From Zongyangia hominis (lineage in GTDB: Bacteria > Bacillota > Clostridia > Oscillospirales > Ruminococcaceae): DNA of 64,000 bases. The notes under the pieces were generated by a model. That model was not told the DNA's origin. It ran no database searches and saw only the letters and a list, made by a program, of their open reading frames with translations. Numbering within the stretch: position 1 is the stretch's first letter; every line of letters starts with the position of its first letter. The translations under genes and the position numbers were made by a program. The stretch spans positions 37,335-101,334 of the forward strand of contig NZ_JACRTC010000007.1 in NCBI RefSeq assembly GCF_014385095.1, read 5' to 3'. Of the stretch, positions 1 to 64,000 are shown piece after piece.

Positions 1-1589
1 TTCTTGAGGAAATTTACCGCGCCAGGCCCGACACCCTGTCTTTTTCCTGCTATCTCTGGAACATCGGCGTGGTCCGCGCCCTGCTCCCTGACCTGCGCCG
101 AATACTCCCCCAAACCAAGATGATCTTAGGCGGCCCGGAGGTCTCCTTTGGATGCGCGGAGCTGCTCGCCGAACTGCCCGACGCCGATTATCTCATCACC
201 GGGGAGGGGGAGCAGGGCTATTTGGCCCTCTTGGACGCGCTGGAAGAGGGCAGCGATTTAGCGGCGGTGCCAAGCCTTGTCTACCGGGCGGGCGGTCAAG
301 TCCGCCAGAACCCGTCGGCCGGGTTCCTCCCCATGGACGAGCTCCCCTTCCCCTACGATCACCTGGAGGAGTTAAGCCACCAAATCGTCTACTATGAAGG
401 GTGCCGGGGCTGTCCCTTCGACTGCCAGTATTGTCTTTCCGGGGAGGACAAGGCCCTGCGCTACAAGAGCTTCCATAAAATCCGCGGGGAGCTCGACCGC
501 TTTCTTTCCCACCGCGTGCCCCAGGTCAAATTCGTGGACCGGACTTTTAACTGCCGCCCCGATTATTACCGCCCCATCTGGAAGTATCTCATCGAGCACG
601 ACAACGGGGTGACCAATTTCCACTTCGAGCTTTCCGCCGACCTTTTGCGGGACGAGGACATGGAGCTTCTCAAAAGCGCCCGGGTGGGGCTCTTTCAGTT
701 TGAAATCGGCGTCCAGTCCACCCACGCCCCCACCCTGGCCGCCATCCATCGCGGCCACCGGGTGGAGCAAATCTTCCACCGGGTCCGACAGGTGCAGGCC
801 CTGGGCAATATCCATCAGCATTTGGACCTGATCGCCGGGCTCCCCTATGAGGACTACGCCACCTTCGCCCGCTCCTTCGACGACGTCTTCGCCCTCAGAC
901 CCCAGCAGCTGCAACTGGGCTTTCTCAAGCTGCTAAAGGGCAGCGGTTTGGACGCCCACCGGGAGGAACTGGGCCTTGTCTGTTCCTCCCGGCCCCCCTA
1001 CGAGGTGCTCTCCACCCCGGTAATTTCCTTTGACGACCTGCTGCGACTCAAAGGGGTGGAGGACATGGTGGAGCGCTACTACAATTCCGGCCGTTTTCCC
1101 CGCTCCTTGGAGCGGGCGCTCCCGGCGTTTTCCTCCCCCTTCGCTTTCTTTGAGGCTCTCAGCCGGTACTGGAAGGCGCGGGGATACGACGGGGCGTCCC
1201 ACACCAAGGAGGCCCTCTATGACATCCTGGACGCCTTTGTGTCCTCCATCACCGGCCCCGACGAGGATTTACGGTGGCTCATGCGCTTTGACATCTACCG
1301 CCACGAAAAGGCCAAGAAGCTCCCCGCCTGCTGCCAGTGGGAGCTTGCCCCCCTCTATCGGGCGTGGATTTCCGACTTCTACCGCAATCCCGAGAACATC
1401 GCCCGCTTCCTGCCAGCCTATGAGGGGCTCGACCCGAGACAGATCGCCCGCGTCACCCATCTGGAAGTTTTCCCCTTCGACCCCCTTTCCCCCGCCTCCC
1501 GCCGGGAGACGGCGTATCTCTTTGACTATCGGGGGAAAAACCGCTTGGAGCCAAGCGCCGTCACCAAGCTGCCGTACCCGGCCAAGTGA
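1..1589 (+). CDS. B12-binding radical SAM protein, DUF4080 type (5' end cut off)
   Basis: The frame is already open at base 3 and reads LSFSCYLWNIGVVRALLPDL, so the true start lies outside the window and the GTG at 69 is internal. What is visible is the end of a cobalamin-binding Rossmann-like domain (ILGGPEVSFG), then the radical SAM signature CxxxCxxC as CPFDCQYC at bases 411-434, a SAM-barrel region containing FEIGVQST, and a C-terminal part of the size and style of DUF4080. Proteins of this family are anaerobe enzymes with a [4Fe-4S] cluster and probably bound B12; their substrates are mostly unknown. About 528 residues lie in the window. The gene ends 42 bases before a hairpin shared with the convergent ACT gene. 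The family call is firm and the substrate is unknown. Confidence 0.85.
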   Translation, partial: LEEIYRARPDTLSFSCYLWNIGVVRALLPDLRRILPQTKMILGGPEVSFGCAELLAELPDADYLITGEGEQGYLALLDALEEGSDLAAVPSLVYRAGGQVRQNPSAGFLPMDELPFPYDHLEELSHQIVYYEGCRGCPFDCQYCLSGEDKALRYKSFHKIRGELDRFLSHRVPQVKFVDRTFNCRPDYYRPIWKYLIEHDNGVTNFHFELSADLLRDEDMELLKSARVGLFQFEIGVQSTHAPTLAAIHRGHRVEQIFHRVRQVQALGNIHQHLDLIAGLPYEDYATFARSFDDVFALRPQQLQLGFLKLLKGSGLDAHREELGLVCSSRPPYEVLSTPVISFDDLLRLKGVEDMVERYYNSGRFPRSLERALPAFSSPFAFFEALSRYWKARGYDGASHTKEALYDILDAFVSSITGPDEDLRWLMRFDIYRHEKAKKLPACCQWELAPLYRAWISDFYRNPENIARFLPAYEGLDPRQIARVTHLEVFPFDPLSPASRRETAYLFDYRGKNRLEPSAVTKLPYPAK

Positions 1590-1630
1590 CCGGTGACGCT
1601 GCTTTGCGCAGTAAACGAGCACAATAAAAA

Positions 1631-1653
1631 AGCCAGCCGGTAAACGGCTGGCT
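1631..1653. terminator. Bidirectional terminator between radical SAM and ACT genes
   Basis: A 9-bp stem (agccagccg / cggctggct) with a 5-base loop is flanked by an A-run on the left and TTTTC on the right, so it can stop both convergent transcripts. Confidence 0.8.
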
Positions 1654-1667
1654 TTTCTTCATTTGAT

Positions 1668-2099
1668 CTAGATGTTGCAGATGTCCTCGGACGAGAGACA
1701 TTTGATCCCGGCGGCCTGTAAAACCCGCGCCGCCTCGTCGTTGTCCTCCACCCGGAGGATGACATATGCGGTCTTGTCTTCCTTACTTAAAAACGCGTAC
1801 ATATATTCCACGCCGATCTGGGCGTTGGAGAGCACCCGCAGGGCTTTGGAAAGGCCCCCCGGCTCATCCTCGATAGCGATGGCGATCACCTCGGTGATGG
1901 ACACGGTAAAACCGGCCTCCCGCAGGACGCTCTTGGCCCGGTCCGGGTCATCCACAATGAGCCGCAAAATACCGAAGCTGGTGGTGTCCGCGATGGACAC
2001 CGCGCGAATATCTATCTTGTTTTTACCCAGGATTTCCGTAATCTGCACCAGTCTGCCCGACTTGTTTTCAATAAACACGGATAGCTGTTTGACAACCAC
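1668..2099 (-). CDS. Tandem ACT-domain protein
   Basis: 143 residues carrying two ACT domains (about 3-65 and 70-138; second begins IAIAIEDEPGGLSKAL). ACT domains bind amino acids and pass the signal to a partner; this stand-alone double-ACT type is typically found next to paaK and iorAB, where it probably senses an aromatic amino acid or aryl acid, although its partner is not known. The start is GTG at 2099, with GGAGG seven bases upstream. It follows iorB by 175 bases and has its own extended -10 promoter, so it can be transcribed alone or with the operon. Confidence 0.85.
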   Translation of the reverse strand: MVVKQLSVFIENKSGRLVQITEILGKNKIDIRAVSIADTTSFGILRLIVDDPDRAKSVLREAGFTVSITEVIAIAIEDEPGGLSKALRVLSNAQIGVEYMYAFLSKEDKTAYVILRVEDNDEAARVLQAAGIKCLSSEDICNI

Positions 2100-2202
2100 A
2101 AAGATCCCTCCTCACTTGGCTGTTAGAGCGCGGGCGCCCGGCGGCGAAAGGGCGTCACCCTCTTCCCCGTCGCCCGCGCGGCGGCCCTGCCGTCTTACTT
2201 CT

Positions 2203-2211
2203 AGTATACCA
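2203..2211 (-). promoter_or_regulatory. Extended -10 promoter for the ACT gene
   Basis: The minus strand reads TGGTATACT, a perfect extended -10. A weak TGCAAA sits 17 bases upstream. It lies about 105 bases before the ACT start codon. Confidence 0.5.
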
Positions 2212-2274
2212 TACTTTGGCAGAATTTTGCACCGCCTCCCGCAGACAGTTCTGACGAACATTGCCCCAGGAATT

Positions 2275-2865
2275 TTACTTTTCCTCCAACTGGACCTGGC
2301 GGCCCAGGGCGAAAGCTTTGAGGTTGAGTTCCAAAAACTTGGGCGGTACACACTCCCGCACCGCGTCGAGCCAGACTTTTTCCTCAAACTCCATCACATT
2401 GGAGAGTGCCCCCATGAGCACCACGTTGGCCGCCTTGGCGTTGCCGGCTTCCTTGGCTAAAGTCAGCGCGTCTAAAGCCAGCACCTGGATGCCCTTGTCT
2501 TTGAGCTTTTGCAGGATGTCCCCAGGGTATTCCGCCGCGCCGGTGATGACGGGCATGGGGTCGATCTGCTGATCGCTCACCACGATCTTGCCGCCCTTTT
2601 TGAGATAGGAGACATACCGGGCCGCTTCCAGCAGCTCAAAGGAGATGATGGCGTCGGCCTCCCCCAGCTCCACGATGGGGGAATAGACCTTGTCCGCGTA
2701 TTTGACATAGGTGACGACGCTGCCGCCGCGCTGGCTCATGCCATGGACCTCCGACACCTTGACGTCGTGGCCCTGGTTTAAGAGCACATTGCCCAAAATC
2801 CGGCTGGCGAGCAGGGAGCCCTGTCCGCCCACGCCGACGATCATAATGCTTTTGCTTTCACTCAT
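2275..2865 (-). CDS. iorB: Indolepyruvate ferredoxin oxidoreductase, beta subunit (locus A)
   Basis: 196 residues; gamma-type 2-oxoacid:ferredoxin oxidoreductase domain beginning MIVGVGGQGSLLASRIL and containing GMSQRGGSVVTYV, both diagnostic of IorB. With IorA it oxidises aryl-pyruvates (indolepyruvate, phenylpyruvate, hydroxyphenylpyruvate) with CoA to aryl-acetyl-CoA, CO2 and reduced ferredoxin in the cytoplasm, and can run backwards as a reductive carboxylase. The ATG at 2865 is chosen because GGAGGAG precedes it by seven bases; an upstream in-frame extension would run into iorA. One base separates it from the iorA stop, implying translational coupling. Confidence 0.92.
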   Translation of the reverse strand: MSESKSIMIVGVGGQGSLLASRILGNVLLNQGHDVKVSEVHGMSQRGGSVVTYVKYADKVYSPIVELGEADAIISFELLEAARYVSYLKKGGKIVVSDQQIDPMPVITGAAEYPGDILQKLKDKGIQVLALDALTLAKEAGNAKAANVVLMGALSNVMEFEEKVWLDAVRECVPPKFLELNLKAFALGRQVQLEEK

Positions 2866-2866
2866 G

Positions 2867-4606
2867 TTATTTCTCCTCCCCGCTCTGGATGGCGTCAAAC
2901 GGACACAGGGACTTGCACAGGCCGCAGCCCACGCAGAGGGTCTCGTCCACCGCGGCCTTGCCGTCCTGCATGCTGATGGCCGGACAGCCGATCTTTAAAC
3001 ACATCTTGCAGCTTCTGCATTTGTCCCGGTCCACCGTGAAGGGCTTCTCATGCTTGACATATTTAAGCAGCGCGCAGGGGCGGCGGGTGATGATCACCGA
3101 CGGCTCCTCCGCGGCCAATTCTTCCTTGATGACCCGCTCGGTCTCCTTCATATCGAAGGGGTCCACCACCCGGATTCTCTTGACGCCCGCAGCCTCGCAG
3201 ATTTTCTCGATGCTCACCTTTTCCACAATGTCCCCCTTGAGGGTCTTGCCGGTGGTGGGGTTCTGCTGGTGGCCGGTCATGCCGGTGATGGAGTTATCCA
3301 TGACGATGACGGTGGAAACACCCTCGTTATAAGTGATGTCAATGAGGCCCGTGATGCCCGAATGCATAAAGGTGGAGTCGCCGATGACGGCGACGGAATT
3401 CTTGGCGCTGTCAAGACCCCTGGCCTTATTGAAGCCGTGGAGGCCCGAGATGGACGCGCCCATGCAGACGGTGGAATCCACCGCGAAGAGCGGCGCGGAG
3501 GCGCCCAAGGTGTAGCAGCCGATGTCGCCGCTGACCATGACGCCCAGCTTCGAGAGGACGTAGAAGACGCCGCGGTGGGGGCAGCCCGGGCACATGACCG
3601 GCGGGCGGATGGGCACATCCTCGCCGAATACGTCATAGGGGCTCTCCTCCCCGAAGAGGACCTTTTTGACCAGGCGCTGGGAGAGCTCCCCGATGAGCGG
3701 GAAGACGTCCTTGCCGTGGCAGTCGATGCCCAGGGCCTTGACGTGGGTCTCGATGATAGGGTCGAGCTCCTCCGCCACGTAGATCGTCTCGTACTTCTGA
3801 GCAAACTGCCGGATGAGCTCCACCGGCAGGGGGTTGACCAGTCCCAGCTTGAGGACGGCCGCCTTCTCCCCCACTGCCTCCTTGACATACTGATAGGAGA
3901 TGCCGGAGGTGATGACGCCGATCTTGCTGTCCGCGTCCTCGATGCGGTTGAGCCCCGTCTTTTCCGCCAGCTCTTTGAGGGCGAGGATTCTCTCCTCCAC
4001 CACCACGTGGCGCTTTTTGGCGTTGGCGGGGGCCATGACGTACTTGGCCGGGTTCTTTTTATATTCCTTGAGCGGCACTTCCTTGCGGTCACACAGTTCC
4101 ACCAGGCTCTGGGAGTGGGAGATGCGGGTGGAGAGGCGCAGAAGGACCGGGGTGTCGTATGTTTCGGAGATTTCATAGGCCGCGGCCACAAACTCCTTGC
4201 ACTCCTGGGAGTCGGCGGGCTCCACCATGGGGAGCTTGGCCGCCATGGCGTAGTGGCGGGAATCCTGCTCGTTCTGGGAGGAGTGCATGCCGGGGTCGTC
4301 GGCCACGCCGATGACCATGCCGCCGTTCACGCCGGTGTAGGTGGAGGTAAAGAGGGGGTCGGCCGCCACGTTGAGCCCCACATGCTTCATGGCGCAGAAG
4401 GAGCGGGCGCCGCCGATGGACGCGCCGATGGCGACTTCCATGGCCACCTTTTCATTGGGGGCCCACTCGGCGTAGATTTCTTTATAGTTGGCCACCGCCT
4501 CGGTAATTTCGGTACTGGGGGTGCCGGGATAACTGGAAACGACGGTGCAGCCGGCCTCATAGAGCCCTCTGGCCACTGCCTCATTTCCCAACAATAAGGT
4601 TTTCAA
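2867..4606 (-). CDS. iorA: Indolepyruvate ferredoxin oxidoreductase, alpha subunit (locus A)
   Basis: 579 residues. Order: pyrimidine-binding domain with YPGTPSTEI (about 26-34), middle domain, thiamine-diphosphate domain with SGDIGCYTLG and IGDSTF...MDNS (Mg/TPP motif), then two C-terminal [4Fe-4S] ferredoxin motifs, CRSCKMCLKIGCP and CVGCGLCKSLCP. It is the catalytic, electron-delivering subunit paired with the iorB that follows. The start is TTG at 4606: the protein aligns from MKTLLLGNEAVARG, and GGAGGA lies inside the last codons of paaK. It is one of two iorA copies here; this one lies downstream of paaK, whereas the other precedes its paaK. Confidence 0.93.
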   Translation of the reverse strand: MKTLLLGNEAVARGLYEAGCTVVSSYPGTPSTEITEAVANYKEIYAEWAPNEKVAMEVAIGASIGGARSFCAMKHVGLNVAADPLFTSTYTGVNGGMVIGVADDPGMHSSQNEQDSRHYAMAAKLPMVEPADSQECKEFVAAAYEISETYDTPVLLRLSTRISHSQSLVELCDRKEVPLKEYKKNPAKYVMAPANAKKRHVVVEERILALKELAEKTGLNRIEDADSKIGVITSGISYQYVKEAVGEKAAVLKLGLVNPLPVELIRQFAQKYETIYVAEELDPIIETHVKALGIDCHGKDVFPLIGELSQRLVKKVLFGEESPYDVFGEDVPIRPPVMCPGCPHRGVFYVLSKLGVMVSGDIGCYTLGASAPLFAVDSTVCMGASISGLHGFNKARGLDSAKNSVAVIGDSTFMHSGITGLIDITYNEGVSTVIVMDNSITGMTGHQQNPTTGKTLKGDIVEKVSIEKICEAAGVKRIRVVDPFDMKETERVIKEELAAEEPSVIITRRPCALLKYVKHEKPFTVDRDKCRSCKMCLKIGCPAISMQDGKAAVDETLCVGCGLCKSLCPFDAIQSGEEK

Positions 4607-4607
4607 C

Positions 4608-5927
4608 TTATTTTTCCTCCTTCGTTTGGTTTCTCAGGTCGACGACCCGCTTGGCCTTGCCGGCAAAGCGTTCGATCTGTTTGGGCTGGACCAGATTCAC
4701 CTTGGCGTCCAGGCCCAGAACGGAGCGGAGCTTGTCTTTTATGGTGTGCTGGAGGTTTTCCAGCTCCGCGAAGCGCTCTAGGAGCGTCTCGTCGATGAGC
4801 TCGACGTTAATTTCCAGCTTGTCCATGAAGCCCTCTCTGGTGACGACGATCTGGTAATTGGGGCTGATGCCCTTCATGCCCACGATGACGCTTTCGATCT
4901 GGGTCGGGAAGACGTTGACGCCCCGAATTTTGAGCATGTCGTCGGTGCGGCCCATGACCTTGTCCATCCGGGCAAAGGTCCGGCCGCATTCGCACCTGTC
5001 GTAGTTGATGCGGGTGATATCCTTAGTCCGGTATCTGAGCAGCGGGAAGGCCTCCTTGCCCAGGGTGGTGATGACAAGCTCCCCCGTCGCGCCCCGGGGC
5101 AGAGTCTCTCCGGTGGCGCCGTCGATGATCTCGGGCAGGAAGTAGTCCTCGCTGATATGCAGTCCCTCCCGGCGCTCGCATTCGCCCGAGACGCCCGGCC
5201 CCATCAGCTCGCTCATGCCGTAGTTGTCGGTGGCGAAGATGCCCCAGGCCTCCTCAATGGCGTTTCGCATCTCCACCGTGGAGCCCTCGGACCCAAACAG
5301 GCCCAGCCGCATCTTGAAGTCGTCCTTTTGGTAACCCATCTCCCGGGCCACCTCCGACATATACAGGGCGTAGGAGGGGGTGGAAATGAGGGTGGTGGTG
5401 CCAAAATCATGCATGAGCATGATACTCTTCTCGGTGTTGCCGGAGGAGGTGGGCACCACGGTGGCGCCGATGCGCTCCAAGCCGTAGTGGAGCCCCAGAG
5501 CGCCGGTGAAGAGGCCGTAGCCGAAGGCGATCTGGGCAATGTCGTCCTCCCGTCCGCCGGCGGCCACGATGAGACGGGCCATCAGGTCGGACCAGGTATC
5601 CAGGTCATTTTTGGTGTAGCCCACCACGGTGGGTTTTCCGGTGGTGCCGGAGGAGGCGTGCAGGCGCACCACCTTCTTCATGGGCACCGCGAACAGGCCG
5701 AACGGGTAGGTGTCCCGGATGTCGTCCTTGGTGGTAAACGGAATCCGCTCCACATCCCCCAGGGTCTTAATTTTGTCCGGGGTCGCCCCCGCCTTTTCCA
5801 GCCGCTCGTGGTAAAACGGCACGTTGTCGTAGCAATATTTCACGATGTGCTGCAGCCGCTCGAGCTGTATCCGCTCGATGCTGGCCCGGTCCATGGTCTC
5901 CAAATCTTTCTGCCAGAACACTGTCAT
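4608..5927 (-). CDS. paaK: Phenylacetate-CoA ligase (locus A)
   Basis: 439 residues; adenylate-forming family with the P-loop SSGTTGKPTVVGYT near residue 95 and the C-terminal domain with RTDDMLKIRGVNVFPTQIE. It activates phenylacetate or a related aryl acid with ATP and CoA. First gene of paaK-iorA-iorB: aryl-acetyl-CoA made or used by IOR is linked to the free acid here. The ATG at 5927 (MTVFWQKDLETM) is preferred to TTG 5942 because the TATAAT box at 5954-5959 puts the RNA start only a few bases before that TTG, and GGAGAG precedes the ATG closely. Exact aryl substrate not resolvable from sequence. Confidence 0.9.
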   Translation of the reverse strand: MTVFWQKDLETMDRASIERIQLERLQHIVKYCYDNVPFYHERLEKAGATPDKIKTLGDVERIPFTTKDDIRDTYPFGLFAVPMKKVVRLHASSGTTGKPTVVGYTKNDLDTWSDLMARLIVAAGGREDDIAQIAFGYGLFTGALGLHYGLERIGATVVPTSSGNTEKSIMLMHDFGTTTLISTPSYALYMSEVAREMGYQKDDFKMRLGLFGSEGSTVEMRNAIEEAWGIFATDNYGMSELMGPGVSGECERREGLHISEDYFLPEIIDGATGETLPRGATGELVITTLGKEAFPLLRYRTKDITRINYDRCECGRTFARMDKVMGRTDDMLKIRGVNVFPTQIESVIVGMKGISPNYQIVVTREGFMDKLEINVELIDETLLERFAELENLQHTIKDKLRSVLGLDAKVNLVQPKQIERFAGKAKRVVDLRNQTKEEK

Positions 5928-5953
5928 CACTCTCCGAATCAAACATAAATTTA

Positions 5954-5982
5954 ATTATACCGCAAAATCCCGCACAATGCCA
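5954..5982 (-). promoter_or_regulatory. Promoter of the paaK-iorAB operon
   Basis: A perfect TATAAT on the minus strand occupies 5954-5959. The -35 is weak (TGGCAT at a 17-base spacing). Predicted leader is about 20 bases. Confidence 0.6.
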
Positions 5983-6061
5983 CCATCCCGCGGGAGTTTC
6001 TCTCAAATTCCCGCCCTTTCGCCCGGGTTTTCCCCGCTTTTCCTGCAAAAAGCGCCGGAAA

Positions 6062-6101
6062 GCACAAGGAGAGAGGGGCGTTTCGCCCCTCTCTTTTGTG
6101 C
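6062..6101. terminator. Terminator after the symporter gene
   Basis: A 10-bp G+C-rich stem (gagaggggcg / cgcccctctc, loop ttt) lies inside an outer GCACAA / TTGTGC pair, 15 bases past the end of the minus-strand symporter gene. Confidence 0.65.
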
Positions 6102-6115
6102 CGCCAAGGGTGGTT

Positions 6116-7600
6116 TTATTTGACAAAATAGGCCTTATCGTAAAAATGGGTGTTGTCTTGCACCTTCCCCATCTTCCCGGCGATGAGACTGCCCACAAAG
6201 CAGGCCACAAAGGAAACCGCCATGGCGGTGACGCCGAAGATGGTGGCCTGGGCGGAATTAAAGCCGCTGACAATCGCAAGCCCCAGCGAGACCACCGGGC
6301 CCGCGATCATGCCGCACCAGGCCCCCGCCCGGTTCATCCCCTTCCAGTAGAGCCCCAGCAGATAGGGGGCCAGGAAAGCGCCCGAAATGGTGCCCCAGGA
6401 AAAGGACATCAGGGTCAGGATGGGGGTCTTAAAGGAGGCGATCAGATAGGACGCCAGAATAAAGACGGCGCACAGCACCCGCGTCAGGGTCAAAGTTTTG
6501 GCCTTGCTCTCGGCGAATTTGGGCACCCGGTCGGCCACTAGGTCCATGGAGATGGTCGAGCAGGAGGTCAGGGTAATGCCCGACAGGGTGGAAACCGACG
6601 CGGACACCACCAGTACGAGCACCACGCCCAACAGGACGACGGGCAATGTCTGGGTCAGAATCTGGGGGATAATGAGGTCGTAGTTTGCCTTGCCGCCCAG
6701 GGTGGGCACCTCGGTGAAAAAGAGCCGGGACAGGGAGCCGATATAGTAGGCGCCGCCCGCGATAATCAGGGCGAACACGGTGGAAATTACGGTGCCCTTT
6801 TTGACGCCGTCCTCGTTTTTGATGCCGTAAAACTTGTGGACCATCTGGGGCATGCCCCAGCTTCCCACGCTAGTCAAAAGAATAAGGCAGATGACGGACA
6901 AGGCCGTCTGGGGGGTGAAGAGGACGTCGGCCTGGGCAGTCATGCTCTCCCATACGCCGGAAACTCCCGCCGCTAAGCCTCCCACCTGGCCGCTCTCACT
7001 GACGAAGAAGAGCATGGCCGCCACGCCCACGAGCATGATAATGCCCTGGATAAAGTCGGCAAGCAGTGTGGCGAAATAGCCGCCCAGCACCAAATACAGC
7101 CCCGCCACCACCGCGATGGCCGCCATGGCAATCTGATAGGGCACATGAAGCACCGTCTCGCACAGGTAGCTCAGTCCCGAGTAGACGCTGGCCGAATAGG
7201 GGGTCATGAAGATAAAAATCATGATGGCCGCATAGAGCTTCATACTCCGGGAAAAATAACGTTTTTCAAAAAACTGGGGCATGGTCTTGATCTTCAGCCT
7301 CCTCGTGACTTCCCGGGTGCGGTTGGCCAGCACCTTCCAAGCCAGCCACGACCCCAGCACCGCGTTGCCGATGCCAATGAGGATGGCAAAGAGCCCGAAA
7401 TCAAAGCCGGAGCGCCCCGCGTATCCGATAAAGATCACCGCCGAAAAGTAGGTGGTGCCAAAGCCAAAGGCCGAAAACCAGGGGCCCGCGCTCCGGGAGC
7501 CCACCACAAAGCCGGTGAGGGTGTCCGCCTTTTTAAAGCTGATAAACCCGGTGACCGCCATGAGTATGACATACACCGCCAGAATGATCCATACTGTCAT
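6116..7600 (-). CDS. Sodium:solute symporter (SSS family)
   Basis: 494 residues, about 13 hydrophobic segments, typical SSS length. N-terminal MTVWIILAVYVILMAVTGF is the first membrane helix; RSAGPWFSAFGFGTTYFSA matches the conserved SSS helix 2 region, and GGYFATLLADFIQGIIM the Na+-site helix region. It takes up an organic solute (an organic or amino acid is usual) with Na+ across the cytoplasmic membrane; the substrate cannot be named. It is a single-gene unit with its own strong promoter and a leader containing repeats that look regulatory. Its position upstream of the paaK operon is compatible with aryl-acid uptake, but that is only a guess. Confidence 0.88.
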   Translation of the reverse strand: MTVWIILAVYVILMAVTGFISFKKADTLTGFVVGSRSAGPWFSAFGFGTTYFSAVIFIGYAGRSGFDFGLFAILIGIGNAVLGSWLAWKVLANRTREVTRRLKIKTMPQFFEKRYFSRSMKLYAAIMIFIFMTPYSASVYSGLSYLCETVLHVPYQIAMAAIAVVAGLYLVLGGYFATLLADFIQGIIMLVGVAAMLFFVSESGQVGGLAAGVSGVWESMTAQADVLFTPQTALSVICLILLTSVGSWGMPQMVHKFYGIKNEDGVKKGTVISTVFALIIAGGAYYIGSLSRLFFTEVPTLGGKANYDLIIPQILTQTLPVVLLGVVLVLVVSASVSTLSGITLTSCSTISMDLVADRVPKFAESKAKTLTLTRVLCAVFILASYLIASFKTPILTLMSFSWGTISGAFLAPYLLGLYWKGMNRAGAWCGMIAGPVVSLGLAIVSGFNSAQATIFGVTAMAVSFVACFVGSLIAGKMGKVQDNTHFYDKAYFVK

Positions 7601-7640
7601 TTTTCCGTCTCCTTTATCCGCCGGTTTTCCCGGCTCTCCA

Positions 7641-7694
7641 CTGCTTTAACGCGTTTATCCATTAAAGCATCTTGTGACAGTATACTGCTTTAAC
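7641..7694 (-). promoter_or_regulatory. Repeated motif over the symporter promoter and leader
   Basis: On the minus strand the 11-mer GTTAAAGCAGT occurs in the promoter, overlapping the start of the -10 box (7684-7694 region), and again 44 bases downstream in the leader (7641-7651 region). Between them is an inverted TGCTTTAA, so the leader can fold TGCTTTAA against TTAAAGCA. This is consistent with a repressor bound at two same-face sites or with a leader hairpin. Confidence 0.45.
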
Positions 7695-7707
7695 TCGCAA
7701 AAGTCAA
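7679..7707 (-). promoter_or_regulatory. Promoter of the symporter gene
   Basis: The minus strand has TTGACT, 17 bases, TATACT: a near-consensus sigma-A promoter, about 75 bases before the start codon. Confidence 0.8.
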
Positions 7708-7713
7708 CAAAAA

Positions 7714-7733
7714 GGCAGGGGAAATCCCCTGCC
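7714..7733 (-). terminator. Terminator after mntP
   Basis: An 8-bp stem ggcagggg / cccctgcc with a 4-base loop is followed on the minus strand by TTTTTG. It runs straight into the -35 box of the symporter promoter. Confidence 0.75.
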
Positions 7734-7833
7734 TTTCGTCCAAAGTTTTGTTTTGTTTTTTGTCTGTCTTCGACAAAATGCCTGGAAACCGGCCCTGCAA
7801 ACAGTCAAAATGAGGGGCCTGCCATCCGGCGGA

Positions 7834-8412
7834 TCACACGCCCAGCAGGTGCTCGAGGAGGATTTTGACGCCGATGAGCACCAGGATAACGCCGCCGAAG
7901 ATTTCGGCCTTTTGCTTGAGGGCCCCGCCCAGCTTTTTGCCGATAAAACCGCCGACGAGGCAGCAGACAAAGGTCACCGCGCCGATGAAGCCCACGGAGA
8001 GGAGGAGGTTCACCCGCATGATGGCCAGGCTGATGCCCACGGCCAGGGCGTCGATGCTGGTGGCCACCGACTGCACCATCAAGGTGCGGAAGGTGAGGGT
8101 CTTGGCCGCCGGGCAGGCGTCCCCTTCGGGGGAGCGCAACTCCTGGACCGCCTCGGCCACCATCTTGCCGCCGATGACGCCCAACAGGATGAACGCGATC
8201 CAGTGGTCCACCGATTCGATGAGGCCGCTGAAAGTGGTGCCCAGGGCGTAGCCGATGAGGGGCATCAGGGCCTGAAAGACGCCGTAGGACAGCGCCATTC
8301 CCACCAAAGTCAGGCCCTTGACGTTGCGAAAACAAAGGCCGTTGGAGATGGAGACGGCAAACGCGTCCATGGAAAGCCCCAAGGCCAGCAAAAACAAGGT
8401 GAGTATACTCAA
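7834..8412 (-). CDS. mntP: Manganese efflux pump MntP
   Basis: 192 residues, the usual MntP length, with six predicted membrane helices. Helix 1 has LGLSMDAFAVSISNG and helix 4 has VATSIDALAVGISLA, the paired Asp-containing motifs of the family. It exports Mn2+ across the cytoplasmic membrane to prevent toxicity. The start is TTG at 8412 (MSILTLFLLALG), six bases after AGAGGGA; longer upstream readings add only a charged, non-conserved tail that crosses the promoter. The leader is about 40 bases, too short for the Mn2+-sensing yybP-ykoY riboswitch often seen before mntP. Confidence 0.92.
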   Translation of the reverse strand: MSILTLFLLALGLSMDAFAVSISNGLCFRNVKGLTLVGMALSYGVFQALMPLIGYALGTTFSGLIESVDHWIAFILLGVIGGKMVAEAVQELRSPEGDACPAAKTLTFRTLMVQSVATSIDALAVGISLAIMRVNLLLSVGFIGAVTFVCCLVGGFIGKKLGGALKQKAEIFGGVILVLIGVKILLEHLLGV

Positions 8413-8460
8413 AAAAATCCCTCTCTCCCATCGTCTTCCAGCAAGATCTGAAATATTAAA

Positions 8461-8489
8461 ATTGTAGCGGACTTTTCGCTCCCTGTCAA
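8461..8489 (-). promoter_or_regulatory. Promoter of mntP
   Basis: Minus strand TTGACA, 17 bases, TACAAT: five of six at the -10 and a perfect -35. Confidence 0.85.
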
Positions 8490-8541
8490 GGAATCCCTTC
8501 CGCTCTTTTTTACGGCTGCGCTTCAAAAAAGCAGGCGCCCA

Positions 8542-8610
8542 GGCACATCCGCGCTAAACCAACTCCGTGCCTTATGAGCGAAAAATAGCAGCTGCTGCGC
8601 TACGGCTGTT
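8542..8610 (+). repeat. Diverged single copy of the 98-bp intergenic repeat
   Basis: The stretch keeps ACATCCGCGC, then CTCCGT, then CCT.ATG.GCGAAAAA in the same order and spacing as the unit repeated at 29231-29819, followed by a degenerate version of the hairpin. It lies between the divergent mntP and DUF5685 promoters. Apart from the two promoters, nothing else is seen between 8413 and 8822. Confidence 0.55.
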
Positions 8611-8747
8611 TTGTCCGCCGGCACGCCCGCCAAAGCCCGTCCGGATCAGAGACCGCTGGAGGGGTGGCCGGCTTATCATAAGCATAGTATCCGGGCCTTA
8701 GGAATATGACAAAGCCGCCAGAAATCGCTATGTTTACACTTTTTTCA

Positions 8748-8776
8748 TTGCTTTTAAAGGACCATTCGTGTACAAT
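8748..8776 (+). promoter_or_regulatory. Promoter of the DUF5685 operon
   Basis: TTGCTT, 17 bases, TACAAT; predicted leader about 40 bases before the TTG start. Confidence 0.65.
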
Positions 8777-8822
8777 ATTTTGTATTGTTTACCAAATAGC
8801 TTTCAGGCGGGACGGTGTTGCT

Positions 8823-9698
8823 TTGTTCGGTTATGTCAGGCCCTGTAAGCCGGAACTCAAAATCAAAGAGTTTGAAATCTACCAATCGGTCTACTGCGGG
8901 CTTTGCAAACAGCTGGGCCGCAGTTTTGGGTATTTTGCCCGCTTTACCCTCAATTACGACTTCGCGTTTCTCGCCATGTTGGACATGGCCTTGGACGGGT
9001 CCTGTCCCCGGTTTGAGCGGCAGCGGTGCTTTGCCAATCCCCTCAAAAAGAAAAACTGCTGTCTTAAAAACCCGTCCCTGGCTTTTTCCGCGGACGTGGC
9101 CCAGATCATGCTCTATTATAAGGTGCGCGACGACATGTCGGACGGCGGCTTTCTCGGAAAGCTCCGGGGGTATCTGCTCCTTCCCTTTGTTGGGCGCGCG
9201 CGGAAAAAGGCGGCCAAGAGGCGGCCGAAGATCGACGAAATCATGAAGGAGTCCACCGAGCGGCAAGCCGCGCTGGAACAGGCGGGGTGCCAACATGTGG
9301 ACGAAGCCGCCCATCCATCCGCCGAGTTTCTCTCCCGCATCTGCGAGGAAATGGCCCGGGACGAGCGGCAAAAACGGGTGCTTGGCCGCTTCGGCTATCT
9401 TTTGGGCCGGTGGATTTATCTCATCGACGCCCTGGACGACATGGACGAGGACCTGGAAAAAGGAAATTACAATCCTTTTCTGGCGGCGTATCAGATAAAG
9501 CCGGGAGAAAAGGAAAAGATAGAAAAGGTGGCCGAGGAGGCCAAGGGCTCCCTCAATCTGACCACCGCTGAAATCGGCGCGGCCTATGAGCTACTGGACA
9601 TCCAGCGGTTTCGGCCCATTTTTGACAACGTCATCTATCTTGGATTTGCAGATACTATGAATCAAATCAGAACAAAAAGGAGCAAACAACATGAGTGA
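8823..9698 (+). CDS. DUF5685 family protein
   Basis: 291 residues. The start is taken as TTG 8823, giving [18 protein letters not shown], the conserved beginning of this family; codons before it overlap the promoter. Features: [10 protein letters not shown] (CxxC), paired NCC, a basic linker ([11 protein letters not shown]), and a helical second half with [18 protein letters not shown], an acidic D-rich stretch reminiscent of isoprenoid-synthase-like helical folds, although no prenyl-transfer role is proven. It is predicted to be soluble or peripheral. It overlaps the J-domain gene by 8 bases. Function unknown; co-occurrence with a J-domain co-chaperone suggests a protein-folding or assembly task. 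Confidence 0.8.
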
Positions 9699-10320
9699 TC
9701 CTTATAAGGTGCTGGGCGTATCCCCCAATGCCACCGACGAGGAAATCAAGTCGGCCTACCGGGAATTGGCCCGAAAATACCATCCCGACCACTATGTCAA
9801 CAATCCCTTAGGCGATTTGGCCGCCGAAAAGATGAAGGAAATTAACGAAGCCTACGACCAAATTCAGGCCTCCCGCAAGGCTGGGCACCAAAGCGGCGGC
9901 TACAATACCGGCTATGGCGCCGGTTACGGCGGTTCCGGCCGCTTTGCCGACGTGCGCCAGATGATTCAGCGGGGTCGTTTGGGAGAAGCGGAGGAAATCC
10001 TCGAGGGCACCCCCACTGACACCCGGGACGCCGAGTGGTATTTCCTCAAGGGCAGCGTCTTCTATTCCCGCGGATGGCTCGACCAGGCGTACAGTTATTT
10101 TAACCGGGCGGTCGCCATGAATCCCGGCAATCCCGAATATCGGGCGGCCCTCAACCAAATGGGTTCCCAGCGTGCCACCGGTTACAGCCAGAGCGCCCCG
10201 GGCGGCTACCGCACCAACCAGAACGCCGGCGGATGCTCTTCGTGCGACATGTGTAGCGGCCTTATCTGCGCCGACTGCTGCTGCGAGTGCATGGGCGGCG
10301 ACCTGATCTCCTGCTGTTAA
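9691..10320 (+). CDS. J-domain protein with TPR-like middle and Cys-rich tail
   Basis: 209 residues. Residues 2-60 are a J domain ([20 protein letters not shown], with the HPD triplet in YHPDHY) that would stimulate an Hsp70/DnaK. A Gly/Tyr-rich linker follows, then two TPR-like helices ([20 protein letters not shown]) and a tail with ten cysteines in the last 30 residues, including CCCEC and a terminal CC. The zinc-finger and C-terminal domains of true DnaJ are absent. It overlaps the DUF5685 gene and is followed closely by a membrane protein. The Cys tail could bind metal or be lipidated; neither is shown. Confidence 0.85.
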
Positions 10321-10353
10321 GGCGACACTAAACGAAGGAAGGCTCAATTGACA

Positions 10354-10896
10354 ATGAAACGCAGCACCAAAATCGCGCTGGGCGGCATGATCTCGGGTCT
10401 TTGTATCATGCTCATGTTTATGACGGGGCTCTTTCCCTTTGCGACCTATGCCCTCCCCGCCCTGGCGGGACTGATTCTGGTGGCCATGGTGGTGGAGTTT
10501 GGCTCCAAGCAGGCGCTGATCGTCTATGCGGCGGTGTCCATCCTCTCCATCTTTATGACGCCCGACCGAGAAGCGGCCATCATGTTCATCGCCTTTTTCG
10601 GCCACTATCCCATCCTCAAAGGCATCATCGAGCAGATGATTCCCAACCGGGTATTGGAATGGGTGGTTAAACTCCTCACCTTTAACGCTTGCATCGTCGC
10701 GGGTTATCTCTTCATCATCAATGTCATGGGAATCTCCGAGGTCCTCGACTCCTTCGGCGACTTCGGACGCTATTCGGTGCTGGTGCTGCTGGCGCTGGGC
10801 AATGTGGTCTTTATCATCTACGACTTCGCCCTCAGTCGCGTCATCTCCATGTACATCAACTGGTTTCGGCCCAAGTTTTTGCGCAAGATTAAATAG
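10354..10896 (+). CDS. Conserved multi-pass membrane protein
   Basis: 180 residues with about five hydrophobic helices (for example MISGLCIMLMFMTGLFPF and SVLVLLALGNVVFIIYDFAL) and a basic C-terminus (RPKFLRKIK). ATG 10354 gives the natural MKRSTKIALGG start; TTG 10348 is possible and lies nearer to the GGAAGG. Third gene of the DUF5685/J-domain operon, 33 bases after the J-domain gene, and followed by a terminator. Function not recognised; the context suggests it is the membrane partner of the J-domain protein. Confidence 0.75.
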   Translation: MKRSTKIALGGMISGLCIMLMFMTGLFPFATYALPALAGLILVAMVVEFGSKQALIVYAAVSILSIFMTPDREAAIMFIAFFGHYPILKGIIEQMIPNRVLEWVVKLLTFNACIVAGYLFIINVMGISEVLDSFGDFGRYSVLVLLALGNVVFIIYDFALSRVISMYINWFRPKFLRKIK

Positions 10897-10904
10897 TGGA
10901 AGAC

Positions 10905-10926
10905 AAAGCCCTCATTGGAGGGCTTT
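10905..10926 (+). terminator. Terminator of the DUF5685 operon
   Basis: Stem aaagccctc / gagggcttt with loop attg, followed by CTTTG. Confidence 0.8.
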
Positions 10927-10955
10927 CTTTGTGACTTCATAAAGGGGGACTTTCC

Positions 10956-12038
10956 TTGTTACGACGTAGTTTTCGCTGGGTGTCTGTGCTGCTGGCGGCC
11001 TGCCTGCTCTTTGCCCTGCCCGCTTTTGCCGCCCATCCGCTGGACAGCTCCATTGTGGAGGTCCGCGCCTATCTCGACCGGCAGGGCGACAGCGCCGTTA
11101 AGGTGCTCGCCGCCCGCATCACTGGAAATGAGCCAAAAGGGAAAGACGTCCGTGCCCTGCAAAAGGAGGCCGCGGGCGAGGACGCGTCCGATGTGGCCGC
11201 TCTCACCACCCGCATTCTGGCCCTGACCGCTGCGGGCACCGACCCGCGAAGCTGCGGCGGGCTCAATCTTGTCGATCTCCTCTGCGCTTCCCCTCTGCTC
11301 GACAACGAGTCGCCCCGGGACCTGGCCTTCGCCTTACTGGCGCTTAGCTGCGGCGGCTTTGCCCCCACGGACGAAACTGGCGCCTGGACAGCCGGACATA
11401 TCCAGGAAACGTTGCTCGCCATGCAAAACCAGGACGGCGGCTTCGGACAGGTCAAAAACGCCATGAGCGACCCCCAGAGTACGGCCATGGCGGTGATCGC
11501 CCTGGCGCCTCTGGGCGGGACCCGGGGCGCGGTGGAGAAGGGCCTTGCCTATCTTGCCGGGGCGCTGCAAAGCGACGGGACCTATCTTGCCACCTCCGGG
11601 ACAAAAAGCGCCGACGCGGTCAGTTGGACCATTTTGGCGCTAAACGCATCAGGCGCCTCTGTTCAGGACGAGCGCTTTCTCAAAAACGGGCGGCCCCTCA
11701 CCGACACCCTCTTTCTCTTCCAAAACGACGACAATGGCTTTGCGGACGTCCTAGGGGAAAAGAGTGATACGGCGTCCACCTTCCCCGCCCTGTGCGCCTT
11801 GCAGGCGGTGCGTGCCGGGGGCGCTCTCTTCGATTTTACAGCAGTGTCCCTCACTCCCTATGAAACCAGCGCGGTCAAGACCTACGGCAGCTTTATCCTC
11901 ATGACCATCGGCGTCATCGCGGTCGTCTATGTGATGCTCCTGCTCACCAAAAAGCTCGGGCCCAAAATCGATGCGAAGCGCTCCCCACGGAACAAGGAGC
12001 ATTTGCCGGCAGGGGACAACCCGCCGAAAGATGAATAA
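10956..12038 (+). CDS. Secreted, membrane-anchored toroid-repeat protein (prenyltransferase/squalene-cyclase-like)
   Basis: 360 residues. Signal peptide at 1-26 (RRSFRWVSVLLAACLLFALP, cut after AFA). The middle (about 70-290) has alpha/alpha-toroid repeats of the prenyltransferase/squalene-oxidase type, seen as LLAMQNQDGGFGQ, YLAGALQSDGTY and LFQNDDNGFAD, each with the QxxDGxF-like motif. One membrane helix (about 308-332) and a basic cytoplasmic tail follow. No catalytic Asp-rich motif of a cyclase is evident, so a ligand- or polymer-binding role at the cell surface is more likely than catalysis. The start is TTG 10956, seven bases after AAAGGGGG. Confidence 0.75.
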   Translation: MLRRSFRWVSVLLAACLLFALPAFAAHPLDSSIVEVRAYLDRQGDSAVKVLAARITGNEPKGKDVRALQKEAAGEDASDVAALTTRILALTAAGTDPRSCGGLNLVDLLCASPLLDNESPRDLAFALLALSCGGFAPTDETGAWTAGHIQETLLAMQNQDGGFGQVKNAMSDPQSTAMAVIALAPLGGTRGAVEKGLAYLAGALQSDGTYLATSGTKSADAVSWTILALNASGASVQDERFLKNGRPLTDTLFLFQNDDNGFADVLGEKSDTASTFPALCALQAVRAGGALFDFTAVSLTPYETSAVKTYGSFILMTIGVIAVVYVMLLLTKKLGPKIDAKRSPRNKEHLPAGDNPPKDE

Positions 12039-12096
12039 ATTCCAAATTTTTGTGCGAAACCACAAGAAAAAGCTAGCAAAAATCATGTAATTCACA

Positions 12097-12102
12097 TATA
12101 AT
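12097..12102 (+). promoter_or_regulatory. -10 box for the RNA upstream of glmS, possibly also for glmS
   Basis: Perfect TATAAT; the -35 region (TAGCAA) is weak. RNA would start near 12109, just before the structured segment. No better promoter was found between here and the glmS ribozyme. Confidence 0.5.
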
Positions 12103-12110
12103 ATGGGTGT

Positions 12111-12258
12111 ATGGCAGCGGGTTGTTTGCCGTGCACCTATTTTTATCGGTAAGCTTTGGCGACGGTCAACATGTACGCCCTGGGGTTGGCTCTCTTTTGC
12201 GTTCCAGCCCTGACAGGCCAAAAAGCGTGTGGACATTGTACGATTGCCGCGTTGCCAA
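12111..12258 (+). ncRNA. Candidate rod-shaped structured RNA (6S-like architecture possible)
   Basis: Five nested helices can be drawn: 12112-12121 with 12247-12257 (one bulge and one G-U), 12131-12135 with 12237-12241, 12153-12160 with 12217-12226 (two-base bulge), 12165-12168 with 12211-12214, and an apical stem 12183-12189 with 12204-12210. Together they give one long irregular hairpin with internal loops, starting right after a TATAAT box. That is the overall shape of 6S RNA, but I recognise no diagnostic sequence. It could equally be the first part of the glmS leader. No credible protein is encoded here. Confidence 0.4.
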
Positions 12259-12349
12259 CATTGCCGTACGCTATTTTATGGAAAGGAAGGGGAGTGACAC
12301 AGGGCAGAACAGGAAAAATAAAGGGAAAGGAGGATCGCGGGATCTTCAC

Positions 12350-12508
12350 AAAAGCGCCATGCACCGCAGGGAACTGCACCCTGTGCGTTAACGAGGTGGG
12401 AGGAATATCGAATCTTCGGCGGATACCTCCCCGGCCGCGGATGACCGGCCGACATGCTCTCCACAAAATCCGGGGGCGACTCCGGGACAAAGGGAAAGCG
12501 CGCATCCA
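12350..12508 (+). ncRNA. glmS ribozyme (glucosamine-6-phosphate sensor)
   Basis: The order of conserved blocks matches the glmS ribozyme: AAGCGCC at 12352-12358 (cleavage expected just before GCGCC), GTTAACGAGGTGGGAGG, ATCGAATCTTCGGCGGAT, ACCTCCC with a CGGCCG stem, and a 3' domain ending GGACAAAGGGAAAGCG. In this class, binding of GlcN6P triggers self-cleavage and decay of glmS mRNA, giving feedback control. The spacer from its end to the glmS start is about 230 bases, longer than usual, and includes a strong ccggcccttt / aaagggtccgg hairpin near 12561-12587. Confidence 0.92.
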
Positions 12509-12740
12509 TTTCGCCGCTGTTGCGGAAAAAGTGAAACATAACGGTTGAATCTTATAGATATCCGGCCCTTTGCGCAAAAAGGGTCCGGTGGCTCTGCGCC
12601 TTTTTGCGGCGTCTTGGAGCCAAAAGGCGGGGGCATAGCTGCGCCCGTCTCAATAGGTGTGCCGCTCGCCACAAAAAGCGGCTGCCGCGCCGGAAGGGCC
12701 GTCTTTGTGCGCCTTTCCCAGCGGGACACGGAGGTTTTTT

Positions 12741-14564
12741 ATGTGTGGAATTGTTGGATATATCGGCAGCCAGAACGCATCAGACATCCTTATCGACGGG
12801 CTCAAAAAGCTGGAATACCGGGGCTACGACTCGGCCGGCGTGGCGGTCTTTGCGGGCAATGACATCGAAGTGGTCAAATCCAAGGGACGGCTGGCCGATC
12901 TGGAAAAGAAGATGGAGGAAGTCGGCAAGCCCCAGGGCTTCTGCGGCATCGGGCACACCCGTTGGGCCACCCACGGCGAGCCCTCCGATATAAACTCCCA
13001 TCCCCATTCCAGCGCGCATGTCTCCCTCGTACACAACGGCATTATCGAAAACTACCTTCCCCTGCGCCAGATGCTCCAAGGGGATGGCTATGTCTTCCAG
13101 TCCGAAACCGACACCGAAGTGGTGGTCAATCTCATCGACTCATTCTATCACGGCGACCCCCTGGAGGCCATCCGGGAGGCCGTGCTTCGCTTGGAGGGGT
13201 CCTACGCGCTGGGCATCATCTTTGAAGGCGAGACCGACAAAGTTTACGCCGTGCGCAAAGATAGCCCCCTGATTATCGGCTTAGGGAAAGGCGAAAACTT
13301 TATTGCGTCCGATATTCCCGCTATCCTGGGACATACCCGCGACTATTATCTGCTGGAAGAGGGCGAAATCGCCGTCCTAACCCGGGACCACGTGGAGATC
13401 AGCGACATTTACGGCAACCATGTGGAAAAGGAGGTCCAGACGGCCACCTGGGACCTGGAAGCGGCCCAGAAGGGGGGCTATCCCCACTTCATGCTCAAGG
13501 AAATCCATGAGCAGCCCACCGCCTTCCACAACACCGTCTCCCCCCGCATCGTGGACGGACTGCCCAATTTCGCTTGCGATAAGATCTGCGACGAGGATCT
13601 GCGCCGCTTCGAGCGCGTCGTGGTCGTGGCCTGCGGCACGGCCATGCATTCGGGCTATGTGGGCCAGTATCTCATTGAGCGCTTGGCCAGACTGCCGGTA
13701 ACGGTGGAGATTGCCTCCGAATTCCGGTACAAAAACCCCATTTTAAATAGAGACAAGGACCTGGTCATCATCGTCTCCCAGTCGGGCGAGACGGCCGATA
13801 CCCTGGCCGCTCTGCGGCTGGCCAAGAAACAGGGCGTCTTCGTCCTGGGCATCGTCAACGTGGTGGGCTCCTCCATCGCCAGGGAGGCCGACGCGGTCAT
13901 CTACACCTGGGCAGGGCCCGAAATCGCCGTGGCCAGTACCAAAGCCTACACGGTGCAGATTTCCGTCATGTACCTGCTGGCCATCAAATTCGCCATGCTC
14001 CGTGGCTTTGCCGACGAGGCTTTCGCGCGGGAATACACCTCGAACCTGATGAGTGTGGAAGAGCATATCGCCGAGATTCTTAAGGACAGCCAGAGCTTCC
14101 AGTTCTATGCCTCCAAGCTCCAAAACGCCCACGACCTGTTCTATCTGGGCCGGGGACTCGATTACGCGCTGGCCATGGAGGGATCTCTCAAGCTCAAGGA
14201 GATTACCTATATCCACAGCGAGGCCTATGCGGCCGGCGAGCTCAAACATGGCCCCATCTCCCTGATCGTGGACGGCACCCCCGTCATCGCGCTGGGCACC
14301 CAGAAGAGCCTGTTTGAAAAGATGGCCAGCAACATCAAAGAGGTCAAGAGCCGGGGCGCCTGCGTCTTCCTCATCTGCGACGACACCTGTGAAAACACCG
14401 CCCAGATCGCCGACTTTGTCATCAAGCTCCCCGCCCTGCCGGAAATCTTCATGCCGCTGTTGTCGGTGGCCCCGTTGCAGCTCCTCGCCTACTACACCTC
14501 CATTCTCCGGGGCTGCGACGTGGATAAACCCCGCAACCTGGCAAAATCCGTCACTGTCGAATAA
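12741..14564 (+). CDS. glmS: Glutamine--fructose-6-phosphate aminotransferase
   Basis: 607 residues. N-terminal nucleophile glutaminase domain starting MCGIVGYIG, with Cys2 the catalytic residue, which fixes the start at ATG 12741 (GGAGG six bases upstream); then two SIS isomerase domains (for example VACGTAMHSGYVGQYL and SQSGETADTLAAL) and the C-terminal DKPRNLAKSVTVE. It converts fructose-6-phosphate and glutamine to glucosamine-6-phosphate, the first step toward UDP-GlcNAc and cell wall. Single-gene unit governed by the ribozyme in its leader and closed by a strong terminator. Confidence 0.97.
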   Translation: MCGIVGYIGSQNASDILIDGLKKLEYRGYDSAGVAVFAGNDIEVVKSKGRLADLEKKMEEVGKPQGFCGIGHTRWATHGEPSDINSHPHSSAHVSLVHNGIIENYLPLRQMLQGDGYVFQSETDTEVVVNLIDSFYHGDPLEAIREAVLRLEGSYALGIIFEGETDKVYAVRKDSPLIIGLGKGENFIASDIPAILGHTRDYYLLEEGEIAVLTRDHVEISDIYGNHVEKEVQTATWDLEAAQKGGYPHFMLKEIHEQPTAFHNTVSPRIVDGLPNFACDKICDEDLRRFERVVVVACGTAMHSGYVGQYLIERLARLPVTVEIASEFRYKNPILNRDKDLVIIVSQSGETADTLAALRLAKKQGVFVLGIVNVVGSSIAREADAVIYTWAGPEIAVASTKAYTVQISVMYLLAIKFAMLRGFADEAFAREYTSNLMSVEEHIAEILKDSQSFQFYASKLQNAHDLFYLGRGLDYALAMEGSLKLKEITYIHSEAYAAGELKHGPISLIVDGTPVIALGTQKSLFEKMASNIKEVKSRGACVFLICDDTCENTAQIADFVIKLPALPEIFMPLLSVAPLQLLAYYTSILRGCDVDKPRNLAKSVTVE

Positions 14565-14578
14565 CCAAACCATTCAAG

Positions 14579-14611
14579 ACGCCTCCCGACCGACGGCCGG
14601 GAGGCGTTTTT
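14579..14611 (+). terminator. Terminator of glmS
   Basis: Stem acgcctcccg / cgggaggcgt followed by a run of seven T. Confidence 0.9.
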
Positions 14612-14683
14612 TTGCCTTTTTGTGCATCTTTTATAAATCGTACCGGAAAATCCTTCCCACCTTCACAGATCTTGGTGATTTCG

Positions 14684-14712
14684 TTTACAAAAAGGACATT
14701 ATGCACTATAAT
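14684..14712 (+). promoter_or_regulatory. Promoter of the dipeptidase gene
   Basis: TTTACA, 17 bases, perfect TATAAT. About 95 bases of leader with no evident structure follow. Confidence 0.8.
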
Positions 14713-14812
14713 TGTATACATCGTGTATCTTCCTTGCGAACTATCGCTCATATCATAGAATCCCGCGCTTTCCCCGCCTTGGGAAGCACTGGAAGAAAGG
14801 ATGATTTTTACC

Positions 14813-16075
14813 ATGAAACAATATCCCTTACAGGAGGAGCAGATGCTCAAAGACATCCAGGGCCTCCTTCATATCGAAAGCGTCAACGGCTCCGCGCCCG
14901 AGGAGGGCGCTCCCCTGGGCCGGGGGGTGGGGGACGCCATCGACTATGTGCTGAATCTCGGCAAATCCTTCGGCTTTCGGACCAAAAACCTGGACGGTTA
15001 CTGCGGCTGGGTGGAAATGGGCGAGGGCGAAGAGATCATCGGCATCCTTGTCCACGTGGACACCGTTTCGGTGGACGATGGCTGGAGCTGCGACCCCTTT
15101 GACGGCACCATCCGGGACGGCAAAATGTTCGGACGCGGCGCCTGCGACGACAAGGGTCCCGCCATCGTCTCCCTCTACGCTATGAAGGCCATTGCGGAGA
15201 GCGGATGCCAGATGAACAAGCGGGTGCGCCTCATCGTCGGCGGCGACGAGGAGAGCGGCGCTTGGAAATGCTTGGACCGCTACAAGGAAACCGAGGAGCT
15301 GCCCACCTGCGCCTTCTCCCCTGATGCCATGTACCCGGTCATCTACGCCGAGAAGGGTATCCTCCGGGTGCGCCTGAGCCGCGCGTTGGACGATGGGGTT
15401 AAGCCCATGGTCCTTTCCGCCGGCAAGCAGGCCAACATTGTGCCCGCCTATGCCTGTGCCGAGATTGGCGGCAAAAAGTACGAAGCCACCGGCATCCCCT
15501 CCCACGCCATGGAGCCGGAGCTCGGCGTCAACGCACTTATCAAGCTGTGCGGGCAGCTCTCGGAAGAGGGCTATGCCCATCCCTTCCTGGACCTTGTCAA
15601 GATGGCCAATGTCCATGACCTTCACATCGACTTTTCCGATGAGCCCTCGGGGAAGCTCACCCTCAACCCCGCTGTGGCCAAAGTCGACGCCGATCACGCC
15701 GAGCTGCGCTGCGACATCCGCTACCCGGTGACCTTTGCCCCCGAAACGGTGGTGGAAGCCATTCGACAGGCGGTGGAACCCCTGGGCTTCGCCGTGGAGA
15801 TGCAGCTCAATGTGGCTCCCCTCTATGTGGAAAAGGATAGCAAGCTGGTCACCACCCTGCAAAAAGTGTTTCACGACTACACTGGTCTCGACACCCCGCC
15901 CATCTCCACCGGCGGCGGCACCTATGCCCGGGCCTTTGACAATGCCGTGGCCTTCGGCATCTTTTTCCCGGGTGAAGTGGATATGTGCCACAAGGTCGAC
16001 GAGTTCTGGTCCGTGGATTCGATGAAGCAAAACTACCAGATTATTGCAGGGGCCATTGCGGCATTATTGCAATAG
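14813..16075 (+). CDS. pepV: M20 family dipeptidase, PepV-like
   Basis: 420 residues. Metal-site motifs of M20 peptidases: GILVHVDTVSVDDGW (first His and Asp), FGRGACDDKGP (bridging Asp), VGGDEESGAW (catalytic Glu and metal Glu), ending with DMCHKVDEFW (last His). It cleaves dipeptides in the cytoplasm using two Zn2+ ions. ATG 14813 is chosen over 14801, which abuts the AAAGG. It lies immediately upstream of an OPT-type peptide transporter, so uptake and cleavage of peptides are probably linked, though each gene has its own promoter. Confidence 0.9.
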   Translation: MKQYPLQEEQMLKDIQGLLHIESVNGSAPEEGAPLGRGVGDAIDYVLNLGKSFGFRTKNLDGYCGWVEMGEGEEIIGILVHVDTVSVDDGWSCDPFDGTIRDGKMFGRGACDDKGPAIVSLYAMKAIAESGCQMNKRVRLIVGGDEESGAWKCLDRYKETEELPTCAFSPDAMYPVIYAEKGILRVRLSRALDDGVKPMVLSAGKQANIVPAYACAEIGGKKYEATGIPSHAMEPELGVNALIKLCGQLSEEGYAHPFLDLVKMANVHDLHIDFSDEPSGKLTLNPAVAKVDADHAELRCDIRYPVTFAPETVVEAIRQAVEPLGFAVEMQLNVAPLYVEKDSKLVTTLQKVFHDYTGLDTPPISTGGGTYARAFDNAVAFGIFFPGEVDMCHKVDEFWSVDSMKQNYQIIAGAIAALLQ

Positions 16076-16244
16076 TTGATATAATCGTAAGAGATTCTTT
16101 CCAGTATTTCCTATGCATTTTGGTGCACTCTGACAAAATTCTATAATTCCTTTACTAAATATCTAAAGAATACAGAAATATGAATAAAACTTTGTGGTAA
16201 TTTGTATATTTTTTTAATTTTCTCTGTGAAAAAGATGAACAATA

Positions 16245-16253
16245 TGGTATACT
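16245..16253 (+). promoter_or_regulatory. Extended -10 promoter of the OPT transporter
   Basis: TGGTATACT, 40 bases before the start codon. A second possible promoter, TTGGTG-16-TATAAT, lies at 16120-16147. The region 16076-16293 is strikingly A+T-rich compared with its surroundings. Confidence 0.55.
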
Positions 16254-16293
16254 AAAAATTACAATGCACATTCTTACAAAAGGAGTGGAAATT

Positions 16294-18237
16294 ATGGAGA
16301 ACCCGAAAAGCAGCTTCAAGCCCTTTGTCCCAGCGGACAAGGTGATGCCGGAATTTACTGCTACCTCGATTATTCTTGGTATTATTCTGGCCGTCGTGTT
16401 TGGAGCAGCCAATGCCTATCTGGGACTGCGCGTCGGTTTGACGGTGTCAGCTTCCATTCCGGCGGCGGTTATTTCCATGGGTGTCATCCGCGTGATTATG
16501 CGCAAGGATTCCATCCTGGAAAACAACATGGTCCAGACCATCGGCTCCGCCGGTGAGTCCCTGGCCGCAGGCGCCATCTTCACCCTTCCCGCCCTCTTTA
16601 TGTGGATGCAGGAGTGGGGCGAGGGCTCGCCTTCCTTAATCACCATCACCATCATCGCGCTGTGCGGCGGTGTGCTGGGCATCATGTTCATGATTCCCCT
16701 GCGCAAAGCCATCATCGTCAAAGAGCACGGCGTGCTCCCCTTCCCGGAAGGACAGGCCTGTGCCGAAGTCCTCTTGGCCGGTGAAGAGGGCGGTTCCAAA
16801 GCCTCCACTGTGTTTGCCGGTCTTGGAATCGCGGCGGCTTACAAGCTGATTACCGACGGCTTTAAGCTCTTCCCCAGTGAAGTCCACTATGAAATCACAC
16901 CCTACAAGGGCGCCGGCATCGGCGTGGATGTCCTGCCGGCACTGCTCGGCGTGGGCTACATCTGCGGGCCCAAGATCTCGTCTTACATGTTCGCCGGCGG
17001 CATCGTCTCCTGGCTCGTGCTCATGCCCATGATCAGCCTCTTCGGCGGCGATATGGTCATGTTCCCGGCCACCGTGCCCATCAGCACGATGGGGTCCAGC
17101 GACCTGTGGGGCAGCTATATCCGCTATATCGGCGCGGGCGCCGTGGCCATGGGCGGTATCATGAGCCTCGTTAAATCCCTGCCCATGATCGGGGACACCT
17201 TTAAGCACGCCATGAAGGGCCTCAAGGCCAGCAAGGGCGACGCCAAGAGCAACCTGCGCACTGACAGCGACATCCCCATGCAGGTCATCCTCATTGTGGT
17301 GCTCATCGTCGCGCTCATCATCTGGCTGCTCCCGGCCATCCCCGTCAACATCATCGGCGCGCTCATCATCGTCATCTTTGGCTTCTTCTTCGCCACCGTG
17401 TCCTCCCGTCTGGTGGGCTTAGTGGGAAGCAGCAATAACCCCGTTTCCGGTATGACCATTGCCACCCTGCTCATCGCCACCTTGATTCTCAAGGCCACCG
17501 GCATGGTGGGTCATGACGGCATGACCGGCGCCATCACCATCGGCGCGGTCATCTGCATCATCGCCGCCATCGCGGGCGATACCTCCCAAGACCTCAGCAC
17601 CGGCTACATTGTCGGCGCAACGCCCAAGAAGCAGCAGTACGGCGAGCTCATCGGCGTGGTGGCTGCCGCCATCGCCATCGGCGGCGTCCTCTATCTGCTC
17701 AACGCGGCCTGGGGCTTCAGCGGCACAGAGCTGCCCGCTCCGCAGGCCATGCTGGCCAAGATGGTCGTCGAGGGCGTCATGAACGCCAACCTCCCCTGGA
17801 CCCTGGTCATCGCCGGCGCCGGCATCGCCGTCGTCGTGCAGATCCTGGGCATCCCGGTGCTCCCCTTCGCCGTGGGCCTCTATCTCCCCTTCCACCTCAA
17901 CGCCGGCATCATGGTCGGTGGTATCATCCGGTGGTTCTTTGAGAGAAAGAAAACCAAAAACGAGGCAGAAGAGCATCACAAAAAAGAAATCATCAGCCGC
18001 GGTATTCTCTATACTTCCGGCATGATCGCGGGCGAGGGCATCATCGGCATCCTACTGGCTGTCTTTGCCGTCATCCCCATGGGCGCCATCGGCTCCTTTG
18101 GAGACTTCATCAATCTGGGCCGGATTTTCCCGGGATTCACCCTGGGCAATATCGGCGGCCTCCTCTTCTTCGCGCTGCTCATCCTCATCATGCTCAAGTT
18201 TACCCTTTGGCATAAGGATAAGAAAAAAGCGGAATAA
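16294..18237 (+). CDS. OPT family oligopeptide transporter
   Basis: 647 residues with about 16 membrane helices, the size of bacterial OPT proteins. NAYLGLRVGLTVSASIPAAV is the conserved first-repeat segment and SNNPVSGMTIATLLIA the matching second-repeat motif; GDTSQDLSTGYIVGATPKKQQ is also typical. It imports oligopeptides by proton symport. ATG 16294 (MENPKSSFKPFVPADK) sits six bases after AGGAGTGG. It is monocistronic, with its own terminator, next to a cytoplasmic dipeptidase. Confidence 0.93.
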   Translation: MENPKSSFKPFVPADKVMPEFTATSIILGIILAVVFGAANAYLGLRVGLTVSASIPAAVISMGVIRVIMRKDSILENNMVQTIGSAGESLAAGAIFTLPALFMWMQEWGEGSPSLITITIIALCGGVLGIMFMIPLRKAIIVKEHGVLPFPEGQACAEVLLAGEEGGSKASTVFAGLGIAAAYKLITDGFKLFPSEVHYEITPYKGAGIGVDVLPALLGVGYICGPKISSYMFAGGIVSWLVLMPMISLFGGDMVMFPATVPISTMGSSDLWGSYIRYIGAGAVAMGGIMSLVKSLPMIGDTFKHAMKGLKASKGDAKSNLRTDSDIPMQVILIVVLIVALIIWLLPAIPVNIIGALIIVIFGFFFATVSSRLVGLVGSSNNPVSGMTIATLLIATLILKATGMVGHDGMTGAITIGAVICIIAAIAGDTSQDLSTGYIVGATPKKQQYGELIGVVAAAIAIGGVLYLLNAAWGFSGTELPAPQAMLAKMVVEGVMNANLPWTLVIAGAGIAVVVQILGIPVLPFAVGLYLPFHLNAGIMVGGIIRWFFERKKTKNEAEEHHKKEIISRGILYTSGMIAGEGIIGILLAVFAVIPMGAIGSFGDFINLGRIFPGFTLGNIGGLLFFALLILIMLKFTLWHKDKKKAE

Positions 18238-18261
18238 TGAAGCGTAAATAGCCGAGATACG

Positions 18262-18299
18262 GGAGTGCTGGGTTTTATAAAAATGCAGCACTCCTTTTT
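18262..18299 (+). terminator. Terminator of the OPT transporter
   Basis: Stem ggagtgctg / cagcactcc with a 15-base loop and TTTTT tail. Confidence 0.8.
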
Positions 18300-18306
18300 C
18301 TTGGGT

Positions 18307-18334
18307 TTGACAAAGCGGCTCTAAGCGGTATAGA
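18307..18334 (+). promoter_or_regulatory. Promoter of the PqqD-like operon
   Basis: Perfect TTGACA, 16 bases, TATAGA, directly after the OPT terminator. Confidence 0.65.
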
Positions 18335-18359
18335 CTGATCATGTTGGGATGTGGTAACG

Positions 18360-18722
18360 ATGCGTTTAAAAAAAGAAAAGCAAAATTATCTGGATTATGT
18401 GCCGGTCAAAAATCCGAAGTTTCCGAGCTACCGTCGGGAAGAGGACAACCTGGTCATCGTGGAGGTCGAACACAAAGGCTTTTACGCCACCCTCGCCCAA
18501 AAGCTGGCCAAAACGCCCCGGGTGAGCAAGATCGAGCTGGACAAATTCGGCAGCTTCATCTGGGAGTGTATCGACGGCAAGCGGACGGTGTTTGAGATCT
18601 CCCAGCTGCTCGAGCAGGAGTTCGGCAAGGAGGTCCAGCCGGTGATGAACCGGGTGGTCAAGTACTTCCAGATACTCCGCGACAACGACTTTATCAGCTA
18701 TCAAGAGGGAGCGGCAAAATGA
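18360..18722 (+). CDS. PqqD family protein (orphan)
   Basis: 120 residues with the PqqD winged-helix fold: LDKFGSFIWECIDGKRTVFEI followed by a helix and VVKYFQILRDNDFI. PqqD-type proteins bind leader peptides and present them to radical SAM enzymes in RiPP pathways. No precursor peptide or peptide-modifying radical SAM is adjacent; the truncated DUF4080 enzyme is 17 kb away and of another kind. ATG 18360 is preferred to GTG 18351, because the RNA start predicted from the promoter is near 18341. Its last codons overlap the next gene by 4 bases. It may act in a non-RiPP role, as many Firmicute orphan PqqD proteins seem to. Confidence 0.75.
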   Translation: MRLKKEKQNYLDYVPVKNPKFPSYRREEDNLVIVEVEHKGFYATLAQKLAKTPRVSKIELDKFGSFIWECIDGKRTVFEISQLLEQEFGKEVQPVMNRVVKYFQILRDNDFISYQEGAAK

Positions 18723-19105
18723 GTATAGGCTGGATCATCTTTTATATCTTTCTCTTTGCTGTGGCGGCCGCCGCTATCTACACCTGGGGGCTCATCAAGG
18801 CCCAGCGCCAAAACGCGGACCTGATGCAGCTGCTCTATGTCAAGGGCGAAAAGGCGGTGGTCAAGGCCATTGCCAAAAACGGCAGCCAGACCCGTCAGCA
18901 GTTGGAAGAGAGACTCAAGGGCCTGCGCGCTTCCCAGTTTTACAGCAAAAACCGGGTGGTCATCCAGGACGCCAAGAGCTTCGCCGACACCCTGCTTGCG
19001 CGGATGGTTGAGCAAAATATCCTCCTTGTTAAATTTGAGGAGGGCAGACGCGTCTACCGCCTGACTGAAGACGCTATGGTCAAACTCAAGATTAGAAAAA
19101 AATAA
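18719..19105 (+). CDS. Small membrane-anchored protein with a winged-helix-like domain
   Basis: 128 residues: one N-terminal membrane helix (IFYIFLFAVAAAAIYTWGLI), then a basic, helical cytoplasmic domain with VVKAIAKNGSQTRQQLEERL and a beta-hairpin-like LVKFEEGRRVYRLTED, resembling a winged helix. Not a recognised family. It overlaps the PqqD-like gene (ATGA junction), so the two are co-translated and probably act together at the membrane. Confidence 0.75.
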   Translation: MSIGWIIFYIFLFAVAAAAIYTWGLIKAQRQNADLMQLLYVKGEKAVVKAIAKNGSQTRQQLEERLKGLRASQFYSKNRVVIQDAKSFADTLLARMVEQNILLVKFEEGRRVYRLTEDAMVKLKIRKK

Positions 19106-19117
19106 CTGCATTGTGTG

Positions 19118-19148
19118 AAAGCGCCCGGAGTGATTCTCCGGGCGCTTT
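19118..19148 (+). terminator. Terminator of the PqqD-like operon
   Basis: 13-bp stem aaagcgcccggag / ctccgggcgcttt with a 5-base loop, then TATT. Confidence 0.85.
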
Positions 19149-19367
19149 TATTGTGGACGGCGCTGTTTGGCCCCGGCCAAGGCGGATAAAACAACCGGCG
19201 TCTGCCGCCGTTCACTGAGCGGTGTCTCCCCCGCTCACCCGAAAAAGGAGGAAAGGCCCGTCCCTCCCCCACAGGCGGCGGTGCGGCGAAAAAAAGGTCT
19301 GTGCCGCCAAGAAAACCGTCTCAATTTCGTCGCTTCCCACAAAAATATGGTTCCCACCGTCCTTTCA
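19149..19367. other. Intergenic stretch without recognised features
   Basis: About 220 bases between a terminator and the aldolase promoter. Open frames here are short and lack ribosome binding sites. No repeat or RNA motif recognised. Confidence 0.5.
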
Positions 19368-19396
19368 TTGCTTCCGCTCCTCGGGTGTGGTAAGAT
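19368..19396 (+). promoter_or_regulatory. Promoter of the FSA-type aldolase
   Basis: TTGCTT, 17 bases, TAAGAT, about 30 bases before the start codon. Confidence 0.6.
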
Positions 19397-19430
19397 GGGG
19401 GCAAATCCAAAGGAAACGCGAGGTGCTCCC

Positions 19431-20111
19431 ATGAAAATTTTGCTCGATACCGCCAATCTCGCCGAGATCGAAGAGATCATCCAGTATTATCCCATCGACG
19501 GATTCACCACCAACCCCACCATCCTCTCCCGGGATAGCTCCGACGTCCCCGCCACCCTCCGCCGTCTGATGGAAATTTCCGGTGGCAAGATGGAAATCCA
19601 CGTCCAGGTCACCGCCGCCGAGAGCGAGGGCATGCTCGCCCAGGCCAAAGCCTTGGACAAATTCGTGGGCAAGGGCTTTCATATTAAGATTCCCGTCACC
19701 CCCGAGGGCATCCGCGCCATGACTCTGTGCAAAAAGGCGGGCATCCGGGTAACCGCCACCTCCATCTTTACCCCCATGCAAGCGCTATTGGCCGCCAAGG
19801 CGGGAGCCGACTACGTGGCGCCCTATGTCAACTCCATCGACAACATGCAGTGCGACGGCCCTGGCGTCGTCTCGGAAATTCTCACCCTGTTTGAAAACTT
19901 CGGCTACCCGACCAAGATGCTGGCCGCCGGATTTGACAGCGTGAGCCAGGTGCTGGGCGTGGCGCTTGCCGGCGCGCACACCGTCACCGTCACCGCGTCC
20001 ATCATGCACAAGCTCCTCTTCCACCCCCACACCGATCTGGCCGTGGGCAACTTCGCCGCCGACTGGAAGGCGAAATTTGGCGCCCAGAGCGTCTCCGACC
20101 TGCTCAAATAG
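19431..20111 (+). CDS. fsa: Fructose-6-phosphate aldolase / transaldolase (short TalC/FSA type)
   Basis: 226 residues, the length of the short FSA subfamily. GFTTNPTILSR and FHIKIPVTPEGI (Schiff-base Lys) are the family signatures. A Gln in MEIHVQV and a Tyr in YVAPYVNS fit the FSA-type active site better than classic transaldolase, but proteins of this type in Firmicutes are commonly annotated as transaldolase. It transfers or releases dihydroxyacetone units in sugar-phosphate metabolism. ATG 19431 follows GAGGTG; the longer upstream reading crosses the promoter. Its last 26 bases are repeated downstream. Confidence 0.85.
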   Translation: MKILLDTANLAEIEEIIQYYPIDGFTTNPTILSRDSSDVPATLRRLMEISGGKMEIHVQVTAAESEGMLAQAKALDKFVGKGFHIKIPVTPEGIRAMTLCKKAGIRVTATSIFTPMQALLAAKAGADYVAPYVNSIDNMQCDGPGVVSEILTLFENFGYPTKMLAAGFDSVSQVLGVALAGAHTVTVTASIMHKLLFHPHTDLAVGNFAADWKAKFGAQSVSDLLK

Positions 20112-20190
20112 CTGAGAGTCCCCTTGGACGCGTACAAACGGACCGCAAGGGTGTCGACAGCGCAAGAGCGTCTCCGACCTGCTCAAATAG
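20086..20190 (+). repeat. Duplicated 3' end of the aldolase gene
   Basis: The final 26 bases of the gene (20086-20111, through the stop codon) recur exactly at 20165-20190. The 53 bases between the copies do not resemble the gene upstream of copy one, so this is not a simple 79-bp tandem duplication. Probably a recombination or replication-slippage scar. Confidence 0.75.
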
Positions 20191-20449
20191 CCACACGGGG
20201 AGCTTTAACCCCCACGGGCCGGGAAGTCCCGCGTCTAAGCCCCGGCAATTGTCCGCGCCCGACACGGACAGAGGCGGGGAAACCGTCATGCGGCCTAGCG
20301 GATAGTATTGCCGTTTGATCAGAAGCGTCCCTCCGTTTGCGGCGGAGAGGCGCTTCTCCAATGTGGCGGTAAAATCTTTTATATCCCGGAAAACTTTTGG
20401 CCATAATGCAACAATTCGCGGCAGGCGCGGATAAATTCCTCCGATTTTC
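20191..20449. other. Intergenic region with one G+C-rich hairpin
   Basis: Contains an imperfect hairpin at about 20320-20357 (agaagcg ... cgcttct, inner cctccg/cggag) without a T-run. It could end aldolase transcription factor-dependently. No gene is seen. Confidence 0.4.
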
Positions 20450-20478
20450 TTGACAAAACCTAGGGATCAGTTTAAACT
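20450..20478 (+). promoter_or_regulatory. Promoter of the aro operon leader
   Basis: Perfect TTGACA, 17 bases, TAAACT. The RNA is expected to start near 20485, about 36 bases before the leader-peptide ATG. Confidence 0.7.
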
Positions 20479-20520
20479 CATACACATAGTATTTCACACA
20501 GAATGTTTGAGGTAAACAAC

Positions 20521-20646
20521 ATGGCTTCTTCTGTCAATGCAATGACAAAAGAATACTTTTTCTTTTTTAGCTTGGGCTTTTACTTTAGCGCAGGCTTTTT
20601 TGCGTTGGGAAAAATGAAGTTGCCAAATGCTGTATGCGCGGGATAG
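20521..20646 (+). CDS. Phe-rich leader peptide of the aromatic amino acid operon
   Basis: 41 residues. ATG 20521 is preceded by GAGG with an 8-base spacing; the stop is TAG 20644-20646. Residues 12-27 read EYFFFFSLGFYFSAGFF from position 11, with eight Phe codons (13-16, 20, 22, 26, 27) and two Tyr (12, 21). The last Phe codon ends at 20601, one base before the first arm of the attenuator hairpins. The arrangement is that of a PheL-type leader peptide whose translation senses charged tRNA-Phe (and perhaps tRNA-Tyr). It is inferred, not shown, that it is translated. Its residues are too few and too biased for an ordinary protein. Confidence 0.75.
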   Translation: MASSVNAMTKEYFFFFSLGFYFSAGFFALGKMKLPNAVCAG

Positions 20647-20712
20647 CATCCCGGGTCATTCAATCGGATGAGACAGGCCGGTGCTTTTGGTAACGAAAGC
20701 ACCGGCCTTTTT
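20602..20712 (+). promoter_or_regulatory. Ribosome-mediated transcription attenuator before aroF
   Basis: Four segments behave like a classical attenuator. Segment 1 (20602-20608, GCGTTGG) pairs with segment 2 (20623-20630, CCAAATGC, one bulged A). Segment 2 (20620-20630) pairs instead with segment 3 (20683-20693, GCTTTTGGTAA): 10 of 11 positions, including one G-U. Segment 3 is the upper 5' arm and loop of the terminator 20675-20708. A ribosome stalled on the Phe codons would cover segment 1 and free segment 2 to break the terminator's top. A further 6-bp hairpin (20639-20653) spans the leader stop codon. Confidence 0.7.
20675..20712 (+). terminator. Attenuator terminator of the aro operon
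   Basis: A perfect 13-bp stem, aggccggtgcttt with aaagcaccggcct, and an 8-base loop, followed by TTTTTG; only 38 bases before the aroF start and well after the aldolase gene, so it acts on the aro transcript itself. Confidence 0.9.
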
Positions 20713-20749
20713 GTATGCCGGCTCAAACAAAAATAACGGGGGTAATGTC

Positions 20750-21763
20750 ATGGTAGTCATTCTCAAAGAACACGCGGAAGAAAAAAAGGTGGACCAGCTC
20801 TTAGGCTGGCTGGAACTGATGGGCGTAAGGGCCAGCATCATCAAGGGCTCCCACACCACCATTCTGGGACTCGTCGGCGACACTTCCAAGATCGACATCG
20901 ATTCCATCCGGGCGGTGGACATCGTCGAAAACGTCACCCGGGTCCAGGAGCCCTATAAAAACGCCAACCGGAAATTTCATCCCGACGACTCCGTCATCGA
21001 CATCGGCGCGCTCAAACTAGGCGGCGAGCGCTTCCACGTGATTTCCGGGCCCTGCTCGGTGGAGAGTGAGGAGCAGATTCTGGAAGTGGCAAAGCGCGTC
21101 AAGGCGGCGGGCGCCACCATGCTCCGGGGCGGCGCATTCAAACCCAGGACTTCCCCCTATGCCTTCCAGGGCCTCAAGGCCGAGGGCATCGAATACTTGC
21201 TGGAAGCCAAAAAAATCACCGGCATGCCCATCGTCACCGAGATCATGAGCATCGCCCATCTGGACCTGTTCGAGGATGTGGACGTCATCCAGGTGGGGGC
21301 CAGAAATATGCAGAACTTCGAGCTGCTCAAGGAGCTGGGCAAATCGAAAAAGCCCATCCTCCTCAAACGGGGCCTGGCCAACACCCTAGAGGAGCTTCTC
21401 ATGAGCGCCGAATACATCATGGCCGGCGGCAACCCCAACGTCATCCTCTGCGAGCGGGGCATCCGCACATTCGAGACCTTCACCCGCAACACCCTGGACA
21501 TCTCCGCCGTCCCCATCCTCAAAAAGAAGTCCCACCTCCCCGTGGTGGTGGATCCCAGCCACGCCACTGGCATCACCTGGCTCGTGGAGCCCCTCTCCAA
21601 GGCGGCGGTGGTCTGCGGCGCGGACGGCCTGATCATCGAGGTCCACAATAACCCCGCCAAGGCCCTCTCCGACGGTCCTCAGTCCCTGACCCCCGACCAG
21701 TTCGACGCCATCATGCAGCCGCTGACCCAGCTCGTGGGCTACACCGGCAGAAAGATGGGGTAG
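20750..21763 (+). CDS. aroF: 3-deoxy-7-phosphoheptulonate (DAHP) synthase, type I-beta
   Basis: 337 residues: an N-terminal ferredoxin-like regulatory domain (about 1-70, MVVILKEHAEEKKVDQL) fused to a KDO8P/DAHP synthase barrel with ISGPCSVES, RGGAFKPRTSPYAFQG and VDPSHATG. This layout is that of the Thermotoga-like enzymes feedback-inhibited by Tyr or Phe. It condenses phosphoenolpyruvate and erythrose-4-phosphate, the entry step of the shikimate pathway. ATG 20750 follows a GGGGG. It is the first structural gene of aroF-tyrA-aroB-aroA-aroC-pheA and is placed directly behind the attenuator. Confidence 0.95.
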   Translation: MVVILKEHAEEKKVDQLLGWLELMGVRASIIKGSHTTILGLVGDTSKIDIDSIRAVDIVENVTRVQEPYKNANRKFHPDDSVIDIGALKLGGERFHVISGPCSVESEEQILEVAKRVKAAGATMLRGGAFKPRTSPYAFQGLKAEGIEYLLEAKKITGMPIVTEIMSIAHLDLFEDVDVIQVGARNMQNFELLKELGKSKKPILLKRGLANTLEELLMSAEYIMAGGNPNVILCERGIRTFETFTRNTLDISAVPILKKKSHLPVVVDPSHATGITWLVEPLSKAAVVCGADGLIIEVHNNPAKALSDGPQSLTPDQFDAIMQPLTQLVGYTGRKMG

Positions 21764-21766
21764 GAC

Positions 21767-22594
21767 ATGAAAATCGGAATTGTGGGCCTTGGCCTGATGG
21801 GCGCGTCCTTTGCCAAGGCACTCAAACGCTACACCTCCCACACCGTACTGGGCCTCGACAGGGACCCCGCCGTGCGGGAATCGGCGCTCCACGACGGCGC
21901 GGTGGATGAGGTCCACGAGGACCCCGCCTTTCTCTCCCAGTGCGCGGTCACCTTCCTGTGCCTCTTCCCCGTCCAGACGGTGGCCTTTGTCAAAGAAAAC
22001 CTCTCCCATTTCCAAAAAGGCTCCATTGTGGCGGACATCTGCGGCATCAAGGGCTATGTGGTAAACGCTCTTAGCCAAATGGAACTGCCGTTCATTTACC
22101 TTCCTTCCCATCCCATGGCGGGCCGGGAGGTCTGCGGCTACCACGGCTCCTTGGAAAGCCTGTTTGTGGGCGCCAGCTACATCTGCACCCCCGTGGACGC
22201 ACCGCAATACGCGGTGGACACGCTGGAAAGCCTGGTGCGCTCCATCGGCTTTACCGATTTTGTGGTTACCACCCCGGCGGACCACGACCGCATCATCGCC
22301 TTCACCTCCCAGCTTCCCCACGTCATTTCCAACGCCTATGTCAAAAGTCCCAGCTGCTCAAAGCATAACGGCTTTTCGGCGGGTAGCTACAAGGACCTCT
22401 CCCGGGTGGCCAAGCTCAACGAAGAGATGTGGAGCGATTTGTTCCTCCTCAACCGGGAAAGCCTCCTCTCGGAGCTCGACACCCTGCTGCAAAACCTCGC
22501 CCAGTACCGGGATGCCTTGGCCCGGGAGGACCGGGACGCCCTGCGCGACCTGCTGAGAGAGGGCAGAATCATCAAGGAGGAATGTGACCAATGA
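21767..22594 (+). CDS. tyrA: Prephenate dehydrogenase
   Basis: 275 residues. NAD-binding Rossmann motif GIVGLGLMGASFAKAL at the N-terminus, then LPSHPMAGREVCGY and the helical dimerisation domain with FTSQLPHVISNA. It oxidises and decarboxylates prephenate to 4-hydroxyphenylpyruvate, the precursor of Tyr. There is no C-terminal ACT domain, so feedback control probably acts elsewhere. Starts 3 bases after the aroF stop; its end overlaps aroB by 4 bases. Confidence 0.93.
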   Translation: MKIGIVGLGLMGASFAKALKRYTSHTVLGLDRDPAVRESALHDGAVDEVHEDPAFLSQCAVTFLCLFPVQTVAFVKENLSHFQKGSIVADICGIKGYVVNALSQMELPFIYLPSHPMAGREVCGYHGSLESLFVGASYICTPVDAPQYAVDTLESLVRSIGFTDFVVTTPADHDRIIAFTSQLPHVISNAYVKSPSCSKHNGFSAGSYKDLSRVAKLNEEMWSDLFLLNRESLLSELDTLLQNLAQYRDALAREDRDALRDLLREGRIIKEECDQ

Positions 22595-23646
22595 AAAAAA
22601 TCCATGTCAGCGCGTCGAGGGGCTACGACATCCTCATCGGCCGCAATCTGTTAACAGACGCGGGCTATTATCTGAAACAGGTCCTTTCCCCCAAGCGGGT
22701 CTGCGTCGTCTCGGACGACGTGGTCTTCCCCCTCTATGGGGAAAATGTCGTCTCCTCTTTGGAGGGCGCGGGATTTTCCGTCGTCACTTTTGTCTTCCCC
22801 CACGGCGAGCCCCAGAAAAATTTGTCCACCGTCTCCGAGCTCTTTGACTTTCTCGTCAAAGAGGGCTTTACCCGCACCGACGTGCTGGTGGCGCTGGGCG
22901 GGGGCGTGGTGGGGGACTTGACCGGCTTTGCCGCCGCCTGCTACCTGCGGGGGGTCAAATTCGTCCAGATTCCCACCACCTTTCTGGCCCAGATCGACTC
23001 GTCGGTGGGCGGCAAAACCGGCGTGGACATCCCCGGCGGCAAGAACCTGGTGGGCGCTTTCTGGCAGCCGAGCCTCGTACTGTGCGACATCGCCACCCTC
23101 TCCACCCTGTCCCCGGACATCTTTGCCGACGGCACGGCGGAGGCCATCAAATATGGCCTCATCTACGACGCCGACCTCTTCGACGTCTTCCGTAATCATC
23201 TGTTGGAAGAGCATCTCTTCGACGTGGTTTACCGCTGCATCGAGATCAAAAAGCAAGTGGTGGAAGAGGACGAATTTGACACGGGGCTGCGGATGATCTT
23301 AAACTTCGGCCACACTCTGGGCCACGCCATCGAAAAGTCCTACCACTTTACCGGCATCACCCACGGACGGGCGGTGGCGGTGGGCATGGTCCTCATTTCC
23401 GACGCCTGCGCAAAAAACGGCCTGCTCTCCATTTCCGACGCCGAGGCCATCCGCTCCACCATCCAAAGCCACGGCCTGCCCGTGTCGGTGCCGCTGGAGA
23501 CAGGTTCGCTGTGTGCCCTGTGCGGCAGCGACAAGAAGATGGATGGGGACACCCTCAACCTCATTATCCTTGAGGACATCGGCCACGCGGCGGTGCGGAA
23601 AATGTCTTTAGCGGGGCTCCAGGAATTTATGGGAAACGAGGGGTGA
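22591..23646 (+). CDS. aroB: 3-dehydroquinate synthase
   Basis: 351 residues, the usual AroB length. NAD-binding VALGGGVVGDLTGFAAACYLRG-type motif, then PTTFLAQIDSSVGGKTGVD and the metal ligands in FGHTLGHAIEK and GITHGRAVAVGM. It closes DAHP to 3-dehydroquinate using NAD and a divalent metal. Translationally coupled to tyrA through an ATGA overlap. Confidence 0.96.
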   Translation: MKKIHVSASRGYDILIGRNLLTDAGYYLKQVLSPKRVCVVSDDVVFPLYGENVVSSLEGAGFSVVTFVFPHGEPQKNLSTVSELFDFLVKEGFTRTDVLVALGGGVVGDLTGFAAACYLRGVKFVQIPTTFLAQIDSSVGGKTGVDIPGGKNLVGAFWQPSLVLCDIATLSTLSPDIFADGTAEAIKYGLIYDADLFDVFRNHLLEEHLFDVVYRCIEIKKQVVEEDEFDTGLRMILNFGHTLGHAIEKSYHFTGITHGRAVAVGMVLISDACAKNGLLSISDAEAIRSTIQSHGLPVSVPLETGSLCALCGSDKKMDGDTLNLIILEDIGHAAVRKMSLAGLQEFMGNEG

Positions 23647-23650
23647 CAAG

Positions 23651-24919
23651 ATGGATGTTATGGTAAGCGCCTCCACCCTGCGCGGGACGGCTTCGGCCGT
23701 CCCCTCCAAGAGTATGGGGCACCGCAGTCTGATCTGCGCGGCTTTGGCCGGTGGCGGGACCGTCTCGGGCCTTCGCTTCTCGGCGGATATCTCCGCCACC
23801 GTGGACGCTCTCTCCGCCATGGGCTTTTCGCTCACCAGGGACGGCGGGGCCGTTCGGGCCGGGGCTTTTACGCCGCCGTCCTCTCGGGGCGGAGAACTGC
23901 CCGTCATCGACTGCAATGAGTCCGGCTCCACCCTGCGCTTTCTCATCCCGGTGGCGGCGGCGCTGGGAGAAAGCGTCACCTTCACCGGCCGCGGGCGGCT
24001 CCCCAGCCGTCCCATCGGCGTCCTCACCGACGCCCTCTCCCAGCACGGCGTCTTCTTCTCCGGAGACTCCCTCCCCCTTTCCATGTCAGGATACCTGAAA
24101 CCGGGACATTTCCGTCTCCCCGGCAATGTGAGCTCCCAGTATATTTCCGGGCTTCTCTTTGCCCTGCCCCTCCTGGAGGGTGACAGCGTCGTCGAGATCA
24201 CCACCCCGCTGGAATCAAAGCCCTACATCGACCTGACCGTCAAGGCCCTCGGGGACTTCGGCATCAAGGTCACTGAGACGTCCCAGGGATATGCCGTCCG
24301 GGGAAATCAGCGCTATGAGCCCCGGGACTGTGCGGTGGAGGGGGACTATTCAAACGCGGCCTTCTTCGCCTGCGGGGCCGCTTTGGGCGGCGCCGTGCTC
24401 ACCACGGGCCTTGATCCCGCCTCCCTCCAGGGGGATCGGGACATTTTCCCCCTTTTAGAGCGGATGGGCGCGAAGGTAACGTGGGAAACGGACGGCGTGC
24501 GGGTCCAATCGGGGCCGCTGCGGGGAATCGACATCGACGCGTCTCAGATTCCCGACCTGGTCCCCGTTTTGGCTGTCACCGCCGCCTTCTGCGAGGGTGA
24601 GACCACCATCTATAACGCCGGACGCCTTCGCCTCAAGGAGAGCGACCGGCTCTCCGCCGTCTCCGATTGTCTGCGCCGCTTGGGCGCTCAGGTGGAGGAA
24701 GGGTCCGACCGGTTAAAGATCACCGGCAAGCCCCGGCTTTTGGGCGGCGAGGTGGACGGCTGCAACGACCACCGCATCGTCATGGCCATGGCGGTGGCGG
24801 CCCTGCGCTGTGAGGGCCCTGTCATCATCCGGGGAGCCCAGGCGGTGGAAAAATCCTACGGCGCCTTTTTTGAAGATTATCAAGCATTAGGAGGAAACTG
24901 TCATGTCATCCGTGATTGA
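23651..24919 (+). CDS. aroA: 3-phosphoshikimate 1-carboxyvinyltransferase (EPSP synthase)
   Basis: 422 residues. SKSMGHRSLICAALA (substrate-binding Lys), CNESGSTLRFLIPVA, GNVSSQYISGLLFA and RLKESDRLSAV are all present, giving a complete two-domain EPSP synthase. It joins shikimate-3-phosphate and phosphoenolpyruvate. Its end overlaps aroC by 17 bases, with the aroC ribosome binding site (AGGAGG) inside this gene. Confidence 0.96.
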   Translation: MDVMVSASTLRGTASAVPSKSMGHRSLICAALAGGGTVSGLRFSADISATVDALSAMGFSLTRDGGAVRAGAFTPPSSRGGELPVIDCNESGSTLRFLIPVAAALGESVTFTGRGRLPSRPIGVLTDALSQHGVFFSGDSLPLSMSGYLKPGHFRLPGNVSSQYISGLLFALPLLEGDSVVEITTPLESKPYIDLTVKALGDFGIKVTETSQGYAVRGNQRYEPRDCAVEGDYSNAAFFACGAALGGAVLTTGLDPASLQGDRDIFPLLERMGAKVTWETDGVRVQSGPLRGIDIDASQIPDLVPVLAVTAAFCEGETTIYNAGRLRLKESDRLSAVSDCLRRLGAQVEEGSDRLKITGKPRLLGGEVDGCNDHRIVMAMAVAALRCEGPVIIRGAQAVEKSYGAFFEDYQALGGNCHVIRD

Positions 24920-26012
24920 CCAGAACATTAAAGTCTCCATCTTTGGCGAGTCCCACAGCCCACAAATCGGCGTGGTCATGGACAATCTTCCCGCCGGTCT
25001 TCCCATCGACATGGACAGGGTCCTCGCCTTTATGGCTCGGCGGGCTCCCCAGGCCGCGTCCTATTCCACCGCCCGGAGGGAGGCTGACGTGCCTCAGGTG
25101 GTCTCGGGGCTCTTTGAAGGGCACACCACCGGCACCCCGCTGTGCGCCCTCATCGCCAACACCGACACCCGCTCCAAGGATTACGAGGAGATGCGCGCCA
25201 AGGCCCGCCCGGGCCACGCCGACTTCACCGGCTTTCTGCGCTACCACGGCCAAAACGACTACCGGGGCGGTGGCCACTTCTCCGGGCGGCTGACGGCCCC
25301 GCTGTGCTTCGCGGGCGCTGTGGCTCTCCAGGCCCTGGAGGGTCTCGGCGTCACGGTGGGCGCTCACATCCTCTCCCTGGGCGGGGTGTGGGACAACGCC
25401 TTTGACCCGGTGGATATTTCGGCCAAAGAGCTGCGCGCGGTCAGCGGGGCCGAGTTCCCCGTCACCGTGAGCCCCGTCAAGCTCAAGATGCTGGAAGCCG
25501 TGGAAGAAGCGCGCAAGGACAAAAATTCCCTGGGCGGCACCATCGAGTGCTGCGCCGTGGGGGTGCGGCCGGGCCTCGGATCCCCCATGTTCGACGGGCT
25601 GGAAAACGTCATTTCCCGCATCGTCTTCGGCATCCCCGCCGTCAAGGGCATCGAGTTCGGCAGCGGCTTTGACTGCGCGGGCATGACCGGCAGGGAGCAC
25701 AACGACCCCTTTTATATGGACGAAAACGGCATGGTCAAAACCAAGACCAACAACCACGGCGGCATCCTGGGCGGCATCTCGTCGGGCATGCCCCTCATTT
25801 TCCGGGTGGCGGTCAAGCCCACCCCCTCCATCGCGTCGGAGCAGGACACGGTGGACTTTGTCGGCGGCAAAGACGAAAAGATCGCCATCACCGGGCGGCA
25901 CGACCCCTGCGTCGTCCCCCGGGCGGTGCCCTGCGTGGAGGCGGCGCTGGCGCTCGGCCTCTTGGACGCCTATCTGGCCCCCCGGCCCACGCTGGAAGAA
26001 GAAAGGCGGTAA
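24903..26012 (+). CDS. aroC: Chorismate synthase
   Basis: 369 residues. SIFGESHSPQIGVVMDNLPA, the RPGHADFTG segment and GGRLTAPLC-like active-site stretch (seen as FSGRLTAPLCFAG) identify AroC; the FMN-binding region with HNDPFYMD and NNHGGILGGISSGMP follows. It makes chorismate from EPSP with reduced FMN. Start ATG 24903 lies inside the aroA end. Confidence 0.96.
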   Translation: MSSVIDQNIKVSIFGESHSPQIGVVMDNLPAGLPIDMDRVLAFMARRAPQAASYSTARREADVPQVVSGLFEGHTTGTPLCALIANTDTRSKDYEEMRAKARPGHADFTGFLRYHGQNDYRGGGHFSGRLTAPLCFAGAVALQALEGLGVTVGAHILSLGGVWDNAFDPVDISAKELRAVSGAEFPVTVSPVKLKMLEAVEEARKDKNSLGGTIECCAVGVRPGLGSPMFDGLENVISRIVFGIPAVKGIEFGSGFDCAGMTGREHNDPFYMDENGMVKTKTNNHGGILGGISSGMPLIFRVAVKPTPSIASEQDTVDFVGGKDEKIAITGRHDPCVVPRAVPCVEAALALGLLDAYLAPRPTLEEERR

Positions 26013-26017
26013 TTCCC

Positions 26018-27160
26018 ATGGATTTAACACAGCTTCGCCAACAGATCGACGAGGTGGACGGACAGATCGTCGAGCTTTTCAAAACGCGGATGGCCCTGGT
26101 GGACGGGGTCGCCCGGTATAAGCGGGAACACAGTATCCCGGTCCTCCACGCGGGACGAGAAGAGGAGGTCCTCGACCGGGCGGCCAAGCTGGCGGGGCCC
26201 GAACTGGCCGGGGCCAGCCGGGTGCTCTTCACCACCCTCATGGACGTGAGCAAGGGCAGTCAGTATTCCCAGAACCTGCCCCCCGATTCCAAGCTCCTCT
26301 CCTACCGGGACCGGGCCAAGGAGCCCTTTGTCCTCCCGTCGGCGGCCCGGGTGGGCTGCCAGGGGGTGATGGGGGCCTATTCCTCCATCGCCGCCCGCCG
26401 CATGTTCCCCCAGCCGGACCTGCGCTTCTACCGTCACTTCGCCGACGTCTTCGACGCGGTGGACCAAGGGGAAATCGACTTCGGGGTCCTGCCCATTGAA
26501 AACTCCTCGGCGGGCAGCGTCGGGGAGGTCTACGACCTGATGAAAGCCCACGATTTTTCCATCGCCGCGGCTCTCAAGCTCCGCATCGACCACTGCCTGG
26601 TGGCCAAGGACTCCATGGACATCGGTAAGATTACCAAGGTCTACTCCCATGAGCAGGGCATCAACCAGTGCCGCCGCCTCTTTGACGAGCACCCCCACTT
26701 AGAGCCGGAGGTTTTCTCCAACACGGCGGCGGCGGCGGAGTTTGTGTCCAAATCGACCGACGGCACCCTGGCCGCCATCTCCTCCAAGGAGACGGCGGAG
26801 CTCTACGGCCTAAAAATCCTCAAAGAAAACGTACAGGACAATGACTTTAACTTTACCCGTTTTATCATCATCACCAAGGATTTTGTCAGGACTGCCGACG
26901 CGGACAAGATTAGCTTGAGCCTGGTCCTCCCCCACCGGGCGGGTTCCCTCTACCATGTCATCACCCGCTTTGCGGTGCTGGGCCTCAACCTGACAAAGCT
27001 CGAATCCCGCCCCATCCCGGGCCGCGACTTTGAGTTTCGGTTCTACTTCGATTTTGAAGGCTCCATCCTGGACGACAAAGTCCTCTCTCTCCTCCACCAG
27101 CTGGACCAGCAGCTGGAATATTTCTCCTTTTTGGGCAACTTCCACGAGCACTGCCGTTAA
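26018..27160 (+). CDS. pheA: Bifunctional chorismate mutase / prephenate dehydratase
   Basis: 380 residues in three parts: AroQ-type chorismate mutase (1-85, LRQQIDEVDGQIVELFKTRM), prephenate dehydratase (about 105-285, with VGCQGVMGAYSSIAARRMFP and LPIENSSAGSVGEVYDLM), and a C-terminal ACT domain (about 300-370) with HRAGSLYHV and LESRPIPGRDFEF, the Phe-binding signatures. It converts chorismate through prephenate to phenylpyruvate and is expected to be inhibited by Phe. Last gene of the operon, so Phe-specific synthesis falls under the Phe-sensing leader. Confidence 0.95.
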   Translation: MDLTQLRQQIDEVDGQIVELFKTRMALVDGVARYKREHSIPVLHAGREEEVLDRAAKLAGPELAGASRVLFTTLMDVSKGSQYSQNLPPDSKLLSYRDRAKEPFVLPSAARVGCQGVMGAYSSIAARRMFPQPDLRFYRHFADVFDAVDQGEIDFGVLPIENSSAGSVGEVYDLMKAHDFSIAAALKLRIDHCLVAKDSMDIGKITKVYSHEQGINQCRRLFDEHPHLEPEVFSNTAAAAEFVSKSTDGTLAAISSKETAELYGLKILKENVQDNDFNFTRFIIITKDFVRTADADKISLSLVLPHRAGSLYHVITRFAVLGLNLTKLESRPIPGRDFEFRFYFDFEGSILDDKVLSLLHQLDQQLEYFSFLGNFHEHCR

Positions 27161-27180
27161 ATATTCCCTCTGTTTTTACC

Positions 27181-27210
27181 GCCGCCGGACTCTTTCCGGC
27201 GGCTTTTTTT
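27181..27210 (+). terminator. Terminator of the aro operon
   Basis: Stem gccgccgg / ccggcggc with a 7-base loop and seven T. Confidence 0.92.
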
Positions 27211-27319
27211 GCGCCCGGCGGCGACGAAAACAAACCGCGTAAAAACTGCAACTAGTTGCGCGCAGAAAAATCATTGTTTTTTTTAGCGCATTTGCCGGAT
27301 AGGTTCTTTTTGTGAATTC

Positions 27320-27328
27320 TGGTATACT
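27320..27328 (+). promoter_or_regulatory. Extended -10 promoter of the EamA pair
   Basis: TGGTATACT, about 47 bases before the first EamA start; no good -35. A 12-bp palindrome GCAACTAGTTGC lies upstream at 27248-27259 and might be an operator. Confidence 0.55.
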
Positions 27329-27374
27329 AAAGTTTAGAAAATCGTTACAATATCTTCGTTCTGGAGGGGAATTT

Positions 27375-28280
27375 ATGCCAACTCTCTCTCAAACCGCACC
27401 AAACAAACAGCTCAGCCCCGGAAAGGCCACCGTTTTGTTAGTGATCTGCGCCGCCATGTGGAGCTTTAACGGCACCTGGATTAAGCTGGTGGACTTTCAT
27501 CCGATTGTTACCAACTCCGCCCGTTGTATTTTCACCGCCCTCACCCTCTACCTCTACTCCCGATACAAAAAGGAAAAGATCGCCGTCAACAAGGAAACTA
27601 TCATTGGCGGGCTGATCATGACCTCCATGATGGTCGTCTCGGCCTGTGCGTTTCGGATGACCACGGCGGCCAACGCCATCATCCTTCAGTACGTCAGCCC
27701 CATCTATGTCCTCATCGTTTCGGTCCTCTTCTTTAAGCAGAAAGCCCGCCTTAAGGACATTTTGGTGGTCGTCTTCTCCATTTTGGGTGTGGCGCTGTTC
27801 TTCATCGACAAGGTGGAGGCGGGCAATCTTTGGGGCAATATTCTGGCGGTCTTTTTGGGTATGCTCTTCGCCCTCTCCTTCCTCTACAATAACCACACCA
27901 CCCAAAACCCGCTGCACATCATTTTCTTTGCCTGCATCTTCTCCGCCCTAGTGGGAATTCCGTTTTACTTTGTCTATCCGCCCCACTTCACCCCGGCTAG
28001 CGGAACGGCCATCGTGGCCATGGGCGTCGTCAATCTGGGCATCCCCTATATCCTGTACAGCATGTCTATCCAGCGATGCAGCGCCCTGACCGCTTCCATC
28101 GCCACCATGGTGGAGCCCATCCTCACCCCCGTCTGGGCCCTGCTGCTAGTCAAAGAAAAGCCGGGTCAATTCGCCCTGTATGGCGCTGTTTTGGTGCTGC
28201 TAACCATCTCCCTTTACAGCATTTCCAATGCCCGGGCCGCTCAGAAAGCGAAGGCTCCGGCGCCCGAGAACGCCGGGTAG
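27375..28280 (+). CDS. EamA/DMT family transporter, copy 1
   Basis: 301 residues with ten membrane helices in two EamA repeats (LLVICAAMWSFNGTWIKLVD starts the first; SAPIQ-type segments are replaced by MSIQRCSALTASIATMVEPI in the second). Drug/metabolite transporters of this type export amino acids or metabolites; the substrate is unknown. ATG 27375 follows GGAGGGG. The next gene is a close paralogue and both probably share this promoter. Adjacent to aromatic biosynthesis and IOR/PaaK genes, so export of an aromatic compound is possible but unproven. Confidence 0.88.
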   Translation: MPTLSQTAPNKQLSPGKATVLLVICAAMWSFNGTWIKLVDFHPIVTNSARCIFTALTLYLYSRYKKEKIAVNKETIIGGLIMTSMMVVSACAFRMTTAANAIILQYVSPIYVLIVSVLFFKQKARLKDILVVVFSILGVALFFIDKVEAGNLWGNILAVFLGMLFALSFLYNNHTTQNPLHIIFFACIFSALVGIPFYFVYPPHFTPASGTAIVAMGVVNLGIPYILYSMSIQRCSALTASIATMVEPILTPVWALLLVKEKPGQFALYGAVLVLLTISLYSISNARAAQKAKAPAPENAG

Positions 28281-28335
28281 CGGCGCATGCATCCGTTTGT
28301 TATTCCATTTATCAACAGAAAGGCTGGGAATCCTA

Positions 28336-29223
28336 TTGACCACAACACTTCAAACCCCACAAAAACGCCAAATGGGCCAGGGCCAGGCCACCATTTTGCT
28401 GGTCGTCTGCGCCGCCATGTGGAGCTTCGCGGGCACCTGGATTAAGCTGGTGGACTTTCATCCCATCATCATCAATTCCTCCCGGTGCGTCTTCGCGGCC
28501 CTCACCCTATTTATTTATTTTAAGATCAAAAAAGACAAAATCGCCGTCAACAAGGGAACTATTCTCGGCGGCCTCATCATGGCTTCGGTCATGACCGTCA
28601 CCGTCGCCGCCCTGAGTCTGACGACGGCGGCCAACGCCATCATCCTCCAGTACATGAGCCCGGTCTATGTGCTGATCATCTCCGCCATCTTTTTCCATCA
28701 AAAGGTCCGGGGCAAGGATGTGCTGGTGGTCATCTTCTCCATCCTGGGCGTCACCCTCTTTTTTATCGACAAGGTGGCGGCGGGGAGTCTACTGGGCAAT
28801 GTCCTGGGTATCTGCGGGGGCATTCTTTTCGGCATCTCCTTTCTCTACAATAACCGCACTAAGCAAAATCCCCTCCACATCGTCTTTTGGGGTTGTGTCT
28901 TTTCGGCCCTCATCGGCATCCCCTTCTATTTTCTCTATCCGCCCCATATCACCGCTCTGGGCGCAGTGGCGGTCGTCATGATGGGCAGTGTTCATCTAGG
29001 CGTCCCCTATATCCTCTACGGTCTGGCCATCCAGCGGTGCAGCGCCCTCAACGCCTCGGTGGCCACCATGATCGAGCCCATCCTCACCCCCATCTGGGTC
29101 TTCCTCTTTGTGGGGGAAGCGCCGGGAAAATACGCGCTGGCAGGCGCCATTCTGGTCATGCTAGTTATCTCCCTTTACAGCATCTCCAACGCCCGGGCCG
29201 CTCAGAAAGCGGCGCAGGAGTAG
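28336..29223 (+). CDS. EamA/DMT family transporter, copy 2
   Basis: 295 residues, ten membrane helices, colinear with copy 1 throughout (AAMWSFAGTWIKLVDFHPI, LTTAANAIILQYMSPVYVL, IQRCSALNASVATMIEPIL), so the pair arose by tandem duplication. The start TTG 28336 gives an N-terminus of the same length as copy 1; ATG 28372 is a shorter alternative. Begins 56 bases after copy 1. The ends of both proteins share SLYSISNARAAQKA. The 98-bp repeat array starts 8 bases after its stop. Confidence 0.86.
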   Translation: MTTTLQTPQKRQMGQGQATILLVVCAAMWSFAGTWIKLVDFHPIIINSSRCVFAALTLFIYFKIKKDKIAVNKGTILGGLIMASVMTVTVAALSLTTAANAIILQYMSPVYVLIISAIFFHQKVRGKDVLVVIFSILGVTLFFIDKVAAGSLLGNVLGICGGILFGISFLYNNRTKQNPLHIVFWGCVFSALIGIPFYFLYPPHITALGAVAVVMMGSVHLGVPYILYGLAIQRCSALNASVATMIEPILTPIWVFLFVGEAPGKYALAGAILVMLVISLYSISNARAAQKAAQE

Positions 29224-29230
29224 CCGCTAC

Positions 29231-29819
29231 AAAAAGCCGCCGGTGTCCGGCGGCTTTGCCCGACAGCTCCATTGTCGGGCATGATACGCAGGGACATCCG
29301 CGCCCCTGCGCTCCGTCCCTCATGCGCGAAAAAAGCCGCCGGTGTCCGGCGGCTTGCTCGACAGCTCCACTGTCGGGCATGATACGCAGGGACATCCGCG
29401 CCCCTGCGCTCCGTCCCCCATGCGCGAAAAAAGCCGCCGGTGTCCGGCGGCTTGCTCGACAGCTCCACTGTCGGGCATGATACACGGGGACATCCGCGCC
29501 CCTGCGCTCCGTCCCTCATGCGCGAAAGCTCCACTGTCGGGCATGATACACGGGGACATCCGCGCCCCTGCGCTCCGTCCCTCATGCGCGAAAAAAGCCG
29601 CCGGTGTCCGGCGGCTTTGCCCGACGGCTCTGCTGTCGGGCATGATACGCGGGGACATCCGCGCCCCTGCGCTCCGTCCCTCATGCGCGAAAAAAGCCGC
29701 CGGTGTCCGGCGGCTTGCTCGACAGCTCCACTGTCGGGCATGATACGCGGGGACATCCGCGCTTTTGCGCTCCGTCCCTCATGCGCGAAAAAAGCCGCCG
29801 GTGTCCGGCGGCTTTTTTA
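29231..29819 (+). repeat. 98-bp tandem repeat array, six-plus units
   Basis: Units start at 29231, 29329, 29427, 29525 (short, 66 bases, lacking the first hairpin), 29591 and 29690; the last partial unit is 29788-29819. Each full unit holds AAAAAAGCCGCCGGTGTCCG (a terminator-like hairpin closed by GGCGGCTT), a second hairpin around CCGACAGCTCC...GTCGGG, then ATGATACGCGGGGACATCCG and CTCCGTCCCTCATGCGCG. Copies differ at a few positions. Only the last copy has a full T-run (TTTTTTA), so it is the working terminator of the EamA pair. Open frames through it on both strands are repeat artefacts. Confidence 0.93.
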
Positions 29820-29869
29820 GACGCCCTGCCAACCGAAGCGGCGTGCCCGGCATCGGCAGCTTTTTTTAT

Positions 29870-29898
29870 TTGAAAGGGAAGAAAAATCCGTGTATAAT
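29870..29898 (+). promoter_or_regulatory. Promoter of the second iorAB-paaK operon
   Basis: TTGAAA, 17 bases, perfect TATAAT, 37 bases before the iorA start. Confidence 0.8.
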
Positions 29899-29934
29899 AG
29901 CACATAGATCACTTTTGGAATGGGAGGATGCCAC

Positions 29935-31749
29935 TTGAACAAGCAGTTCCTAATGGGCAACGAAGCCATCGGCCTTGCGGCCATCGCCGCGGGGGTGCGC
30001 TTTGTATCCGGTTATCCCGGAACGCCGTCAACTGAAATACTCGAAACCATCGCCAAGCACAATCCTGGCGATATTTATGTAGAATGGTCCGTCAACGAAA
30101 AGGCCGCCCTCGAGGCCGCGGCGGGGGCCGCCTACGCGGGGGCCCGGGCAATGGTGACCATGAAGCAGGTGGGCCTCAACGTGGCCTCCGACCCGCTGAT
30201 GAGTCTTGCCTACATCGGCGTCAAGGGGGGGATGGTCATCGTGGTCGCCGACGACCCCGGCCCCATCTCCTCCCAAACCGAGCAAGACACCCGCCACTTC
30301 GCCCGCTTCGCCAAGGTGCCGGTCTTTGACCCCAGTTCCCCGGAGGAGGCCTACGACATGGTGGAAAATGCTTTTGCCCTCTCGGAGGAATACGGCACGC
30401 CGGTCTTCTTGCGCCCCACCACCCGCGTATGCCACGGCTGCGCCACCATCGAGGAGAAGGCGCCCCTGGAGAAAAAAGAGCCGGAAGGCTTTGTCAAGGA
30501 CCCAAGGTGGGTCATCTTCCCCCGGCTCTCCTTACAGCGGCATGGGGAAATTGAGGCCGCCCTGCCCCGGATGGGGGAGGCCCTCTCCCAGAGCCCCTAT
30601 AACCGCATCGAAGTAACCGGGAAAGTGGAGGAGGAACGCCTTCGCCTGGGAGTTGCCTCGGGCGGCGTCAGCTACGAATACACCCGGGAGGCACTGGGGG
30701 ACACCGGCGTGCGCCTGCTCAAAGTGGGGACGCCCCACCCCTTCCCGGAAGCCCTGGCGCTCGAGTTTCTCGACGGGCTGGACGAGGTGCTGGTGATCGA
30801 GGAACTGGATCCCGTCATCGAGCGGGAGCTCGTCTATCTGTGCGGTAAGCACCACCTGAATGTACATATCCGCGGCAAACTCACCGGCGACAACCAAAAC
30901 GCCGGGGAAAACTCGGTGGAATCGGTCCGCCGGGCCCTCATTGGCTTTTTGGATTTGCCCCAGCCGGAGGGCACCGTCCTGGAGCTCCCCTCCCTGCCGG
31001 TGCGGCCGCCGGTCCTGTGCGCCGGATGCCCTCACCGGGCTTCCTTCTACGCCGTCAAGCAGGCCATGAAGGGCCGCAAGGCAGTCTTCTCGGGGGACAT
31101 CGGCTGCTATACCCTGGGCAACGCCGCGCCGCTTCACATGGTGGACACCTGCCTTTGCATGGGCGCCGACGTGACCATCGCCCAGGGGCTCCACCGCATC
31201 GAACCGGACGCGGTCAACTTCGCTTTTATCGGCGACTCTACCTTCTTTGCCTCGGGCATGACCGGGGTGGTCAACGCCGTTTACAACCAGACCGACATCG
31301 TGCTCATCGTGCTGGATAACTCCACCACCGCCATGACCGGACAACAGCCCCACCCCGGCACCGGCCGGACCATGATGGGCAATATCAGCGACAAGATCAG
31401 CATCGAGAAGGTCCTCACCGCCATTGGGGTCAGCCGGGTCCTCACCGCCGACCCTCTGAACCTGAAGGAAGCGGAAAACGCCGTCAGGGAGGCCGCCGGC
31501 GTCAAGGGCGTCTCCGCGGTCATCTTCCGTTCCCCCTGCATCGCGGTGACAAAGCCCGCTGCCGGGTTTGTGGTGGACAAAGAAAAGTGCATCGGGTGCA
31601 AAAAGTGCATCCGGGAGCTGGGGTGCCCCGCCGTGGTCTGGCAGGAGGGGAAGGCGGCCATCGAGCCCAGCCTTTGCTATGGTTGTTCCATCTGCGCCCA
31701 GGTCTGTCCCTGCGGCGCCATCGAAAAAATGGGAGGTGAGGCAAGATGA
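29935..31749 (+). CDS. iorA: Indolepyruvate ferredoxin oxidoreductase, alpha subunit (locus B)
   Basis: 604 residues. Same domain order as locus A: SGYPGTPSTEI near residue 25, middle domain, TPP domain with SGDIGCYTLGNAAPLH and IGDSTFFASGMTG, and two C-terminal [4Fe-4S] motifs, CIGCKKCIRELGCP and CYGCSICAQVCP. The start is TTG 29935 (MNKQFLMGNEAIG), eight bases after GGGAGG; the ATG at 29920 lies inside that binding site. It is clearly diverged from the 4.6-kb copy, so a different aryl-pyruvate preference is likely. Overlaps iorB by 4 bases. Confidence 0.92.
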   Translation: MNKQFLMGNEAIGLAAIAAGVRFVSGYPGTPSTEILETIAKHNPGDIYVEWSVNEKAALEAAAGAAYAGARAMVTMKQVGLNVASDPLMSLAYIGVKGGMVIVVADDPGPISSQTEQDTRHFARFAKVPVFDPSSPEEAYDMVENAFALSEEYGTPVFLRPTTRVCHGCATIEEKAPLEKKEPEGFVKDPRWVIFPRLSLQRHGEIEAALPRMGEALSQSPYNRIEVTGKVEEERLRLGVASGGVSYEYTREALGDTGVRLLKVGTPHPFPEALALEFLDGLDEVLVIEELDPVIERELVYLCGKHHLNVHIRGKLTGDNQNAGENSVESVRRALIGFLDLPQPEGTVLELPSLPVRPPVLCAGCPHRASFYAVKQAMKGRKAVFSGDIGCYTLGNAAPLHMVDTCLCMGADVTIAQGLHRIEPDAVNFAFIGDSTFFASGMTGVVNAVYNQTDIVLIVLDNSTTAMTGQQPHPGTGRTMMGNISDKISIEKVLTAIGVSRVLTADPLNLKEAENAVREAAGVKGVSAVIFRSPCIAVTKPAAGFVVDKEKCIGCKKCIRELGCPAVVWQEGKAAIEPSLCYGCSICAQVCPCGAIEKMGGEAR

Positions 31750-32336
31750 ACATCAGCGCCATGTTGTCCGGCGTGGGCGGTCAAGGAACCGTCCTCGCTT
31801 CCAAACTGATCGCCCTGTCGGCCATGCAAAAGGGCCTCTTTGCCCGCACCGCCGAAACCATCGGCATGGCCCAGCGGGGCGGCTGTGTGGTTAGCCACGT
31901 CCGCATCGGCGAGGACATCCACTCCCCCATGATTCCCTTGGGAGGCGCGGATTTAATCCTGGGCTTTGAACCGGCCGAGGCCGTCCGCTGCCTGCCCTAT
32001 CTTAAGGAGGGCGGCACCGTGGTGGTCAGCGCCAAGGAGGTCAAACCCGTCACGGCGGCCCTGGGCGGCAACGATTACTCCGCCCAGGAGATGCTTTCCT
32101 TCCTTCAAGACCACGCCGGGCACGCCGTTATAGTGGACACGGCCGCCATCTGTGAAAAGTGCGGCAGCGCCAAAGTGCTCAACGTGGCCCTCTTAGGAGC
32201 CGCGGCGGCCACCGGCGCGCTGGGCCTCACCCTGGAGGAAATGGAAGGGGCCCTGAGAAAGCGGCTGCCGGAAAAGTTCCTCCCTATGAATTTAGAGGCC
32301 CTGCGTCTCGGCGCCAAGGCCGTTTTAGGAGAATAA
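31746..32336 (+). CDS. iorB: Indolepyruvate ferredoxin oxidoreductase, beta subunit (locus B)
   Basis: 196 residues, the same length as locus A. SGVGGQGTVLASKLIALSAM and ETIGMAQRGGCVVSHV are the family motifs. Partner of the preceding iorA (ATGA overlap). Compared with locus A it lacks the close similarity expected of a recent duplication, so the two loci are old paralogues or separately acquired. Confidence 0.92.
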   Translation: MNISAMLSGVGGQGTVLASKLIALSAMQKGLFARTAETIGMAQRGGCVVSHVRIGEDIHSPMIPLGGADLILGFEPAEAVRCLPYLKEGGTVVVSAKEVKPVTAALGGNDYSAQEMLSFLQDHAGHAVIVDTAAICEKCGSAKVLNVALLGAAAATGALGLTLEEMEGALRKRLPEKFLPMNLEALRLGAKAVLGE

Positions 32337-32340
32337 AGCC

Positions 32341-33576
32341 ATGAGAATGAAAGAAGCGCAATTCGAACTGATTAAGCAGCAGCTGCGAAAGCTCACCTCC
32401 ATCCCCGGCGGCTTTTATCAAAAAAAATTCGAGGGCATCGACATCGAGGCCATCCAATCCCAGGAGGACTTTGAGAGACTCCCCTTCTCCTGGAAGGGCG
32501 ACCTCAGAGAGGCCTATCCCCTGGGACTCCAGGCGGTCCCGGATAGCGAGATTGTCCGCATCCACTCCTCCTCCGGCACCACCGGCACCCCGGTCATCAT
32601 CCCCTATACCCGCCGGGACATCGAGGACTGGGCCATTATGTTTAAGCGCTGCTATGAAACGGCGGGCCTCACCCCCCTCGACCGGGTCCAGATCACCCCG
32701 GGCTACGGACTGTGGACGGCGGGCATCGGCTTTCAGACCGGCGCGGAGCTCCTCGGATGCATGGTCATCCCCATGGGCCCCGGCAACACCGACAAGCAGT
32801 TGCGGATGATGCAGGACCTCAAAGCCACCGTCCTATGCGCCACCTCCTCCTACGCGCTGCTGTTGGCAGAGGAAATCGCCAAGCGGGGCATCACCGACCA
32901 AATTCATCTGAAAAAGGGCATTATCGGCTCGGAGCGCTGGGGCGAAAAGATGCGCAAGCGCATCGCGGCGGAGCTGGGTGTGCAGCTCTACGACATCTAT
33001 GGTCTGACCGAGGTCTACGGCCCTGGCATCGGCATGAGCTGTGACTACGAGTGCGGCATGCACTACTGGAACGACTACATCTATTGCGAGATCGTCGACC
33101 CTAAAACCGGTGAGATCGTCCCCGACGGGGAGATCGGTGAATTAGTGATCACCACCCTGCGCAAGGAGGGGGCCCCCCTCATCCGGTACCGCACCCACGA
33201 CCTGACCCGCTTCCTCTCCGGCGACTGCCCCTGCGGACTCTCCTATCCCCGCATCGACACCCTCATCGGGCGCACCGACGACATGATCAAGGTCAAGGGC
33301 GTCAACATCTTCCCCAGCCAGATCGACGAGCTGCTGGGCACGGTGGAGGGCGCTTCCAGCGAGTATCAGGTGATGATCGACCACCTGGGCGGCCGGGACA
33401 TCCTGACCTTGTTTGTGGAAACGAATCCCGGCGTGGACAAGGGGGAGCTGGAACGGGGCATCAAGTTCCGCTTCAAGGAAAAAATCGGCATCTCCATCGC
33501 CTGCAAGCCGGTGGAAATCGGCGACCTTCCCCGCAGTGAGAAAAAGTCCACCCGCATCTTTGATAACCGATATTAA
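32341..33576 (+). CDS. paaK: Phenylacetate-CoA ligase (locus B)
   Basis: 411 residues, slightly shorter at the N-terminus than the locus A enzyme. SSSGTTGTPVIIPYT is the adenylation P-loop (near residue 77), GLTEVYGPGIGMSC replaces the GMSELMGPGVSG segment of locus A, and RTDDMIKVKGVNIFPSQI starts the C-terminal domain. It activates an aryl acid to its CoA ester. Here it follows iorAB instead of preceding it, and there is no ACT gene. It starts 4 bases after iorB. Confidence 0.9.
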   Translation: MRMKEAQFELIKQQLRKLTSIPGGFYQKKFEGIDIEAIQSQEDFERLPFSWKGDLREAYPLGLQAVPDSEIVRIHSSSGTTGTPVIIPYTRRDIEDWAIMFKRCYETAGLTPLDRVQITPGYGLWTAGIGFQTGAELLGCMVIPMGPGNTDKQLRMMQDLKATVLCATSSYALLLAEEIAKRGITDQIHLKKGIIGSERWGEKMRKRIAAELGVQLYDIYGLTEVYGPGIGMSCDYECGMHYWNDYIYCEIVDPKTGEIVPDGEIGELVITTLRKEGAPLIRYRTHDLTRFLSGDCPCGLSYPRIDTLIGRTDDMIKVKGVNIFPSQIDELLGTVEGASSEYQVMIDHLGGRDILTLFVETNPGVDKGELERGIKFRFKEKIGISIACKPVEIGDLPRSEKKSTRIFDNRY

Positions 33577-33593
33577 TTTTCCTTTGTCTGAGA

Positions 33594-33621
33594 GGAGCCG
33601 GATTTTCCGGCTCCTTTTTTT
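33594..33621 (+). terminator. Terminator of the second iorAB-paaK operon
   Basis: Stem ggagccgga / tccggctcc, 3-base loop, seven T. Confidence 0.92.
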
Positions 33622-33974
33622 GCGCCATTATCCGCGTCGGCGCTTTACAGGACATGATCCGAGCCCACGGGCGGAGCCCGCCGCGCCGGAATCGGGAGGA
33701 CCGAAACCGTCTTACCGGCTTTTTGCGTACACCCCCAATGTGAACGCTTCGGAGGGCGGGGGCCAGCGGGGGGAAGCGACGCACCAGACACAAAGCGGAC
33801 CAAAATCGTCCTTGGCTTTTTTCTCCCCGAGCCCATCGAGGAAAGCACAAAGGGGGACAGAAGCTGTACGCAGAAGACCGCTATCCGCTCGATTCCAACA
33901 TTTTTTATCCCGAAGGGGCTAAAAAAAGACGAATCCCCGCCTTTGTGAACTTTTATCTTTCCTCCCCCTCCCGG
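33622..33974. other. Intergenic stretch without a supported gene
   Basis: About 350 bases. A stretch from about 33864 reads KLYAEDRYPLDSNIFYPEG in one frame but has no start codon and runs into the next promoter; it may be a gene remnant. No RNA motif recognised. Confidence 0.4.
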
Positions 33975-34003
33975 TTGCGGCGGGAAGGGAATAATGCTAC
34001 AAT
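33975..34003 (+). promoter_or_regulatory. Promoter of the hydrolase/acyltransferase operon
   Basis: TTGCGG, 17 bases, TACAAT, followed by a leader of about 135 bases. Confidence 0.5.
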
Positions 34004-34146
34004 ATTTCTAATACTTTGCATGTTTCCCACCCTTTTCCGTCCATGCTCCTTTTACGGGCAGGATGGGGAACTCCGTCTGCCCGCCGCCCATCGCGGCGGC
34101 CAACCGCGGCGCTTTTCATAGTGCCGCCAGGGAGGAGGATGCCCCT

Positions 34147-35079
34147 ATGGCCATCAACAAGGTGATGCTGGCCGCGCTCAAGGCCCTGTCCTATCCGGAC
34201 ATCAACCTGAAAAAGAACTATAAGATCGCCCGGCAGGTGGAGAATCTAACCCACTATCACGTGTTAAAGCCCCTGTACAAATCCTGGGACCACAAGGTGA
34301 TGCTGGACGATCACGCCATACCGGTGCGGATTTTCTCCCCCGAGGACGACCTGGACCATCCCATCCTCCTCTTCTTCCACGGCGGCGGCTGGGTCATCGG
34401 CAACATCGACAGCTACAACAAGGTCTGCGCCAACATGGCCAGAATCACCGGCCACACCGTGGTTTCGGTCAACTACCGTCTGGCTCCGGAACACAAGTTC
34501 CCCTGTGGGCTTCACGACTGCTACCAGGTGGCCAGGGAGCTGTTTTTAAATGAGGGGCTGCTCTGCACCCGTGCCGACCAAATCACCCTCATTGGGGACA
34601 GTGCCGGTGCCAACCTGGCGGCGGCCGTCTCCCTAATGGCACGGGACCGGGGAGAATTCTTTCCCCAGCGGCAGATTCTCATCTACCCGGCCACCTACTA
34701 CGACCACAGCGAGACCTCCCCTTTCCTCTCGGTGCATGAAAACGGGAATGACTATCTTCTCACCGCCAAGCGCATCTGCGACTATGTGGAGCTTTACCAA
34801 AGCTCCCCCGACGACCGGCAGAACCCCTACTTCGCGCCGCTGATGGCCGAGGACTTCTCCCGCCAGCCCCGCACCCTCATCATCACGGCGGAATATGACC
34901 CGCTGCGTGACGAGGGGGAAACCTATGGCCAGCGGCTGTGGGAAAACGGCAACCGGGTGGAGCTCCACCGCATTGAAGACGCTCTCCACGGCTTTTTCTC
35001 CCTGCCCCCCGCATTTCCCCAGGTGCGGCAGGTCTACGAATATATCAACCGCTTTTTAAGCGAGGTGCCGAAAAAGTGA
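34147..35079 (+). CDS. Alpha/beta hydrolase, hormone-sensitive-lipase-like family
   Basis: 310 residues. Oxyanion-hole motif FFHGGGWVIG, nucleophile motif GDSAGANLAA (Ser), then EYDPLRDEG (Asp) and DALHGFFSLP (His) complete the catalytic triad of the HSL/esterase family. It is a carboxyl-ester hydrolase, probably of short acyl esters, in the cytoplasm (no signal peptide). ATG 34147 follows GGGAGGAGG. It overlaps the acyltransferase-like gene by 4 bases (GTGA), so one protein may make esters and the other break them. Confidence 0.87.
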   Translation: MAINKVMLAALKALSYPDINLKKNYKIARQVENLTHYHVLKPLYKSWDHKVMLDDHAIPVRIFSPEDDLDHPILLFFHGGGWVIGNIDSYNKVCANMARITGHTVVSVNYRLAPEHKFPCGLHDCYQVARELFLNEGLLCTRADQITLIGDSAGANLAAAVSLMARDRGEFFPQRQILIYPATYYDHSETSPFLSVHENGNDYLLTAKRICDYVELYQSSPDDRQNPYFAPLMAEDFSRQPRTLIITAEYDPLRDEGETYGQRLWENGNRVELHRIEDALHGFFSLPPAFPQVRQVYEYINRFLSEVPKK

Positions 35080-36368
35080 AGCAACGAAAGTCCAACACTT
35101 GGAGCCGCCTGGATAACGCGGCCAAAATTTTCCCTTCCACCACTACCAAGCGGGACACCAAAGTGTTCCGCTTTGCCTGTGAGCTCTATGAACTGGTGGA
35201 CCCCATCGTCCTGCAACAAGCGCTGGACGAAACCATGACCCACTTTCCCCTCTACCAGTCCATGATGACCCGGGGGCTCTTTTGGTATTATCTGGAGCCC
35301 TGTTCTCAAAAGCCGCTGGTCAAGCTGGAGGCAAAGCCGCCTTTGGGCCCCCTCTATGACGCCAACCGGAAGGGCCTTCTCTTTGAAGTGACCTATTATC
35401 GCAACCGCATCTCCTTGGAGGTATTTCACGCCCTCTCCGACGGCACGGGTGCCATGGAATTTTTGCGGGTGCTCGTCTACCATTATCTCATCCATAAACA
35501 CGGGGACACCCTGGGCGCCGCCGTGCCCGCCATGGACTACGACGCCTCGGCCTCCCAGCAGTCGGCGGACAGTTTCGCCAAATACTATAACCGGGAGGGA
35601 CGGCAGGAGCGCCACCGGACCCAATGGGCCCACCAGCTGCGGGGACCCCGGCTCTCGGAAAACCGGTTGCGCATCATCGAAGGGGTGGCCCCGGTTAAGG
35701 ACGTCCTCCGCAAAGCCCACGAAAATCACGCTACCCTGACCGTCTTTCTGGGAGCGGTCCTTCTTTGCGCCATCGGGGAGGAGATGGCGGTCCGGGACAA
35801 AAAGCGCCCGGCCGTCCTGACGGTGCCTGTCAACCTCCGCAAATACTTCGACTCCCAGTCGGCCCGGAATTTCTTCAGCGTCATTAACGTCGGCTACGAC
35901 TTTCGCAGCGGCAGCGGTGAATTTGCCGACGTGGTGGAGCATCTCGAGCGCGGCTTTGCCCAGATGCTCACCCACGAAAAGCTGAGCGAGCGCATCAACA
36001 TGCTAGCCGCCATTGAACACAATTTTCTGGTGCGTCTGGTGCCCTTGGCCCTCAAAGACGTGGTGCTGCGTATCGCCGACGACTTTGCGGCCAAGGAGAT
36101 CACCGCCTCCCTCTCCAATATCGGCCGGGTCACCATGCCTCGGGAACTTACCCCCTATATCCGGCTTTTCGACGTCTTTGCCAGCACCGATATCTTGCAG
36201 ATTTGTGTCTGCTCCTTTGAGGAAAACCTGACCATGAGCTTTTCCTCCGCCTTTGTCAGTACCGACGTACAGCGCCGATTCTTCCGCACCCTCACTGGGA
36301 TGGGCATCCCGGTGACTATTGCGGCAAACGAAGTGGATCCGGACGACAGCGGGGAGGTGAAGGGATGA
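35076..36368 (+). CDS. Condensation-type acyltransferase (alcohol acetyltransferase-like)
   Basis: 430 residues, GTG start overlapping the hydrolase stop. EVFHALSDGTGAMEFL carries the HxxxDG catalytic motif of condensation-domain/WES-DGAT/alcohol acetyltransferase enzymes; VLTVPVNLRKYF and SLSNIGRVTMP are typical of the second lobe. It would transfer an acyl group from CoA to an alcohol or amine. No carrier-protein or adenylation domain is nearby, which argues against a peptide synthetase. Substrates unknown. Confidence 0.78.
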   Translation: MKQRKSNTWSRLDNAAKIFPSTTTKRDTKVFRFACELYELVDPIVLQQALDETMTHFPLYQSMMTRGLFWYYLEPCSQKPLVKLEAKPPLGPLYDANRKGLLFEVTYYRNRISLEVFHALSDGTGAMEFLRVLVYHYLIHKHGDTLGAAVPAMDYDASASQQSADSFAKYYNREGRQERHRTQWAHQLRGPRLSENRLRIIEGVAPVKDVLRKAHENHATLTVFLGAVLLCAIGEEMAVRDKKRPAVLTVPVNLRKYFDSQSARNFFSVINVGYDFRSGSGEFADVVEHLERGFAQMLTHEKLSERINMLAAIEHNFLVRLVPLALKDVVLRIADDFAAKEITASLSNIGRVTMPRELTPYIRLFDVFASTDILQICVCSFEENLTMSFSSAFVSTDVQRRFFRTLTGMGIPVTIAANEVDPDDSGEVKG

Positions 36369-37030
36369 AGTACTGCGATAAATGCAAGCTCCAGGTGGAG
36401 GGGGTCCAAACCCACTGCCCTCTTTGTCAAAACCAGCTGCGGGATTTGGGAAGTGAAAACGTGCCGGTCTTTCCCGCCGTTCCCACCCTCTTCCGTCAAA
36501 ACAGCCTCTTTTTCCAATTGCTCATCTTCGGCTCCATTGTGGCGGTGGTCATCTCGGTCACGGTCAATCTCCTGATTCCCCACAGCGGCTACTGGTCTCT
36601 CTTTGTGGCCGCGGGCATCCTGTGCTTTTGGGTGAGCTTCGCCATCGCCCTGCACAAGCGCAGCAACATCTCCAAGAATATCCTCTATCAGGTGGTCATC
36701 ATCAGCATTCTGGCTATCCTTTGGGATCTGGGGACCGGGTGGCACGGCTGGTCGTTAGATTATGTCTTTCCCATTGTCTGTGTCGCCGCCATGATTGCCA
36801 TGGCAGCCATTGCCCGGGTGATGCATCTGCCCATCGTCGATCAGATGATCTATTTCGTCCTCGACGCCTTTTTCGGCATCCTTCCAGTCATCTTTGTCTG
36901 GACTGGGCTGGTGGGCGTGCCCTATCCCTCCATTATCTGCGCGGCGGGAAGCGTCATTTCCCTGGCAGCGCTGCTCATCTTTGAAGGGCACAACATGCTC
37001 ACCGAGCTCAAGCGCCGGCTTCACTTGTAA
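36365..37030 (+). CDS. DUF6320 membrane protein with N-terminal zinc ribbon
   Basis: 221 residues. MKYCDKCKLQVEGVQTHCPL with the following C gives a CxxC...CxxC zinc ribbon; then six hydrophobic helices (LLIFGSIVAVVISVTVNLLI first). Overlaps the acyltransferase gene by 4 bases. The trio hydrolase-acyltransferase-DUF6320 recurs in Firmicutes, so it is probably a functional unit, but its product is not known to me. Confidence 0.8.
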   Translation: MKYCDKCKLQVEGVQTHCPLCQNQLRDLGSENVPVFPAVPTLFRQNSLFFQLLIFGSIVAVVISVTVNLLIPHSGYWSLFVAAGILCFWVSFAIALHKRSNISKNILYQVVIISILAILWDLGTGWHGWSLDYVFPIVCVAAMIAMAAIARVMHLPIVDQMIYFVLDAFFGILPVIFVWTGLVGVPYPSIICAAGSVISLAALLIFEGHNMLTELKRRLHL

Positions 37031-37055
37031 AAATAGCCCCTTTTTTCGTTTTTTT

Positions 37056-37088
37056 ACCGGGACATTCCTTTGGAATCGTCCCGGTTTT
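37056..37088 (+). terminator. Terminator of the hydrolase operon
   Basis: Stem accgggac(a)ttcc / ggaa(tc)gtcccggt with a short loop, ending in TTT. Confidence 0.8.
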
Positions 37089-37162
37089 CGCATATTTCTG
37101 TTGAAATGGCTAGAAACATGGGAAATTTGGTAAAAACGATGGAAGCCTCAGCAAAATTGAGA

Positions 37163-37168
37163 TATAAT
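37163..37168 (+). promoter_or_regulatory. -10 box of the binding-protein operon
   Basis: Perfect TATAAT, no clear -35; leader of about 125 bases. Confidence 0.45.
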
Positions 37169-37222
37169 AAGTCAATATGGATCTCTTCATCCTGCCATTA
37201 CACCGCCACTAGTTCCATTTAA

Positions 37223-37253
37223 CGCACAGGGGGGTTCCCTGCATAGCCGTGCG
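37223..37253 (+). promoter_or_regulatory. Leader hairpin before the binding-protein gene
   Basis: CGCAC pairs with GTGCG around an inner AGGG / CCCT stem. It starts with ACGCACAGGG, which recalls the opening of c-di-GMP-I riboswitches, but the rest of that consensus is absent. Confidence 0.3.
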
Positions 37254-37297
37254 AAGGCAGCACATGGAGAAAGCCGATGACGACGGGAGGAATTTTT

Positions 37298-38725
37298 ATG
37301 AAATTCTCTGTTCTGCGGAAACTTGCTTTGGTAATGGCTTTGGTTCTACTGTTTCTCACCGGCTGCCAGTCGGGCGGCGCAAATAAATATAAGCTCAGTC
37401 CCAAAGACCCGGTGTCTCTGGAGATTTGGCACTACTACAACGGCCCCCAGAAGGTGGCTTTCGACGCGCTGGTCTCGGAGTTTAACGAGACAGTAGGCGC
37501 TGAACAAGGCATCGTCGTCGAGGCCTTTAACTATGGCAGCATCAACGAACTCATCCAAAAAGTCCTCGATTCCGCCAACAAAAAGGTGGGCTCCAGTGAA
37601 ATGCCCGACATCTTCGCCGGCTATTCCGACACCGCCTATCAGGTGGATCAGTTGGGCCTGGTGGCCCCGTTGGATGCTTATCTCACCGAGGAAGAGCTGA
37701 AAACCTACCTTCCCTCCTATCTGGAAGAGGGACGTTTTGACAAGGACCAAAATCTCAAGATCTTCCCCACGGCCAAATCCACCGAGGTTATGATGCTCAA
37801 TAAAACCGACTGGGACAATTTTGCCTCGGCTACCGGCGCCAAGGTGGAGGACCTCTCCACCATGGAGGGCGTGGTTCAAACCGCCAAAGCCTACTATGAA
37901 TGGAGCGGCGGCACCAAGGCCTTCTTTGGCCGGGACGCCATGGCCAACTATTTTATCATCGGCTGCAAGGAGCTGGGGGTAGAGATTTTTTCAGTGAACA
38001 ATGGAGAGGTTTCCCTCAACGTGGATAAAAAGGTGATCCGGAAGCTGTGGGACAACTACTATGTCCCCTATGTAAACGGCTATTTCGGTGCCTATGGAAA
38101 ATTCCGTTCCGATGACGCGAAAACTGGTCAAATTATCGCTCTGGTCGGCTCCACCACCGGCGCCATCTACTTCCCACAGGAGGTCACCGTCAGCGATACG
38201 GAGAGCTATCCCATCGAGGTCATGACCTTGCCGGCGCCCGTCTTCGAGGGTGGCGAGCCCTATGCCGTACAGCAGGGCGCGGGACTGGTGGTCACCAAAT
38301 CCGATGAGCGCAAAGAATATGCCGCCACCCTCTTCCTCAAATGGTTCACCGAGTCCCAAAGAAACATCGACTTCTCGGTGGGCACCGGATATCTACCGGT
38401 CAAGGTGGATGCCAACGATATGGCAATGATTGAAAAAAGCGACGTGGAGATGACCGATATCATGCAGGAGACGCTGCAGGTGGCCATCGACACGGTTACC
38501 ACCCATGAAATGTACACCAACAAGGCCTTTGCCGGCGGCACCGAGGCTCGCAATGTACTGGAAAACTCCCTGCAGGACAAGGCCAATGCTGATCTTGATC
38601 AGATCAAGGCGCTAATGGAACAGGGCATGAGCCACGACGAAGCGGTCGCCCAGTTTGACACCGACGCCAACTTTGACGCCTGGTTTGCCGAGTTTCAGAA
38701 GGCGCTGGAAGGCGCTATCAAATAA
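37298..38725 (+). CDS. ABC-type solute-binding lipoprotein (family 1, sugar type)
   Basis: 475 residues. Signal peptide with lipobox LTGC (Cys near residue 25), so it is anchored outside the membrane by lipid. EIWHYYNGPQKVAFDALVSE is the typical start of family 1 (carbohydrate) binding proteins. No permease or ATPase gene is adjacent; instead the next gene, 33 bases away, is a dCache-GGDEF-EAL protein. The likely role is to capture a ligand and hand the signal to that sensor rather than to transport it. ATG 37298 follows GGGAGG. Confidence 0.85.
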   Translation: MKFSVLRKLALVMALVLLFLTGCQSGGANKYKLSPKDPVSLEIWHYYNGPQKVAFDALVSEFNETVGAEQGIVVEAFNYGSINELIQKVLDSANKKVGSSEMPDIFAGYSDTAYQVDQLGLVAPLDAYLTEEELKTYLPSYLEEGRFDKDQNLKIFPTAKSTEVMMLNKTDWDNFASATGAKVEDLSTMEGVVQTAKAYYEWSGGTKAFFGRDAMANYFIIGCKELGVEIFSVNNGEVSLNVDKKVIRKLWDNYYVPYVNGYFGAYGKFRSDDAKTGQIIALVGSTTGAIYFPQEVTVSDTESYPIEVMTLPAPVFEGGEPYAVQQGAGLVVTKSDERKEYAATLFLKWFTESQRNIDFSVGTGYLPVKVDANDMAMIEKSDVEMTDIMQETLQVAIDTVTTHEMYTNKAFAGGTEARNVLENSLQDKANADLDQIKALMEQGMSHDEAVAQFDTDANFDAWFAEFQKALEGAIK

Positions 38726-38758
38726 CGGTTCCCAACGGAAGGGGTTCTAGAGTCGGTT

Positions 38759-41700
38759 ATGCAAAAGAGGACGCGAAAGAAAAATTCAATCCTTAAAAAG
38801 ATGCTGGTGCCTATCATGATTGTCATGCTCATTCAGGCCGGTATCTTTTGTGCTGCCATCATGTCGGGAGGCGTCCTCCAACAGCTGGGCAATAACGCCA
38901 TCGACATTCTCAACGAGCGGGTCATCAACCGCAAAAACTATCTAGAAAACGAGATGATTCAGCGCTGGTCCAACATTTCCAGCGATGTGGAATCGGTCCA
39001 GAGCACCGTCGCCGATATTCTCGACACCAGCGGCAAGAGCTACTCCGACATCAACCCCAACGCGGATTTGACCGACGAAATTCTCAAATCCGTCACCAAC
39101 AAAATGGTCTATCTGCTGCGGAAAAACTCTGTCACCGGCGCCTTCTTGATTTTTCACGGCCAGGACGATTTGACCGCTTCCACAAAGGAAGTCCACAAAG
39201 CCGGAATCTATCTGCGAGACTTAGACCCTGTCACCAACCCCAACGACAACTCCGACCTGCTATGGGAATTTGCGCCCATCAGTATCACCCGCCATATCGG
39301 CATCCCTATGGATACCAACTGGACCCCTACCTTTACCTTCTCCCCCGAAGAAAAAGAGGCATGGGACTACTATTACAAGCCTTTCTTGGCCGCCGTCCAG
39401 TATCCGGACAGCGATTTTGAGGATTTGGGCTATTGGTGTCCTCCGTTTAAGCTCAGCGAAGACGATGTGAGCATCATTACCTATTCGGTGCCCCTCATTT
39501 CCGCCGATGGCGTCCCCTATGGCGTCATGGGGGTGGAAATCACCACCGACTACCTGCACACCCTACTGCCCTATGATGAGATCACTTCGGCAAAAAACGG
39601 CGCCTACGCCATCGGCGTGGCCATGGAGGGCAGTTCTGATTTTAAAAACGTGATCACCAGCGGTTCTCTCTACAAGCAGTTGCTCGGCGACAGCGGCCAA
39701 ACCAGCCTGGGTAAGGTGGAGGGGAAGAATACATATCTGCTGGAAAACGTGCTCCAAGGGCGGCCAAAAGCATATGGATGCGTCCAGTACTTTAATATTT
39801 ATAACACCAATACCCCCTTTGAACAGGAGCAGTGGGCCCTCATGGGCATCATTGAGCGGCAGGAGCTGTTTTCCTTCTCCTACCAGCTGACCACGACGCT
39901 CATCGTCATCCTTGTCCTCTCCCTGCTCATCGGTTTGGTGGGCATCTCCCTCATCACCTCCCGTCTCTCCAAGCCCATCACTTCCCTGGTCAAAAAGGTC
40001 AAGGCCTCCAACCCCATGAACCCCGTGGCTCTGGAGAAAATCGGCATCGCGGAAATCGACGAGCTGACCGACGCTGTGGAACAGCTCAGCCACAGTGTGG
40101 CCGAGTCTTCCTCCAAGCTCTCCCAAATCCTGGAGATGGCCAACTATCCCATCGCCGCCTTTGAGTATCTGGATGATTCCGACCAAGTTTTCTATGCTTC
40201 CGGCGTCTTCCGCATCCTGGGCAGCGAGGAAATGGGGCAGCAAAGCGGCTATATCTCCCCCGATCTCTTTGAAGAGATGCTCTGCCACGCGCTGGAAGGG
40301 ACCCAGCTTGAACGTGAGGATCAGAATACCACCATTTATAATCTGACCAAACAGTTGGGCAAGCCCCGGTATGTGCGGCTAAAGCTCTACTATGAGGGTA
40401 AACATGTGCTGGGGGTTCTCGTGGACATCACCCAGGAAATACTGGAAAAGAAAAAGTTGGAATATGAGCGGGACTACGATCTGCTGACCAATCTCCTCAA
40501 CCGGCGGGCTTTCCATCGGATGATGGTGCAAAGCTTCCGCAAGCCGGAGATGCTCAAAAACGCGGCGCTCATCATGATGGACCTGGATAACCTCAAGTAC
40601 ATCAACGACAATTACGGCCATGACTTCGGCGACGAATATATCCGTTGCACCGCCAGCGTCCTCAAACTTTTCTCCCCCTATCAAGTGCTGCTCTCCCGCA
40701 TGTCGGGGGATGAGTTCCACATCTTCATCTACGGTTACGACACCAGGGAGGAAATCCGCAAAATCATCGAGGAAATGAAGGATACCATCCGCAAAACGGA
40801 ATTCCCCCTCCCCGACAACCACTCCTTCCGTATCCGTGCGTCGGCGGGCGTGGCCTGGTATCCCGACGATTCCACCGATTACGAAACTCTGGTCAAATAC
40901 GCTGACTTTGCCATGTACAAGGTCAAAAACACCACCAAAGGCGAATTTACCGACTTTGACATCGGCAGTTATAACAAGGATTCCTATCTGCTCCACAGCC
41001 GGGAGGAACTCAACCGGCTCATCGACGAGGAGTTGGTGGACTATCACTTCCAGCCCATTGTGGACACCCACACCGGGCGGGTCTTCGCCTACGAGGCCCT
41101 CATGCGTTCCAAGCTGTCAACCCTCCAGTCCCCGCTGGATATTCTGCGGCTGGCCCGGTCCCAGTCCAAGCTCTATCAAATCGAGCACCTGACCTGGTTT
41201 AAGAGCATGGAGAACTTTGCCAACAAAATCCCCGCCGACAGCGGCTGCAAAATCTTTATCAATTCCATCCCCAATCAGGCTTTGACCGACCAGGATATGG
41301 ACAGCTTCGAGCGGATGTACGGGAAATATCTGGACCGGATGGTGGTGGAACTGACCGAGGATGAAAAGCTCAGCGAGGAGTTTACCGTCAAGAAAGAGGT
41401 CTGTCTGCGGCGCTGGAACGGTTCCTTAGCGCTGGATGACTTCGGCACCGGCTATAACGGGGACGCAACCCTTCTGAGCCTCCGCCCGGATTATGTGAAG
41501 ATCGATATGTCCATCATCCGCGGCATCGATACCGACGACAACCGGCGGAAAATTCTACAAAACCTCATTTCCTACACCAAAGAGCGCTCCATCAAAACCA
41601 TCGCGGAGGGTGTGGAAACGAGGGGCGAAATGGACTGCCTGATTGCAAACGGCGTGGATTACCTTCAGGGCTTCTATATCGGGCACCCCTCGATGGACCC

Positions 41701-41788
41701 CTGCGACATCGACCCGTCGGTCCGCCAGGAGATTCTGGAAGCGAGCGGAAAGGACGCCCTAGAGGAGGCTTCCCATGAAACACATTGA
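38759..41788 (+). CDS. Membrane sensor with dCache, PAS-like, GGDEF and EAL domains
   Basis: 1009 residues. Membrane helix about 14-34, extracellular dCache-type sensor about 40-370, second helix about 377-400 and a HAMP-like linker, a PAS-like region (about 450-560), a GGDEF domain with SGDEF near 648 (first Gly replaced by Ser, no RxxD inhibitory site seen), and a C-terminal EAL domain with YEALMR near 778, FINSIPNQAL, VELTED, LDDFGTGY, VKIDMS, AEGVET and YLQGFYIG. The EAL metal- and base-site residues look complete, so c-di-GMP hydrolysis is expected; cyclase activity is less certain. Paired with the solute-binding lipoprotein just upstream. Confidence 0.9.
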   Translation: MQKRTRKKNSILKKMLVPIMIVMLIQAGIFCAAIMSGGVLQQLGNNAIDILNERVINRKNYLENEMIQRWSNISSDVESVQSTVADILDTSGKSYSDINPNADLTDEILKSVTNKMVYLLRKNSVTGAFLIFHGQDDLTASTKEVHKAGIYLRDLDPVTNPNDNSDLLWEFAPISITRHIGIPMDTNWTPTFTFSPEEKEAWDYYYKPFLAAVQYPDSDFEDLGYWCPPFKLSEDDVSIITYSVPLISADGVPYGVMGVEITTDYLHTLLPYDEITSAKNGAYAIGVAMEGSSDFKNVITSGSLYKQLLGDSGQTSLGKVEGKNTYLLENVLQGRPKAYGCVQYFNIYNTNTPFEQEQWALMGIIERQELFSFSYQLTTTLIVILVLSLLIGLVGISLITSRLSKPITSLVKKVKASNPMNPVALEKIGIAEIDELTDAVEQLSHSVAESSSKLSQILEMANYPIAAFEYLDDSDQVFYASGVFRILGSEEMGQQSGYISPDLFEEMLCHALEGTQLEREDQNTTIYNLTKQLGKPRYVRLKLYYEGKHVLGVLVDITQEILEKKKLEYERDYDLLTNLLNRRAFHRMMVQSFRKPEMLKNAALIMMDLDNLKYINDNYGHDFGDEYIRCTASVLKLFSPYQVLLSRMSGDEFHIFIYGYDTREEIRKIIEEMKDTIRKTEFPLPDNHSFRIRASAGVAWYPDDSTDYETLVKYADFAMYKVKNTTKGEFTDFDIGSYNKDSYLLHSREELNRLIDEELVDYHFQPIVDTHTGRVFAYEALMRSKLSTLQSPLDILRLARSQSKLYQIEHLTWFKSMENFANKIPADSGCKIFINSIPNQALTDQDMDSFERMYGKYLDRMVVELTEDEKLSEEFTVKKEVCLRRWNGSLALDDFGTGYNGDATLLSLRPDYVKIDMSIIRGIDTDDNRRKILQNLISYTKERSIKTIAEGVETRGEMDCLIANGVDYLQGFYIGHPSMDPCDIDPSVRQEILEASGKDALEEASHETH

Positions 41789-42335
41789 CCTACTGGAAGC
41801 CTTCCGTCCCGGCTGTGAACAGGAGGAGCGGGATTTGGAACTGATCCTCTCCCTTGCCCACGCCGATCCCTTAGGCATTCTGACCCGACGGTCTCTCACC
41901 GCCCACTTGACGCCGTCTGGACTTATTTTTAACCCCGATGGCAGCCGGGTGCTCCTGGTCCGCCACAACCTTTACGGCGCTTGGTGTTGGACCGGCGGCC
42001 ATGCCGACGGCGATCCGGACCTTGGCGCGGTGGCGGTGCGGGAGGCCGAAGAGGAAACCGGGGTGCCGGTGAAGCTTCTCTCCCCGGCCATCGCGGCGCT
42101 GGACATCCTGCCCGTCTATGGGCATAGAAAGAATGGAACATATGTCAGCGCCCATCTGCACCTGTGCCCCTCCTTTGTGTTGATAGCGAAGGAGGAGGTG
42201 CCGCCCCGGGCGCTCCCCAGTGAAAACTCGGGGGCTCAGTGGTTTAACCTGGCGGACATTCGAGAGGCCTCGGGGGAAGCATGGATGTATCCCATCTATG
42301 AAAAGCTCATTGCCCGCGCCAAACGTTACCGATAG
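41775..42335 (+). CDS. NUDIX hydrolase
   Basis: 186 residues. Nudix box GGHADGDPDLGAVAVREAEE followed by ETG; the first Glu of the strict consensus is an Asp, as in many members of this subgroup. It hydrolyses a nucleoside diphosphate linked to another group; the substrate is unknown. ATG 41775 overlaps the preceding gene by 14 bases, and GAGG precedes it. It sits directly before mutY, hinting at nucleotide-pool sanitation, but the long N-terminal extension is not that of MutT. Confidence 0.87.
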   Translation: MKHIDLLEAFRPGCEQEERDLELILSLAHADPLGILTRRSLTAHLTPSGLIFNPDGSRVLLVRHNLYGAWCWTGGHADGDPDLGAVAVREAEEETGVPVKLLSPAIAALDILPVYGHRKNGTYVSAHLHLCPSFVLIAKEEVPPRALPSENSGAQWFNLADIREASGEAWMYPIYEKLIARAKRYR

Positions 42336-42346
42336 GAAGGTTCTCC

Positions 42347-43444
42347 ATGAATAAAAACAATCTCGCAAGCCAAATTCCCGAGTGGCAGGAGCGTCTGACC
42401 CTGGTGCCGGCGCCCCTGCTCGCCTGGTACGACAAAAGCGCCCGGGTCCTCCCCTGGCGCTCGAATCCGGTGCCCTACCACGTTTGGGTTTCGGAAATCA
42501 TGCTCCAACAAACGCGTGTGGAAGCGGTCAAACCTTACTTTGACCGCTTTCTTTCTGCTCTGCCCACCATCGAAAGCCTGGCGGGCGCTTCCGAAGAACA
42601 GATTCTCAAACTGTGGGAGGGGCTGGGCTACTATAACCGGGTGCGCAACCTCAAAAAAGCGGCCATCCAGGTGGTGGAGCGCTATAGCGGGCAGCTGCCC
42701 GCCGACTTTGAGGCGCTGTGTTCCCTGCCGGGCATCGGCGTCTACACCGCCGGAGCCATCGCCTCCATCGCCTTCGGCCTCCCCGTGCCCGCCGTGGACG
42801 GGAATGTGCTCCGGGTTGCTTCCAGGGTGCTGTGCAGCCGGGAAGACATCTCCAAGGAGGCGGTCAAAAAGGCCATGGCCCAAGCCCTCGCCGCCATCCT
42901 CCCCAAGGACCGGGTGGGGGACTTTAATCAAGCCCTGATGGAACTGGGGGCCATGGTCTGCCTGCCGGGTGCCGCGCCCCGGTGCGAAAGCTGTCCGCTC
43001 GCCGCCATCTGCGAGGGACACCGCCAATCGGTGGCGGAGGAGCTGCCCGTCAAAGCGGCCAAAAAGCCGCCCAAAGCGGAGGAAAAGACGGTGGTCCTCC
43101 TCCTCGCGGAGGGGAAGGTGGCACTGCGCAAGCGCCCGGACACCGGACTGCTGGCCGGGCTCTGGGAGCTTCCCAACTGGGAGGGGCATCTATCCCCTGA
43201 GGCGCTCCAAGAGTGCCTCGGGGATTGTGGCATCAATGTGGTCCGCATCTCCCAAATGCCCGACGCCCGCCACGTCTTCACCCACCGCATCTGGGAGATG
43301 CGGGGATACGCCGTCTATTGCGAAAGCTCCCCCCTGCCCGAGGGCTGGGTCTGGGTGACCCTCTCCGAACTGCGGGAAGGATACGCCCTGCCGGGGGCCT
43401 TTTCGGCCTTTGCAAAACAGTTGCCGAAGCTGACCTCTTTGTGA
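42347..43444 (+). CDS. mutY: A/G-specific adenine glycosylase
   Basis: 365 residues. Catalytic Glu in EIMLQQTRVEAV (about 51), helix-hairpin-helix LPGIGVYTAGAI, catalytic Asp in VDGNVLRVASR (about 151), a [4Fe-4S] cluster motif CESCPLAAIC with an upstream Cys (about 205-225), and a C-terminal NUDIX-like 8-oxoG-recognition domain (about 240-360). It removes adenine opposite 8-oxoguanine. It starts 11 bases after the Nudix gene with AGGAAGG upstream. Confidence 0.95.
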   Translation: MNKNNLASQIPEWQERLTLVPAPLLAWYDKSARVLPWRSNPVPYHVWVSEIMLQQTRVEAVKPYFDRFLSALPTIESLAGASEEQILKLWEGLGYYNRVRNLKKAAIQVVERYSGQLPADFEALCSLPGIGVYTAGAIASIAFGLPVPAVDGNVLRVASRVLCSREDISKEAVKKAMAQALAAILPKDRVGDFNQALMELGAMVCLPGAAPRCESCPLAAICEGHRQSVAEELPVKAAKKPPKAEEKTVVLLLAEGKVALRKRPDTGLLAGLWELPNWEGHLSPEALQECLGDCGINVVRISQMPDARHVFTHRIWEMRGYAVYCESSPLPEGWVWVTLSELREGYALPGAFSAFAKQLPKLTSL

Positions 43445-43450
43445 TAAAAT
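43421..43450 (+). promoter_or_regulatory. Possible promoter of azlCD inside the mutY end
   Basis: TTGCCG, 18 bases, TAAAAT. It overlaps the last codons of mutY. Confidence 0.4.
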
Positions 43451-43537
43451 AAGAGCTGCTGTTTTTGTCGGAAACTGTGGGGGCGCTTCTCCAACCGTTT
43501 TGCGGCGGGTACATCAAATAGGAAAGGGCATGGATAT

Positions 43538-44251
43538 ATGGAGCAAACACCAATTGTCAACAGTTACACCAAAGGCTTTCGAGACGGGGTCCCCATCGCG
43601 CTGGGGTATCTGTCCGTCTCCTTCACCTTCGGCATGATGGCGGTGTCCCTGGGTCTTCCCGTCTGGGGGGCCGTACTGATCTCCATGACCAACCTCACCT
43701 CCGCCGGACAGTTCGCCGGTCTCTCCCTCATCGTATCCGGCGCGCCCATGGTAGAGATGGCCTTGACCCAGCTCATCATCAATCTGCGCTATGCGCTCAT
43801 GTCCCTCTCCCTCTCCCAAAAGCTGGACAAGTCGGTCAACACCTTTGAGCGGTGCCTCATCGCCTTTGGCAACACCGACGAAATTTTCGCCGTCTCCTCG
43901 GGACAAAAGGGGGCGGTGGGAAAGCGCTATATGGCGGGGCTCATCACCGCCCCCTATTTCGGTTGGGCGCTGGGCACCCTCATCGGCGCCGCGGCCAGCA
44001 CCATCCTGCCCGCCTCCATCCGTTCCGCGCTTGGCATCGCCATCTACGGCATGTTCATCGCCATCATCATCCCCCCCGCCAAGCATCTCAAATCAGTGCG
44101 GATTGTGCTTCTCTTCTCGGTGGGGCTGAGCTGCCTGTTTGCCTGGGCGCCGCTGCTGCGGAGCGTGTCCAGCGGCTTTGTTATCATCATCTGCACCATT
44201 CTCGCCGCCGCTTTCGGAGCAAAATTCTTCCCCATTGAGGAGGCCGAATGA
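43538..44251 (+). CDS. azlC: AzlC family branched-chain amino acid exporter, large subunit
   Basis: 237 residues with about seven helices. GFRDGVPIALGYLSVSFTFG and TNLTSAGQFAGLSLIVSGA are the family motifs. With AzlD it exports branched-chain amino acids or analogues. ATG 43538 follows GGAAAGGG; overlaps azlD by 4 bases. Confidence 0.92.
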   Translation: MEQTPIVNSYTKGFRDGVPIALGYLSVSFTFGMMAVSLGLPVWGAVLISMTNLTSAGQFAGLSLIVSGAPMVEMALTQLIINLRYALMSLSLSQKLDKSVNTFERCLIAFGNTDEIFAVSSGQKGAVGKRYMAGLITAPYFGWALGTLIGAAASTILPASIRSALGIAIYGMFIAIIIPPAKHLKSVRIVLLFSVGLSCLFAWAPLLRSVSSGFVIIICTILAAAFGAKFFPIEEAE

Positions 44252-44577
44252 TGGATATTCCCAAGTTTTTGTGCTATGTGTTGGTCATGGCCGGGGTCAC
44301 CTATCTCATCCGCATGCTGCCCCTGGCCATCTTCCAGAAAAAGATCGAGAGCCGGTTTGTCAAATCCTTTCTCTTCTATGTCCCCTACGCCGTCCTGGGC
44401 GCCATGACCTTTCCGGCCATCCTCTCCTCCACCAGCTCCGTCTGGTCGGCCATTGCTGGGCTCGCAGTGGCCGTGGCGCTTGCCATGAAGGAAAAGGGGC
44501 TTCTGACCGTGGCCATGTCGGCCTGCGGCACCGTCTTTGTGGCGGAGCTCATCCTCAGATTCTGCCTGGGCCAATAA
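44248..44577 (+). CDS. azlD: AzlD family branched-chain amino acid exporter, small subunit
   Basis: 109 residues, three to four helices. VTYLIRMLPLAIFQKKI and YVPYAVLGAMTFPAIL are typical of AzlD. Coupled to azlC through the ATGA-type overlap; it ends shortly before a terminator shared with the convergent gene. Confidence 0.92.
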   Translation: MMDIPKFLCYVLVMAGVTYLIRMLPLAIFQKKIESRFVKSFLFYVPYAVLGAMTFPAILSSTSSVWSAIAGLAVAVALAMKEKGLLTVAMSACGTVFVAELILRFCLGQ

Positions 44578-44634
44578 AAAAGCCTGATGCAAAGCGCGGG
44601 CTAGTGCATAAGGCTCGATATGCCGTATCAAGAA

Positions 44635-44670
44635 AAAACCGCTGGGAAACGAAAGTTTCCCAGCGGTTTT
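44635..44670. terminator. Bidirectional terminator between azlD and the CorC-type gene
   Basis: A perfect 16-bp stem, aaaaccgctgggaaac with its complement, capped by a GAAA tetraloop, A-run on one side and TTTT on the other. Confidence 0.93.
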
Positions 44671-44674
44671 CTGG

Positions 44675-45997
44675 TTATGATGAAACTGACACGGGGATGC
44701 GCCGCGCCTGGACGCGATCCACCCGGCGGTCGGTCATGCCGAGCACCGTGAACTCGACGCCGCCCACCGAGACGGTGGGGTGCTCCGCCTCGCCGGGAAT
44801 CCGCCCCAGACGCCCGGTGATATAGCCGCCGATGGTGTCATAATCGTTCTCGTCGTCGATCTTGATTCCGAAGAGGCGCTCCACCTGTTCCATATCGGCG
44901 GTGCCGTCGATGAGGAAGACGCCCTCACCAACTTGGGTGATTTCCTCATCCTCCCCGTCAAACTCGTCGTCGATGCGGCCCATCACCGCTTCCACCACGT
45001 CCTCCATAGTGACGATGCCCGCCGTGCCGCCATATTCATCCACCACCACGGCGATCTGGACCCGGCCCGCTTTGAGCTGTCCGAAGAGGGCGGCACAGCT
45101 AATGGTTTCGGGCACAAAGAGGGGCTTACGCATCAACTTTTCTAACAGGAAGGGCTCGCCGCTGCCGATGCGCCCGAACAGGTCCTTCAGGTAGACAATG
45201 CCCACGATGCTGTCCAAGTCCTCCTCATAAACCGGGAGGCGGGAGTGACCCGACGAGGTAGCCGCCTGCGCCACCTCGGCAAAGGCGCTGTGGACTTCCA
45301 CCGCTGTCATCTCGGTGCGGTGAGTCATGATGTCGCCCGCCGTACGGTCGTCAAACTCGAAGACGTTGTCGATCATCTCTTTCTCGCTCTCCTCGATGGT
45401 GCCGTTTTCCTGGCCCGCGTCCACCATCATCCGGATTTCCTCCTCCGTGGCCTCCTCCGGCTTTTTGTGGGGGTCGATACCCAAAAGCCGAAGCACTCCA
45501 TTGGTGGAAGCGGAGAGAAGGGCAACAAAGGGCCCCTCCACCTTGTAAATGACCGCCAGAGGACGGGCGATGGCAAAGGAGATCTTCTCGCTGTTGGCCA
45601 TCGCCAGGCGCTTGGGGACCAGTTCTCCGAAGATTAGGGTGATATAGGAAAGCAGTATGGTGATGGCGATCAAAGAGACCATCTGTACCACGGCCGGAGA
45701 CACCGGTACGTTGCGAAAAGCGTAGACGATATATTCAGCGAAGGTATCCGCCGCCACTGCCGAGGCCAAAAACCCCGAGAGGGTCACACCCACCTGGATG
45801 GCGGCCAGAAACCGGGAGGGCTCTGCAGTGAGCCTCAACAAAATCCCCGCTTTTTTATTGCCTTCTCCCGCCTGCTTTTTGAGCTTATTGTCGTTGAGGG
45901 AAATAATCGCAATCTCCCCCATGGCAAAAAACGCGTTGACACCAATGAGAATGACGAGCAATAGGATGTAAAGCCACAAACTGCCGTCGGGTTCCAT
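44675..45997 (-). CDS. CNNM/CorC (hemolysin-like) membrane protein with CBS pair
   Basis: 440 residues: an N-terminal CNNM (DUF21) domain with three to four helices (NAFFAMGEIAIISLNDNKL), a CBS pair (about 215-335, MTHRTEMTAVEVH and VDEYGGTAGIVTMEDVVEA) and a C-terminal CorC/HlyC domain (about 350-435, with DTIGGYITGRLGRIPGEA). This family exports Mg2+ or related ions, or regulates such export; it is not a haemolysin in any shown sense. ATG 45997 follows GAGGAG. It has its own promoter. Confidence 0.9.
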   Translation of the reverse strand: MEPDGSLWLYILLLVILIGVNAFFAMGEIAIISLNDNKLKKQAGEGNKKAGILLRLTAEPSRFLAAIQVGVTLSGFLASAVAADTFAEYIVYAFRNVPVSPAVVQMVSLIAITILLSYITLIFGELVPKRLAMANSEKISFAIARPLAVIYKVEGPFVALLSASTNGVLRLLGIDPHKKPEEATEEEIRMMVDAGQENGTIEESEKEMIDNVFEFDDRTAGDIMTHRTEMTAVEVHSAFAEVAQAATSSGHSRLPVYEEDLDSIVGIVYLKDLFGRIGSGEPFLLEKLMRKPLFVPETISCAALFGQLKAGRVQIAVVVDEYGGTAGIVTMEDVVEAVMGRIDDEFDGEDEEITQVGEGVFLIDGTADMEQVERLFGIKIDDENDYDTIGGYITGRLGRIPGEAEHPTVSVGGVEFTVLGMTDRRVDRVQARRIPVSVSS

Positions 45998-46033
45998 AAG
46001 TCATCTCCTCTTATCATCTATATTTTGTTTTAT

Positions 46034-46062
46034 ACTATAACCGGTTTTGAATGAGACGTCAA
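46034..46062 (-). promoter_or_regulatory. Promoter of the CorC-type gene
   Basis: Minus strand TTGACG, 17 bases, TATAGT. Confidence 0.8.
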
Positions 46063-46186
46063 AGGCGGGCTGAGGGCAAATGGGTGAAGTTTTGCCCTCT
46101 TTTGCCCCTGGCGCTGGAAGGCGGCAGCCGCTTCTTCTTTTTTAGGCCCGATTGCATCCGCGCGCGTCCGGACGAAGAAATTCCCC
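46063..46186. other. Spacer between divergent promoters
   Basis: No operator, repeat or gene recognised between the CorC-type and HD-gene promoters. Confidence 0.5.
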
Positions 46187-46215
46187 TTGCGCCTGCATCA
46201 TGAAACCGCTATAAT
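46187..46215 (+). promoter_or_regulatory. Promoter of the HD-domain gene
   Basis: TTGCGC, 17 bases, perfect TATAAT. Confidence 0.7.
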
Positions 46216-46303
46216 GGAAGTAATGAAAGATCAGTAAAAGATTGTCCGGAGGTCCCGGGCAGAAGGAATGGTTATGACAACCAGAATATGGGAGGATGTT
46301 TCC

Positions 46304-46840
46304 ATGAAACGTTCTGTTTTTATTGCGACCATCATCAAACAGATGGCGGACTATGACAAGGGCTCACCCAAACACATCAATCACTTTCTCAAGGTATTCT
46401 CCTATGCACGGACCATTGGGATTCTCGAGGGGCTCGACAAGAAAAACATGCTCATTTTGGAGACCGCCGCCGTGCTCCACGATATCGGCATCAATGTGTC
46501 CAAGGAGAAATATGATTCCAGCGCCGGACACTATCAGGAGCTGGAGGGCCCGCCCATTGCCAAGGAAATGCTCAAAAAGCTGGGCGCTTCCGATTCCCTG
46601 ATTCACCGGGTGTGCTACCTTATCGGCCATCATCACACCTATTCGGCCATTGAGGGGATGGATTATCAGATTCTGGTGGAGGCCGACTTCTTAGTCAACT
46701 GCGACGAGGAGCAGATGACCCCCGAGCAGATCGCCACTGTCCGTTCCAAATACTTCCGGACAAAGACCGGAAAGCGTCTCCTGGACGATCTCTTCCCGCC
46801 GGAGCCCAAAGAAACAGACCCCGAACCCACAGAGGCCTAA
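46304..46840 (+). CDS. HD-domain phosphohydrolase
   Basis: 178 residues. H in INHFLKVFSYAR, the HD pair in VLHDIGIN, and GHHHTY supply the metal ligands of a small HD-family phosphohydrolase; targets in this group are nucleotides or unknown phosphoesters. The start is ATG 46304 (MKRSVFIATII), six bases after GGGAGG; the earlier in-frame ATG at 46268 has no good binding site. The C-terminus is acidic and Pro-rich. Single-gene unit. Confidence 0.85.
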   Translation: MKRSVFIATIIKQMADYDKGSPKHINHFLKVFSYARTIGILEGLDKKNMLILETAAVLHDIGINVSKEKYDSSAGHYQELEGPPIAKEMLKKLGASDSLIHRVCYLIGHHHTYSAIEGMDYQILVEADFLVNCDEEQMTPEQIATVRSKYFRTKTGKRLLDDLFPPEPKETDPEPTEA

Positions 46841-46855
46841 AAAATCAAAATAGCG

Positions 46856-46885
46856 AAGCCTCCGGAGAAAACTCCGGAGGCTTTT
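46856..46885 (+). terminator. Terminator of the HD-domain gene
   Basis: 12-bp stem aagcctccggag / ctccggaggctt with an AAAA loop and TT tail. Confidence 0.9.
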
Positions 46886-46955
46886 AACATCCGCTGAACC
46901 CACCGCCGTCACCGGGAAACCCCCATGACGAAAGCCCGGCCGCCGCTGGGCGGTG

Positions 46956-47138
46956 TCATTTCTTGAGACGGAAATGCTCACAGGCGTCGTCCTCTCTCCC
47001 GATGCGGGTGCCCTCCCCGACACGGTAGTTGCGGCTAAAAAAGACGCCCTTGCGCCGGCAGAAATAGCAGGGCGGCCGGCGGTAGGCGCTCCCCCGGTCG
47101 TCGGCATAGAAATAGACGCAGTCCTTACACTTGCTCAC
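46956..47138 (-). CDS. Small Cys-rich (zinc-ribbon-like) protein
   Basis: 60 residues from GTG 47138, preceded by GGAGGCGGGG. VSKCKDCVYFYADD begins with a CxxC, a second CxxC follows in PPCYFCRRKG, and a fifth Cys is in DDACEHFRLKK. The spacing suggests a metal-binding knuckle. No family recognised; the gene is easily missed because of its size and GTG start. Longer upstream readings enter degenerate repeat sequence and are rejected. Confidence 0.6.
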   Translation of the reverse strand: MSKCKDCVYFYADDRGSAYRRPPCYFCRRKGVFFSRNYRVGEGTRIGREDDACEHFRLKK

Positions 47139-47170
47139 GTTTTCCCCGCCTCCCCTTTTTATGGATGCCA

Positions 47171-47283
47171 CTGATGCGCGGGGACTTCCGCGCTTGGCGC
47201 TTCGCCCCTCAATGTGAAAAACAAACATCCACTTCATGCGCCGGAGCGTCCTGACTCCGCACTTCGCCCCCGCGCCAAAAAAC
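47171..47283 (+). repeat. Diverged copies of the 98-bp intergenic repeat
   Basis: 47171-47222 reads GATGCGCGGGGACTTCCGCG, then GCGCTTCGCCCCTCA and GTGAAAAA, matching the core of the 29231-29819 unit in order and spacing. A second, weaker copy (GCACTTCGCCCC then CGCGCCAAAAAA) ends at 47283. Both lie in the leader of the small Cys-rich gene. Confidence 0.55.
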
Positions 47284-47296
47284 ACCAACTAATGAT

Positions 47297-47305
47297 AGTA
47301 TACCA
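47297..47305 (-). promoter_or_regulatory. Extended -10 promoter of the small Cys-rich gene
   Basis: Minus strand TGGTATACT; leader of about 155 bases covers the repeat copies. Confidence 0.5.
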
Positions 47306-47446
47306 CAAAGCGGGCCGCTTTTGCGCCGTGCTTTTTCTGCGCCAGGCGGGAGCCCGCGGCGCGCCAAACCCCACGCCCCTGCCAGGTCTTGCGCCATGGC
47401 CTTTCTTAGACGGCTGTCTACGGTCCCTCACGCCATATACGCTGCA
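47306..47446. other. Intergenic stretch without recognised features
   Basis: About 140 G+C-rich bases between a promoter and a terminator; no gene supported. Confidence 0.5.
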
Positions 47447-47480
47447 AAAAGACCGGCCGCATGCATGCGGCCGGTCTTTT
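47447..47480. terminator. Terminator: perfect 34-bp palindrome
   Basis: The sequence aaaagaccggccgcatg is followed at once by its exact complement, ending in TTTT. It closes the minus-strand exporter operon. Confidence 0.85.
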
Positions 47481-47488
47481 CCATTTTC

Positions 47489-49465
47489 TTATTTGCCGAA
47501 ACTAAATAGGTTTTTGATGCGGTCCCAGAAGCTCTCCTTTTGCACTTCGGTGTTCTGGGGCTGGCTCTCATCCTCTTTGGTGTCGGCCTTGATCTGGGGG
47601 GTGCGCATGAGGAATTTCACATCCGTCTTGGCCCCTTCCGGCGCACCCGTATAAGAGCCAAAGCTGTCGGTCACGTCCGCCACCTGGTCGCTGATATCCA
47701 TGGCCTTGCCGATGGTATCGGTCAAATCCATAATCTTGTCGTAGAGCTCGTCGATGCCCTCTTCCTTAAACTTCTTGACCCCGTCGGAGAGCTCCTGGGT
47801 CTTATCTTTGAGTTCCGTCGTGGCATCTTTAAACTGGCTGATGGCGTCGGTGATCTCATCGGAGGCTTCATCGAGCTTCTGCATGCCCGCGAGCAAGTCG
47901 CTGCTGCCGTCATAGAGTTCCTGGGTGCCGTCCTTGAGCTGTTTAGCGCCATCGTTTAGCTTGGCAACGCCCGTCTGCAGCTGGCCGAGCGCATCCGGCA
48001 TGTTCTCGAGCAATGCGATGAGCTCCTGGGGATCGCCGAGCTGGGCGAGCAGGCCCTGGAACTGCTGATAAGCGCCGAGCATGTTCTCGATCTTGGGCAT
48101 AACGGTGGAGAGCTGGCTCTCAATGCTCGCCTGGGTCTGCTGTTTGGCGCCGCTCACGACCTGCTCCACCAGCGCGTACTGGGCGGGACTCAGCATCTGG
48201 GGATTTGACTCCCCGTCCTCCCCCTCCCCGGACGCGGTGTAGTTTTTTAGGGTTTCCAGAATGCCGTCGGCCATCTGGCCGGGGATGGAGGAAATCACGG
48301 TGGGGAGGGACTGGATGGTCTGTAAGTCCTCCTGGCTGATGCTGATGCTGGGCAGAAGCTGTGCCAGCTTGCCGATGGCCTGGATTTTCTCCGGGGTGAT
48401 CTTCCCGGTGAGACCCGCCACCTTGGCGCTCAGTTCCGATGTACCGTCATAAAGCTCCTTGGCGCCGTCCTTGAGCTTCCCAGCCCCGTCGTGGAGCTTC
48501 TGGCTACCGTCCAAGGCGTCGTTGATACCGTCGTCGAACTCCACGTATTTATCCTGAAACTCACCCATTTTATCGTCGAACTCCACGCAGGCGTCGGCCA
48601 GCTTCACCGTGCCGTCCAGAATTTCCTGGGCGGCGTCTTCTAAGTCATGGAGCCCATCTTTCAGTTCATCCAAGTCGCCGTCCAGATCCTCACTGTCTAA
48701 CAGGTCGCTGTCGATCTTGGCGGCTCCCACCATGATGGGGGGCAGTTCGAAATTCTCCGCCTGGGCGGTGATGACGAATTCATCCTTCATCTTGTCCTTG
48801 AGTTCGGAAAACTCGTCGTCGAGCATCCCTTTAAAGCTCTCCTTGAGTCCCGGCAGCCCCACAAAGGCTACCATCTGATTGACCGACTCGGAGAGGACAA
48901 TGCCGTCCTCGGCCTTGATGTTGGTAAAGTTGTCGGCCGGCAAATCCACCACTACGGCGCAGGCGAAGAGCGGCGCTACCGTGCGGACTTCCCCGTCGAT
49001 CTGCCGCTGTTCGGCATAGTTATTCTTGAGACTGATGCGGATTTCCACCTGCCCGCTCTTGCCGGCCAGGTCCTTGGCCGTGATCTCCTTGCCGTCCAGG
49101 AGGTAGCGGATGGAGGCGGACACCGGCAGCTTTTGGTCGGTGGTGCCCCGGTAGTAGATGTCTTTTTCGTCGCTGTTCCACTTGACCTTGTTGTCCTTGA
49201 TCTGAGGCTTCGTGTCGCTCTTGATATTCTCAATGCCCTGGACCACGCTTTTGTCCTCGACATTCTTTACTCCGTCGTCGCTGTGGAGCCAGTTGCTGAC
49301 GATCTGCTTGTTCACGCTGCCGTCGCTGTTGAGGATGACGAACACGCTCTCATCCTTGGTGACAGGCTCCTCTTCCTCGGGAGACGTAAGTGCGAAAGCG
49401 GTCTGCGAAAATGCCAGCGAGAGGGCGATTATCCCGGCCCCCAACCGGGTCAACATCTTTTTCAT
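47489..49465 (-). CDS. Secreted coiled-coil protein, partner of the MMPL exporter (YhgE/Pip-like)
   Basis: 658 residues. Signal peptide MKKMLTRLGAGIIALSLAFS, cleaved near AFA-LT. A beta-rich N-terminal region follows (about 30-230), then long helical stretches with repeated LxDGxxxLxDG heptad-like units (KLHDGAGKLKDGAKELYDG; KLNDGAKQLKDGTQELYDG), as in the extracellular part of YhgE/Pip-type proteins. Unlike YhgE it has no terminal membrane block; the C-terminus ends in a basic amphipathic SFWDRIKNLFSFGK. It follows the RND-type exporter by 20 bases and probably forms its outer extension. ATG 49465 follows AAAGGAG. Confidence 0.8.
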   Translation of the reverse strand: MKKMLTRLGAGIIALSLAFSQTAFALTSPEEEEPVTKDESVFVILNSDGSVNKQIVSNWLHSDDGVKNVEDKSVVQGIENIKSDTKPQIKDNKVKWNSDEKDIYYRGTTDQKLPVSASIRYLLDGKEITAKDLAGKSGQVEIRISLKNNYAEQRQIDGEVRTVAPLFACAVVVDLPADNFTNIKAEDGIVLSESVNQMVAFVGLPGLKESFKGMLDDEFSELKDKMKDEFVITAQAENFELPPIMVGAAKIDSDLLDSEDLDGDLDELKDGLHDLEDAAQEILDGTVKLADACVEFDDKMGEFQDKYVEFDDGINDALDGSQKLHDGAGKLKDGAKELYDGTSELSAKVAGLTGKITPEKIQAIGKLAQLLPSISISQEDLQTIQSLPTVISSIPGQMADGILETLKNYTASGEGEDGESNPQMLSPAQYALVEQVVSGAKQQTQASIESQLSTVMPKIENMLGAYQQFQGLLAQLGDPQELIALLENMPDALGQLQTGVAKLNDGAKQLKDGTQELYDGSSDLLAGMQKLDEASDEITDAISQFKDATTELKDKTQELSDGVKKFKEEGIDELYDKIMDLTDTIGKAMDISDQVADVTDSFGSYTGAPEGAKTDVKFLMRTPQIKADTKEDESQPQNTEVQKESFWDRIKNLFSFGK

Positions 49466-49485
49466 CGTGGTTTCTCCTTTTCTGG

Positions 49486-51585
49486 TTATTGTACGGAAAC
49501 GGGCTGTTTTTCTGCCTTTTTCTTGGGGCCCAGCCACTGATAGGTCGTCTTCTCAATGATCTTGGAGCAAACAATCAGGATGGAGGGCAGCACAAAGAGG
49601 ATGACCAGCATACTGATGAGGGCGCCGCGGGAAATCATCTCGCACAGGCTCTTGATGAGGGCGATCTTGGAGATGACCGCCACCCCCACGTTGGCCCCGA
49701 AGAAGGTAAGTCCGCTGGTGATGATGGATTGGGAGCAGTTTTCCACTGACACCTTGACCGCTTCCAGGGTGGGTAAGCCGTTTTTCCGCTCCTCCCTGAA
49801 CCGGGTGGTCATGAGGATGGCGTAGTCCACCGTGGCGCCGAGCTGAATGGTACCGATGACGATGCTCGCCACAAAGGGGATGGTGGTGCCGGTGAAGTAG
49901 GGCAGGCCCATGTTGATCATGATGGCAAACTCGATAGCCGCCACCAGCAGTACCGGGATGGAACCCGACCGGAAGACGATGGCGATAATCAGGAACACCG
50001 CTAGGATGGAGGTGATGTTGACGTTTTTAAAGTCTTCATCCGCCACCTTGATGAGGTCCTTGGTCATGGCGCCCTCGCCGGTGATAAGGCCGCCGGAATC
50101 GTAGCTTTTGACGATGGTTTCCATCTGGTCGAGCTGATCGTTTTGCTCGGCGGAGGCCGATTTAAAGCTGGAATTGACGAGAATCATTTTCTTGCCGCCA
50201 GCCTCGAAGATCTCCTTGACGTCGTCGGGGATAAATTCTTCCGGGATGCCGGCGCCCAGGAACTTTTCGTAGCCCACCACGCTTTCGATACCGGGCAGCT
50301 TCTCGATTTCGCCGATCATTTCCCGGGTCTTGCTGGAAGAGAGCTGGTCGCTTACCATGACAAAGTGGGTGGTGGTCATGTTAAACTGCTCCTTGAGTTC
50401 GTTGGTCCCCATCACGGCGGTCATGTCCTTGGGGAGTGTGTCCACCAGGTTATAGTAGACATCCGCTTTGGACTGGGCGATGGTGAAGGGCACAAACAGC
50501 ACGAGGAACAGCGCCAGCGTGGCCTTGTAGTGGCGGATGATGAACTGGGTGGCCTTGTGGAGCTTGGGGATGAGCACCTTGTGCTTATATTTGTGGATGG
50601 GCTTATCGAAGAAGAGGATCAGGGCGGGCAGGATGATGATGGTGGAGAGAACCCCCAGCAGCACGCCCTTGGCCATGACGATGCCGATATCCACGCCCAA
50701 GCTCAGGCTCATGGTGCACATGGCCAAGAACCCGGCGATGGTGGTCAGACTGCTTCCGGTGATGGATGCGAAGGTCTTTTGGATGGCGTTTACCATGGCG
50801 TCGTCGCTTTTGAGCCCATTTGCCAGCTCCTCGTCATAGCGGTGGAGCAGGAAGATGGAAAAGTCCATGGTGACACCCAATTGGAGCACCGCGGCCAGCG
50901 CTTTGGTGATGTAGGAAATCTGTCCCAAAAAGATGTTGCTTCCCAGATTGTAAACGATGGGAAAGACGATGCCCAAGAGAAAGATAAAGGGCACCAGGTA
51001 AGATTCCATCCCCAGCGTCAGGATGAGGACGGAGAGGATGACGGCGGTCAGGACATAGAGCGGCATTTCGCTGTCGACTAGGTATTTGGTGTCGGATACA
51101 ATGGCCGACAGCCCGCCGATAAAGCAGTCCTTGCGGAGGATGCCTTCGATTTGGTGGACAGCGTCGATGGTGCTGGCCGCGGCGGCCGCATCCTTAAACT
51201 TGACCATCATGAGGGTCGCGTTCTCCTTGTAGTAGATGGAGCTGATCTCCTCGGGCAGGATTTCCGGCGGTATGGACGGGTCCAGGACGTCGTCCTGCCA
51301 GAGCACATCGCTGACGCCCGGCACCTGCAAGATGTCCTCCTTGAGCTTTAACAGCTCGCTCGTCGGCATGTTCTCCACTGTGATGAGCCCCATGCTGGCC
51401 AAATTAAAGTCATTTTCCAAATACTTCTGGCCCATCATGGATTCCAGTTCCGGCGGCAGGTAGCTGAGGATGTCGTAGTTGACGTAGGTGGCGATGTACC
51501 CCAGTACCGACGGGATGAGCAGCAGCACCGCCACAATGATGACCGCCACCCTGTGCCGGACAATGAATCGTGCGATTCTTTCCAA
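49486..51585 (-). CDS. MMPL/RND family exporter
   Basis: 699 residues in two repeats, each with a membrane helix, an extracytoplasmic domain and about five more helices. GVTMDFSIFLLHRYDEELANG and GATVDYAILMTTRFREERKNG are the matching MMPL helix motifs with the conserved Asp. It exports lipids, drugs or other hydrophobic compounds using the proton gradient. The start is TTG 51585, with AGGAGATG upstream. It is the first gene of a two-gene operon facing tetR, whose operators cover its promoter. Confidence 0.9.
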   Translation of the reverse strand: MERIARFIVRHRVAVIIVAVLLLIPSVLGYIATYVNYDILSYLPPELESMMGQKYLENDFNLASMGLITVENMPTSELLKLKEDILQVPGVSDVLWQDDVLDPSIPPEILPEEISSIYYKENATLMMVKFKDAAAAASTIDAVHQIEGILRKDCFIGGLSAIVSDTKYLVDSEMPLYVLTAVILSVLILTLGMESYLVPFIFLLGIVFPIVYNLGSNIFLGQISYITKALAAVLQLGVTMDFSIFLLHRYDEELANGLKSDDAMVNAIQKTFASITGSSLTTIAGFLAMCTMSLSLGVDIGIVMAKGVLLGVLSTIIILPALILFFDKPIHKYKHKVLIPKLHKATQFIIRHYKATLALFLVLFVPFTIAQSKADVYYNLVDTLPKDMTAVMGTNELKEQFNMTTTHFVMVSDQLSSSKTREMIGEIEKLPGIESVVGYEKFLGAGIPEEFIPDDVKEIFEAGGKKMILVNSSFKSASAEQNDQLDQMETIVKSYDSGGLITGEGAMTKDLIKVADEDFKNVNITSILAVFLIIAIVFRSGSIPVLLVAAIEFAIMINMGLPYFTGTTIPFVASIVIGTIQLGATVDYAILMTTRFREERKNGLPTLEAVKVSVENCSQSIITSGLTFFGANVGVAVISKIALIKSLCEMISRGALISMLVILFVLPSILIVCSKIIEKTTYQWLGPKKKAEKQPVSVQ

Positions 51586-51681
51586 AATACTTCATCTCCT
51601 AGTTGGGCCAATTCCCCCCGGCCCTGATTTGATGAAAGGCTGCAGCGTTTTCTGCAATGCCGGTCAGTGGCAAATCGCCAT

Positions 51682-51791
51682 TGACCATTGGTCATTTGTA
51701 TAATAACACTGGAATGACTGTTCGTCAATATATGAATTGACCAAAAGTCAGTCGTAGATTTCCTGGTTTTTTGTGTATTGACTATTAGTCA
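51682..51791. promoter_or_regulatory. Four TetR-type operators between the exporter and tetR
   Basis: Four 13-bp palindromes share TGAC-N5-GTCA: TGACCATTGGTCA (51682-51694), TGACTGTTCGTCA (51715-51727), TGACCAAAAGTCA (51738-51750) and TGACTATTAGTCA (51779-51791). Sites 1 and 2 lie on the exporter promoter (near the RNA start and on the -35); site 4 lies on the -35 of tetR; site 3 is between. This strongly suggests autoregulation and exporter repression by the adjacent TetR protein. Confidence 0.8.
51700..51728 (-). promoter_or_regulatory. Promoter of the MMPL exporter operon
   Basis: Minus strand TTGACG, 17 bases, TATTAT; overlapped by operator 2 at the -35. Confidence 0.75.
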
Positions 51792-51806
51792 TTTCCGCCT
51801 TATAAT
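51778..51806 (+). promoter_or_regulatory. Promoter of tetR
   Basis: TTGACT, 17 bases, perfect TATAAT; operator 4 covers the -35. Confidence 0.85.
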
Positions 51807-51845
51807 AAGGGTAACCCAACGTTTGGGGCAAAGGAGATGACTTGC

Positions 51846-52448
51846 ATGGCGTTTGATATGATGCAGCAAAAACAGGAGAAAAAACAGAGCCTTGTAGAAT
51901 CCGCCTATGAGTTGTTTCTTCACAAGGGCTTTCAAAAGACCTCCATCGACGAAATTGTCAAAAATGCCAAGGTTGCGAAGGGAACCTTTTATCTCTATTT
52001 CCGGGATAAATCGGATATTATGCAGCACATTGTGCTCCACATCAGCTGCCGGGTACTTAAAGACGCCTACGACAACATGATGGCCAACGACACCGGCGAC
52101 TTTGTGGAAAACATCATCCTGATCGCGGACTTCATCATCAACTACTTCACCAAGAACAAGCTGGTATTACAGATGGTGGAGCGCAACTTCTCCTGGCCCC
52201 TCATCCGGGAGAAGCTGGATGACGAACAATTTTCCGTCCTCAACGACATCCTTGCCAGCTGTTTTTCCCACCCATACCTGGAAGGGCACTCCCAAGACGA
52301 GATTTATAAGCTATTGTTTGTGATCATCGAGCTGTGCGGTTCCATATCCTACACCTCCATCATCATGAACCAACCCGATACCATCGAAAATATGAAGCCC
52401 TTCCTCTACGACATCATCCGGAAAATCCTCCGGAAAGAACCTGCATAG
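51846..52448 (+). CDS. TetR family regulator of the MMPL exporter
   Basis: 200 residues. N-terminal helix-turn-helix: ESAYELFLHKGFQKTSIDEI and then KNAKVAKGTFYLYFRDKSDI, a textbook TetR DNA-binding domain. The helical C-terminal half is the ligand domain. It probably represses itself and the divergent exporter by binding the four TGAC-N5-GTCA sites; the ligand is unknown. ATG 51846 is nine bases after GGAG, while ATG 51837 would abut it. Confidence 0.92.
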   Translation: MAFDMMQQKQEKKQSLVESAYELFLHKGFQKTSIDEIVKNAKVAKGTFYLYFRDKSDIMQHIVLHISCRVLKDAYDNMMANDTGDFVENIILIADFIINYFTKNKLVLQMVERNFSWPLIREKLDDEQFSVLNDILASCFSHPYLEGHSQDEIYKLLFVIIELCGSISYTSIIMNQPDTIENMKPFLYDIIRKILRKEPA

Positions 52449-52481
52449 GCCCTCCATTCCCCCATGGCCGCCTATGCGTCT

Positions 52482-52519
52482 GCAAGCGGGACAGTGAAAG
52501 CTGTCCCGCTTGCTTTTTT
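52482..52519 (+). terminator. Terminator of tetR
   Basis: 13-bp stem gcaagcgggacag / ctgtcccgcttgc, 6-base loop, six T. Confidence 0.93.
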
Positions 52520-52704
52520 GCGGGTGATAGCCGACATCCCTCCCGCCGGTCGTTACCAATTTTTCTACTAAATGTCCGTGGCGGCCGCATATACTGGAAA
52601 GAAAGGGCGCGCCTTTTTCGCGGCTGGCGCCCATCATTTGCTCCCGGCCCTGTTTTGCGGCGGCCATGGGGAGCCGATGGAAACAATGCGGGAGGCGTTT
52701 ATCT

Positions 52705-53256
52705 ATGGATGAAAAGAATCAGAAAAACATGCCGGTGGAGGCACCGCGTCCGGTAGAGCCGGTATCGGCCCCCGAGCCCTATCCACCTATCCGGGTGGAA
52801 AAGCCCAACCGGCGCTATGCTCAGATGCTCAGCGTGGATATGGCATCGGCAAAAAGTGAAATGACCTCTATCACCCAGTATGTCTATCACAGTTGGGTGC
52901 TGCATGGGACTTACGGGGAGGCCGCCCACACTCTGGACCGCATCGCTATGGTGGAAATGCGCCACTTGGACATTCTTGGCCAGCTCATCGTGCTTCTCGG
53001 CGGCGACCCGGTCTATCAGAGCACCCGGCAGAACCGGCGCATCGTCTGGAACGGCGCCATGGTCACCTACCGCAAGCGCTTTACCCAGGCCATCCAGGAC
53101 GACATTGCGCTGGAACAGGCCGCCATTGACCTCTATACCCGGCAGGCCGCCGCTATCCTAGACCCCTATGTTTCCACCATCATCCGACGTATCATCCAAG
53201 ATGAGCTCATTCATTTGAAAATCTTCCGCTCCCTGCTTGAAGAGTACAGCGGATAG
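52705..53256 (+). CDS. Ferritin-like four-helix protein
   Basis: 183 residues. A Pro/Glu-rich tail (about 1-35) precedes a four-helix bundle with repeated carboxylate motifs: SAKSEMTSITQYVYHSW, MVEMRHLDILGQLI (ExxH), DDIALEQAAIDLYTRQA and DELIHLKIFRSLLEE (ExxH). This is the di-iron or di-manganese pattern of the ferritin/rubrerythrin/Mn-catalase group; it could act in metal storage or peroxide defence. ATG 52705 (MDEKNQKNMPVEA) follows GGGAGGCG. No clear promoter -35 was found; TATACT at 52590-52595 may be the -10. Confidence 0.75.
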   Translation: MDEKNQKNMPVEAPRPVEPVSAPEPYPPIRVEKPNRRYAQMLSVDMASAKSEMTSITQYVYHSWVLHGTYGEAAHTLDRIAMVEMRHLDILGQLIVLLGGDPVYQSTRQNRRIVWNGAMVTYRKRFTQAIQDDIALEQAAIDLYTRQAAAILDPYVSTIIRRIIQDELIHLKIFRSLLEEYSG

Positions 53257-53260
53257 GCGA

Positions 53261-53300
53261 TATAAAAAAGACAAAGGCAATTGCCTTTGTCTTTTTTATA
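53261..53300. terminator. Terminator: perfect 40-bp palindrome
   Basis: The 20 bases tataaaaaagacaaaggcaa are followed by their exact reverse complement, with an A-run and T-run at either end. Confidence 0.9.
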
Positions 53301-53391
53301 TTCGTTGTTTACAAAAGGAAACGAATCGATTTCTTCCCCATCCTACACAAGTATTTCATCAACTTTGGGCGAAATTAGTGGAGTTTATCCA

Positions 53392-53420
53392 TTGCCAAGT
53401 GCTGCAAAAGATCCTATAAT
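53392..53420 (+). promoter_or_regulatory. Promoter of the cation/proton antiporter
   Basis: TTGCCA, 17 bases, perfect TATAAT. Confidence 0.75.
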
Positions 53421-53475
53421 AAGTCCATTCGCATTTTTTACCAGTACATATTTAAATAGGAAGGGGACAAACCAT

Positions 53476-54726
53476 ATGAGCTACGACTTTCTGCTCGATC
53501 TGGCCCTCATACTGCTGAGCACCAAGCTTTTCGGACTGCTTACTAAAAAATTCAAGATGCCGCAGGTGGTGGGCGCTCTGGTGGCCGGCCTGGTCCTCGG
53601 CCCGGCCTGTCTGGGATTGCTCACCGAAACGGATTTCATTACCAAGCTCTCCGAGGTGGGCGTCATCATCCTCATGTTCACCGCCGGTTTGGAGACGGAT
53701 ATCCGGGAACTCAAACGCACCGGCAAAGCCTCCTTTGTTGTGGCCCTCATCGGCGTCATCGTGCCCCTCATCGGCGGCTTTGCCGTGGCCTACTTCTTTA
53801 ACCACGAGGGTATCTCCGACGCCACCGCCTCCATTGTGCTCCAAAACGTCTTTATCGGCGTCATCCTCACCGCCACCTCGGTGAGTATCACGGTGGAAAC
53901 CCTCAAAGAGATGGGCAAGCTCAACACCCGCTCGGGCAACACCATCCTAGGCGCCGCCATCATCGACGACATCCTGGGCATCGTGGCGCTGACGGTCATC
54001 ACCAGCCTTGCCGACACCTCGGTCAACATCGGCATCGTACTGCTCAAAATCGTCCTCTTCTTTGTCATTGCCGGCGGTTCCGGCTACTTTATCTACCTGC
54101 TGTTTAACAAGTTCCAGGCCAAGTATCACAAGGATATGCGCCGATTCGTCATCCTCTCTTTTGTGTTCTGCCTGCTCCTTTCCTACGGCGCCGAGCGCTT
54201 CTTTGGCGTGGCGGACATCACCGGCGCTTTCATCGCGGGGCTCATCATCTCCAACACCGAGCGCACCCCCTACATCGCCGCCCGGTTTGAAACCCTCTCT
54301 TACACCTTGCTTTCCCCCATCTTTTTTGCCAGCATCGGCATCAAGGTGGTCCTGCCCGACATGACCCCCTCCATCATCCTCTTCTCGGTGCTACTGGTGG
54401 TCATTGCCATCCTGACCAAGATCGTGGGTTGCGGCTTGGGCGCCAAACTCTGCCGCTTCTCCACCCAGGAATCGGTCCAGATCGGCACCGGCATGGTCTC
54501 CCGCGGCGAGGTGGCGCTGATCGTAGCCACCAAGGGCGCGGCGCTGGGGCTGATGAGCTCGGTCTTCTTCGGGCCCATCATCATCATGGTGGTCATCACC
54601 ACCATTGCCGCCCCCATCCTGTTAAAGCTGGCCTTCCGCCACGACGTCCCCTCCCCCGGGGACGAGCCACCCGATTCCCCGCTCAAAAGCTATGAGCTGC
54701 TCCAAAACGAGACCCCGGGAAAATAA
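53476..54726 (+). CDS. Cation:proton antiporter, CPA2 (KefB/NapA-like) family
   Basis: 416 residues, 12-13 membrane helices. MPQVVGALVAGLVLGPACLG is the conserved helix; EVGVIILMFTAGLETDIREL and GAAIIDDILGIVALTVI (paired Asp of the ion site) are diagnostic of CPA2. It exchanges Na+ or K+ for protons. No nucleotide-binding RCK domain is attached. ATG 53476 follows AGGAAGGGG; the longer reading crosses the promoter. Confidence 0.92.
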   Translation: MSYDFLLDLALILLSTKLFGLLTKKFKMPQVVGALVAGLVLGPACLGLLTETDFITKLSEVGVIILMFTAGLETDIRELKRTGKASFVVALIGVIVPLIGGFAVAYFFNHEGISDATASIVLQNVFIGVILTATSVSITVETLKEMGKLNTRSGNTILGAAIIDDILGIVALTVITSLADTSVNIGIVLLKIVLFFVIAGGSGYFIYLLFNKFQAKYHKDMRRFVILSFVFCLLLSYGAERFFGVADITGAFIAGLIISNTERTPYIAARFETLSYTLLSPIFFASIGIKVVLPDMTPSIILFSVLLVVIAILTKIVGCGLGAKLCRFSTQESVQIGTGMVSRGEVALIVATKGAALGLMSSVFFGPIIIMVVITTIAAPILLKLAFRHDVPSPGDEPPDSPLKSYELLQNETPGK

Positions 54727-54737
54727 CTTCACCGCCA

Positions 54738-54767
54738 AAAAAACAGCCGCGAAAGCGGCTGTTTTTT
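54738..54767 (+). terminator. Terminator of the antiporter gene
   Basis: Stem acagccgc / gcggctgt with a GAAA loop, flanked by A- and T-runs. Confidence 0.9.
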
Positions 54768-54914
54768 GTGTTTCGAACGCGTGAAATGCGCGGGCAGCCT
54801 CGCGCATTGGTCTTTTCCACTGTGCGCTCAAAGAAACGGGAACGCATGGAAATCCAAAAGCCCGAAAGCGCGGACGTCCGCTTTCAGCGGTCGCGACCCG
54901 CGCAGGAGTGTCCG

Positions 54915-54955
54915 AAAAACAGCCCGCGGACCCATTAGGGTCCGCGGGCTGTTTT
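54915..54955 (-). terminator. Terminator of the DUF2871 gene
   Basis: A long stem (cagcccgcggaccc / gggtccgcgggctg), loop atta, flanked by AAAAA on the left, which is the T-run of the minus strand. Confidence 0.85.
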
Positions 54956-54971
54956 GATGTACCGGCACTCG

Positions 54972-55388
54972 CTACTTTTTGAGCGCCCGTTTCCTTAGTA
55001 TGAGGAAAAACCAGATCATGCCCGCCCCTGTCAGGATGTGGCCGATGCCCGCCACCCCCGAGATCGCCGCGTCCATGCCGCTCGATAGGGAGATGGACAG
55101 GGTCTGGGTCACGCCCCGCCACACGAACGCGCCGGTGGTGATTACGACCCCAACATTGTAGAGCCAGAAAAACTTATTGAAACTGCGGTGGGTCGTCAGG
55201 GAAAACTGCTTGCTTAGGAGCAGCACCACCAAAAAGAAGAGCATCCCCAGCAAAAACAGGTGGGTATGGACCACCGACAGGGTGGTCTTCCCGGTAAAGC
55301 CATTCAGTTTCGTAAATTCCCGATAAAAGACGCCGCCCGCCATCGCCGCGATGGCGTAGATAAACGCGGTATTGATAAGCTTTTTCAT
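54972..55388 (-). CDS. DUF2871 membrane protein
   Basis: 138 residues, four helices. LSVVHTHLFLLGMLFFLVVL (His-rich helix) and GVAGIGHILTGAGMIWFFLIL match the DUF2871 family of small membrane proteins; function unknown. Start ATG 55388 (MKKLINTAF) follows GGGGAGG. Single-gene unit with its own promoter and terminator. Confidence 0.85.
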   Translation of the reverse strand: MKKLINTAFIYAIAAMAGGVFYREFTKLNGFTGKTTLSVVHTHLFLLGMLFFLVVLLLSKQFSLTTHRSFNKFFWLYNVGVVITTGAFVWRGVTQTLSISLSSGMDAAISGVAGIGHILTGAGMIWFFLILRKRALKK

Positions 55389-55422
55389 CGCCAAACCTCC
55401 CCAAAGCCATTTTCTTGCTTCC

Positions 55423-55451
55423 ATTGTACCGCAGTGCGCCTAAAATGTCTA
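55423..55451 (-). promoter_or_regulatory. Promoter of the DUF2871 gene
   Basis: Minus strand TAGACA, 17 bases, TACAAT. Confidence 0.65.
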
Positions 55452-55478
55452 CCGTTTTGGTGTTTTTTATAAAATCCG

Positions 55479-55507
55479 TTGCCACTTTTCTTCCCCTGTG
55501 CTACACT
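55479..55507 (+). promoter_or_regulatory. Promoter of the 2-hydroxyacid dehydrogenase
   Basis: TTGCCA, 17 bases, TACACT; about 85 bases of leader. Confidence 0.6.
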
Positions 55508-55598
55508 AAAGCTAGGAAAGCCGCGCATTTTCGCGACGCCCACCGCCCGCGGCAACGGCGGGCCGCATAGAACATTTTGACACAAAGGAAGTAGTAGC

Positions 55599-56546
55599 AT
55601 GAAGATTGTATTGCTCGAACCGCTGGGCGTTTCCCAGCAAGTTTTGGACGCGTGCGCCCAGCCCCTCTTAGACGCGGGCCACACCTTCACCGCCTATCCC
55701 AAGGACACCGACCCCGCTGTGCAGATCGAGCGGGCCAAGGACGCGGATATCATTATGGTGGCCAACATGCCGCTTTCGGGGGAAGTCATCCGCGCCTGCG
55801 AAAGCCTCAAATTCATCGACATCGCCTTCACCGGCGTGGACCATGTGGATCTGGCCGCCGCCAAGGAAAAGGGGGTGGCGGTGAGCAATGCCGCCGGGTA
55901 CTCCACCCAAGCGGTGGCGGAACTGACCCTGTGCATGATGCTCTCTCTTCTGCGCCATGTGCCCCAGGTGGAGGAGCGCTGCCGGGCGGGGATGACCAAG
56001 GAGGGGCTCGTGGGCTGCGAGCTCGCGGGCAAGACGGTGGGCATCATCGGAACCGGCGCCATCGGGCTGCGCACCGCCCAATTGTGCAAAGCTTTCGGCT
56101 GCAAGGTCATCGGCTACGCCCCCCGGCCCAAGGAGGCCGCCGAAGGCATCCTCACCTATGTATCGCTGGAAGAGCTCTTAACCCAGTCGGACATCGTCTC
56201 CCTTCACTGTCCCATCAATGACAGCTCCCGCCATATGATCAGCCGAGAGCGGCTGGCCCTGATGAAACCTTCGGCCCTCCTCATCAATGTGGCCCGGGGC
56301 CCTGTGGTAGATTCCCAAGCCCTGGCCGACGCCCTCAATGCCGGTATCATCGCCGGAGCGGGCATCGACGTCTTTGAAAACGAGTCGCCCCTCCCCGTCG
56401 ACCATCCGCTGCTCCACAGCAAAAACACCCTGGTGACGCCCCATGTGGCCTTTGCCTCCCAGGAATCCATGGCGGCCCGGGCCAAGATCGTCTTTGAGAA
56501 CATCACCCGGTGGCTCGACGGCCATCAGCAGAATATCGTCCTCTAA
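55599..56546 (+). CDS. D-isomer-specific 2-hydroxyacid dehydrogenase
   Basis: 315 residues. NAD-binding GKTVGIIGTGAIGLRTAQL, substrate-binding Arg in NVARGPVVDSQAL, Glu in IDVFENESPLP and His in VTPHVAFAS give the full catalytic set. It interconverts a 2-oxoacid and a D-2-hydroxyacid; glycerate, phosphoglycerate or aryl-lactate are all possible. The absence of an ACT domain and the short length argue against a typical SerA. ATG 55599 follows AAAGGAAG. Confidence 0.9.
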   Translation: MKIVLLEPLGVSQQVLDACAQPLLDAGHTFTAYPKDTDPAVQIERAKDADIIMVANMPLSGEVIRACESLKFIDIAFTGVDHVDLAAAKEKGVAVSNAAGYSTQAVAELTLCMMLSLLRHVPQVEERCRAGMTKEGLVGCELAGKTVGIIGTGAIGLRTAQLCKAFGCKVIGYAPRPKEAAEGILTYVSLEELLTQSDIVSLHCPINDSSRHMISRERLALMKPSALLINVARGPVVDSQALADALNAGIIAGAGIDVFENESPLPVDHPLLHSKNTLVTPHVAFASQESMAARAKIVFENITRWLDGHQQNIVL

Positions 56547-56557
56547 AGGATACGGCC

Positions 56558-56590
56558 AAAGCGGCGCGGAATCTTCCGCGCCGCTTTCTT
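56558..56590. terminator. Bidirectional terminator between dehydrogenase and MATE genes
   Basis: 13-bp stem aaagcggcgcgga / tccgcgccgcttt, loop atct, followed by CTTT. Confidence 0.88.
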
Positions 56591-56597
56591 TGCGTCC

Positions 56598-57989
56598 TTA
56601 AATTTTGTAGCGCGTCCACCGCCCGCTTTTAAAGCGTGTCCAGGTCAGGAAGAAGCGCATGAACTGGTCCACGGCCAGCCCCAGCCAAGCGCCGAAGAGG
56701 CCCAATTGGAGGGGGTAACAGAAGAGCCAACCGCCCCCCGGCCGGATGATGGCCACGCTGATGAGGGAGACGAGGGCCGTATACCGGGTATCCCCCGCGC
56801 CCCGGAGGCATCCGGAGTAGACCACCTGGGAAATTTGCAGGAAGACGACCACGGTGAGTAAAGCCATGATCATGGTCCCATAGCCGAGAATCTCTTCCTC
56901 GCTGGTGAAGAGCCGGAAGATATACCGCCCCACCGAGAGGAAGACCGCCGCCAGGCCGCAGGAAAAGAGCAGTCCGATACGCTGGCACACCTTGCCGTAG
57001 AGCCGGGCTAAATCCGGCCGCTTGGCGCCCAGGTTGCGCCCCACCAGGGCGATGGCCGCCACCGACAGCCCGTCCCCGAAGGAGAAGGAGACGGTGAGCA
57101 GGTTCATACCGATCTGGTGGGCGGCGAAGGCCACCGTGCCCAGCTTTGCCACAATGATGGCGTAGATGAGAAAGCCGATGCGCAGGAATGTCTGCTCGGC
57201 CAAGGTGCTGGAGCCGATGTTGGCGATGGCCTTGAGGGTGGTCTTGTCAAACCGGACGCCGTGGACCACCTTGATGCAGATAAACTGCTCGCTAAAGAGG
57301 ATGGAGCGCACGCTCATGATGAGGGCGCAGATGGTGCCCAACACCGTGGCGATGGCGGCGCCCATGACACCCAGCTTAGGGAAGCCCAAGTTCCCGCCGA
57401 TGAGCAGATAGTTAAAGAGGATATTGACCAGGTTGGAGACGATATTGGTGCGCATGGCGATTTTGGTGTTACCGGCGCCCCGCTGGGCGGCGTTAATCAC
57501 CATGGAGACCGTATTAAACGCCATGCCTCCCATGATGATCTGAAAATAGATCACCGCGTCCCGGTGGGTATCGGGCTGGGATCCGGCAAAGCGGATGATG
57601 GGGTCGGCAAAGATTACACAGACGGCGCTGACCACCACAGTGAGCATCACGGTCAAAAGCAGCGACTGCATCAGCACCTGGTTGGCGCTGCGCCGGTCCT
57701 CCTCCCCCCGCCTGCGGGCCACGATGGCGGACACCGCCACATTCAGCGAGAGGAAGACTGCTAGCCCGATAAATTTGGGCTGGGTGGTGAGGCCCACCGC
57801 CGCGATGGCGTAGTGCCCGAGGCTGCTGACCATCACCGTGTCGATGAGCCCCACCAGCGCCACCAGAAAGGATTCCAGGGTGGAGGGCCAAGCGATTTGG
57901 ATGGTGGACAAAACCGCCTCCCGGTCGGTGGGCAGGGGACCCAAAGGTTCCTGTCCTCCCAGCATCTTGTCGACGCGAAAAAGCCGCAC
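56598..57989 (-). CDS. MATE family efflux transporter (divergent copy)
   Basis: 463 residues, 12 helices in two MatE repeats. PSTLESFLVALVGLIDTVMV begins the first; NAAQRGAGNTKIAMRTNI and SGCLRGAGDTRYTALVSL are the matching RGAGDT motifs of each half. It exports cationic drugs or metabolites using a Na+ or H+ gradient. The start is GTG 57989, with AAAGGAAGGG upstream. It faces the marR operon and has a long, structured leader of about 200 bases. Confidence 0.9.
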   Translation of the reverse strand: MRLFRVDKMLGGQEPLGPLPTDREAVLSTIQIAWPSTLESFLVALVGLIDTVMVSSLGHYAIAAVGLTTQPKFIGLAVFLSLNVAVSAIVARRRGEEDRRSANQVLMQSLLLTVMLTVVVSAVCVIFADPIIRFAGSQPDTHRDAVIYFQIIMGGMAFNTVSMVINAAQRGAGNTKIAMRTNIVSNLVNILFNYLLIGGNLGFPKLGVMGAAIATVLGTICALIMSVRSILFSEQFICIKVVHGVRFDKTTLKAIANIGSSTLAEQTFLRIGFLIYAIIVAKLGTVAFAAHQIGMNLLTVSFSFGDGLSVAAIALVGRNLGAKRPDLARLYGKVCQRIGLLFSCGLAAVFLSVGRYIFRLFTSEEEILGYGTMIMALLTVVVFLQISQVVYSGCLRGAGDTRYTALVSLISVAIIRPGGGWLFCYPLQLGLFGAWLGLAVDQFMRFFLTWTRFKSGRWTRYKI

Positions 57990-58043
57990 AGTATTCCCTT
58001 CCTTTCTTTTTTCTTCTCATCCGGGCTCTCATGCCGGACTACT

Positions 58044-58158
58044 CTGCGGGACGATTCGTCCCGCAGACAAGGCGGCAGGATGTCCCAGCCGGTGCCCCTC
58101 CTAGCGGGGATCTTTCGGAAACAAAACGCAAAAAAAGAGCCGCTATCCGGCTTTTTTG
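58044..58158 (-). promoter_or_regulatory. Structured leader of the divergent MATE gene
   Basis: On the minus strand, about 40 bases after the predicted RNA start, comes a terminator-like hairpin (58128-58158, agccg/cggct between A- and T-runs), then a G+C-rich segment and a perfect 11-bp stem at 58044-58066 (CTGCGGGACGA and its complement), and a CCGG-closed hairpin before the ribosome binding site. This could be an attenuator or an unclassified riboswitch; no known class was recognised. Confidence 0.4.
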
Positions 58159-58204
58159 TGCGGGGTAAAAAGACGCCTCTTTGTTTCTTCCTCGTTCTTT
58201 TCTT

Positions 58205-58233
58205 ATTTTACGTCCGTTTTTCCCCTCGGTCAA
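58205..58233 (-). promoter_or_regulatory. Promoter of the divergent MATE gene
   Basis: Minus strand TTGACC, 17 bases, TAAAAT, about 215 bases before the GTG start. Confidence 0.65.
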
Positions 58234-58260
58234 GGGGCGGCAATGTTCATAAAATATCCA

Positions 58261-58289
58261 TTGACTGAAACTATTATCCGCTATAATAT
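58261..58289 (+). promoter_or_regulatory. Promoter of the marR-ftsH-MATE operon
   Basis: TTGACT at 58261-58266, with TATAAT at 58282 (15-base spacing) or TAATAT at 58284 (17-base spacing). The A+T-rich stretch after it may hold the MarR site. Confidence 0.7.
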
Positions 58290-58328
58290 ATATACGTTAT
58301 AAATAATTGAGATAGGGGGTGTCCTGTT

Positions 58329-58772
58329 TTGGATGTCCTGGTCTTTAAAAATACCGTGTGGGATCTTTTGCGCAGCATCAACGAACATCTCAACGACTCC
58401 TTCCTCCCCGCAAGCGTAGCCCAGGGCCTCACCCTGCTCCAATTCCGCGCGCTGTTAGAAATCAAAGAGCACGGCGGACACAGCGTGGGCAGTTTGGGGC
58501 GGGCGCTGTGCGTCGCCAGCGCCAACGCCTCCTCCATGTGCAAACGTCTGGAACAGGACGGCCTTCTCGAACGGGTGCGGGACCTTTCCGACGAGCGGGT
58601 GGTCAACCTGCGGCTGACCGCGCGGGGTATCGCCGCCGTCCAGGAAGTGGAGGACAGCCTGCGCGCCCGTTTTTCCCCCACCATGGACAGCCAATCGGAA
58701 GAAACCATGAAATCCATCGTGGCGGGGCTTGAAAATCTGGACGCCCTGCTGCAAAAGCTCAGTGAGAACTAG
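58329..58772 (+). CDS. MarR family regulator
   Basis: 147 residues with the MarR winged helix: TLLQFRALLEIKEHGGHSVG, then LCVASANASSMCKRLEQDGL and the wing RVRDLSDERVVNLRLTARG. Two or three Cys (one in helix ALCVAS, one in SSMCKR) might make it redox-sensitive, but that is speculative. The TTG start at 58329 lies nine bases after GGGGG. It is the first gene of an operon with ftsH and MATE, which it probably represses; the divergent MATE is another likely target. Confidence 0.88.
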   Translation: MDVLVFKNTVWDLLRSINEHLNDSFLPASVAQGLTLLQFRALLEIKEHGGHSVGSLGRALCVASANASSMCKRLEQDGLLERVRDLSDERVVNLRLTARGIAAVQEVEDSLRARFSPTMDSQSEETMKSIVAGLENLDALLQKLSEN

Positions 58773-58835
58773 TAAGAGAAAAACCACGAGGGTTTGCCGC
58801 GCCCATATCGGCACGCTCTCAGGGAGGATATGAGT

Positions 58836-60653
58836 ATGCAGGAAAAGAAAACCCCGAAAAAGCCACTGATTTACTACTGTTGTATCGCCATCTTAGTGCT
58901 TGTGTTTCTCAACGCCTTTGTCTTCCCCCTCCTTACTCCCCAAGTGACCGAAGTGGATTACGGCACCTTTCTTAAACAGGTGGAAAACCACGAGGTGAAA
59001 AAGGCGGAGGTCACCGATAAACAAATCGCCTTCATTGGCGTGAATGGGGAGGGCAAGGACGCCTACTATGTCACCGGCGTCATGGACGATCCGGCGCTCA
59101 CCCAGCGCCTCTACGATGCGGGCGTCAGCTTCGGCAAGGTGATTCCCACCGAAAGCTCTCCCCTCCTCACCTTTCTCCTGACCTGGATTCTGCCCACCTT
59201 CGTCCTCTTTGGCATCGGGGCCCTCTTCATGCGCTCCATGCAGAAAAAGATGGGCGGCCAGAATGCCATGACCTTTGGCAAGAGTAACGCCAAAATTTAT
59301 GTGGAGGCCCAAACTGGCAAGACCTTTGCCGATGTGGCCGGCCAGGAGGAGGCAAAGGAAGCCCTCACCGAAATTGTGGACTTTCTCCACAATCCCCAGA
59401 AATATACCGCCATCGGCGCCAATATGCCCAAAGGCGCCCTATTGGTGGGCCCTCCGGGAACCGGCAAGACCCTCTTGGCTCAGGCGGTGGCCGGGGAGGC
59501 CAAAGTGCCCTTCTTCTCCATTTCCGGCTCAGAATTTGTGGAGATGTTCGTGGGCATGGGGGCCGCCAAAGTCCGGGATCTGTTTAAGCAGGCCCAGGAG
59601 AAGGCCCCCTGCATCGTCTTCATCGACGAGATCGACACCATCGGCAAGAAGCGGGACAGCGCCGTGGGCATGGGCGGCAACGATGAGCGGGAGCAGACCC
59701 TCAACCAGCTCCTGACCGAGATGGACGGCTTCGATGGTAAAAAGGGCGTCGTCATCCTGGCGGCCACCAACCGCCCCGAAACGCTGGACAAGGCCCTCCT
59801 GCGCCCCGGCCGCTTCGACCGGCGCATTCCGGTGGAGCTGCCCGATTTGCAGGGCAGGGAGGCCATTTTGCGGGTCCACGCGGCCAAGGTGAAGGTGGCG
59901 GATGCCATCGACTTTAGCGCTATCGCTAGGGCCACCTCGGGCGCGTCGGGGGCGGAGCTTGCCAACATCGTCAACGAGGCGGCCCTGCGGGCCGTCAAAT
60001 GCGGACGAAACGCCGTGAGCCAGAGCGATTTGGAGGAGAGCGTGGAGGTGGTCATCGCCGGCTACCAGCGCAAAAACGCGGTCATCTCGGCCAGGGAGAA
60101 GGAGATTGTCTCCTATCACGAAATCGGCCACGCCCTGGTAGCCGCCCTGCAAACCGACTCCGCGCCGGTGCATAAAATCACCATCGTGCCCCGCACCTCG
60201 GGGGCCCTTGGCTACACCATGCAGGTGGAAGACACCGAGCACGCCCTCCTCTCCAAGGAGGAGGCCTTCAACAAAATTGCTACCTTCACCGGCGGCCGGG
60301 CGGCGGAGGAGCTCATCTTCGGCACCTTTACTTCCGGCGCCTCCAACGACATTGAGCAGGCCACCAAGCTGGCTCGGGCCATGGTCACCCGCCTTGGCAT
60401 GAGCAAGGACTTCGATATGATGGCCCTGGAGACGGTGAGTAACCAGTATCTGGGCGGGGACACTTCCCTGGCCTGTTCCTCCCAGACCGCCGCGAAGATT
60501 GACGACGAGGTGCTCGCCATCATCAAAAAAGCCCATGAAAAAGCGGCCAATATTCTCAAAGAACATGAGGATAAACTTCATGAGCTGGCCCGGTATTTGT
60601 TAGAAAAGGAAACCATCACCGGGGAGGAATTCATGGAGATTTTGCACCGCTAG
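58836..60653 (+). CDS. ftsH: FtsH-type ATP-dependent zinc metalloprotease
   Basis: 605 residues. Two N-terminal helices (about 10-30 and 105-130) flank a small extracytoplasmic domain; the AAA+ domain has Walker A GPPGTGKT (about 205), Walker [10 protein letters not shown] and the second region of homology [11 protein letters not shown]; the protease zinc motif is HEIGH (about 428). It degrades membrane and regulatory proteins. ATG 58836 is eight bases after GGGAGG (ATG 58830 is too near). It is shorter than housekeeping FtsH proteins and sits in a MarR-controlled operon with MATE, so it may be a second, inducible copy. Confidence 0.93.
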
Positions 60654-60754
60654 TATACCTTTGGCGCTATACCTGGGAATACATAGCGCCTTATGCTTTC
60701 CCGCTTCCGGCGGCGGAAAGCGTTTTCACTACTGCCGGAGAATGGAGAACTTTT

Positions 60755-62167
60755 ATGAAACCGCAGCAACCCGCTGATCTTGGCAACGACAGCATCGGAA
60801 AACTTCTTGTACGCCTGGCGGTCCCCGCCATCGTGGCCCAGCTCGTCAACATGCTTTATAACATCGTCGACCGCATCTACATCGGCAACGGCGTGGGCTC
60901 TCTGGCCCTCACCGGCGTCGGCGTCACCTTTCCCATCATCATGCTCATTTCCGCCTTCTCCTCCCTCATCGGCATGGGGGGCGCGCCGAGAGCTTCTATC
61001 TACATGGGCCAACAGCGATACGATAAGGCCGAGCAGACTTTGGGCAACTGTTTTACCTCCCTCATCGCCATCTCAGTGGTGCTGACGGTGGCTTTGCTCT
61101 GGGCGGGGAAGCCCCTTCTCATGGTTTTCGGCGCCAGCAGCGATACCATCGGCTACGCCACCGACTACATGAACATCTATGTCTGCGGCACCCTCTTCGT
61201 CCAACTGGCCCTGGGGCTTAACACCTTCATCTCCTCCCAGGGCTTTGCCACACAAAGCATGCTCACCGTCCTCATCGGCGCGGTGATCAACATCGTCTTG
61301 GACCCCATCTTCATCTTCGTCTTCCACATGGGCGTCCAGGGCGCGGCGCTGGCCACCATCATCTCCCAGGCCATTTCCGCCGCATGGGTGCTGTGTTTTC
61401 TCTTTGGTAAGAGCACTAAGCTCAAAATCCGGCGGAAAAATCTGCGGGTCAAGTTGTCCGTCCTCCTGCCGGTGCTGGCGCTGGGCGTCTCCCCCTTCAT
61501 CATGCAGAGCACCGAGAGCCTGCTCAATATCTGCTTTAACTCCTCCCTGCAGCGCTACGGCGGCGACCTGGCCGTTGGCGCCATGACCATCATGGGCAGC
61601 CTGATGCAGGTGCTGATGATGCCGCTGATGGGGCTGACCCAGGGTGCCCAGCCCATTGTAGGCTATAACTTTGGCGCAAAGAAAAACGACCGGGTCAAAA
61701 AGGCCTTCCGCTTGCTGATGATCGCCTGCGTCGCCTTCACTTCTCTCTTTTGGCTAAGCATGATGTTCTTCCCCCAGATCTTTATTCGGCTGTTCAATAA
61801 CGATCCGGAGCTCTTACGCTTTACAGAATGGTCCATCCGCATTTATTTAGGCGCCGGTTTCATCATGGGCGCGCAGATCGCCTGCCAGCAGACCTTCATC
61901 GCCGTAGGACAGGCCAAGTCTTCCCTCTTCTTAGCGGTGCTTCGCAAGATCATCCTACTGATCCCACTGATCTATCTGCTGCCCCTTTTCTTGGAAGACA
62001 AGGTCTTCGCCGTTTTCCTGGCCGAGCCGATATCGGACATCCTGGCCACCACAACCACCATTCTGCTCTTCGCCTTCCAGTTTAAAAAGATACTCAAAAA
62101 TAACGAACCTACTCCGGCACATTCCCCCGTTTCAGGCCATGAAGTGCTCATCCAGGGGGAGGAGTAA
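60755..62167 (+). CDS. MATE family efflux transporter (operon copy)
   Basis: 470 residues, 12 helices. LAVPAIVAQLVNMLYNIVDR and GVGVTFPIIMLISAFSSLIG belong to the first MatE repeat; GLTQGAQPIVGYNFGAKKND is the typical start of the second. It belongs to a different MATE subgroup (NorM/DinF-like, MepA type) from the divergent copy. 101 bases after ftsH; a short hairpin (ggcgctat / atagcgcc) between them lacks a T-run and probably does not stop transcription. Confidence 0.92.
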   Translation: MKPQQPADLGNDSIGKLLVRLAVPAIVAQLVNMLYNIVDRIYIGNGVGSLALTGVGVTFPIIMLISAFSSLIGMGGAPRASIYMGQQRYDKAEQTLGNCFTSLIAISVVLTVALLWAGKPLLMVFGASSDTIGYATDYMNIYVCGTLFVQLALGLNTFISSQGFATQSMLTVLIGAVINIVLDPIFIFVFHMGVQGAALATIISQAISAAWVLCFLFGKSTKLKIRRKNLRVKLSVLLPVLALGVSPFIMQSTESLLNICFNSSLQRYGGDLAVGAMTIMGSLMQVLMMPLMGLTQGAQPIVGYNFGAKKNDRVKKAFRLLMIACVAFTSLFWLSMMFFPQIFIRLFNNDPELLRFTEWSIRIYLGAGFIMGAQIACQQTFIAVGQAKSSLFLAVLRKIILLIPLIYLLPLFLEDKVFAVFLAEPISDILATTTTILLFAFQFKKILKNNEPTPAHSPVSGHEVLIQGEE

Positions 62168-62192
62168 CCAACCCTTTGAAGGAGGCTTATCC

Positions 62193-62585
62193 ATGAACTG
62201 GCTGCGCAATTCTTTCGCCGGACGTCACGGCACCGACGCGCTTTCGGTGGCGCTGATGATCCTGTTTCTGCTGTTGTCCTTCCTAGGACAGCTCCTCCGC
62301 TGGCCCATCCTGGTGCTGCTCGCTTATCTGCCCCTCATCCTCTGCTTTTACCGGATGCTTTCCCGCAACCATGAAAAACGCTGGCGGGAAAATGAAGCCT
62401 TTCTCGGTTTTTGGCGACCCATCGGCCACTGGTGCAGCGTCCGGTTCCACCGAGCCCAGGACAACAAAACCCACCGCTTTTTCCACTGCCCCCAGTGCAA
62501 GCAGACCCTACGGGTCCCCCGGGGCAAGGGAAAAATTGAAATCCACTGTCCCAAATGCGGGACCACCTTTGTCAAAAAGACATAA
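62193..62585 (+). CDS. Small membrane protein with C-terminal zinc ribbon
   Basis: 130 residues. Two hydrophobic helices (LSVALMILFLLLSFLG and WPILVLLAYLPLILCFYRML), then a basic linker and CPQCKQTLRVPRGKGKIEI followed by CPKCG, a four-Cys zinc ribbon. ATG 62193 (MNWLRNSF) follows GAAGGAGG. Last gene of the marR-ftsH-MATE transcript; function unknown. Confidence 0.78.
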   Translation: MNWLRNSFAGRHGTDALSVALMILFLLLSFLGQLLRWPILVLLAYLPLILCFYRMLSRNHEKRWRENEAFLGFWRPIGHWCSVRFHRAQDNKTHRFFHCPQCKQTLRVPRGKGKIEIHCPKCGTTFVKKT

Positions 62586-62628
62586 AAGAACGGGCCGGAC
62601 ATCCAGTGGATGTCCGGCCCGTTCTTTT
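62584..62628. terminator. Bidirectional terminator, 21-bp stem
   Basis: A perfect 21-bp stem closed by a 3-base loop (agt), with AAAA and TTTT ends, serving the zinc-ribbon gene and the convergent U32 gene. Confidence 0.95.
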
Positions 62629-62638
62629 GCTCACTTGC

Positions 62639-63868
62639 TCATTCCATCCGCTTGCGGAGGATGGAGCCCGCCGGAAACGGCGTCTCACAGGCAAAGGAAA
62701 ACGCCATGGCCGCGTGGGGAGCCGCCTCGATGGGCGTTCCTTCCCCATCCCGCAGATCCCGTACCTTGACGCTCTCCGGGCGGCCACGGGGAGGCAGCAC
62801 CTCCAGTTCGTCCCCATCTAAGAATTTGTTGCGCTGCTCCCCATAGAGCACTCCCGCCTCATAGGCGCGGACCACGCCGACTACGTCATACCGGCGGATA
62901 TAGCCACCGTTTTCGTAAAACTGTCCCTGCTCCGGGCGGCCGAAATAGAAGCCGGTGGAGTACTGGCGGTGGCTGACCTTCGTCACTTCCTCATAAAGCC
63001 AGTCCTCCAGCAGGAAGTGCTCCGGATCCCGCAGATATGCGTCCACCGCCAGCCGGTAAGCGTTGGTGACCACCGACACATAATAGGCGGATTTGGCCCG
63101 GCCCTCGATCTTGAGGGACGTGACCCCCGCTTGCACCAGCTTGTCGATGTGCTCGATCATGCACAGGTCCTTGGCGTTGAGGATGTAGCTGCCCCGCTCA
63201 TCCTCCTCCAATTTGTAATACTCGCCGGGCCGCTTTTCCTCCATCAGATAATAGCCCCAGCGGCAGGGCTGGGCGCACGCCCCCCGGTTGGCGTCCCGGT
63301 GGGCCATATAGCTGGAAAGGAGGCAGCGCCCCGAAAAGGACATGCACATGGCGCCGTGGACAAAGGCCTCTATCTCCAGGTCCGGGGGCGTCTTCTCCCT
63401 GATTTCCCGGATGGCGTCCAGGGAGAGCTCACGGGCCAGCACCACTCGCTTGACGCCCATTTGGTAGAGCTCCGTGGCTGTTAGGTAGTTAACAATTCCC
63501 GTCTGGGTGGACATGTGAATCTCCATCTCGGGAATGACCCGCTTGCAGAGCATGAGGACGCCGATGTCCGCCACAATGACCGCGTCCACCCCGCACGCCT
63601 GCAAAAAGCGCAGATAATCGGGTAGGCGCTCGATTTCCTCATTGGAGGGCAGGGTGTTGCAGGTGACATAAACCGGCACCCCTCTTTGGTGGGCAAAGTC
63701 CACCGCTTCCTTCATCTGGTCCCGGTCAAAATTCTGGGGTGTGGCCCGCATACCGAACTCCTTACCGCCCAGATAGACGGCGTCCGCCCCGAAAGTCACT
63801 GCGGCGGTGAGGCGCTCCCTATCCCCAGCCGGCGCGAGCACCTCTGGATATTTCTTTAGCATTGCCAC
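62639..63868 (-). CDS. U32 peptidase-family protein (tRNA uridine hydroxylation type)
   Basis: About 409 residues. EVLAPAGDRERLTAAVTFGA at the N-terminus and VHGAMCMSFSGRCLLSSY (U32 signature) with following Cys residues (ACAQPCRWGYY) match TrhP/YegQ/YrrO proteins, which take part in prephenate-dependent 5-hydroxylation of tRNA wobble uridine; a [4Fe-4S] cluster is likely bound by the Cys set. It is not expected to be a true protease. The start is uncertain: GTG 63868, ATG 63862 or GTG 63880 are in frame; AGGAGTG is best spaced for 63868. The usual paired second U32 gene is not seen in the window. Confidence 0.85.
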   Translation of the reverse strand: MAMLKKYPEVLAPAGDRERLTAAVTFGADAVYLGGKEFGMRATPQNFDRDQMKEAVDFAHQRGVPVYVTCNTLPSNEEIERLPDYLRFLQACGVDAVIVADIGVLMLCKRVIPEMEIHMSTQTGIVNYLTATELYQMGVKRVVLARELSLDAIREIREKTPPDLEIEAFVHGAMCMSFSGRCLLSSYMAHRDANRGACAQPCRWGYYLMEEKRPGEYYKLEEDERGSYILNAKDLCMIEHIDKLVQAGVTSLKIEGRAKSAYYVSVVTNAYRLAVDAYLRDPEHFLLEDWLYEEVTKVSHRQYSTGFYFGRPEQGQFYENGGYIRRYDVVGVVRAYEAGVLYGEQRNKFLDGDELEVLPPRGRPESVKVRDLRDGEGTPIEAAPHAAMAFSFACETPFPAGSILRKRME

Positions 63869-64000
63869 TTGTTTTTTCACTCCTATTACAATAAATTTGG
63901 ACAGGGAAGCCGGGCAGCCAGTCCGGTTTCCCTTCCATCTCGTGCCTAAGCTACAATGAGAGGAGCAACTGGCTGACCATTCACTCCTTGGGCTTCTATG

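Follow-up and report, generated by a model that had tools for sequence, protein, structure and literature searches.

A Phe/Tyr-coded leader and a putative ribosome-mediated attenuator upstream of aroF in Clostridia

The region directly 5' of aroF in the window, the 64,000-nucleotide stretch of Zongyangia hominis DNA analysed here, is very probably a ribosome-mediated transcription attenuator that senses Phe-tRNA and Tyr-tRNA. A reading of the window from its sequence only had proposed a Phe-rich leader with this kind of control, and had called for a comparison with related genomes. Run on the aroF upstream regions of relatives, the comparison supports that proposal, since the Phe/Tyr codons, the terminator and the alternative pairing are conserved.

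The leader and the aro operon of the window

The features of the locus are listed in Table 1; the leader and its terminator stand directly 5' of aroF-tyrA-aroB-aroA-aroC-pheA. The promoter-like site has a -35 element TTGACA (20450-20455), a 17-nt spacer and a -10-like TAAACT (20473-20478), together matching 10 of 12 consensus bases. In translation, the leader ORF has 8 Phe and 2 Tyr residues, all of them at codons 12-27, and none of 40 dinucleotide shuffles of the 350-nt upstream region matched its Phe/Tyr score. If translation started instead at another in-frame ATG, at 20503, the ORF would have 47 codons; that start is without a visible RBS. The terminator stem (20675-20708) has 13 perfect pairs, or 15 with one G-U, the T tract then runs to 20712, and 37 nt separate the end of the tract from the aroF ATG at 20750. 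The window terminator has a folding energy of -29.7 kcal/mol (z -7.0 against shuffles). Thus, the -35 promoter element, the RBS, the 41-codon ORF with its Phe and Tyr codons and the 13-bp terminator of the sequence-only reading check out in both sequence and coordinates, and NCBIfam matches agree with its gene names, those of tyrA and pheA being below curated cut-offs. The nearest named relative that we found is Candidatus Pararuminococcus gallinarum (class Clostridia), whose aroF is 94% identical. Downstream of pheA are two adjoining, overlapping DMT/YddG-like transporter ORFs (27312-28280 and 28228-29223; matches below curated cut-offs), which are possibly aromatic amino-acid exporters tied to the aro operon.

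Table 1. Coordinates of the leader, its RNA elements and the aro genes in the window
Feature	Position	Strand	Basis or detail
Promoter-like site, sigma-70-type	20450..20478	+	Consensus match only
RBS GAGG of the leader ORF	20509..20512	+	8 nt 5' of ATG 20521
Leader ORF, 41 codons and stop	20521..20646	+	Translation MASSVNAMTKEYFFFFSLGFYFSAGFFALGKMKLPNAVCAG
Control codons Y12, F13-16, F20, Y21, F22, F26, F27	20554..20601	+	Translation
Hairpin P1 inside the leader ORF (predicted)	20569..20596	+	RNAalifold on 23 sequences
Region 2, putative antiterminator 5' strand	20620..20630	+	TTGCCAAATGC; segment 2 of the sequence-only reading plus 3 nt; pairs with 20683-20693
Region 3, putative antiterminator 3' strand	20683..20693	+	GCTTTTGGTAA; inside the terminator 5' arm and loop
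Intrinsic terminator (regions 3:4) and T tract	20675..20712	+	Sequence, folding, covariation
aroF, DAHP synthase	20750..21763	+	NCBIfam TIGR01361
tyrA, prephenate dehydrogenase family	21767..22594	+	NCBIfam match below curated cut-offs
aroB	22591..23646	+	NCBIfam match
aroA	23651..24919	+	NCBIfam match
aroC	24903..26012	+	NCBIfam match
pheA, chorismate mutase/prephenate dehydratase	26018..27160	+	NCBIfam match below curated cut-offs

Phe and Tyr coding of the leaders among aroF relatives

The aroF homologues came from two sources, 80 contigs and genomes belonging to the family and phylum of Candidatus Pararuminococcus gallinarum, and their upstream ORFs were scored by the count of Phe and Tyr within 14 residues. 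ORFs with a score of at least 7 were present in 100 of 216 aroF upstream regions (211 distinct), compared to 2.7 expected from dinucleotide shuffles and 2 on the reverse strand, which shows that the enrichment of Phe/Tyr ORFs 5' of aroF is not due to chance. When the upstream regions of trpE (18) and hisG (30) from the same family were scored, none of the 48 reached 7 and one reached 6. Trp and His leaders were also sought at these genes. The 18 trpE loci had a single W-containing ORF, L335, which does not look like a leader, and the 30 hisG loci had no candidate. Of aroF, trpE and hisG, then, only aroF was seen to have the system. Before five leaders were excluded, leader-type ORFs (score of at least 6) were counted at 27 of 29 loci whose aroF is at least 70% identical to that of the window, 79 of 114 at 65-70%, 40 of 56 at 60-65%, 8 of 17 at 56-60% and 2 of 45 at 50-56%, fractions that are not prevalence estimates because the sets were picked by similarity. 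The leader is clade-bound and common among close aroF relatives, and its named carriers include Angelakisella massiliensis and Oscillibacter valericigenes (both Oscillospiraceae), Yanshouia hominis and Marasmitruncus massiliensis.

With further loci added, the set comprised 261 distinct items and 156 leaders, of which 151 were accepted and five were left out as implausible by eye (L079, L229, L218, L061 and L145). An SD-like 4-mer lies 5' of an in-frame start in 141 of the 151 accepted leaders, and a terminator lies between leader and aroF in 147, the four where it was not found being L305, L007, L030 and L144. Counted over distinct regions, terminators were present at 90 of 96 with a leader score of at least 7, at 32 of 35 with a score of 5-6, and at 31 of 80 with a score of 4 or less. 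A search of 148 genomes with the leader pattern of class B, the class of the window, returned 26 matches. Of these, 11 are upstream of aroF and 14 do not look like leaders on inspection; the remaining match, L386, resembles a leader ORF and sits where its contig ends. With the class-A pattern there were two matches, each directly 5' of an aroF copy (G013 and G053). Leader-type ORFs also precede aroF on contigs titled Lentisphaerae, Treponemataceae or Kiritimatiellae (L029, L039, L045, L055 and L076), which we attribute to transfer or wrong binning.

The composition of the leader tends to follow the content of the operon. Among the 81 of 151 accepted leaders with at least 4.9 kb of downstream sequence, the mean Phe fraction of the Phe and Tyr codons was 0.77 with only pheA downstream (n = 19), 0.57 with both pheA and tyrA (n = 30), 0.33 with only tyrA (n = 8) and 0.64 where neither was found (n = 24). 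The fraction was lower with tyrA downstream (38 leaders) than without it (43 leaders; Mann-Whitney p = 3.5e-6, n = 81). Exceptions to this match include the Phe-rich leaders before tyrA in the window and in L001. Four Tyr-rich leaders (L302, L294, L286 and L012) precede aroF copies with no tyrA or pheA found downstream; at L302, genes for a thioredoxin and a Crp-family regulator are found downstream of the Tyr-leader aroF.

Since related genomes are not independent, the comparison of paralogues within a genome weighs more. Among 26 genomes with two fetched aroF copies, accepted leaders were found on both copies in 8, on one in 15 and on none in 3; in several of those 15 genomes, the leaderless copy is a divergent aroF that shares 55-58% identity with that of the window. 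Summed over the 8 pairs, the leaders have F62 Y14 versus F17 Y49, with a Fisher p of 1.4e-11 that is only indicative because the analyst chose which leader of a pair was counted first. In 7 of the 8 pairs, one leader has a Phe majority and its partner does not, the exception being G058 (F2Y4 and F2Y6). In G040, aroF-aroB-aroA-aroC-pheA has the Phe leader and aroF-tyrA the Tyr leader, and in G055 the two stand before aroF-pheA and aroF-tyrA, respectively. A ninth pair came from a pattern search not aimed at paralogues: in G320, the Phe leader L313 precedes an aroF with pheA downstream, and the second leader, L406, is a Tyr leader (MHTLLSKTAYNSYYGYAYLGYFYSAGRLCCGLSGDRGQ) before aroF-tyrA. G058 also has a tandem arrangement (L306), in which two aroF copies, 89% identical and each with its own leader and terminator, are followed by tyrA-aroB-aroA-aroC-pheA. 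Taken together, leader composition, operon content and isozyme pairs turn what had been a guarded 'maybe Tyr' into a clear Phe/Tyr system.

Hairpin P1, the proposed antiterminator pairing and other explanations

Using 23 sequences, RNAalifold predicted both the terminator and a hairpin inside the leader ORF, P1, unprompted. P1 has its 5' arm at 20569-20578, its loop at 20579-20586 (codons F-Y-F) and its 3' arm at 20587-20596. In the first alignment (A1, 23 of 40 class-B candidates), 92.3% of P1 cells are paired compared to 87.8% in shuffles, with 0 of 500 as high and slid controls at 51% or less. The second alignment (A2, 27 of 32 candidates) holds a second leader class, whose register differs (AGCTTTRCC, then aromatic codons, then GGYAAGGCT). 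Its P1 has 88.9% of cells paired compared to 82.0% in shuffles, a level that none of 500 shuffles reached, and slid controls go up to 70.8%. These counts are favoured because the members of both alignments were hand-picked for clear class features. As judged from these aligned sequences, P1 covaries in two separate alignments. The terminator has both-side changes in 12 of 13 pairs (23 sequences). In the window, the P1 fold alone has -13.4 kcal/mol (z -2.5). Compared with synonymous-codon versions of themselves, the ORFs of 147 leaders fold more stably, with a mean z of -1.35 (p = 2e-23); for the window alone, the synonymous-shuffle fold was not significant (z +0.38).

The sequence-only reading had placed an upstream hairpin at 20602-20608 and 20623-20630 (segments 1:2); this can be drawn in the window and found little wider support. 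Across the 23 relatives, 49.0% of its cells pair compared to 37-46% in slid controls. Of 500 shuffles, 30 reached its level of paired cells and 8 its level of cells with changes on both sides, and over 146 leaders the region after P1 folds no more stably than its shuffles (z -0.03). An upstream hairpin is conserved, in another place: it is P1, which lies inside the Phe cluster.

Around the aromatic codons, the residues SLG..SAG and SFT..GKA recur. An aromatic peptide in which short stretches such as SAG and GKA are repeated from leader to leader would suit arrest by the nascent peptide, whose own sequence would stall the ribosome on free Phe or Tyr, as in TnaC, rather than through tRNA charging. 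We consider this improbable, since the recurring codons are accounted for by the P1 RNA hairpin, Phe and Tyr swap for each other according to the operon, and the number of aromatic residues, their spacing and their neighbours vary among leaders.

The attenuator reading calls on a pairing of region 2 with region 3, and here the sequence-only proposal of a segment 2:3 pairing found support. In the window, 10 of 11 positions pair between 20620-20630 and 20683-20693, with one G-U, as read from the sequence. In an alignment-free comparison covering 146 of the 147 leaders with a terminator, the region after P1 prefers the 5' arm and loop of its own terminator over the ones taken from other loci, with z -1.09 (p = 1e-23, n = 146), and the own-terminator pairing is in the best tenth at 59 of 146 loci. 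The preference was z -1.23 with GC- and length-matched swaps (n = 138, 8 of 146 loci being left out for too few matched partners), z -1.40 against shuffled own arms (n = 146), z -1.39 against shuffled own regions (n = 146; p of 0.05 or less at 51 loci) and z -1.38 on 121 non-redundant loci. In class B, segment 2 of the sequence-only reading, in the tail after P1, is the predicted partner of the terminator (swap z -1.21, p = 1.2e-6, n = 33); for example, in L306, TTGCCAAAGGCA pairs with TGCTTTTGGTAA. In class A, the aligned 2:3 pairing shows weak covariation: of 500 shuffles, 3 reached its level for paired cells, 1 for cells changed on both sides and 193 for pairs with a both-side change.

Several tests of this pairing were weaker or failed. 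For the window alone, the pairing after P1 is moderate (z -1.6, -1.4 and -0.8 by three controls), the region-2 shuffle is not significant (p = 0.22) and the fold of 20616-20700 has z -2.0. Counted in fixed columns of A1, 49% of the 2:3 cells are paired and 172 of 500 shuffles are as high; this count fails because region 2 shifts between loci relative to P1. The signal is also weak when tested over the whole leader (mean z -0.36 and -0.48, n = 89) and against a synonymous-codon null (z -0.22, p = 0.047, n = 147). With the P1 3' arm still included, a test from which 15 of 147 loci with a short region were left out, class B alone gave z -0.58 (p = 0.029), and the signal is clear only once the region after P1 is taken by itself. 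Despite these tests, comparison and folding point to an antiterminator that would be mutually exclusive with the terminator. The P1 3' arm (20587-20596) was also tried as region 2 and dropped: covariation is absent (128 of 500 shuffles reached its level) and it fails the swap test (z 0.1, n = 33); 77% of its cells pair with the terminator arm compared to 48% or less when slid, and it ranks high among own-leader windows. A hairpin that masks region 2 in the untranslated leader was found neither as a fold of the region after P1 nor in the swap test of the P1 3' arm. For region 2 at the 72 loci whose z is below -1, the median start lies 20 nt 3' of the final Phe/Tyr codon of the cluster (quartiles 16 and 31), and the median end lies 1.5 nt short of where the stop codon ends (quartiles 9 nt short of that point and 12 nt past it). 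In the window, it ends 13 nt 5' of the stop codon, so a ribosome at the stop would mask it only partly.

These results also bear on the idea that the ORF encodes a small functional hydrophobic protein followed by an ordinary intergenic terminator, for which the hydrophobic 41-residue peptide, the promoter-like site and the RBS could be cited. The RNA-level constraint on the ORF in the synonymous-codon fold test, the pairing of the leader with its own terminator, and the Tyr-only versions before paralogous aroF genes all argue against it, and we regard it as very improbable.

T-boxes are frequent in these organisms, with 9 to 20 matches per genome in the seven genomes searched. A T-box above the cut-off is upstream of trpE at 9 of 15 loci scanned (L330-L332, L334, L337, L338 and L340-L342, in the genome family with aroF leader peptides). 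Four of these nine genomes have an aroF leader (G020, G022, G055 and G058), which shows that at least some organisms use both systems. Among 30 loci without a leader call, two have a T-box 5' of aroF (L031 and L071), and another, L006, has a possible leader further upstream. In the window, RF00230 (T-box) has no match at the gathering threshold upstream of aroF, and a glmS ribozyme at 12342-12509 (RF00234, 82.7 bits) is the only Rfam match at gathering score. Control of the operon by a T-box or another ligand-binding RNA, with the Phe codons incidental, is the least probable explanation and hardly credible here: T-boxes occur in all 7 genomes searched and before aroF at those two loci, but Rfam gave nothing at gathering score for 20.4-20.8 kb and a T-box was found in 0 of 10 scanned leader-bearing loci.

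Proposed mechanism and comparison with known systems

Comparison among relatives thus speaks for the leader, its Phe/Tyr code, P1, the terminator and the 2:3 pairing, and from these we infer how the ribosome would stall, mask region 2 and respond to tRNA charging. A ribosome would begin the leader ORF while RNA polymerase is transcribing the leader, and P1 would probably serve as a pause hairpin that holds the polymerase for the ribosome to catch up. When charged tRNA-Phe or tRNA-Tyr is scarce, the ribosome would stall on a Phe or Tyr codon among codons 12-27, break P1 and leave region 2, near the end of the ORF, free to pair with the terminator 5' arm and loop, so that the aro operon is transcribed. 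When both tRNAs are charged, the ribosome would reach the stop codon (20644-20646) and partly cover region 2, the terminator would form, and transcription would stop near 20712. The ribosome footprint lengths and the putative pause role of P1 follow general background knowledge. A two-state switch, in which stalling frees region 2 and the stop covers it, is the simplest form, and a separate 1:2 hairpin would not be needed.

It is reasonably likely, in our judgement, that a single aroF-dedicated attenuator spans a large Clostridia clade and was recoded between Phe and Tyr as aroF duplicated and moved before pheA or tyrA. Mixed leaders would then act as OR sensors, turning the operon on when the supply of one or the other amino acid runs low, and Phe-only or Tyr-only leaders would give isozyme-specific control at the RNA level. 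In E. coli, isozyme-specific control is exerted via TyrR and allostery. To our knowledge, no leader peptide that senses Tyr-tRNA has been described before, and the Tyr-only versions would be the first. Attenuation of the classical type would be a widespread means of controlling entry into the shikimate pathway in relatives that have T-boxes as well, some of them before trpE, and leader code, operon content and isozyme pairs agree enough to predict from sequence the amino acid sensed by many aroF copies. The codon run would be a direct, editable readout of sensing specificity, so both Phe-to-Tyr recoding and the OR logic are testable with simple reporters.

The enterobacterial pheA leader (the PheL attenuator) combines a Phe-rich short ORF, an intrinsic terminator, an alternative antiterminator pairing and Phe biosynthesis genes downstream, and the window leader resembles it in all four. 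It differs from PheL in standing before aroF and whole aro operons, in mixing or exchanging Phe and Tyr codons, and in having no Rfam match; moreover, its upstream hairpin lies inside the control codons, and the 3' arm of that hairpin fails the terminator swap test. In enterobacterial leaders, a 1:2 hairpin sequesters region 2 when the leader is untranslated, unlike here, where no such hairpin was found.

The sequence-only reading had called a leader of this kind unusual in Firmicutes, which is too strong, given the published His and Leu attenuators, a published aroF uORF candidate in Acholeplasma, and how common the element is among close aroF relatives. As described in those papers, His leader-peptide attenuators occur in Firmicutes (PMC9413887, PMC2965389), where, as here, classical attenuation is found alongside T-boxes; unlike the window leader, they use His codons and serve his operons and hisS/hisZ. 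The Leu-rich attenuator peptide described in S. aureus (PMC5794164) is likewise leader-peptide attenuation in a Firmicute, with branched-chain amino-acid genes rather than aro genes. For Enterococcus faecium, another cis element is proposed in the text on aroFBC-tyrA, upstream of these genes (PMC4448216). In the open PMC literature, preprints excluded, we found no report of a Tyr-coded amino-acid leader, an isozyme-matched aro leader or an aro leader of this clade.

The closest precedent that we found in print is the uORFC-13-1 motif, described from 24 representatives in Acholeplasma and environmental sequences as a uORF with 'at least one' Phe residue upstream of aroF, with an adjoining terminator and a further base-paired substructure (PMC8632094). 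Compared by description, the window leader shares with it aroF, a Phe-containing uORF, the adjoining terminator and an extra base-paired substructure; the Tyr versions, isozyme pairs and operon correlation reported here are absent from the section on that motif (PMC8632094).
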